Shown here in pieces: positions 1 to 33,492 of a stretch of 33,492 nucleotides of DNA (positions within the stretch are counted from its first letter, which is position 1; each line of letters opens with the position of its first letter). The DNA lies in assembly GCA_025056115.1 (NCBI GenBank), contig JANWVM010000025.1, positions 1-33,492 on the forward strand. Direction: 5' to 3'. The DNA is from Gloeomargarita sp. SKYG116 (GTDB lineage: Bacteria > Cyanobacteriota > Cyanobacteriia > Gloeomargaritales > Gloeomargaritaceae). The position numbers and the translations under genes were made by a program. Under the pieces are notes generated by a model. That model worked only from the letters and a program-made list of their open reading frames with translations. It was not told the DNA's origin and made no database searches.

Positions 1-6
1 GCGCAC

Positions 7-67
7 AGGGCGCAGCCCCGTTCTAGTGTTCTCCTAGTCTGAGTAAACTAGGGTGGCCTATAGCACT
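7..67 (-). repeat. CTAG-rich interspersed repeat, copy A (reaches the window edge)
   Basis: Read on the minus strand, this stretch begins AGTGCTATAG and ends CTAGAACGGGGCTGCGCCCT. A diverged copy lies on the plus strand at 13719-13789. The terminal 20-mer matches in 18 of 20 positions, and the starting AGTGC/TATAG and the middle CTAGG-GA-AAC block also correspond, with short indels. Both copies hold three CTAG tetramers in about 60 bases. I see no reading frame in it. It may continue beyond the left edge. The family name is unknown to me. Confidence 0.55.
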
Positions 68-214
68 ACAGGCTTAATTTAGGACGGTTTTTGTAACCCT
101 CACCCCCAGCCTTTGTCCGTGTAGGAGAAGGGAGCTAGAGAACCACAACCGGGGGCGAGTGACCCTGCGACCCCCTGTAGCCGTCTCGCTGCTCAGCAGT
201 TCAACTGCATAACG

Positions 215-988
215 CTAATTACCCCTGGCAATCAACTGCCAGATGACACCTGCTGCCTCTTGAGTCGTTGCTACGATTCCTGGAAGCAAAGGGGGCATTT
301 GGTTGAAGCGCAATGCTTGTCCCTGGGCATCGGTGACCACGCCACCAGCAGCGAGAACCAAGGCGACACCGCCTGCTATGTCCCACTCGTGCTTTGGTCC
401 CAGACTGAAAGTCGCATCAGCACGCCCCGCCGCCACTAGCGCCAGTTTGTAGGCAATTGAACCTACTGCTTGCACCTGTATCACAGATTGAAACCGCTGC
501 CATTCCCCCCGACGCACTTCAGAACGGCTGGCGAGGACGAGGGGTGGATGGCTCAAGGGATGACTAGCCTGCACGGGCTGACCGTTGTAGGTGACGCCTT
601 GACCGACAGCTCCTAAAAACAGTTCATTGCGCGCTGGGTTATACACGCCTCCCAACAGAGGTTGATGCTCGACCACCAGCGCCACCGACAGTGCGTATTC
701 GGGAATGCCCTCGACCAATTCCCGTGTGCCGTCAATTGGGTCTACCACCCACACGCGCTGTTTGTGTAGCCGTTCGGGCTGGTCTTGCGTTTCTTCAGAG
801 AGCCAGCCGTCTTCTGGGAATGCTCCCAAAAGCTGCTCCTGTAGCGTCCGATTGGCTGCTAAATCCGCCTGCGTTAGTGGGTCATCTCCGGTTTTGTAAG
901 TCGTTTGCAAGCCCTCGGCCACGACTTTTCGCACGGCTGCCCCCGCTGTCTGTAACGCTGTCGCTAAGACCATTAATTCTTTATCCAT
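215..988 (-). CDS. cysQ: Inositol monophosphatase-family phosphatase, CysQ-like (3'(2'),5'-bisphosphate nucleotidase)
   Basis: This soluble, Mg2+-dependent phosphatase has 257 residues, the usual family size. The visible family motifs are K-TGDDPLTQAD near the N-terminus, a WLSEET acid site, the metal-binding loop DPIDGTRELVEG and the C-terminal WDIAGG. The extended DGT-REL-VEG loop resembles CysQ, which removes the by-product PAP of sulfate assimilation, more than true inositol monophosphatases. That choice is inference, because SuhB-like activity cannot be excluded. An upstream in-frame ATG at 1075 would add 29 residues unlike the family N-terminus. I chose the ATG at 988 (MDKELM), where the family helix begins. 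The gene faces away from rpoD. Confidence 0.8.
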   Translation of the reverse strand: MDKELMVLATALQTAGAAVRKVVAEGLQTTYKTGDDPLTQADLAANRTLQEQLLGAFPEDGWLSEETQDQPERLHKQRVWVVDPIDGTRELVEGIPEYALSVALVVEHQPLLGGVYNPARNELFLGAVGQGVTYNGQPVQASHPLSHPPLVLASRSEVRRGEWQRFQSVIQVQAVGSIAYKLALVAAGRADATFSLGPKHEWDIAGGVALVLAAGGVVTDAQGQALRFNQMPPLLPGIVATTQEAAGVIWQLIARGN

Positions 989-1374
989 ATACCCCAGTCT
1001 TGCCCTTAAGGCACTATAGCCGACCGACCTTAGTTTGGCAGAAAGCGGACGGGACTTCGCAATGATAGGAGCCAATCCCCTGTCATCACTGACGGTTGAT
1101 GCTTGTTGCCCAGCCGGCAGACTGACCTGCTGCCCCTTTAACTGGCCGACAATGTAAAGTTATGTGACAATTACGGGACACTTTTGCTGTATTTTTAGAG
1201 CAGATTGTGGAAAACAGGGGTGGAACTAGACAACTTTTGTTGTTGTCAGGATTACAATAGGATTGCTCACATCGGGGAAGGTCGCCAGCTACCTCCTGTC
1301 ATCCTGAACCTTCCCTGTTAATATGGGCATTTGTTTACGCTTTAGTATTTGTAGTCGAAGGAGTACCCGACACG
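989..1374. promoter_or_regulatory. Intergenic leader and promoter region of rpoD
   Basis: No gene is visible in these 386 bases between the phosphatase and rpoD, which diverge. Promoter-like elements for rpoD are GTGACA (1164-1169), 18 bases, then TGTATT (1188-1193), and a separate TACAAT at 1253-1258 with no good -35. The rpoD ribosome site AAGGAG lies around 1360, about a dozen bases before the ATG. A leader over 100 bases long is therefore likely. The promoter assignments are by eye and weak. Confidence 0.3.
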
Positions 1375-2502
1375 ATGACTCAGGTGCATGATGTCTTACC
1401 GACCCTTGCTGACCCGTCCCTCGATGAATTAGACGACGAAACCGCGGGGGATGACCTGAGTACTTTGGAGCTGGATGACCTTGACGATGACATAGACGCG
1501 GAAGAGGTCGATACCCCCCGGTCGGGACGTAAACGGTCAGCGAGCAAGAAAAATCCCTACACCGAAGACTCGATCCGGCTCTATCTCCAGGAAATTGGCC
1601 GGATTCGTCTGTTGCGGGCTGATGAAGAGATAGAACTGGCGCGGCAAATTTCAGTGTTGTTGGAGTTTGAGCGCAAGCGAGATGAGTGGACACGTCAGCA
1701 CGGGCAACCACCGACCGAGGAACAGTGGGCCGAACTGGTGGGCCTGCCCGTGGATGAGTTCCGGCGGCAACTGCGCCAGGGGTATCGCGCCAAGGAAAAA
1801 ATGGTGCAGTCTAACTTGCGATTGGTGGTCTCCATTGCCAAGAAATATATGAACCGGGGCCTATCGTTCCAGGATTTGATCCAAGAAGGGAGCCTGGGAT
1901 TGATCCGCGCCGCCGAAAAATTTGACCACGAGAAGGGCTATAAATTTTCGACCTACGCCACCTGGTGGATTCGCCAGGCGATTACGCGCGCCATTGCCGA
2001 CCAATCCCGCACGATTCGGCTGCCGGTACACCTGTACGAGACGATTTCTCGCATCAAGAAAACAACTAAAATCCTGTCCCAGGAGATGGGCCGCAAACCC
2101 ACAGAAGAAGAGATTGCCACGCGCATGGAAATTACTATTGAAAAACTGCGCTTTATCGCCAAATCTGCCCAACTGCCCATTTCCCTGGAAACTCCGATTG
2201 GTAAGGAAGAGGACTCCCGTTTGGGAGATTTCATTGAAGCCGATGGGGAAACGCCCGAAGACCAAGTGGCTAAGCATTTGCTGCGGGAAGATTTGGAGAC
2301 GGTGTTGAATACCCTGAGTCCCCGAGAACGAGATGTATTGCGCCTGCGCTACGGCCTGGACGACGGGCGGATGAAGACCCTGGAAGAAATCGGCCAGACC
2401 TTTAATGTCACCCGAGAGCGCATCCGGCAAATCGAAGCCAAGGCGCTGCGTAAGCTCCGTCACCCCAACCGCAATAGCATCCTCAAGGAATATATCCGTT
2501 AG
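1375..2502 (+). CDS. rpoD: RNA polymerase principal sigma factor SigA/RpoD (group 1 sigma-70)
   Basis: This 375-residue protein directs RNA polymerase to housekeeping promoters. A very acidic N-terminal segment (about residues 15-48) is followed by [18 protein letters not shown] (region 1.2). Region 2 carries [27 protein letters not shown] and the -10 recognition helix [19 protein letters not shown]. Region 3 follows, then region 4.2 with [20 protein letters not shown] for -35 binding. It is close to cyanobacterial SigA throughout, with the typical length. The ATG follows an AAGGAG site. The gene is monocistronic, and the isiX operon converges on it with its terminator in the gap. Substrate promoters with TTGACA/TATAAT-like boxes are visible elsewhere in the window, for example before thrC. 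Confidence 0.96.
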
Positions 2503-2560
2503 GCCTGGCTAAGCCGTTGTCGTTTGTCAGGCTGCATCCTGGGAGCCTGAGGTTGGCCAT

Positions 2561-2588
2561 AAAAAAACAGGAAGCGTTGGCTCCCTGT
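2561..2588 (-). terminator. Rho-independent terminator of the apcD4-apcB3-isiX operon
   Basis: On the minus strand, 31 bases after the isiX stop codon, ACAGGGAGC pairs with GCTTCCTGT through a CAAC loop: nine base pairs including one G-U. Seven T residues follow directly. This is a textbook intrinsic terminator for the antenna operon. On the plus strand the hairpin has no T tract after it, so it should not terminate rpoD transcription efficiently. Confidence 0.88.
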
Positions 2589-2619
2589 CGCCATAACCCC
2601 GGTTTAATCAAGTCATTTC

Positions 2620-4023
2620 CTAGGCGGTTGGCGCTTCTGTCTCAGTCTCTACCACTGGTGTGGGTGGGGCGATGGCAGGGGGTTGAGTCTCCGTCACCTT
2701 TGTTTCTTTGGCCGGGGTTGTCGTTTTCATAATGGGTTTACGGATGGGTGCGTAGAGCGGGCCGCTAGGTCGGGGGTGGGTGACCACAGCTGCTGCCGGT
2801 TCGTAAAAAACCCAGGTCTGGAGCTGGTACATGGCCTGGTAGAGGGTGCCAGCGACGCCGTTAATGTCGGTGAGAGAGCCTGGGATTGCTCCTTGCACCG
2901 GTTCATAGAGGGCGTCTCCTGCTGAAGGCCTCAAAGCCGACATGGGCGTTAAACGCGGTTCATAGACCACCTCCGGTAAGGGAGAAGCACTGCACGTGAA
3001 ACGAGGTTGATATACAGCCTGCTGCTCCTGGCGCCACGCCCGGAACATCTGTGTTACGTCAAGGCCCATGGCTCGCTGGAAGTGCCACAATCCCCCTTGC
3101 AGGAAGAAAAAGGCCAGGTAGAAATGGGCATTGGCCAACCACACCCGCGTCGAGTACAGCGTTGCGCCGGTTGGGTCGTAGTAGGCAGGGGTAAACGCCG
3201 ACCGGAGTTTCAGGGCGGGGCCGTAGAATACCTCTGGATAGGCCAGGGTATTGAACCCGCAGTAGTAGGACGCCGCAAACCCCGCCAGGGCAATGCCAAA
3301 CAGGGAGTAGCTTAAAATGCCATCCGCAGAGAACAAGAAACGACGTTTGACCCAACCAAACGGCGGCACCAAAATATGCCAGGTTCCCCCTAGCAACAAC
3401 AACACCGCCACATAGACGTGTCCCCCTACCAGATCCTCAAGGTTATTCACATCAAACAAGTGGGTGCGGTAGTCCCAAATGGTCGCCCAGTCCAACGTCG
3501 GCTGCACCGTCCGTACCTGTCCGAGCGTGGCATCGTACAACCCACCCCCCACCGTGGCTTTGAGAACCAGAAGTAAGGCTCCGAGTCCCAAAACCAGCAG
3601 GTGATGGCCCAGGATTAACCCCAACTGCCGCTCGTCATCCCAGCGGAAATGGAATTTCCCAGCCGGTGGGGGTACCATCTCCAGGCTCGGCGGTAGTTTG
3701 GTGAAATGGAACCAAGCCCCCCAGGCTAACACGCCAGCGCTGACTAGATGAAACGCAGCAACGGCCACATAGGGAAAGGTATTGACAACCTGTCCCCCGA
3801 CGCCCACACCCCATCCCAATGTCGCCAGGTGAGGCATTAGAATCAGGCCCTGTTCATACATAGGCCGGGTGGGGTTATAGCGGGCCAATTCAAACAGCGT
3901 CATCGCCCCTGCCCAGAACATGATGATTGCTGCCTGGGCGACATGGGCCACAATGAATGTGTTAGAAAGGTCGGTCAAGCGTGCATTCCCCGCCCACCAC
4001 GGATAGCGTTGCGTTTTGTTCAT
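2620..4023 (-). CDS. isiX: IsiX-type CP43-like chlorophyll a-binding antenna protein with a repeated C-terminal tail
   Basis: This is a thylakoid membrane antenna protein of the IsiA/Pcb/CP43 family, expected to bind chlorophyll a and feed a photosystem. The six-helix core (about residues 20-320) has the family signatures [45 protein letters not shown] and [19 protein letters not shown], with conserved His residues in each helix pair. It lacks the large lumenal loop of CP43. Unlike IsiA (about 340-350 residues) it has a 137-residue tail after the last helix. The tail contains six hydrophobic-Y-x-P-like motifs with Tyr at 338, 354, 373, 395, 407 and 424, then a Lys/Thr/Pro/Glu-rich end. There is no PsaL domain, unlike some CP43-PsaL fusions. 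The AGGTG site before ATG 4023 supports the start. Its place behind apcD4 and apcB3 identifies it as IsiX of the low-light cluster. The identification is firm at family level and good at subfamily level. Confidence 0.85.
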
Positions 4024-4045
4024 AACTACACCTGCACATACAACG

Positions 4046-4080
4046 AAAAAACCACCCCCTAGCTCCCGTTGGCCAGGGGG
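4046..4080 (-). terminator. Terminator-like hairpin between apcB3 and isiX (possible attenuator)
   Basis: On the minus strand, 19 bases after the apcB3 stop, CCCCCT pairs with AGGGGG. The stem can extend by two more pairs past a mismatch. TGG and six T residues follow. It sits 22 bases before the isiX start. Such a weak intrinsic terminator inside an operon commonly lowers expression of the distal gene. That role here is inference. Confidence 0.5.
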
Positions 4081-4099
4081 ATATCAGACGCACCCCAAT

Positions 4100-4585
4100 T
4101 CAGGACAGACCAGCGATGATGTGGTCGAGATACCCCGCTAGTTCTTGTCCCGCTTCGGAGCCGACTGTTTCGTTCAGCACCTCCTTCATCGCATTCAGCG
4201 CCTGCACCACCCGGTCAATGGGCACCCCCAGCGTCTGGTACGTTTCCTTGAGACCGTTTAATACCCGTTCATCCAGAATCGAAGGGTCAGCCGCCAGCAT
4301 GGCGTAGGTGGCATAGCGCAAAAAGTAGTTCAAGTCCCGTAGGCAGGCCGCATAGCGACGCGTGGGGTACATGTTGCCCCCCGGCAAAGTGATGTCGCCA
4401 TAGAGCAAACTTTTGGCAACTGTCCGGCTGATAATTTGGCTCGCGGTCGCGCTAATCGTTGCCGCCGCCTTGACCCGCATCATACCCCGCTCGAAGTACT
4501 GCCGGAGTTGATTGAGGGCCGCATCACTGAGGTATTGCCCCTGCGCATCCGCCGGATTAATTAAAGCTGTAATCGTATCTTGCAT
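4100..4585 (-). CDS. apcB3: Allophycocyanin beta subunit, ApcB3-type (low-light cluster)
   Basis: This phycobiliprotein beta chain of 161 residues has the exact length of ApcB. It has the globin-like phycobilisome fold, the chromophore Cys81 in RRYAACLRD, Asn71 in GGNMY (the residue methylated in AP beta chains), and [12 protein letters not shown] before the final helices. It departs from housekeeping ApcB in several places, such as [22 protein letters not shown] and [11 protein letters not shown], as expected for a paralogue. With ApcD4 it should form the far-red-absorbing allophycocyanin described from low-light thermophilic Synechococcus. An upstream in-frame ATG exists at 4636. The ATG at 4585 has a GAGGAG site at the right distance and gives the canonical MQD N-terminus. 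There are 98 bases between it and apcD4. Confidence 0.85.
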
Positions 4586-4623
4586 GGCGTCTCCTCTATC
4601 CTCAATAACGGTTGCACAAAACT

Positions 4624-4680
4624 CTAAAAGAGCCAATCATTTATCCTTATGCTTTTAGATGAGAGCAAGGCAAATGATTG
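4624..4680. repeat. Two interlaced inverted repeats in the apcD4-apcB3 gap
   Basis: CAATCATTT (4634-4642) is the perfect inverted partner of AAATGATTG (4672-4680). CTAAAAG (4624-4630) is the perfect inverted partner of CTTTTAG (4652-4658). The second pair interlaces with the first, so both stems cannot form as simple nested hairpins. They would be alternative structures or a pseudoknot in the polycistronic RNA. No T tract follows. Confidence 0.45.
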
Positions 4681-4683
4681 ACC

Positions 4684-5157
4684 TCAGAACGCACGGATTA
4701 AACGATCAAAGTAGGGAGCAGCTAAGGCCATTTCTTCGGCAGAAAGCAAGCCCGCTGTCACTTCTTTGAGGCTGGTCATGGCGATGCGCAGATTATTTAA
4801 TGGCACCCCCAACGAAACATACATTTCCCGCATCCCGTTGAGGCCAATATCCTCAAGCGGTTTGTCGTTGCCAGCGAGAACACAATAGCTAATCAGCCGG
4901 ATGTACCACGCCTGGTCTCGTTGACATAGCGCGGTCTTTTGGGCATCGCCGCGATTGCTCGGCGTGTTGGGGCACTTGGCCCAAAATCGCTTGCTGCCCT
5001 CTTCCACAATCTTGCGTTCGTTGGCTGCCAATTTCTGCGCCACCTGAATCCGCAACGCTCCCTTGCTAAAAAACTCCTCTAACTTGTTCAATTCGGCGCT
5101 ACTGAGGAAACGGTCAGCAGCATCCGATTGAGCAATCACTTGCGCAACCAGACTCAT
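4684..5157 (-). CDS. apcD4: Allophycocyanin alpha-like subunit, ApcD4-type (far-red allophycocyanin)
   Basis: This phycobiliprotein alpha-type chain of 157 residues, slightly shorter than ApcA/ApcD, begins MSLVAQVIAQSD like ApcD. It carries a bilin-attachment Cys78 in the motif CQRD, where most paralogues have CLRD, then QAWYIRLISYCVLAGND and LNGMREMYVSLGVP. The loop before the chromophore (residues 58-77, FWAKCPNTPSNRGDAQ) differs strongly from the usual PGGNAYG-QR sequence and is about three residues short. Changes in this loop would alter the chromophore pocket. Published work links ApcD4 with ApcB3 to far-red absorption and helical nanotube assembly during low-light growth. Subfamily assignment rests on sequence character and operon context. 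It starts the operon. No strong ribosome site is visible. Confidence 0.8.
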   Translation of the reverse strand: MSLVAQVIAQSDAADRFLSSAELNKLEEFFSKGALRIQVAQKLAANERKIVEEGSKRFWAKCPNTPSNRGDAQKTALCQRDQAWYIRLISYCVLAGNDKPLEDIGLNGMREMYVSLGVPLNNLRIAMTSLKEVTAGLLSAEEMALAAPYFDRLIRAF

Positions 5158-5277
5158 GGCTTTTATGGAAAATAATGAACTACAGGTAACAAGATAAAAC
5201 GCAGCCTAAAGTGGTGGCACACATTATGAAGAAAAAGTTGCGATCTGAAATAAATGTGCAACAAATAAAGACCCTGA

Positions 5278-5292
5278 TTTTGTACTACAAAA
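5278..5292. promoter_or_regulatory. Perfect palindrome, candidate operator between apcD4 and the TldD/PmbA gene
   Basis: TTTTGTA and TACAAAA flank a single C, giving a perfect 7-1-7 palindrome. It lies 121 bases upstream of apcD4 and 88 bases upstream of the divergent gene at 5380. It has no following T tract in a useful position and no coding context, so a dimeric regulator site is plausible. I do not recognise it as NtcA, RpaB (HLR1) or LexA. Confidence 0.4.
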
Positions 5293-5379
5293 TGTGTGAC
5301 AAGACGGGGTCAGAAAAGGGTTTTTCTAGGGCATGACGGCGGTGATGGCATAATGAGGTGAAGTGATTGACAGAACCCA

Positions 5380-6714
5380 ATGGTGGATTTTGTGGCAGCG
5401 GTAACGGCGAGTTGGGAAGCCTGTATCCAAAACCTGACAGGGTTAACGGCGGCGTGGCGGGCTGAGCTGGTAGCAGAGGTAAGTGATTTTGTGCGATGGA
5501 ATGCCGGCAGAGTGCGCCAGGGCGGCACCGTAGAGCAGGCGGAACTGACTGTCACGCTGATGCTAGATGGCCGTAGTGGGTATCGCCGGTTGCCCTTGAC
5601 GGGGGTGGTGGAGACGGATATCGCCCAATTGCAGCAGGTGGTGGCGGCATTACAGCAGCAGGTGCCCCAGTTACCCCTCGATCCCTTTCTGGTGTTACCC
5701 GCTGGCTCAGCGCAGAGTCATGTGGCGCAAACGGGTCAGGTGCCATCGGCTGCAGCAGTGGTTCCTCAGATTGTCCAGGCAATTGCCGGTTTGGACTTTA
5801 CGGGTTTGTATGCAGCGGGACCCCAGGTGCGGGCCTATGCCGATAGCGCGGGCCAATCCCACTGGTTCTACACGGAAACCTTTACCTTGGATTACTCGCT
5901 GTTTAACGAGCAGCAGCGGGCGGTCAAGGGGTACTATGCTGACCGGGTTTGGGATGAGGCCGTGTTTGCCAGTCAAATAGAGACGTTTCGGAACCAGTTG
6001 GCGTTACTGGGTCGTCCTGCCAAAGTCGTGTCCCCTGGTCGTTATCGGACGTACTTGGCACCGGCGGCGGTGGCGGATTTGGTGGGGATGCTGTCGTGGA
6101 GCGGCGTGAGTGAGGCAGCCATGCAACAGGGTGTTAGCGCGCTCTTACCGTTGCGCCGGGGGGAACGACGCTTGGCGTCAGCATTTTCTCTGCGGGAGAA
6201 TTTCCAGGCGATTCCTGTGCCCCAGTTCAACGACCAGGGGGATTGGGCGCCAGCCCAGCTAGATATTATTCGGCAGGGGCAATTGGCGCAGACGTTGGTT
6301 AGCAGTCGCACCGCCAAGGAGTACGGCTTAGCGGCCAATGGGGCTGTTGAAGGGGAGTACTTGCGGGCGCCCGAAGTCCAACCGGGAACGATGCCGGTCG
6401 AGCAGGTATTGGCGATGCTGGAACGGGGGTTGTATGTGTCCAACCTGCATTACTTGAACTGGAGCGACCAGGCCGCTGGCCGCGTGACGGGGATGACGCG
6501 CTACGCTTGTTTTTGGGTGGAGGGGGGAGAGATTGTCGCCCCAATTGAAAACTTGCGGTTTGATGACAGTCTCTACCACTTTTGGGGTGAGGGGTTGGTC
6601 GCCCTGACCCAGACTCAGGAATTCATTCCCGCGACGGATACCTATGACCAGCGCAGCTTGGGAGGGACGCTGGCGCCGGGGATGCTCGTTGAGGATTTCC
6701 AGTACACGTTGTAA
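5380..6714 (+). CDS. TldD/PmbA (TldE)-family metalloprotease-related protein
   Basis: This 444-residue cytosolic protein belongs to the TldD/PmbA (peptidase U62) family. The C-terminal part shows the family blocks SSRTAKEYGLAANGA, LYVSNLHYLNW and AAGRVTGMTRYACFWVEGGEIVAPI followed by FDDSLY. The N-terminal part has the beginning of a TldE-like fold but no obvious HExxxH zinc motif, so it is more like the TldE/PmbA subunit than catalytic TldD. In E. coli the TldD-TldE pair trims peptides such as microcin precursors and CcdA. The cyanobacterial substrate is unknown. The partner tldD is not in the window. The ATG is the only reasonable start, because an upstream in-frame GTG is followed by a stop. 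It is divergent from apcD4. Confidence 0.82.
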   Translation: MVDFVAAVTASWEACIQNLTGLTAAWRAELVAEVSDFVRWNAGRVRQGGTVEQAELTVTLMLDGRSGYRRLPLTGVVETDIAQLQQVVAALQQQVPQLPLDPFLVLPAGSAQSHVAQTGQVPSAAAVVPQIVQAIAGLDFTGLYAAGPQVRAYADSAGQSHWFYTETFTLDYSLFNEQQRAVKGYYADRVWDEAVFASQIETFRNQLALLGRPAKVVSPGRYRTYLAPAAVADLVGMLSWSGVSEAAMQQGVSALLPLRRGERRLASAFSLRENFQAIPVPQFNDQGDWAPAQLDIIRQGQLAQTLVSSRTAKEYGLAANGAVEGEYLRAPEVQPGTMPVEQVLAMLERGLYVSNLHYLNWSDQAAGRVTGMTRYACFWVEGGEIVAPIENLRFDDSLYHFWGEGLVALTQTQEFIPATDTYDQRSLGGTLAPGMLVEDFQYTL

Positions 6715-6766
6715 CGCTTGGCGGTATTATCGCAACAGACAGGCTGTTTCCTGAGGAGGTGGACCG

Positions 6767-7489
6767 TTGTCCCCTGTAGATGACATCCCGCAAGCCCGCC
6801 GGCAAATGCCAGTGACAGTCAAAACGCCGGCACCCGGACAACGCTGGTGGTGGGTCATTCCAGCCGTGTTGCTGGTAGGGATAGGGGGAGCAGGCGGGTG
6901 GTGGTGGTGGCGGCCCCTGCCGGTTGGGGAGGAATCGCCGTCGGCTGCAGAAGCCCCTCCAGACCTGCTGGGACACTTACCCTATCCAGAGGCGAATCCG
7001 GCGGACTTGCAAGCAGTAACGGCCGATGGGCGGGTGAAACTGCACCGAGATGCCGCACGGGCATTTTTAGCGATGCAGCAAGCGGCCCAAGCAGAGGGCG
7101 TGATACTGGTGCCGTTGTCGGGATTTCGTTCGTATCGGGACCAGCAGGCCATCTTCTACGACGTAAAAGCCGAACGGGGTCAACACGTCCAGGAACGGGC
7201 CAAGGTGAGCGCTCCCCCTGGCTACAGCGAACATCACACCGGTTATGCAATTGACATTGGCGACGGCCAGCGGCCAGACACTCATCTCCATCCCACCTTT
7301 GCTCAGACAGCAGCCTATGCCTGGCTCCAGCGGCGGGCGGCCCAGTTTCACTTTGAAATGTCTTTCCCCGAAAACAACCCCCAGGGGATTAGTTACGAAC
7401 CCTGGCACTGGCGGTTTGTGGGCACCCCGGCAGCGTTAGAAATGTTCTATCGCGCCCGCACCCCTACTGCACCTGCACCTGCCCGTTGA
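6767..7489 (+). CDS. Membrane-anchored D-alanyl-D-alanine carboxypeptidase, VanY/LdcB (M15B) family
   Basis: This 240-residue zinc peptidase is expected to trim peptidoglycan stem peptides outside the cytoplasmic membrane. A basic segment precedes one membrane helix at about residues 27-48, ending in a run of Trp. A Pro-rich linker follows, then the catalytic domain with PLSGFRSYRDQ, the zinc-ligand motif SEHHTGYAIDIGD and EPWHWRFVG, all M15 signatures. The start is a TTG, decided by a perfect AGGAGGT site at 6754-6760, six bases away. No ATG lies near. The 3' end overlaps the convergent gene by 26 bases. It follows the TldD/PmbA gene by 52 bases and may be co-transcribed with it. Confidence 0.88.
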   Translation: MSPVDDIPQARRQMPVTVKTPAPGQRWWWVIPAVLLVGIGGAGGWWWWRPLPVGEESPSAAEAPPDLLGHLPYPEANPADLQAVTADGRVKLHRDAARAFLAMQQAAQAEGVILVPLSGFRSYRDQQAIFYDVKAERGQHVQERAKVSAPPGYSEHHTGYAIDIGDGQRPDTHLHPTFAQTAAYAWLQRRAAQFHFEMSFPENNPQGISYEPWHWRFVGTPAALEMFYRARTPTAPAPAR

Positions 7490-8546
7490 CCTTGTTCATG
7501 TCGAGCCGGTTGCCCACGCTGGTCAAGACAACGTTGCGGGTGGCGTTTTGCAGGTCGTGGTTGCCATTGCTGTGAAAGGTGTTATTGCCAGGGCTAGCGC
7601 TATTCCCTAAATCTGGTTGGGCGCCGGCAATCACAACCATCCCGGTGCGCCGGTTAAAGGCAATGCGGTTGCCGCGCAGGATGGGACGAGCCACATCGCT
7701 GATGACCAACCCGTCCACGTTATATTCAATGCGATTGTCGGCCACCAGCGGCGACGCCACACCCCCAATGGCCAGGCCGAACCCGGTTTGGATAAACCAA
7801 TTGCGCCGCACCTCCCCCTTGGCAGCGCGGGTGAACGAGACCCCGTTGCCGCCGTTGCGCACGAATAAATTGTCTTCAATCCGGGGCATCCCTTCCCCTG
7901 TGACAAAAACGCCCTCCCGGTGGTTATCGGTGAAGGTGCAATTGCGGATGAAGGGATTGGTGGACTCAACCCAAATCGCAGTGCCACGGACATTACGATT
8001 GGTGACGGTCACGCCGAGAATCACGCTGTTTTCGCTAGCGAGGATAGTGGCGTTTTGCCGGGCAAACAGGCGGCTGACAAACTGACCACCGCCCTCGATA
8101 ACGATGCCTTCCCCACGCGTGGCTTCATTTCCTCGCAGGATCACCCCTGGTTTGAGTTGGATGGGAAATTTCTCACCAGTTTCGGCGCTGTACTTGCCAG
8201 GTGCGAGTTGAATCAACGTTCCCGGTTCAGCGAATTGCAAGGCGCGGGTGATGGTTTTGAAAGCTGTTTGGGGGGTCTGGCCGTTGTGCGTATCTTGACC
8301 GCTCGTGGGATGAACGTACAGCACCCGTTGCGCTTTCACAGCCGTTGGCGTTGGCGTCGGCATTTCGATGCGAGGAGGCGCTGCGATGGGTTGCGGGGTT
8401 GGACTGGGCTTGGCAACTGGATGACTGACTTTGGGAGGAAGGGGCACATGCAGGCGCTGGTTACCTGGCGTGGGGCTGGCTTGGGCGACAGCAGCAATGC
8501 CCAAAACGGCAATCAGCGGCCAACCGGCTAGGGGACGAAATAGCAT
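7464..8546 (-). CDS. Secreted DUF1565-type right-handed beta-helix protein
   Basis: This 360-residue exported protein has a signal peptide at residues 1-24 with an AQA-S cleavage site. A Pro/Thr/Ala-rich linker runs to about residue 70. DUF1565 follows, beginning VLYVHPTSGQDTHNG with AFKTITRALQFAEPGTLIQLAPGKY. The rest (about 150-345) is a parallel beta-helix of short rungs with repeated N-x-F and G-V/I patterns, for example NPFIRNCTFTDN and MPRIEDNLFVRN. The fold resembles pectate lyase and carbohydrate-binding proteins, but I see no catalytic set. It may bind or modify extracellular polysaccharide (inference). The GAGGAG site before ATG 8546 is good. The gene ends inside the tail of the convergent carboxypeptidase gene. 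Confidence 0.8.
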   Translation of the reverse strand: MLFRPLAGWPLIAVLGIAAVAQASPTPGNQRLHVPLPPKVSHPVAKPSPTPQPIAAPPRIEMPTPTPTAVKAQRVLYVHPTSGQDTHNGQTPQTAFKTITRALQFAEPGTLIQLAPGKYSAETGEKFPIQLKPGVILRGNEATRGEGIVIEGGGQFVSRLFARQNATILASENSVILGVTVTNRNVRGTAIWVESTNPFIRNCTFTDNHREGVFVTGEGMPRIEDNLFVRNGGNGVSFTRAAKGEVRRNWFIQTGFGLAIGGVASPLVADNRIEYNVDGLVISDVARPILRGNRIAFNRRTGMVVIAGAQPDLGNSASPGNNTFHSNGNHDLQNATRNVVLTSVGNRLDMNKVNGQVQVQ

Positions 8547-8657
8547 AAACTCAACTCCTCACCGCGAGCAACAACAGGAGATTCAGACCACAGCCGGAGC
8601 GAAGGTTCGCTTGTCATTCTAACGAGGAAATTGCTCTTTCAGACGGGCACTGGGGGG

Positions 8658-9389
8658 TCAAAGTTCCGGTGACGGATTGGCCGCTGCTAGCACGGCTGCT
8701 TCCACAAACCACCACAATTCCCCATTTTGAGGCCGGATGAGCGCTGCCGGATACCGTTCGCCGTTGGCTTGACCGCTCATCACCTGGGCATAAGCTGCGG
8801 CTTTGTTGACGCCGGCGACCAGAAACATCACACACCGGCCCAGGTTCAGCGTGGGAATGGTCAGGGTAATCCGCGGTTCATCGCCCTTTTGTCCCACGGT
8901 CACCGCCCGGTCGCACACCTGTAATGCGGCGGTATGGGGAAACAAGGACGCGGTGTGCCCATCCTCACCCATACCCAGCAAAATCACATCAAAAACGGGA
9001 AATTCTCCCGGCTGCAGTCCAAAAAACGCCTGTAATTCCTGCTCATACGCTGCGGCTGCCGCTGCCGGTGTCAACGGTACGGTGGGAATCGGGTGGAGAT
9101 GGGTCGCTGGGATAGGGACATGGTCCAACCAGGTTTCGCGGGCCATCCGGTAATTGCTGTCGGGGTGGTCCGGGGGAACAAACCGTTCATCGCCCCAGAA
9201 GACATGAATCTGGGACCAGGGCCAGTTTTGCTGGGCGATCCGCTGGTATAAACGCCTGGGTGTACTCCCGCCGGCCAGGACCACTGTCGCTCGACCCTGC
9301 TGGGCAATGGCGGTGTGGACGCGCTCTGCCACTAGCATCAATGCCTGTTCACTCAGGGCTTCCAGGTCAGGGCAGATGACTTGATTCAT
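8658..9389 (-). CDS. pgl: 6-phosphogluconolactonase
   Basis: This enzyme hydrolyses 6-phosphogluconolactone to 6-phosphogluconate in the oxidative pentose phosphate pathway, in the cytosol. The 243-residue protein is of DevB/Pgl type and shows VVLAGGSTPRRLYQ, WGDERFVPPDHPDSNYRM and LLGMGEDGHTASLFPH with the usual spacing, and NLGRCVMFLVAGVNKA near the end. An in-frame ATG further upstream (9455) would overlap the divergent lptB gene. The ATG at 9389 (MNQVICPD) matches the family start, leaving 43 bases between the two divergent genes that must hold both promoters. Confidence 0.93.
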   Translation of the reverse strand: MNQVICPDLEALSEQALMLVAERVHTAIAQQGRATVVLAGGSTPRRLYQRIAQQNWPWSQIHVFWGDERFVPPDHPDSNYRMARETWLDHVPIPATHLHPIPTVPLTPAAAAAAYEQELQAFFGLQPGEFPVFDVILLGMGEDGHTASLFPHTAALQVCDRAVTVGQKGDEPRITLTIPTLNLGRCVMFLVAGVNKAAAYAQVMSGQANGERYPAALIRPQNGELWWFVEAAVLAAANPSPEL

Positions 9390-9432
9390 TCGCAGGGCAC
9401 AATAAATCAGAAGTAACCGTGACTGGCAAGGC

Positions 9433-10152
9433 ATGCAAATTATACTCGAAAACATTCACAAAGCCTACGGCCGCCGGACAGTGGTACGCGATGTCAGCCT
9501 GACCATCAGGCAAGGGGAGGTTGTGGGTTTATTGGGACCCAATGGCGCGGGCAAGACCACCACTTTTTACATCATCGTCGGCATTGAACGGCCAGATATG
9601 GGGGTGGTGCGGTTGGATCATCGGGATATTACCACTTGGCCGATGCACCGCCGCGCTCGCCTGGGCATTAGCTATCTAGCCCAAGAAGCCAGTATCTTTC
9701 GCCAGCTTTCGATTCGGGACAACATCCTGCTGGTTTTGCAAGAGACAGGCGTGCCGGAGCCAGAACGTCGTTGGTATCTGCACAAGTTGTTGCAAGAATT
9801 CCGCCTGGAGGCTGTAGCCCATACCCTGGGCGGCCAAGTGTCGGGAGGAGAACGACGACGGGCGGAAATTGCCAGGGCGTTAGCCGCGCGACCGCATTTT
9901 CTGTTGTTAGATGAACCCTTCGCGGGCGTGGACCCGATTGCCGTGCAGGAGTTGCAGACAATTATTCGCCGCTTGCGTCAACAAGAGTTGGGCATTTTGA
10001 TTACCGACCACAACGTCCGGGATACGTTAGCCATCACCGACCGGGCTTACATCCTGTACGAGGGAGCGATATTGGCGGCGGGAACGGCTGGTGAACTCTA
10101 CGACAACCCCCAGGTGAAAAAACACTTTTTGGGGGTGAATTATCCGGTTTGA
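9433..10152 (+). CDS. lptB: LPS export ABC transporter ATP-binding protein LptB
   Basis: This cytoplasmic ATPase energises lipopolysaccharide extraction by LptFG. The 239-residue ABC protein has Walker A (GPNGAGKTTTF), the Q-loop LAQEASIF, the signature VSGGERRRAEIARAL, Walker B FLLLDEPFAGVDP and the H-switch ITDHNVRDTL. The RLGISYLAQEASIFRQLSIRDNI stretch is typical of LptB rather than of amino-acid transporters. It is complete, with the usual length. The ATG starts within the 43-base spacer against pgl. Partner lpt genes are not in the window. Confidence 0.92.
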   Translation: MQIILENIHKAYGRRTVVRDVSLTIRQGEVVGLLGPNGAGKTTTFYIIVGIERPDMGVVRLDHRDITTWPMHRRARLGISYLAQEASIFRQLSIRDNILLVLQETGVPEPERRWYLHKLLQEFRLEAVAHTLGGQVSGGERRRAEIARALAARPHFLLLDEPFAGVDPIAVQELQTIIRRLRQQELGILITDHNVRDTLAITDRAYILYEGAILAAGTAGELYDNPQVKKHFLGVNYPV

Positions 10153-10239
10153 AGCCGGAGCGCCACCCAGGGTGATTTGGTCTGGAAAGGGGTTAAAATA
10201 GGGGGCAAAGGTGTAAGTGGCGACCTGTAGAGAACGACC

Positions 10240-10548
10240 GTGATTACGCTTAGCCTGATGAATCCTGCTCAGGGAACCTCTATTCGCGATTGGTGCTTCA
10301 AGGACGAGAAGGTGATCCGGATTGGTCGGGCGCCGGACAACGAGGTGGTATTGCTCAGCTCAGTGGTCTCGCGGCATCACGTGGAGCTGCGCAACGAGAA
10401 TGGCCAGTGGGAACTTTTTAGCTTGGGGGCCAACGGCACGTTCATTGATGGTGAACCGGTGACTGACAAGATCAAGCTGATGGACGGCGCGACCATTCGT
10501 TTGGCGGCTTCCGGGCCAATTATCCAAGTCAAAATTGACGAGTCTTGA
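10240..10548 (+). CDS. Small FHA-domain protein
   Basis: These 102 residues consist almost entirely of one forkhead-associated domain, which binds phosphothreonine peptides. The landmarks are IRIGRAPDNEVVLL, SSVVSRHHVELR and the N-GTFIDGEPV loop. The start is a GTG without a strong ribosome site. Just upstream TAAAAT resembles a -10 box. The next gene, a STAS protein, begins 49 bases later on the same strand, so the pair probably forms a small regulatory operon. A Ser/Thr kinase at 20358 could supply phosphopeptides, but nothing here links them. Confidence 0.85.
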   Translation: MITLSLMNPAQGTSIRDWCFKDEKVIRIGRAPDNEVVLLSSVVSRHHVELRNENGQWELFSLGANGTFIDGEPVTDKIKLMDGATIRLAASGPIIQVKIDES

Positions 10549-10584
10549 AGTAAACGTACTAAGATAAACGATTACAGTCATTTC

Positions 10585-10597
10585 AAGGAGTGGGACC

Positions 10598-10600
<3 letters not shown>
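10585..10600 (+). promoter_or_regulatory. Ribosome-binding site that points to an ATT start codon
   Basis: AAGGAG at 10585-10590 is followed after seven bases by ATT (10598-10600), in frame with the STAS domain. Between the last in-frame stop (10565-10567) and the ATG at 10682 there is no ATG, GTG or TTG in this frame, yet the translated segment is conserved-looking STAS N-terminal sequence. The site therefore decides a rare ATT start. Confidence 0.6.
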
Positions 10601-12345
<1,745 letters not shown>

Positions 12346-12657
12346 TTAAAGTGGGGTTCCATTGGCACTGTCTGATTGAGCAGTAGGAGTTGTTGATTCC
12401 GGGAGCTGACCAACAACGGGTTTAGCCAACTCTTTGAACGGGTCAAAATTCAAATCAAGCGCTTCGATAATGGCATCGGGATTGCCCTGGCTAAGCTTAA
12501 AAAAGATGGGTAAAACTTCCAGTAATTGCGGCGCAGTCATGGTCATCACGCCGAGAATCAAACCAGCATCAGGGCGACGGCCATTATCTGGTGTCTTGAA
12601 CCCCATCTCTAACCAGGCATGGCGCAGGACCAATTTCAATTCTGCAAACGTGACCAT
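12346..12657 (-). CDS. DUF5331-type small protein between chlL and chlN
   Basis: This 103-residue protein of unknown function has no signal peptide or membrane helix. The N-terminal 70 residues look helical (FAELKLVLRHAWLEMGFKTP, then QLLEVLPIFFKLSQGNPDAIIEAL). The tail is Pro/Thr/Ser-rich and likely disordered. A protein of this kind commonly sits between chlL and chlN in cyanobacteria. The spacing of 11 bases after chlL and 12 bases before chlN suggests it is made together with DPOR. A role in assembling or protecting DPOR is plausible but unproven, and the DUF number is from memory. Confidence 0.72.
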   Translation of the reverse strand: MVTFAELKLVLRHAWLEMGFKTPDNGRRPDAGLILGVMTMTAPQLLEVLPIFFKLSQGNPDAIIEALDLNFDPFKELAKPVVGQLPESTTPTAQSDSANGTPL

Positions 12658-12668
12658 AACAGTACTGC

Positions 12669-13511
12669 CTAAACGGTCGCCAATTGGCGCTGGTTAGAAG
12701 GATTGAGGTAGAAATCGGACAGGAGATTAAACAATTCGCGATCAGGCGCATCCTGGGGAACCACTCCTTCCGGACGAGCGAGGATTTGGTCGGCAATATT
12801 CAAGTAATAATCACAAATTGGCGCTAGGGAAGGGTCGTTTTCTGCCATTTCAAAAATGGTCTTGCCCTTCACCCGCGAGATGCGAATGTCATCAATGACC
12901 GGCAGCACTTCCAACACGGGTATCGGCACAACCGAGGTGTATTTATCAATCAAATCCCGCTTGTTGGTACGATTGCCAATTAAACCTGCCAAACGCAAGG
13001 GATGCGTCCGAGCTTTTTCCCGCACCGAAGCCACAATCCGATTGGCGGCAAACAGCGCATCGAAGCCATTATCAGTGACAATTAAACAATAATCGGCGTA
13101 ATTTAAGGGCGCTGCGAAACCGCCGCATACCACATCTCCGAGCACATCAAACAGGATAATGTCATATTCATCGAAAGCGTTTAACTCCTTGAGTAACTTC
13201 ACCGTTTCTCCTACGACATAACCACCGCAACCAGCGCCTGCAGGCGGTCCACCAGCTTCTACACAGTGTACTCCCGCATATCCCGGATAAATTACATCTT
13301 CCGGCCAAATGTCTTCGTAGTGATAGTCCCGTTCTTTGAGGGTGTCAATGATGGTGGGAATCAGAAAACCAGTCAATGTAAAGGTACTGTCGTGTTTCGG
13401 GTCACACCCAATTTGCAGAACTTTTTTGCCGCGCTTGGCTAGGGCTGCCGAAATGTTGCAACTGGTCGTAGATTTGCCAATGCCGCCTTTGCCATAGACC
13501 GCAATTTTCAT
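12669..13511 (-). CDS. chlL: Light-independent protochlorophyllide reductase iron protein
   Basis: ChlL is the NifH-like ATPase that passes electrons to ChlN-ChlB. The 280-residue protein is near-identical in pattern to other cyanobacterial ChlL. It has a P-loop [14 protein letters not shown] at residues 6-19, [27 protein letters not shown] with Cys95, and [13 protein letters not shown] with Cys129; the two cysteines bridge the dimer's 4Fe-4S cluster. The end [18 protein letters not shown] is typical. A GGAGG site lies eight bases before the ATG. It is the first gene of the chlL-DUF5331-chlN operon. Tandem TTCAAATA boxes lie 76-93 bases upstream. Confidence 0.97.
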
Positions 13512-13586
13512 AACCGCTGCCTCCGATTAGGCCCTTCCTCCATTTATAAACGCTTTGCGGAGCCAACCGACTAAAGTGAATTTATA

Positions 13587-13604
13587 TTCAAATATGTTCA
13601 AATA
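13587..13604. promoter_or_regulatory. Tandem direct repeat TTCAAATA upstream of chlL, candidate operator
   Basis: TTCAAATA occurs at 13587-13594 and again at 13597-13604, exactly ten bases apart, one helical turn. On the chlL strand it reads TATTTGAA twice, 76-93 bases before the ATG. This is a sensible place for two regulator subunits to bind the same DNA face. The binding protein is unknown. Confidence 0.35.
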
Positions 13605-13679
13605 GCTTAAACATTTCCGGAGTTATGTTTAGAATTGGGGGTTGTTTGCCGCAGGAATTTATACCTAGGAGTTGGGGAA

Positions 13680-13754
13680 ATGTTGGTTTGTATCGTTGTA
13701 TGGTTTTTGGCTATTTTGAGTGCTCCTATAGCTAGACCACCTTCATTTGTCTAG
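13680..13754 (+). CDS. Possible 24-residue hydrophobic small protein
   Basis: The ATG at 13680 follows an AGGAG site (13667-13671) with eight bases between. It opens a frame of 24 codons, beginning MLVCIVVWFLAILSAP and ending at TAG. The first 16 residues could form one membrane helix. Its 3' half lies inside the CTAG-rich repeat, whose other copy does not keep this frame, so it may be chance. I do not recognise it as any known photosynthetic small subunit. Confidence 0.2.
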   Translation: MLVCIVVWFLAILSAPIARPPSFV

Positions 13755-13789
13755 GGGACAACTCGAAACCTAGAACGGAGTTGCGCCCT
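13719..13789 (+). repeat. CTAG-rich interspersed repeat, copy B
   Basis: This is the partner of the copy at 7-67 (minus strand). It begins AGTGCTCCTATAG, contains three CTAG tetramers and ends CTAGAACGGAGTTGCGCCCT, which matches copy A in 18 of 20 positions. Indels of a few bases separate the middle parts. It does not end in inverted repeats, and I see no transposase near it. Confidence 0.55.
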
Positions 13790-13810
13790 ACGACCCCAAG
13801 ACACGCATCG

Positions 13811-13836
13811 ATGACTTGGCTATATAGCTGGGTCAT
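13811..13836. promoter_or_regulatory. 26-base self-complementary element
   Basis: ATGAC and GTCAT flank a perfect ten-base palindrome GCTATATAGC. The three positions on each side between them form G-U pairs in RNA, so the whole element can fold on itself. There is no T tract to make it a terminator. It may be a protein-binding site or an RNA structure in the comEC leader, about 125 bases before its GTG. Confidence 0.35.
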
Positions 13837-13961
13837 TCATCCCAAAATGTGGCCTGTTCAGATTTTCCCTACATAGGCGTTTCTATAAGCTTGCCGGCAA
13901 ATAACGTATTGACTTGCGCATTACAGGAAATGCCGATGGATAACTGCCCAAGGAAACGGAT

Positions 13962-16235
13962 GTGATCGGCGCTACCAAGTCGTTTGGGTGGGCAGGGCGG
14001 CTGTTTTTACAATCAGGGGGCGTGGGTACTTTTCTCGCAGCAACTGTGGTCTTGGTGTGGGTAGCAGCGTGGGTGCTGGGGTTGCTTGCAGCTCAAGTGC
14101 CCTATGGGATGTATGTCATGCCGCTGGTGGGGGTAGGACTGGCTGGTGCGGCGTGGCGTTTCCCCCGTTGGCGACGGCAGGGGTTGGTGGCCTGGGTGTG
14201 GGTCGTGGCGGGACTGATTGGCTTATTGGCGGGTTTTTACTTGCAATGGCGAACGCCTCAACCTGGGCCGAAGGACATTAGCACCAAAGCGCCCCAGTTT
14301 GATGTGGTGGTGACGGGTAAGGCGCTGAATGTGCCCCGGTTGAATGCCAGCGGCAAACGGCGTTTTTTCCTGGCGGTGGAATGGATAGAGATGGGAGAGG
14401 CCCCCTACACTCGCATGGAACGGGTGACTGGCAATTTGTATGTGACCGTCGCGCCAGACCAAGCTGAGGGAGTGACGCCGGGACGGAAAGTATCGGTCAA
14501 GGGCGATTTGTATTTACCGGTGACAGCGGCGTTTCGGGGGGGATTTGATTTCAAAAATTATCTGGCCCAGTACCATACGTTTGCCGGGATACGGGGGGAA
14601 AAGGTCACTGTTGACACCCAAAGCGGCCAGGGGTGGGGCTTATGGCAAATTCGCCAGCGGATTACCGACGTCCACCGGCAAGCGTTAGGGAATGAGGGGG
14701 GACCCCTTGTGAGCGCGATGGTGCTAGGGGCGCGGGTGGTGGATTTGGATACGAATCTGCGGGCAGCGTTTACGCGGGCGGGTCTGGCGCACACGATTGC
14801 GGCGTCAGGATTCCACGTGTCTTTGTTGTTGGGGGCGGTGCTGGCCTTGACCTATCGCCTGGGCTGGCGGGTGCAATTAGCAGCAGGGTTGGTGGCGCTG
14901 GTGGTTTTCGTCATGCTGGCGGGCTTTGAAGCGGGGGTTGCGCGGGCGTCGCTCATGGGGGCAGTGGGGTTGTGGGGATTGGTGCAAACGGGGCAGGGGG
15001 ATGTGACGGGCAAACGTCAGCCGTTGCCTTTGTTGTTAATCGTGGCGGCGGTGCTGTTGCTCTATAACCCCAATTGGATCACCAACCTGGGATTCCAATT
15101 CAGTTTTTTGGCGACCCTGGGACTCATGCTGTGGGCCACGCCAATAGCACAACGGTTGACGATTCTGCCCCCAGCGCTGGCGGAGTTGATTGCGGTGCCG
15201 ACGGCGGCCTACCTGTGGACGTTGCCCCTGCAGTTGCATACCTTTGGCCTGATCAACACCTATGCAATTCTCCTGAATGCGGTGGCGGCGCCCTTGGTCA
15301 TGGTGTTGACCTTGGGGGGAATGGTGACGGCGGTCATTGGCCTGGCCCAGTTCCAGCTTGGTGTTTGGGCAGCCTCCCTGTTGCAGTACCCCCTGGGCCT
15401 GCTGCTGGCAATCGTGAACTGGACGAATCAATTGCCCTGGAATTCGATTGCTGCGGGCCGGATTACGGTGGGGCAGTTGCTGCTGCTCTATGGCTTGCTG
15501 GGGTTGTTATGTACGGGTTGGCTCTGGCAAAAGCGGCGCTGGCTATGGGCGGTGCTGTTCGGCATTGCATCGGTATTGCTCCCACTCCTGGTCAGCCATG
15601 CTACTCGCTTGCAATTCACCGCGCTGGATGCGGGGCGTATCCCGGTGATGGTGGTGCAGGCCCGAGGCCGGGTGGCGGTGATCAACGCCGGCGATGAACG
15701 CACGGTGCGCTTTACCCTGTTGCCGTTTTTGCAGTTGCAAGGGGTGAACCGGATAGATGTGGGCGTGGCCTGGCCGGGTGTGCCCAATCAGGGGTGGACG
15801 GACTTGCAGCGAGCAATACCAGTGCGGGCGCTGTACGGGGAAGGCGGGAATGCCCTTACGGACTTGCAGGCTGTGACCGTGGGGCCAGTCACCTTCCATC
15901 TCACTAACACGGAACCGCCCCTATTGCGCCTGACGGCTGGCCGAGAATCCCTGGTGTGGCTGCCGGCGTCAACCTTGGCCCAGCAGGATGCTTGGGTGCG
16001 CCAGGGGGTACCGCCAGCGCAGGTGCTGTGGTGGGGCGGGGGAACTCTCGGCAATCGCCTGCTCCAGTCGCTGCAACCCTACGCTGCGATTGCTTCCAAC
16101 TTCCGGGTGCGCCGGGGGGACATGGAGCGGTTGGAGCGCTTGCAAATCCGCACGTTTGTGACCGGGCAAGCAGGGGCGGTGCAATGGCAACCAGGCCAGG
16201 GTTTTAGCGGCGGGCGCCAGGAATCAGCCGGCTGA
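13962..16235 (+). CDS. comEC: ComEC/Rec2-family DNA uptake channel protein
   Basis: This inner-membrane protein is expected to carry single-stranded DNA into the cytoplasm during natural transformation. The 757 residues contain an N-terminal pair of membrane helices and a DUF4131-like OB segment (about 110-230). The Competence domain follows, with the family block LVSAMVLGARVVDLDTNLRAAFTRAGLAHTIAASGFHVSLL, then a bundle of helices to about 540. The C-terminal metallo-beta-lactamase-like domain (about 550-740) retains VINAGDE and LLPFLQLQGV but has no HxHxDH metal motif, so it is degenerate. The start is a GTG with AAGGAA upstream. The 3' end overlaps the convergent nuclease gene by 12 bases. 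Confidence 0.9.
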   Translation: MIGATKSFGWAGRLFLQSGGVGTFLAATVVLVWVAAWVLGLLAAQVPYGMYVMPLVGVGLAGAAWRFPRWRRQGLVAWVWVVAGLIGLLAGFYLQWRTPQPGPKDISTKAPQFDVVVTGKALNVPRLNASGKRRFFLAVEWIEMGEAPYTRMERVTGNLYVTVAPDQAEGVTPGRKVSVKGDLYLPVTAAFRGGFDFKNYLAQYHTFAGIRGEKVTVDTQSGQGWGLWQIRQRITDVHRQALGNEGGPLVSAMVLGARVVDLDTNLRAAFTRAGLAHTIAASGFHVSLLLGAVLALTYRLGWRVQLAAGLVALVVFVMLAGFEAGVARASLMGAVGLWGLVQTGQGDVTGKRQPLPLLLIVAAVLLLYNPNWITNLGFQFSFLATLGLMLWATPIAQRLTILPPALAELIAVPTAAYLWTLPLQLHTFGLINTYAILLNAVAAPLVMVLTLGGMVTAVIGLAQFQLGVWAASLLQYPLGLLLAIVNWTNQLPWNSIAAGRITVGQLLLLYGLLGLLCTGWLWQKRRWLWAVLFGIASVLLPLLVSHATRLQFTALDAGRIPVMVVQARGRVAVINAGDERTVRFTLLPFLQLQGVNRIDVGVAWPGVPNQGWTDLQRAIPVRALYGEGGNALTDLQAVTVGPVTFHLTNTEPPLLRLTAGRESLVWLPASTLAQQDAWVRQGVPPAQVLWWGGGTLGNRLLQSLQPYAAIASNFRVRRGDMERLERLQIRTFVTGQAGAVQWQPGQGFSGGRQESAG

Positions 16236-17648
16236 ACGGGCTAGTTTTTGTTTTTGCATAAACTCCACCAGCCAGCGGTACAGGTGATAGGTAGCTAGGC
16301 AGTCATCGTAGTTATAGCGTTGCAGGGCCTGGAGATAGGACCGGTCACCGGTTTGCAACCACTGGTTGTACCACTGGGTACATTGAGCGCCATCGGCTCG
16401 CGGGTGTTGCCACTGAAACCCCAACCAGCGGGCAATGGCTTTCAAGGTGTAATTTTCTACCGGTAAGACCACCGAGCGCACCAACCGGGCGTGCAAATCC
16501 ACACAGCGCTGGCGAATGGCTTGAACCCGCTCTGGGGGTGTGTGATACCGCTGGCCCAGCCGTTGAATCGTTTGCGGTTCAAACGGGCAGAAGTGGTAGA
16601 TGGGGGCCTGGGGGTAGCGCTCTAGCAACAGCAGTAATTCTTGCCAAATCCGCCCTTCATCCCGCACCTGTTCGGCCACCAGTGAATAAAACTCTTGCTT
16701 GTGGGGCGTGACCAGTAAAACGCCGTGCAGATATACACAGTCCAAGTAGGGATCAGCTTCAATGTCAAAAAAATAACCGATGGCGGCTTGGGGTAATCGG
16801 GTAATCGGGGCAATCGCTAGCGCCTGTTGCTGGGCAATCGCTTGGGCCTGGCGAACAAGTTTGTTGCTGGTGTTGACCCCCAAGCTGGTGCGGTGATACA
16901 GTTCCATGGGGTCGGCCTGGGCCAGTTCCTCAATACGGGTTAAGCCTAGAGTTTGTAATTCCTGATAACGCTTCTGGGTCACGCCGGGCACGAGGCTTAA
17001 GTGATGCTTTTGTTTGGCGACGGTGCTGCAATAGTCTAACCAGGGACACAGTTGACAACGACTGCGACTGATAAACACCTCTGGCGCTTCGTTTTGTTTG
17101 AGCGTTTCCAGGCAGGCGGCTAGCGTTTGGTGCATAGAGGGTAGGGCTTGCGCCAGATTCACCCGCAAAAACCGGGGGCCGGGTAGCGCCAATTCCCCCC
17201 AGTACGGCCAAACCCCCTGAATCTGGGCCAGTAACCAACTGTGAAATGCCGCCGCAGCCTGATACTCCGGTTTCAACCGTTGTCCCAAACGAATATCTAG
17301 GGGCCGGTAATGCCAATCCCCCCAACGGGACGTGCCAGGTTCGCGAATGAGGATGTCGGGACGGCCCACCAGAACGGCTGCTGGTGTTTCGACGCGGAGA
17401 ACGCCCTGGTGAATGGCTGGCGCTCCCTGTTGCATTAATGTCAATGTGGCCTGAAACCCCTTTTCCCAGTCCGGTGGTTGATACACGGGTCGAGTCCCCG
17501 GCCAACGGCTGAGCACTTGCTCCCGATGACGAGACCGCTCCGGCTGATGAACGATTCCCTGGCGATGGTCTAAAAAACTGCGACGAGAACAGCGATGGAA
17601 GTAAAATAGATGTTCGGTAACAACAACTGGTCGCAGTTTGGGAGACAT
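16224..17648 (-). CDS. TM0106-family RecB-like putative nuclease with iron-sulfur motif
   Basis: This 474-residue protein combines a RecB/Cas4-like N-terminal nuclease region with a C-terminal RNase H-like exonuclease region. The first part has VTEHLFYFHRCSRRSFLDH, GRPDILIREPG and PLDIRLGQRLKPEYQAAAAFHSWLL, a PD-(D/E)xK pattern. The Cys motif CQLCPWLDYC, with an upstream Cys, is consistent with a 4Fe-4S cluster. The second part starts at GYFFDIEADPYLD and ends with YNYDDCLATYHLYRWL. I chose ATG 17648 (MSPKLRPVVVTEHL) because the 40 residues from the upstream ATG at 17768 do not resemble the family. Its role in DNA metabolism is not established. It converges on comEC. Confidence 0.85.
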   Translation of the reverse strand: MSPKLRPVVVTEHLFYFHRCSRRSFLDHRQGIVHQPERSRHREQVLSRWPGTRPVYQPPDWEKGFQATLTLMQQGAPAIHQGVLRVETPAAVLVGRPDILIREPGTSRWGDWHYRPLDIRLGQRLKPEYQAAAAFHSWLLAQIQGVWPYWGELALPGPRFLRVNLAQALPSMHQTLAACLETLKQNEAPEVFISRSRCQLCPWLDYCSTVAKQKHHLSLVPGVTQKRYQELQTLGLTRIEELAQADPMELYHRTSLGVNTSNKLVRQAQAIAQQQALAIAPITRLPQAAIGYFFDIEADPYLDCVYLHGVLLVTPHKQEFYSLVAEQVRDEGRIWQELLLLLERYPQAPIYHFCPFEPQTIQRLGQRYHTPPERVQAIRQRCVDLHARLVRSVVLPVENYTLKAIARWLGFQWQHPRADGAQCTQWYNQWLQTGDRSYLQALQRYNYDDCLATYHLYRWLVEFMQKQKLARSAG

Positions 17649-17806
17649 TCTCAGGCCCCTTGATTGGAGTTGGCGGCCACGATCTGCTTCAATAATAGAA
17701 AGGCCGTAACCATCGCTCTTTGCCCACCGTTGATGCTGTGCGCATGCTTTCTGTACAAACTGTAGCATAAGCTTACTGCAGACATTTGCCGGCAGGAGGG
17801 CCGTTG

Positions 17807-18538
17807 ATGGACAAACCCACCCCCGACATCCTCACTGCCCTGCGTCATTCCCCCCTATTCGAGGGTTGGGAACCGGCAGCGCTCGAACGGATTGCCCAAC
17901 GGTTATCCTTGGCACACCACGAGGCCGACAAGCTGTTGATCATGGAAGAAGAGGGCGGGGGTGCCGTGTATTTCATCATTGAGGGCTGGGTCAAAATTCG
18001 CACCCACAACCGGGACGGGCGAGAAATTACGCTGAATATTCTGGGACCAGGGGAAATTTTCGGAGAGATGGCAGCCCTTGCCGCTTCGACGCGCTCCTGT
18101 GATGTTTTGAGCGTGACACCGGTGCTACTGGGCAGCTTACCAGGGCGGGATTTTATGCATATCGTCCAAACAGAGCCACTGATGGGATTACGATTGTCCC
18201 AGTTGATGGCGCGGCGGCTGCGGCAGTTGAACCGACGGTTGCGGGTACGAGAATCGGATAGTGTGGCGCGGGTGGCAGATGTCCTGCTATTTCTGGCTGA
18301 AGGTCAGGGACGCACTAGTGCGCACGGGATTGAAATCCCCAATTTGCCGCACCGGGAATTGGGCAGTTTAAGCGGTCTAACGCGGGAAACAGTTACCCGG
18401 GTGTTGCGCAAGTTGGAGCAAGAGGGGGTCATCGAGCGGATTACTGGCAAGCAGGCCCAGCAGTCAGAAGCAGGCAGCGCCGGGCGAGGGTTGATCCGGG
18501 TGCCGAATTTGGCGGTGTTGGAGTCGCTGCTCAATTAA
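17807..18538 (+). CDS. Crp/Fnr-family transcriptional regulator
   Basis: This 243-residue DNA-binding regulator has an N-terminal cyclic-nucleotide-binding fold (about residues 15-140). Its phosphate-binding cassette contains FGEMAALAASTRSCDV, keeping the Glu and Arg-Ser that contact cyclic nucleotides in Crp, so ligand binding is possible. A dimer helix follows, then a winged helix-turn-helix with HRELGSLSGLTRETVTRVLRKLEQEGVI. There is no N-terminal Cys cluster, so it is not an Fnr oxygen sensor. It is also not NtcA, whose recognition helix differs. The start is ATG 17807, seven bases after an AGGAGG site. Targets are unknown. The LpxB-like gene follows by 66 bases. Confidence 0.9.
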   Translation: MDKPTPDILTALRHSPLFEGWEPAALERIAQRLSLAHHEADKLLIMEEEGGGAVYFIIEGWVKIRTHNRDGREITLNILGPGEIFGEMAALAASTRSCDVLSVTPVLLGSLPGRDFMHIVQTEPLMGLRLSQLMARRLRQLNRRLRVRESDSVARVADVLLFLAEGQGRTSAHGIEIPNLPHRELGSLSGLTRETVTRVLRKLEQEGVIERITGKQAQQSEAGSAGRGLIRVPNLAVLESLLN

Positions 18539-18604
18539 GTTTTGCTTAAGTCTCGCCGGCTTTGTGCGGTAATATCAGTCCATGAATCGCCCTGGTATCC
18601 CCGC

Positions 18605-19804
18605 ATGTGGTTGTTGTGTTTGAGTAATGGACATGGGGAAGACCGCATCGCCGGCAACATTTTGACTGCACTCCAGCAAACCCAAGCTGGGACAGTGTTG
18701 CGGGCGTTACCCTTGGTGGGGAGGGGAGACATCTACCGGCAGTTGGGGGTTCCGTTGATTGGGCCAGCGCGAGATTTGCCATCAGGAGGGTTTCTGCACA
18801 AGGGCTGGTGGCAAGACTTGCGAGCAGGGTTATGGGGGCTGGTTTGGCAACAGCGGCGGGCGGTGCGGCAATGGGCGCAGGCGTCTCCTCGAGGATTGGT
18901 GCTGGCAGTGGGGGATATTTGGCCGCTGTGGTTGGCCTGGCAAAGTGGTCGTCCGTTTGTGTTTGTCGCTACGGCCAAGTCGGAATATCACCTGCGGGAT
19001 GAACAGGGGCCGCTACCCAAAAGCCACTGGTGCGAGGGCTGGGCTGGGTCGGTGTTTTATCCTTGGGAACGCTGGTTAATTCGTCGTTCACTGGTGACCT
19101 TCCCCCGCGATGAGCTGACCACCACTTGGTTAAAACGCTGGCAGTTACCAGTGCAGTGGGTGGGCAACCCGATGATGGACGGCCTGGAACCGACGGGGGA
19201 ACTCTCTATACCGCCACCATTTGCCGACGCCCTCGTCATTGTGTTGCTTCCTGGCTCGCGGGTTCCCGAAGCCTACCACAATTGGGAATTGATCTTGCGG
19301 GCGTTGCCAGGTGTAGTGGAGTCCCTAACAGCGCCCCAGATTTTGTTCCTGGCGGCTATTGCGCCCACCCTGGACCTGCGTCAGGTTGAAGCTGCATTAC
19401 GCCAGCACCGGTGGCCCGTGTTTCCGGGGGTAGGATTTGGCTACGGGCAGGTGGGCTTGATGGTGACCCAAGCGCATTTCAACGACTGTTTACACCTAGC
19501 CCACGCGGGGATTGCCCTGGCGGGGACAGCCACCGAACAATTAGCGGGTCTGGGTAAACCGGTGGTGAGCTTTCCGGGGCAGGGTCCCCAGTACACCCGC
19601 CATTTCGCCCGCTACCAGCAGCGATTGCTTGGCCCCTCCTTGCGCTTAGTGGACCGACCAGAAGCCGTTGGCCCCGCTTTGCAAGAGATTCTCAGCAGCC
19701 CTGATGAACTGCACCTGATTGCCCGCAATGGCCGACAACGCATGGGCACACCCGGCGCCAGTATTGCCATTGCCCAGTGGATTGCCCAGTACCTGCGGCG
19801 TTAG
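18605..19804 (+). CDS. Lipid-A-disaccharide synthase-related glycosyltransferase-like protein (TIGR03492 type)
   Basis: This 399-residue protein resembles LpxB and MurG-like GT-B enzymes. It opens with WLLCLSNGHGEDRIAGNIL, the glycine-rich loop of the family. VALIVATAKSEY-type features appear as PFVFVATAKSEYHLRDEQG. The nucleotide-sugar half has VIVLLPGSRVPEAYHNW and GIALAGTATEQLAGLGKPVVSFPGQGPQYT. This cyanobacterial/plant group is separate from true LpxB, and its substrate is not known. In-frame codons upstream (TTG 18542) exist, but the family N-terminus begins at the ATG 18605. No strong ribosome site is visible there, so translation may be coupled to the preceding regulator. Confidence 0.82.
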   Translation: MWLLCLSNGHGEDRIAGNILTALQQTQAGTVLRALPLVGRGDIYRQLGVPLIGPARDLPSGGFLHKGWWQDLRAGLWGLVWQQRRAVRQWAQASPRGLVLAVGDIWPLWLAWQSGRPFVFVATAKSEYHLRDEQGPLPKSHWCEGWAGSVFYPWERWLIRRSLVTFPRDELTTTWLKRWQLPVQWVGNPMMDGLEPTGELSIPPPFADALVIVLLPGSRVPEAYHNWELILRALPGVVESLTAPQILFLAAIAPTLDLRQVEAALRQHRWPVFPGVGFGYGQVGLMVTQAHFNDCLHLAHAGIALAGTATEQLAGLGKPVVSFPGQGPQYTRHFARYQQRLLGPSLRLVDRPEAVGPALQEILSSPDELHLIARNGRQRMGTPGASIAIAQWIAQYLRR

Positions 19805-19881
19805 GGACAACGGTCACCAGTCCAACGTTGCGGATTGGGGCCACGACGACAGCGATGCTGTTCACCGGCGGCAACCAGTAC

Positions 19882-20229
19882 CTAGCGGTCTTTTCGCAGG
19901 CGCATTTCTAGGAGATAACGCTTGGCAGCCACTGCATCATCGGCTAGTCCATCCAGCGTCAGTTGCACCACTGCCCGGTCTGGTTGCACGTAATTGACAG
20001 TCGCTGTCTCCCATCGCCGTCCTTCGGGGAAAGCCGTTTCGGTAGCCCCCACCGTTCGCATCGCTAGCAACAGGGGATGGTTGTCGCTCTGGTTACGATA
20101 GGGGCCGATATCTACGGGTCGGTAAGTACGGGGAATCGCCTGTGCTGCTGTGGCAAACACCACACCACCCACGACGCCAAGTAGCCCCCCTCGAACCACT
20201 ACCCTTGAACCGATACACAATAGGTGCAT
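19882..20229 (-). CDS. Small exported protein of unknown function
   Basis: This 115-residue protein has a signal peptide at about residues 1-32 (basic start, then GGLLGVVGGVVFATAAQA-I). The mature part of roughly 85 residues has the pattern DNHPLLLAMRTVGATETAFPEGRRWETATVNYVQPDRAVVQLTLDGLADDAVAAKRYLLEM, which looks like a small alternating alpha/beta domain. I do not recognise the family. The ribosome site is weak. It converges on the LpxB-like gene, leaving a 77-base gap without a clear terminator, and diverges from the kinase gene. Confidence 0.65.
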   Translation of the reverse strand: MHLLCIGSRVVVRGGLLGVVGGVVFATAAQAIPRTYRPVDIGPYRNQSDNHPLLLAMRTVGATETAFPEGRRWETATVNYVQPDRAVVQLTLDGLADDAVAAKRYLLEMRLRKDR

Positions 20230-20357
20230 TTGCCACTAAAGAAGTCAAGCGCATCATTCCAAGACGCTACCAGGCAAGTTCAGGTTTCATCCCGTGAACC
20301 GGCCCATCTCTGACTACAATACAAGTAACCTGGTGCCTTGGCCAGGCCCTTATGTGA

Positions 20358-21782
20358 GTGTCAATTCACGGATTCATGGATTTTTACTGCACCCGTCCCG
20401 GCTGTCCTGGCCCCCTCAACCGATTCAGTATTGATGAAGAGCAGCTCCGAATTGTTCCGCAAGTCCATTGTCAAAGCTGCAATATGCCCTTGATTTTGGC
20501 AGGAGCGTATATTCCCATTCGTCCCCTCGGTAAAGGGGGATTTGGAGCGACGTATCTAGCGATTAACCGCTACCTACCCACCATGGAATACTGTGTTGTC
20601 AAGCATTTTCGACCGGAGGGAATGGATGCCGAAGAAGTGGCAATGGCCAAGCGGTTGTTTGACCGAGAAGCGCGGGTGCTGCAAAAAGTGGGCAACGAGC
20701 ATGACTGTATCCCCAATTTGTATGCTTATTTCCCCTTAGCGGTTCCCAAAATGGGGCAGTCTCAACAAATACAAGAGCATTTTTACTTGGTGCAGGAATA
20801 TATTGACGGCGAAGATTTGGAACACGAGTTACAACGATTAGGGCCTTATGATGAGACTAAAATCATTGAATTGTTGAAAGCTATCTTGCCCATTTTAGAT
20901 TTTGTGCATGGGCGCAACATCATTCACCGAGATATTAAACCAGCCAACATTATGCGGCAGCGACAAACCGGCAAGATTTATTTATTAGATTTCGGGGCAG
21001 TGCGAGATTTATTTGCCGGCTCAAAATGGACGACGATTGGTACGGTAGGGTATGCAGCGCCGGAACAATATCATGGGGGCGACGTTTATCCTTCGACGGA
21101 TTTGTACGGTCTAGGGGTAACGTGCCTGCGCTTGTTAACGGGGTTGCCACCGGAGGAACTGTATGACGCTTACCAGGGCATCTGGCGATGGCGCGACAAG
21201 GCGCGTGTCAGTCCAGACTTGGCTCAGATTCTGGACCGGATGGTACGGACAGTGGTGCAAGAACGGTTTCCTAGCGCTCAGGTGGTACTCGAACGACTCA
21301 ACCAAATGCCGCGCAAGGTACAACTACCGCCGTCATCTAAACCGTTGCGTCCGGCTACTGCGGCATCACCCCCTACAGTCGCTTCTACAATTGTAGTGTC
21401 TCAACCTGGCGGTGCAGCGTCTTCAACCCATCCCCTCACCTTGCCGCGTTCAGCGCAACCTGCATGGGCAGGGTTAGGACAGGCGTTTTGGCTAGCGGCG
21501 GAAATGGGGTTGGTGGTTGTCGCTGGCGTGCAGTGGGGGATTGCCCTAGGTTGGAGCTTATTACTCGGGCTGGTCCTGTGGGGCTGGGTGTGGTTCTGGG
21601 GCCGCAGTTGGCTACCCGTGTGGGGATTGGCAGGTCTGTGGGGTGTGACTTTAGTTATGTTCGCCTATCTGCTGCGGTCAGCGGTGGTACGCTTGGCAAT
21701 TGGATCGCTCCTCCTAGGTCTGGTGATGACTGGAATGGTAGCTCTGCTCAAATGGCTGTGGCAGAGTTTACGCTCGGCATAG
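20358..21782 (+). CDS. Membrane-anchored Ser/Thr protein kinase with N-terminal zinc-ribbon-like motif
   Basis: This eukaryotic-type protein kinase has 474 residues. The N-terminal pairs CTRPGC (Cys11, Cys16) and CQSC (Cys38, Cys41) look like a zinc ribbon, as in several cyanobacterial Spk kinases. The kinase domain (about 52-320) is complete: GKGGFGATY, VVKHF with the ATP-binding Lys, IIHRDIKPANIM, LLDFGAVRD, APEQY and STDLYGLGVT. A Pro/Ser/Thr-rich linker then leads to four hydrophobic segments (about 375-470) ending at the C-terminus. The start at GTG 20358 or ATG 20376 (MDFYCTRPGC) is unresolved. The second keeps all domains and fits relatives slightly better. There is no adjacent substrate or phosphatase gene. 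Confidence 0.87.
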   Translation: MSIHGFMDFYCTRPGCPGPLNRFSIDEEQLRIVPQVHCQSCNMPLILAGAYIPIRPLGKGGFGATYLAINRYLPTMEYCVVKHFRPEGMDAEEVAMAKRLFDREARVLQKVGNEHDCIPNLYAYFPLAVPKMGQSQQIQEHFYLVQEYIDGEDLEHELQRLGPYDETKIIELLKAILPILDFVHGRNIIHRDIKPANIMRQRQTGKIYLLDFGAVRDLFAGSKWTTIGTVGYAAPEQYHGGDVYPSTDLYGLGVTCLRLLTGLPPEELYDAYQGIWRWRDKARVSPDLAQILDRMVRTVVQERFPSAQVVLERLNQMPRKVQLPPSSKPLRPATAASPPTVASTIVVSQPGGAASSTHPLTLPRSAQPAWAGLGQAFWLAAEMGLVVVAGVQWGIALGWSLLLGLVLWGWVWFWGRSWLPVWGLAGLWGVTLVMFAYLLRSAVVRLAIGSLLLGLVMTGMVALLKWLWQSLRSA

Positions 21783-22306
21783 CGCTGAATGGCGAATCAA
21801 CACCCAAACCTTGGTTGAGAAAGCTATAGCTAAATGGCTGGCGACACAAGTGTTTCGGCCAATCGTTGTGCTTCTGAAAGCTGGTCGGAGAGATGATGGG
21901 AAAACCAAGGATGAGGCTGTGCCCTGTACCTCAAGACATAACCAGCTTAGATAACCTGGCAAGCTATTTCATCGCTAAGCCACTTTAGTTCGCCAGTGCG
22001 ATGATGAGGAAGACCTTAAAACGGGCTTCACCCTGTGACTTAACAAATGAAACCAGCATTGATGACTTAACTACCAGCAGCAACTAAGACAGAGCTTGAT
22101 GCATCCCCCAAATGGCCGACCTAGATGATTTGCCTGTCCCAATACGGTACAAGATGACTCCGTAGAAATACCCATCGGATTGGGTTATGTCCCGAATCCG
22201 TCTGGATAAATAAATCTAATGATGGCGTGGGCCTAAAGTTTTCTAAACTTTTCCTTATAGTGACCACAGTCATCACTAATGGGAGCGATAGACAGCGACT
22301 TGACCT
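21783..22306. other. Gene-poor gap between the kinase and bicA
   Basis: I see no gene in these 524 bases. One open stretch without a start (about 21793-21954, 53 codons) has no family I recognise. The direct repeat TGACTTAAC occurs at 22036-22044 and 22063-22071. GCTTAG and CTAAGC form a loose inverted pair around 21945-21982. The sequence is visibly less GC-rich than its surroundings. The right end holds the bicA promoter elements. The region could contain a decayed gene or a non-coding RNA, but nothing decides this. Confidence 0.5.
22235..22261 (+). promoter_or_regulatory. Inverted repeat and -10 box before bicA
   Basis: AAAGTTT and AAACTTT flank TCT in a perfect 7-3-7 inverted repeat (22235-22251). 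Five bases later lies TATAGT (22256-22261), matching five of six positions of the -10 consensus. No good -35 box exists at the usual distance; the repeat occupies that place. This is the layout of a promoter that depends on an activator bound at -35. A LysR-type regulator of carbon uptake would be a natural candidate, by inference only. Confidence 0.45.
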
Positions 22307-23977
22307 ATGACCATCACCAACCAGATTCACCTGCGTAATTGGCGTGCCGATATTTTAGGGGGCATTACCACCGCGATTGTTTCCATTCCGTTAGCGCTGA
22401 CGTTCGGCGTGGCGGCAGTGAAAAATCCCGTTGCTGGTTTGTACGGGGCCATCTTTGTCGGGTTTTTCGCAGCCCTGTTTGGCGGGACACCCACCTTGAT
22501 TTCCGAACCGACAGGGCCAATGACGGTGGTGATGACCACGATTGCGGCAAGTTTGACGGCGGCCAATCCCGAAAACGGTCTGGCGATGGCCTTTACGGTG
22601 GTGATGCTGGCCGGGTTGCTTCAAGTGGTCTTCGGGGTGTTCAAGCTGGGGAAATACATCACCCTGATGCCCTACAGCGTGATTTCGGGGTTCATGTCGG
22701 GAATCGGGGTTATCTTAATCATCCTGCAAATTGGGCCGTTTTTGGGGCAAGAAACGCCAAAAGGTGGGGTCATCGGTACGTTAAAAGCCCTACCGCAATT
22801 ACTGAGCAATATCGATCCCAATGAGGTTTTTCTCGCTGCATTAGCACTGGCTATTATCTTTTTGATGCCAGCCCGTTGGAAGCAGTTTTGTCCCCCGCAA
22901 CTGCTGGCCCTGATTGTCGGTACATTGGTGTCGTCATTCTTTTTTGCGGATGATGAGATTCGGGTTATTGGTCAAATTCCAGTGGGATTGCCAACCTTAA
23001 CCAGACCCACCTTCACAGTGGAGCAAATAGGCACAATTGTTGTAGATGCATTTATGCTGGCCATCTTGGGCTGTATTGATACGTTACTGACAGCGGTTAT
23101 TGCCGATAGTTTAACTCGTACAGAACACGACTCAAATAAGGAACTCATCGGCCAAGGAATTGGTAACTTTTTCGCGGGATTGTGCGGGGGATTGCCGGGT
23201 GCAGGCGCAACGATGGGGACGGTTGTGAATATTCAAACAGGAGCGCAAACGGCGCTTTCGGGCATTACACGGGCGCTGGTTTTGTTGGCCATCGTCGCTG
23301 GCGCTGCTCCCTTGATGAAAGACATTCCCATGGCGGTGTTGGCGGGAATTGCGGTGAAAGTGGGGATTGATATTTTGGACTGGAGTTTCCTGAAACGGGC
23401 GCACGTGGTGTCGTTACGGGCCACGCTGATTATGTATATCGTGCTCCTGTTGACGGTGTTTGTAGATTTGATTGTGGCGGTGTTTGTGGGGGTGTTTATC
23501 GCCAATATGCTCACAATTGAACGGTTATCAGAATTGCAATCAAAAGAAGTCAAAACGATTACGGATGCAGACGATGCCATTTATCTCAGTCCCGAAGAAA
23601 AAGCGTTGCTCAATCAGGCGCAGGGTCAAGTGCTGCTGTTTTACCTGAGTGGGCCGATGATTTTTGGGGTGGCGAAGGCCATTGCGCGGGAACATGCGGC
23701 CATGAATAATGTGGGGGCCATCATTCTGGATTTGACCGATGTGCCGATGCTGGGAGTCACGGCTTGTTTGGCAATTGAGAATATGGTGCTCGAAGCGTTG
23801 GACAAGGGCCGAGTGGTGTATATCGTGGGGGCAGCGGGACGCACGCGCAGTCGTTTGCAAAAATTTGGTCTGCTCGACCGGTTGCCTGTGGATCATCTGG
23901 TCAGCGACCGCAAATTGGCCCTGCAAAAGGCGCTGGTGGAATTGAATTTGCCAGCAACCGTGGCGGAAGTCAATTAA
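22307..23977 (+). CDS. bicA: BicA-type Na+-dependent bicarbonate transporter (SulP/SLC26 family)
   Basis: This plasma-membrane transporter imports HCO3- with Na+ for the CO2-concentrating mechanism. The 556-residue protein aligns by eye along its whole length with Synechococcus PCC 7002 BicA. Shared blocks include GLYGAIFVGFFAALFGGTPTLISEPTGPMTVVMT, MPYSVISGFMSGIG, LGCIDTLLTAVIADSLTRTEHDSNKELIGQG and AGATMGTVVNIQTGAQTALSG. After about 12-14 membrane spans it ends in a cytoplasmic STAS domain (about 430-550), with VLLFYLSGPMIFGVAKAIAREH and AIILDLTDVPMLGVTA. It is complete. Forty bases separate it from the Mrp genes on the same strand, and there is no terminator, so they are probably co-transcribed. 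Confidence 0.93.
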   Translation: MTITNQIHLRNWRADILGGITTAIVSIPLALTFGVAAVKNPVAGLYGAIFVGFFAALFGGTPTLISEPTGPMTVVMTTIAASLTAANPENGLAMAFTVVMLAGLLQVVFGVFKLGKYITLMPYSVISGFMSGIGVILIILQIGPFLGQETPKGGVIGTLKALPQLLSNIDPNEVFLAALALAIIFLMPARWKQFCPPQLLALIVGTLVSSFFFADDEIRVIGQIPVGLPTLTRPTFTVEQIGTIVVDAFMLAILGCIDTLLTAVIADSLTRTEHDSNKELIGQGIGNFFAGLCGGLPGAGATMGTVVNIQTGAQTALSGITRALVLLAIVAGAAPLMKDIPMAVLAGIAVKVGIDILDWSFLKRAHVVSLRATLIMYIVLLLTVFVDLIVAVFVGVFIANMLTIERLSELQSKEVKTITDADDAIYLSPEEKALLNQAQGQVLLFYLSGPMIFGVAKAIAREHAAMNNVGAIILDLTDVPMLGVTACLAIENMVLEALDKGRVVYIVGAAGRTRSRLQKFGLLDRLPVDHLVSDRKLALQKALVELNLPATVAEVN

Positions 23978-24016
23978 AATTCTGGTAACCATCTGCGCAA
24001 GCATCGGAGGGAGGCC

Positions 24017-24355
24017 ATGCTGCTGGAGGCCTGCGTGTTCAGCACGATTTTGCTGGGTTTTTGGGGCATGCTGTTCAAGCAAAATTTACTGATGAAAACC
24101 ATCGCGATGGATGTCATGAGTACGGGGGTCGTGGCTTACTATGTGCTGGCAGGCGGTCGCAAGGGCCTGTTTACCCCCATTTTCCAACCAGGACGCGCGG
24201 TGGATTACGCAGACCCAGTGCCCCAGGCGGTGATTCTGACGGCGATTGTGATTGGCCTATCGATCCAGGCGCTCATGCTCGTCGCCGTCATGAAACTATC
24301 CCGAGATTACCCAACCCTGGAGGTGCGGGATATGGAAACTAAAAATATGCCATGA
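24017..24355 (+). CDS. mrpC: Mrp antiporter subunit MrpC (NuoK-like)
   Basis: This 112-residue membrane subunit of the multi-protein Na+(K+)/H+ antiporter is homologous to NuoK. Three helices are visible: FSTILLGFWGMLF, a middle segment around VMSTGVVAYYVLAGG, and AVILTAIVIGLSIQALMLVAVMKL. The last contains the VIGLSIQAL block typical of MrpC. The ATG follows a GGAGG site. Its stop overlaps the start of mrpD (ATGA), so the two are translationally coupled. It is the first antiporter gene after bicA. Confidence 0.88.
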   Translation: MLLEACVFSTILLGFWGMLFKQNLLMKTIAMDVMSTGVVAYYVLAGGRKGLFTPIFQPGRAVDYADPVPQAVILTAIVIGLSIQALMLVAVMKLSRDYPTLEVRDMETKNMP

Positions 24356-25785
24356 ATACGCTGACAATTGGCTGGTTGGCTGGGGCGTTTTTTCTGGCAT
24401 TTACCACCTATCTCATTCCCCGTTTTGCCAAAGTATTTAGCTTTTTGGTCGTCATTTTTTCCCTGGGTTATGGGCTGGCTTTAGCGGCAATAAAAACGCC
24501 CGTTTCACTCCGTTTGTTAGATAACTTTGGGGTGAGCTTATTGCTAGACGAGTTGACGGTTTTTTTTGTTCTCACCAATGCCCTGATTACCCTGGCGGTA
24601 GTGTTGACGACGTGGGAAACGGATAGAACGCCGTTCTTTTTTGCCCAGTTGCTGACCCTGCACGGCAGCTTGAATGTGGCATTTGCTGTGACAGATTGGG
24701 TGAGTCTGTATGTGGCGTTGGAGGTCGTGGCTATTTCGGCCTTTCTGCTCATCACCTATTCGCGCCAGGAACGGGTGCTCTGGGTGGGGCTGCGCTACTT
24801 GTTCGTGAGTAATGTGGCGATGTTGTTTTACCTAGTGGGAGCGGTGTTGGTTTATGAGGCGCACCATTCGTTTGATTTTGGCGGTCTGCGGGTGGCTCCC
24901 CCAGAGGCGGTGGCGTTACTGCTGCTGGGATTGCTGGTCAAAGGGGGGGTGTTTCTGCTGGGGTTTTGGTTGCCAATGACCCACGCGGAGGCGGAAGCGC
25001 CTGTGTCGGCTCTGTTGTCTGGGGTGGTGGTCAAGGCGGCCCTGCTCCCGCTGTTGCGCTGTAGCCTGCTGATGCCAGAAGTGGAATCCCTGGTGCGCGG
25101 TGTCGGGGTGGCAACGGCTGTACTGGGTGTGGTCTATGCGCTTGGGGAACGGGACGTAAAACGGTTGCTGGCCTGGAGCACGGTGTCGCAGGTGGGGTTT
25201 GTTTTGGCAGCGCCGGCGGTGGGTGGGTTCTACGCCCTGAGTCATGGGTTGAGCAAGGCGGCGCTCTTTCTGGTGGCGGGACGGTTGCCGAGTCGCCAGT
25301 TGCCCCAATTGCGAGCGCAAGGGGTGAGTTGGTCCCTGGGGTTACCCTGGGGATTGGCCAGCCTGTCTATGATGGGGTTTCCTGTGCTGGCGGGGTTTGG
25401 AGCCAAGGTGTTGACAATGCAACAGTTATGGCCCTGGCAAACGGGGCTGATGTCAGCAGCGGCGGTGGGCACGGCGGTGGTCTATGGGCATTTGCTGTTC
25501 GTCCCGTGGCGCTGGTCGGGGGAATCCCCATCGTCCGGGCTGCAGGGAGCCTTGGCAGTGTTGCTCGGGGGTCTGATGCTGGCCAATGGGGTTGATCTGG
25601 ACGTCTTTACAGGAAGTGAAATGGGCAAAGCGCTGCTCACCATTGCCCTAGGTTGGGGATTATATTGGGGGGTGAGTCGCTGGTGGAGCCTGCCCTTGCC
25701 CCACGCGGGCGAACGGTTGGAGCATCTACTGGGGATGATGAGCCTGGGGCTGGTGGTGTTGTTTTGGTGGGTCTGGGCATGGTAG
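24352..25785 (+). CDS. mrpD: Mrp antiporter subunit MrpD (NdhD/NuoN-like)
   Basis: This 477-residue proton-translocating membrane subunit has about 14 helices. Key charged residues of the family are present inside membrane segments: Glu124 in YVALEVVAISAFLLI, Lys197 in GLLVKGGVFLLGFWLP, His211 in MTHAEAEAPVSALLSG and Lys228 in VVVKAALLPL. This makes an active proton path likely. Cyanobacterial annotations often name such genes ndhD5/ndhD6, although the context here is Mrp and not NDH-1. Only one mrpC-mrpD pair is present. It is coupled to both neighbours: ATGA with mrpC, and a seven-base overlap with mrpE. Confidence 0.9.
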   Translation: MNTLTIGWLAGAFFLAFTTYLIPRFAKVFSFLVVIFSLGYGLALAAIKTPVSLRLLDNFGVSLLLDELTVFFVLTNALITLAVVLTTWETDRTPFFFAQLLTLHGSLNVAFAVTDWVSLYVALEVVAISAFLLITYSRQERVLWVGLRYLFVSNVAMLFYLVGAVLVYEAHHSFDFGGLRVAPPEAVALLLLGLLVKGGVFLLGFWLPMTHAEAEAPVSALLSGVVVKAALLPLLRCSLLMPEVESLVRGVGVATAVLGVVYALGERDVKRLLAWSTVSQVGFVLAAPAVGGFYALSHGLSKAALFLVAGRLPSRQLPQLRAQGVSWSLGLPWGLASLSMMGFPVLAGFGAKVLTMQQLWPWQTGLMSAAAVGTAVVYGHLLFVPWRWSGESPSSGLQGALAVLLGGLMLANGVDLDVFTGSEMGKALLTIALGWGLYWGVSRWWSLPLPHAGERLEHLLGMMSLGLVVLFWWVWAW

Positions 25786-26153
25786 GAACCATTTTGCTGC
25801 GTTTGCTGGTCTGGTTTCTGCTGACGGCGAATTTCAGCGGCGAAAATATCCTGCTGGGGGTGCTGGTGGCGGTGCTGTTGCCCCGAGGTCGGCGGCTGCC
25901 GCAACGCTGGCCGGAATTGCTGCAAGGGATATGGCGAATTGTGCGGGCGATTCCCCAAGCCTACCGGGAGGCGCTGGAAATGATGCTGGTGCCCCATCAC
26001 CGGGAGGTCGTCAGGATGGACCCCGTGACATCGCCCCGCACGCCAGGGTTGGTGTTTCTGGACATCTTCTACATCACCTTCACGCCTAAGACCATCGTGC
26101 TGAACCAGCGGGAAGGGGGTTACGTGGTGCATTACCTGGAGCCAGGCCAATGA
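25779..26153 (+). CDS. mrpE: Mrp antiporter subunit MrpE
   Basis: This 124-residue protein of the MnhE/MrpE family has an N-terminal membrane hairpin with LRLLVWFLLTANFSGENILLGVLVAVLLP. A cytoplasmic part follows with LLQGIWRIVRAIPQAYREALEMMLVP and the typical end TPGLVFLDIFYITFTPKTIVL. The open frame extends upstream into mrpD, but ATG 25779 begins the family sequence (MVGTILLRLLVW) and overlaps the mrpD stop by seven bases. The stop overlaps mrpF as ATGA. Confidence 0.85.
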   Translation: MVGTILLRLLVWFLLTANFSGENILLGVLVAVLLPRGRRLPQRWPELLQGIWRIVRAIPQAYREALEMMLVPHHREVVRMDPVTSPRTPGLVFLDIFYITFTPKTIVLNQREGGYVVHYLEPGQ

Positions 26154-26416
26154 CGCTGTTGCAGGGGGTACTGTGGGGGATGATTGCCGCGTTTTGGTTG
26201 CCGCTGTATCCGACGCTGCGCCGGGGCGACATTTGGGAAGTGATGCTGGCGCTGTCGAGTGTGGCGACCAAGTCATCGTTGATCCTGCTGATGGTGTCGG
26301 TCATCCGGGATGACTGGATGATGGGTCTAGTGGGCGTGATTACCTTGAGCGTGGGGAATGCAGGGTTCATGTTGCTGGCGCATCTGCTGCGACGCCTAGG
26401 GCAAACGGGAGGCTAG
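26150..26416 (+). CDS. mrpF: Mrp antiporter subunit MrpF-like
   Basis: This 88-residue, three-helix membrane protein is the right size and in the right place for MrpF. It matches the family mainly in hydrophobic pattern (MALSS-like MLALSSVATKSSLILLMVSV, then LVGVITLSVGNAGFMLLAHLLRRL). The usual GP-x-x-x-DR-V-x-A-L-D block after the first helix is replaced by RRGDIWEVMLALSS, so the conserved Asp-Arg pair is missing. Start and stop positions (ATGA overlap with mrpE, three-base gap to mrpG) support a role in the complex. Confidence 0.75.
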   Translation: MTLLQGVLWGMIAAFWLPLYPTLRRGDIWEVMLALSSVATKSSLILLMVSVIRDDWMMGLVGVITLSVGNAGFMLLAHLLRRLGQTGG

Positions 26417-26419
26417 TTT

Positions 26420-26725
26420 ATGGTCGAGGTGGTGAGCGGGATTGGCTTGGGGGTCGGACTGTGGTTCTGGTTTTGGGGGACACCAGTGCTCTTGACGCGC
26501 CACTCCATCCTGTTCAAACTGCACCATCTGTCGGTGGCGGATACGCTGGGTTCGATGGCAATCATGGCGGGGTTGCTGGTGCGCCGTCCTCGGGAGTGGC
26601 CCTTGCTGGTGCTGGCGGTTCTCTCGCTGGTGATGTGGAATACGGTGCTGGGGTACGTGCTGGCCTACTGCGCAAGCGCCCGTCAGCCCGTGTCGGTGGA
26701 GACGCCCGATGGACCCAACCATTGA
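26420..26725 (+). CDS. mrpG: Mrp antiporter subunit MrpG
   Basis: This 101-residue protein of the MnhG/PhaG family has three helices. The diagnostic block LFKLHHLSVADTLGSMAIMAGLLV lies after helix 1, where the family has a TRLH/KLH-x-x-x-x-x-TLG motif. A GGGAGG site precedes the ATG. The last 17 bases overlap the next gene, indicating coupled translation. Confidence 0.85.
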   Translation: MVEVVSGIGLGVGLWFWFWGTPVLLTRHSILFKLHHLSVADTLGSMAIMAGLLVRRPREWPLLVLAVLSLVMWNTVLGYVLAYCASARQPVSVETPDGPNH

Positions 26726-27245
26726 AGTCATTGCCCTGCTGCTCCCCTTGACGGCGGGATTGCTGGTGGCCGAGACCAATCCTTACCGGGCGCTGGTGAT
26801 CCGGGGGGTGTTTGGGGCCATGTCATCCCTGCTGTATGGGTTGCTGGGGGCGGCGGATGTGGCTTTGACGGAAGCCTTGGTGGGGACGTTGCTGGCGGTG
26901 ATTCTGTATGCAGTGGCCGTGCGGTCGTCCCTGGTGGTGCGGTTGGGTGTGTTGCAGCAGGATTTCCAAGCGGCGGCGCCGGAGTGGGTAACCCTGACAA
27001 CGGCATTGCAGCAAGCGTTCAAATCCTGGCATATGCAGGTGGAATGGGTGCCCTACGAGCAATCCCAGGCGTTGGAGCGGGCGCTAGCGGAGCGAGAAGT
27101 CCACGGGATTTGCACTCGCTCGCCAACGGCGGTGATCCAGGCTAAAACCCGCGTGTACCGGCTGTACGAAATCCTGCAACAAGAAGGAGTTGTACCCATT
27201 GTGATGTATGACCAACCAGTGACCAGCTCGGAGGAACCCCGATGA
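26709..27245 (+). CDS. Short MrpA-like subunit (DUF4040/MbhD-type)
   Basis: This 178-residue protein corresponds to the DUF4040 segment at the C-terminal end of large MrpA proteins. Three helices lie at about 5-85, with VIRGVFGAMSSLLYGLLGAADVALTEALVGTLLAVILYAVAV, the family's conserved A-D-V-A-x-T-E-A block. The second half (90-178) is soluble. In cyanobacterial mrp operons this short protein has been named MrpA. The 700-residue NuoL-like part of bacterial MrpA is absent here. It overlaps mrpG by 17 bases and mrpB by four. Confidence 0.78.
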   Translation: MDPTIEVIALLLPLTAGLLVAETNPYRALVIRGVFGAMSSLLYGLLGAADVALTEALVGTLLAVILYAVAVRSSLVVRLGVLQQDFQAAAPEWVTLTTALQQAFKSWHMQVEWVPYEQSQALERALAEREVHGICTRSPTAVIQAKTRVYRLYEILQQEGVVPIVMYDQPVTSSEEPR

Positions 27246-27874
27246 TGAAATGGCTGTACGTCCTGGCGGGCTTAGCGTTTGGGGTCAAGATGGTGGTGCT
27301 GCCCCATCCGGTTACACCGTCGCCCCTAGCCATCGTGGAAGCCTTGGTGCAAGACGCTCAGGTTCCCAACACCGTAGCCACAGTCATTCTGCGCAATCGC
27401 CTGTTTGATACGGTGTCGGAGGTGATTGTATTTACGATTGCCATTCTGGGGGTGCATGTGTTGATGGCGAATGAACGCCCCTTGTCCCACGTTCATCAGG
27501 TGACGGATGCACCGTCGGTGGTGCTGGCCCAGGTGGGGGCGATGATTAGTGCGCTGGTGGGGGTGGAACTAGCGGTGCGCGGGCACGTGAGTCCAGGTGG
27601 AGGCTTTGCTGCTGGTGTAGCGGGTGGCACAGCTATTGGCTTGGTGGCGATGACGTCCCCGCCGGAGGCGCTCCAACGCCTTTACCAACGGTGGCATGCG
27701 GCGACCTGGGAAAAACTGGCGGTGGTGGCGTTTATAGTGATTGCCGTGCTAACGCTGTTGCGCTGGGAGGGGAGTTGGACCATTCCCTTGCTCAATGTGC
27801 TGGTGGCGATCAAGGTGACGTTGGGTTCTTGGGCGATGGTGCTGGCGTTTATCCGCTATCGGGGGTTGTTGTAA
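27242..27874 (+). CDS. mrpB: Mrp antiporter subunit MrpB (MnhB domain)
   Basis: This 210-residue membrane protein has a short N-terminal hydrophobic segment, a helix FDTVSEVIVFTIAILGVHVLM (the MbhE-like part) and the MnhB domain. The latter carries the signature VELAVRGHVSPGGGFAAGVAGGTAIGL and a final helix pair. It combines the MrpA C-terminus (MbhE) and MrpB in one chain, as in other cyanobacteria. The ATG overlaps the stop of the preceding gene. It is the last recognisable antiporter gene. Confidence 0.85.
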   Translation: MMKWLYVLAGLAFGVKMVVLPHPVTPSPLAIVEALVQDAQVPNTVATVILRNRLFDTVSEVIVFTIAILGVHVLMANERPLSHVHQVTDAPSVVLAQVGAMISALVGVELAVRGHVSPGGGFAAGVAGGTAIGLVAMTSPPEALQRLYQRWHAATWEKLAVVAFIVIAVLTLLRWEGSWTIPLLNVLVAIKVTLGSWAMVLAFIRYRGLL

Positions 27875-27911
27875 CGCACTAGACTAGGAAACGGATACAG
27901 AAGGGATGGGC

Positions 27912-28670
27912 ATGGGCGAGCAGTGGTTAGAGTGGGGCCAGTCCCAGGTGTTGATCCCGCCGGCGCCAAGGGGAATCATCCACTTTTTGGGCGGGGCGTT
28001 TGCGGGAGCCTTACCCCAGTGGAGCTATCGCCAGTTGTTGGAAGGGTTGGCCCAGCGAGGGTACATCATCGTGACCCAATCGGTGATTCCCAATCTGGAC
28101 CACCGGGGGTTGGCGGCCCAGGCGTACCGGCAATTCCAAGAGGTGATGCAGGGTCTCACGTTGCCGTCGGAGCTGCCAGTCTATGGCCTGGGGCACAGCT
28201 TGGGCTGCAAATTGCACCTGCTGATTGGTTGTTTATTTCCGGTGGAACGGGCGGGGCATATCCTGATGAGCTACAACAATTTCGGGTTACAGCGGGCCTT
28301 GCCCTGGCTAGAAAACTTGCGTCACGTGCCGGTGTTAGACCAGTTGCCGGTGGAATTTAGCCCGTCTCCCAAAGAAACCCTAGACTTTATTCAGCGGCGG
28401 TATCGGGTTGCCAAAAACGTGTTGATTCGCTTTAGCCATGACCGCCTCGACGAAACGCCCCAGTTGGTCGAAATCCTGCAGCAGAAGTTTCCAGAGGGAT
28501 TACGGGTGCATTACCTACCGGGCAATCACTCCACACCCCTAGGGCTAGAGGTGAACTGGGAACCGGCGCGGGCGTTCAGTCCCTTGGATGCGCTGGGGCA
28601 ATGGTGTAAGGAGTGGGTGTACCGCGACCTGCTGACCTTGGAACGGGTGATTGCTGGGAGTTTGGCCTAG
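27912..28670 (+). CDS. DUF1350-family alpha/beta hydrolase-like protein
   Basis: This 252-residue soluble protein belongs to the DUF1350 family found in cyanobacteria and chloroplasts. RGIIHFLGGAFAGALPQWSYRQLLEGLAQRGYIIV holds an oxyanion-hole region. YGLGHSLGCKLHLLI carries the nucleophile elbow GHSLG. A possible acid and His occur in FSHDRLDET and LPGNHSTP. The substrate is unknown, although a lipid or ester hydrolase is a fair guess. ATG 27912 is six bases after AAGGG. ATG 27906 would abut the site and is less likely. It lies 37 bases after mrpB and two bases before the permease gene. Confidence 0.8.
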   Translation: MGEQWLEWGQSQVLIPPAPRGIIHFLGGAFAGALPQWSYRQLLEGLAQRGYIIVTQSVIPNLDHRGLAAQAYRQFQEVMQGLTLPSELPVYGLGHSLGCKLHLLIGCLFPVERAGHILMSYNNFGLQRALPWLENLRHVPVLDQLPVEFSPSPKETLDFIQRRYRVAKNVLIRFSHDRLDETPQLVEILQQKFPEGLRVHYLPGNHSTPLGLEVNWEPARAFSPLDALGQWCKEWVYRDLLTLERVIAGSLA

Positions 28671-28672
28671 GG

Positions 28673-30121
28673 ATGGGATTCGGCATTGGGGTTTTGTTCG
28701 CGGTCGCCGTGGCGTTGATGGTGGCGCGAGTATTGCCGGCGCTGCTAGCCTTGCCGTTGCTGGCGACTGGGATGGGATTGGTGGCGATAGCAGGCGGTCA
28801 ACTCACCTGGAACGACTTGTTTTTGGGGATTTGGGTGGACGGGAGTTTGCGGCTGGCGGAACCCATGGTGCTGGCGATGCTGGGGGGAATGCTCAGCAGT
28901 TGGCTGCAAAAGACAGGCATTGCCCAGCAGTTGGTACGGGGCGGTGCAGAATTGGCGGGGGACCGGCCTTGGCTATTGTCCGTGCTATTGCTGGGCCTGG
29001 TGGCGGTGCTGTTTTCGGTTATCGGCGGCCTGGGGGCGGTGATCATGGTAGCGACGGTGGTGCTCCCCATCCTGCAGGCGTTGGGTCTCCGAGACTACCT
29101 ATGCGCAGGCATTCTGCTGTTCGGGATTAGCTTGGGGGGTTTGCTGAATCCGGGCAACTGGGCGGTCTATAAAACGGTGCTGGGGTTGAGCGATGCAGAC
29201 GTCAGCCGCTATGCCTTGAGCGTTTGCGGGGTCATGGCCATCGGCGCTGTGATATTTACTGGCGTGGAGTTGTGGCGTACCCGGCTGTTGACCTGGTCGG
29301 GCTGGCGCTGGCGGTCGTTGACGTGGCCGGGGCTGGCGGGTGTGGCATTCTGGGGCTTGGGGCGCATGACGCTACCGGGTTGGCGCTGGCTGGTGGGCTG
29401 GGGTTTGACCATTTGCGTCCTGATCGGGCTGGTGCAAGGCTGGCGACGCTGGGGACAGCAACCACAGTTGGTTTGGTACGCCTATCTCACCCCTTTAGTG
29501 CCGCTGTTGCTGATTGTGGGGTTTGGTATCCCATTTATTCCCGCCTTTCTGCTGGGCTTGGCCTATGGATTTGCCGTGACCCTGCGCCGGGGGAGTGTGA
29601 ACCTGTTGACTGGGGCCTTGCTGGAGGGTACAGCGAGCGTGGCCGCCGCGGTGGTGTTACTCATGGGCGTGGGCATGACCTTGAGCGCTGTGCTTGGACC
29701 GAGCAAAACGGGCGCGGCTGCTGCGTGGTACACCCAAAATCCTGAAACGGTCTGGCCCATCTTGGCGGCAGTGCAACCCTTGTTAACCCCTTGGATTCCC
29801 ACCGCACCACTGGGTTACGTCGTGGGATTTGCCTTGCTGGCACCGCTGGCACTGTACCGGGGACCTTTGAACATTTGGGGTTTAGGCTACGGCATGGGGG
29901 GTGTGCTGCTCAGCGCCGGTTTACCTGCAGGAGCCGTCATGGGCGTGTTGATGTCCTTGGGCGTGATTCAAGGCGTGTGCGACCCCACCAACACCCACAA
30001 CGTCTGGCTGGCGAACGCTGTCGGCGCCGATGTCAATCTCCTGTTGCGCAAAACGTTTCCCTACGCCTGGGGGATTGCCGTGGTGGGGTTGATTCTAGCG
30101 GCTAGTCGCTATTTCCACTGA
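28673..30121 (+). CDS. Multi-spanning permease, ion-transporter type (gluconate/citrate-like), substrate unknown
   Basis: This 482-residue integral membrane protein has about 12 hydrophobic segments and a two-fold look. LLFGISLGGLLNPGNWAVYKTVLGLS and SLGVIQGVCDPTNTHNVWLANAVGADV are re-entrant-loop-like motifs with G/P/N residues in equivalent halves. This suggests the ion-transporter superfamily (citrate, gluconate or NhaC-like carriers). I cannot name the substrate. The frame opens further upstream (28613), but ATG 28673, two bases after the hydrolase stop, removes the overlap and starts the first helix. Its 3' end is eight bases from the convergent carotenoid operon. Confidence 0.62.
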   Translation: MGFGIGVLFAVAVALMVARVLPALLALPLLATGMGLVAIAGGQLTWNDLFLGIWVDGSLRLAEPMVLAMLGGMLSSWLQKTGIAQQLVRGGAELAGDRPWLLSVLLLGLVAVLFSVIGGLGAVIMVATVVLPILQALGLRDYLCAGILLFGISLGGLLNPGNWAVYKTVLGLSDADVSRYALSVCGVMAIGAVIFTGVELWRTRLLTWSGWRWRSLTWPGLAGVAFWGLGRMTLPGWRWLVGWGLTICVLIGLVQGWRRWGQQPQLVWYAYLTPLVPLLLIVGFGIPFIPAFLLGLAYGFAVTLRRGSVNLLTGALLEGTASVAAAVVLLMGVGMTLSAVLGPSKTGAAAAWYTQNPETVWPILAAVQPLLTPWIPTAPLGYVVGFALLAPLALYRGPLNIWGLGYGMGGVLLSAGLPAGAVMGVLMSLGVIQGVCDPTNTHNVWLANAVGADVNLLLRKTFPYAWGIAVVGLILAASRYFH

Positions 30122-30129
30122 CTGGCAAT

Positions 30130-30662
30130 TTAATTCACCCAAGGTTGCAACACCTGTTGAATGGCCTGGCGCTGTTCGGCGTCATAACCCCAGCGCTGGA
30201 GAAAATCGCTATATTGACCGGCTTGCCCAGCCGCATTCCGTGCCATTTCCTGGGCCTTGGGAGGTACTTCCGGTAGCTTCAACCGCTCAAGCAACTGTTG
30301 GGTTCGCCGTTGCACCCGGTCAGACCCCTGCGCCATTGCCAAATCGCCGTTGCGCCGGTGCGTGATCCCCATCGCGGTGGACATCACCAGGTTTTTGACC
30401 AATAGTTCGCTGACAATCGCCGGTGACGTGGCTAACGCTTGCACCAGCAGCTCATCCGGTTGGTCTGCCCAGGGTTCATCCAGCGTTAAATAGGTGACGA
30501 AAAAGCCCCGCGCGCCGTTTTCGCTCTGCACCAGCGCTTGCACTCCCTGGGCAAATTGTTGAGCATCGATCTCCCCTTTCGTACGGGCTTCGATGAGCGT
30601 TTGCGTCTGGGCAATCGCCTGTTCAAACGTAATGTCTGCCGGCACCTGAAAAACGATAGAGG

Positions 30663-30666
<4 letters not shown>
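30130..30666 (-). CDS. Unknown soluble protein, translationally coupled to crtB
   Basis: This 178-residue protein has no signal peptide or membrane helix and is largely helical by pattern. The first 70 residues contain ITFEQAIAQTQTLIEARTKGEIDAQQFAQGVQALV, then GARGFFVTYLTLDEPW. The middle has LATSPAIVSELLVKNLVMSTAMGITHRRNGD. The last third, with PPKAQEMARNAAGQAG and YSDFLQRWGYDAEQRQAIQQVL, resembles a small helical bundle. I do not recognise a named domain. ATG 30666 overlaps the crtB stop as ATGA and has a G-rich site upstream. An upstream in-frame ATG at 30672 is possible. Coupling to crtB suggests a role with carotenoid enzymes or pigment membranes, by inference. Confidence 0.78.
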
Positions 30667-32992
<2,326 letters not shown>

Positions 32993-33012
32993 CTACGTTT
33001 CCCTTCCCCAAT

Positions 33013-33042
33013 AATATAAGCAATCTGAACCAACTGTAACAA
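33013..33042 (-). promoter_or_regulatory. Promoter of the crtP-crtB operon
   Basis: On the minus strand TTGTTA (33037-33042) and TATATT (33013-33018) are separated by 18 bases, matching -35 and -10 boxes in four and five of six positions. Transcription would start about 25 bases before the crtP ATG. Prediction by eye. Confidence 0.5.
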
Positions 33043-33104
33043 TTCTTTAACGTTCGCGGGCCGCTCCCTTGATTTCAATCCAGACTTTTTTAGTCGGATA
33101 TGAT

Positions 33105-33133
33105 TTGACAGGGGTCGGGGGCTTTGTTACGAT
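33105..33133 (+). promoter_or_regulatory. Sigma-70-type promoter of thrC
   Basis: A perfect TTGACA (33105-33110) is followed after 17 bases by TACGAT (33128-33133, four of six consensus positions). Transcription would begin near 33140, about 23 bases before the thrC ATG. This is the best -35/-10 pair I found in the window and fits the SigA encoded at 1375. Confidence 0.65.
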
Positions 33134-33162
33134 AGGCACCATGTCCTACTCCCCTGGTGCGT

Positions 33163-33492
33163 ATGGTGGCGACTTCGACTCCGGCGGCGACATTTTCCCA
33201 TTTGCAGTGCAAAGAGTGTGGGGCGCAGTATCCCCTGGCGGCGATGCACGTGTGCGAGTTGTGCTTTGGGCCGCTGGAGGTGCAGTACGACCTGGAGGCC
33301 ATCCGGGCGCAGGTAACCCGCCAGACCATTGCCCAGGGGCCGCACTCGATGTGGCGCTACCGGGCGTTTTTGCCCGTCGAGAGCGAAGAACCGATTGATT
33401 TAGGGACGGGGATGACGCCGTTGATCCAGGCGCAGCGGTTGGGGCGGCGGTTGGGCCTGCGCAACCTGTGGATCAGTAAGCGGACGCTTCAT
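33163..33492 (+). CDS. thrC: Threonine synthase, 5' part, cut at the window end
   Basis: ThrC converts O-phosphohomoserine to threonine using pyridoxal phosphate. The 110 visible residues contain an N-terminal zinc-ribbon-like segment (CKEC at 16-19, CELC at 31-34), GPLEVQYDLEAIRAQVTR, MWRYRAFLPVE and DLGTGMTPLIQAQRLGRRLGLRNLWI, matching the longer cyanobacterial ThrC type. The PLP-lysine motif lies beyond the window. After NLWI the family continues with a K-N-D-x-V-N block. Here the last six codons read SKRTLH instead, so the final 18 bases look foreign or erroneous. The ATG at 33163 is the first sensible start after an in-frame stop, and a promoter lies just upstream. Confidence 0.85.
   Translation, partial: MVATSTPAATFSHLQCKECGAQYPLAAMHVCELCFGPLEVQYDLEAIRAQVTRQTIAQGPHSMWRYRAFLPVESEEPIDLGTGMTPLIQAQRLGRRLGLRNLWISKRTLH

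Follow-up and report, generated by a model that had tools for sequence, protein, structure and literature searches.

What does the long C-terminal tail of the IsiX protein at this locus bind, and in what manner? The window, by which we mean the whole stretch of 33,492 nucleotides that was analysed (contig JANWVM010000025.1 of Gloeomargarita sp. SKYG116), carries on its minus strand apcD4 (4684..5157) and apcB3 (4100..4573), both matched by PF00502, and downstream of them isiX (2620..4023), an open reading frame of 467 residues. By alignment ApcD4 has Ser11 and by sequence comparison ApcB3 has Thr4 and Pro11, residues typical of the nanotube-forming proteins and linked to helix formation by Gisriel 2023 (PMC10038336). 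IsiX belongs to the PsbC/IsiA chlorophyll-binding superfamily, with 205.8 bits for PF00421 (cut-off 25) and 398.5 bits for TIGR03041 (cut-off 335). Residues 1-330 (3034..4023, minus strand) form a CP43/IsiA-type chlorophyll-binding membrane domain with six membrane helices of 24-29 residues each in the AlphaFold2 model; at its end begins a short stromal helix (residues 323-333) that bears the invariant W330. The tail comprises residues 331-467 (2623..3033, minus strand). Ordinary IsiA is indeed tail-less, as the preliminary description of this DNA had held: IsiA proteins from ten loci, spread over this genome and eight more, stop ~20 residues beyond the last helix. IsiA proper ends shortly after helix 6, which IsiX with its 137-residue tail does not. 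Nor is it a PsaL fusion, a point on which we also agree, as the matches are of the CP43/IsiA type only and a PsaL match is absent. With adjoining apcD4 and apcB3 of the nanotube type and a tail homologous to other IsiX tails, the protein falls among the IsiX of LoLiP clusters. An LcyA-type photoreceptor gene does not lie beside the cluster, whose neighbours encode a sigma-70 factor (1375-2502, plus strand, oriented towards isiX), a TldD/PmbA protein and a VanY protein; this does not disqualify the assignment, because related operons with a dissimilar or absent photoreceptor are on record (PMC12214013).

The tail itself and a proposed nanotube role are already known. Olsen 2015 (PMC4477158) reported a C-terminal extension of IsiX, Chen 2019 (PMC6416890) described one of ~150 residues, rich in Gln and Pro, in related proteins and called its function unknown, and Gisriel 2023 (PMC10038336) put forward a model in which the C-terminus of IsiX runs through the ApcD4-ApcB3 nanotube and serves as its ruler, or alternatively is wound around it. 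The preliminary description, which knew of no described function, overlooked this ruler model. IsiX co-purifies with FRL-AP in the LoLiP strain studied by Gisriel 2023 and also in work cited there. The passages available from these three papers mention neither Tyr, nor Tyr spacing, nor an IsiX without its membrane domain. Added here are the register of the Tyr residues, the finding that the tail and LoLiP ApcD4 occur in exactly the same genomes, and an IsiX that has lost the membrane domain (TM-less IsiX). At stake are the membrane attachment of helical far-red allophycocyanin and its length limit; we found no residue-level prediction in the published ruler model, and the Tyr register names five residues, plus spacings.

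The closest described proteins are the LoLiP IsiX of Thermostichus/Synechococcus (PMC4477158, PMC10038336), which share with the window the cluster apcD4-apcB3-isiX, the CP43/IsiA-type domain and an extension of ~100-130 residues. They differ in that the window cluster has no adjoining photoreceptor gene, and their extension is, in the text available, described without motifs. IsiA2 of Halomicronema hongdechloris (PMC6416890) is likewise an IsiA-like protein with a Gln/Pro-rich C-terminal extension of ~150 aa in a LoLiP-like cluster, and Tyr is absent from its main-text description. IsiA2 was reported to lack the conserved His in helix 6, and IsiX in the window resembles it at one position (residue 311, within 3034-4023), reading QGGLWH where IsiA has QGHLWH; the missing His is likely a chlorophyll ligand.

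The tail had been described as 137 residues after the last membrane helix with six Y-x-P motifs, and both the segment and the six motifs exist where they were placed, within residues 336-427 (2743-3018). Their tyrosines, all encoded on the minus strand, are Tyr338 (AVYQP, 3010..3012), Tyr354 (VVYEP, 2962..2964), Tyr373 (ALYEP, 2905..2907), Tyr395 (TLYQA, 2839..2841, directly after the invariant Leu394), Tyr407 (VFYEP, 2803..2805) and Tyr424 (PLYAP, 2752..2754), at intervals of 16, 19, 22, 12 and 17 residues. A seventh conserved tyrosine, Tyr399 (AMYQL, 2827..2829, in TLYQAMYQ), had been overlooked, and Y-x-P describes most of the listed motifs but not TLYQA. The charged, Pro-rich end was correctly recognized; it covers the last ~40 residues (427-467; 2623..2745, minus strand), though it is not conserved.

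How far does this pattern extend beyond the window? All seven same-genus genomes have the tail, with 41-60% identity to that of the window (71-83% over the whole protein). Other lineages were reached with ApcD4 as bait in whole genomes and in the named genome collection (30 loci), and the adjoining gene was read. Across 33 tails, which share 15-59% identity with the window tail, only W330, L394 and Tyr 338, 354, 373, 395 and 407 are invariant. Position 399 holds Tyr in 27 of the 32 representatives and Phe in the other 5. Beyond the first six anchors, two Tyr near the tail end are frequent and shift in position; Tyr424 is found in 28/32 at a variable position. Pro at +2 ranges from 0/32 representatives at Tyr395 to 28/32 at Tyr373, and literal Y-x-P is restricted to some sites and to the taxonomic order of the window. 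In these alignments the conserved unit is therefore Tyr and its spacing rather than the Y-x-P that had been proposed, and the motif is better written as a hydrophobic residue, Tyr and then usually Glu or Gln, with Pro frequent at +2 or +3. Conservation in other IsiX proteins, on which the preliminary description had staked its motifs, holds for the Tyr and fails for the Pro. The spacing, previously called regular, is constant but uneven: intervals among the first six anchors are 16, 19-23, 22, 4 and 8-9 in 37/37 tails. Of 74,000 shuffled tails, 2 fit this pattern; as it was drawn up once the alignment had been seen, and from homologous sequences, the contrast serves for description only. Within six Gloeomargaritales tails, 7/7 tail Tyr are invariant, compared with 36 of 115 ungapped columns (hypergeometric p = 1.9e-4). 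A match of seven Tyr to the seven protomers of one helical repeat was considered and dropped, as tails of other lineages have 10-13 Tyr.

The tail is of low complexity (11% P, 10% Q, 7.3% Y) and has no match in Pfam families or in solved structures in the PDB; the phycobilisome linker domain has no Pfam match in any of the 33 tails or in IsiX of the window. AlphaFold2 with 31 IsiX sequences gave a fair membrane domain, with blocks mostly at 70-96, while the pLDDT of the tail was ~30-50, and the tail is accordingly predicted to be intrinsically disordered. Repeated docking by a flexible segment, as first suggested, is thus supported by predicted disorder, invariant anchors and nearly fixed spacing.

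On the strength of these sequence patterns we consider it probable that the tail acts as an intrinsically disordered linker and attaches to the ApcD4-ApcB3 helical nanotube by Tyr anchors at nearly fixed spacing. This is the best reading because the tail follows FRL-AP, not photosystem I (PSI) or chlorophyll binding. The analysis establishes that the Tyr and their spacing are conserved, that the tail is predicted to be disordered, that it occurs strictly together with LoLiP ApcD4 and that in one lineage it outlasts the membrane domain; contacts of the Tyr with ApcD4/ApcB3, how many protomers one tail spans and any influence on tube length are inferred. From CP43/IsiA topology the tail lies on the cytoplasmic side. 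In ordinary IsiX the membrane domain would place the first part of the strap at the cytoplasmic thylakoid face, next to the chlorophylls of IsiX and perhaps near PSI as well. Tyr395, Tyr399 and Tyr407 may be close enough for one compound site, with Tyr338, Tyr354 and Tyr373 on further sites, so that one tail could run across several protomers. The published helix has 7 protomers in 720 degrees and 72.6 Å (PMC10038336), from which we computed a rise of 10.4 Å and a turn of 102.9 degrees per protomer. Tyr395 and Tyr399, four residues and thus at most ~14 Å apart, cannot reach two protomers and would have to share a site, and by linker-reach arithmetic the 16- and 22-residue intervals are long enough to link several pairs of protomers, whether along the inner or the outer wall. 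Linker reach fits the inner and outer tube paths alike and does not choose between them. Because nanotubes assemble in vitro without IsiX (PMC10038336), the tail must be dispensable for assembly.

Could the tail be the strict axial ruler of nanotube length that Gisriel 2023 envisaged? The span from Tyr338 to Tyr407, 69-73 residues in 37/37 tails, is what a ruler would call for, and 86 residues laid on an inner ramp (radius 15-17.5 Å) would cover ~10-11 protomers, close to the 10-13 seen in vitro; this radius is assumed, not measured, and the ramp figure is arithmetic only. A fully extended axial path, however, would span ~27 protomers, and the distance from Tyr407 to the last anchor varies from 21 to 51 residues, so the constant length applies to part of the tail only. 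We therefore regard a strict ruler as fairly unlikely.

The Tyr-anchored linker can be viewed against an IsiX that has lost its entire chlorophyll-binding domain and kept the tail. Such TM-less genes were found in one Pleurocapsales lineage, in three assemblies of which two are not MAGs: Pleurocapsa sp. CCALA 161 (L098:7179-7697), Pleurocapsales cyanobacterium LEGE 10410 (L099:7407-7937) and a Myxosarcina MAG (G102; L101:7179-7697). The gene comes after apcB3, encodes 173-177 residues and lies beside an intact apcD4-apcB3 pair; an IsiX N-terminus of ~28 residues is fused in frame to the pre-tail segment (KMFKNWQRN) and the tail. In a tree of ApcD4 and ApcB3 the three loci form one clade inside a larger group (support 95/89) whose other members have full-length IsiX, the nearest of them from Hyella and Pleurocapsa, and the deletion is therefore derived, most simply by one event. 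A second tail was looked for in the three genomes and none was found, and CCALA 161 retains tail-less IsiA-type genes. An IsiA fragment in the Myxosarcina MAG (L076) was rejected as the missing IsiX membrane domain, being IsiA-like in sequence and in a separate place. The model of the TM-less protein has a helix at residues 13-44 and a tail without a confident fold. This helix of the fused N-terminus has some amphipathic character (shuffle p 0.007-0.03) and might hold the protein to the membrane surface, which we note as a lead only.

If the TM-less gene were a decaying pseudogene, its retained tail would be uninformative on function. Its dN/dS is ~0.45, and that of the tail is ~0.44, whereas the full-length relatives L091 and L107 give 0.24 with each other, a sign of relaxed constraint; moreover, in LEGE 10410 the N-terminal part has lost two Tyr and some of its conservation. 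The frame, however, is intact in all three assemblies, although between L101 and L099 a stop would be expected in 89% of random-mutation simulations; the three indels between them are all in frame, the amino acid changes number 20 where random mutation predicts 24.5 (p = 0.053), and no tail Tyr has been lost. Each of these tests is weak alone, but jointly they tilt away from a dead gene and towards a constraint that is relaxed yet seemingly present, and we consider decay unlikely. The strap of this lineage thus appears able to function in the absence of a chlorophyll domain. More tentatively, and with somewhat less than even confidence, we suggest that the Tyr-registered strap is specific to helical allophycocyanin and that Pleurocapsales TM-less IsiX became a stand-alone linker by deletion of the chlorophyll domain. 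If so, such a far-red nanotube antenna would need no chlorophyll protein of its own to function or to be coupled to a photosystem. Natural TM-less IsiX is a small protein (173 aa) whose binding can be studied without membrane biochemistry, and if it binds it would represent a kind of phycobiliprotein linker without a known linker domain. As observations in their own right, the cluster of this lineage lies a few kb from the phycocyanin operon (cpcBA and linkers; L101:1127-2202, L098:1759-2834), and in the Myxosarcina MAG it precedes a PAS/GAF-type histidine kinase.

The partner had been left as either the ApcD4-ApcB3 assembly or PSI, and the distribution of the tail favours the former. Among 386 cyanobacterial genomes the tail profile matches five, exactly those with LoLiP ApcD4 at E < 1e-70, and it is absent from the three of the 386 that have only FaRLiP-type ApcD (~1e-54 to 1e-57); the threshold parting the two types was picked from the scores, in a wide gap (1e-75 to 1e-57). 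Two weak tail-profile matches (L039 and L040, E ~0.003-0.009) were discarded as frames inside other genes. In the named genome collection the tail is present at 28/28 ApcD4 loci that have the isiX position on the contig. The loci adjoining a tail have ApcD4 Ser11 (29/29), ApcB3 Thr4 (27/28) and Pro11 (28/28), residues that the FaRLiP controls do not have. Three loci with FaRLiP-type ApcD (L072-L074) were rejected as LoLiP clusters, being tail-less clusters of the apcA2/B2/D2/E2 type, and kept as negative controls. Docking of IsiX to PSI or another membrane complex, with a merely genetic link to ApcD4-ApcB3, could draw on the IsiA rings that bind PSI and on the IsiX-PSI supercomplex proposed by Gisriel 2023 (PMC10038336). 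IsiA, however, needs no tail to bind PSI, and the tail is missing from every genome without LoLiP ApcD4 although all have PSI. Because it also persists beside intact apcD4-apcB3 where the chlorophyll-binding membrane domain has been lost, the pattern points to the nanotube rather than PSI as the partner, and we judge PSI docking to be quite improbable. About as improbable is a generic region of stickers and spacers, gathering antenna proteins into condensates by aromatic contacts in no defined register, which the low-complexity Pro/Gln/Tyr composition and predicted disorder would suit, since stickers tolerate movement and constant spacings of 16, 22 and 4 would be unexpected at identities down to 15%.

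CsoS2 and EPYC1 are disordered multivalent scaffolds in which short repeated motifs bind an oligomeric partner. Compared with them, from general knowledge, the motifs of IsiX are fewer, joined to a membrane protein and paired with a helical antenna. A Tyr-anchored nanotube linker would also resemble the phycobilisome linkers (ApcC, ApcE, CpcG, CpcL) in holding phycobiliprotein stacks together or to the membrane, but unlike these the IsiX tail lacks a linker domain, and neither Pfam nor the PDB relates its sequence to theirs.

Several minor observations concern the gene itself. In Synechococcus sp. SynAce01, a complete genome, a deletion of 1 base within the membrane domain splits isiX (L103:7182-8698), and the tail frame is still open with all anchors; isiX in a low-coverage MAG (L090) is also broken in the membrane domain with the tail frame open. 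Both breaks may be errors. Between apcB3 and isiX of the window lies a terminator-like hairpin with a T-run (4055-4080, minus strand). As a device making IsiX scarcer than ApcD4/ApcB3 it was rejected, being unsupported in the window (z = -0.4 against shuffles); the same gap in several relatives holds strong hairpins (z -4 to -7). Finally, in Gloeocapsopsis, Chlorogloeopsis and relatives (L067, L069-L071, L105, L106) isiX is convergent to apcD4-apcB3 and therefore needs its own promoter, and the tail anchors are kept.
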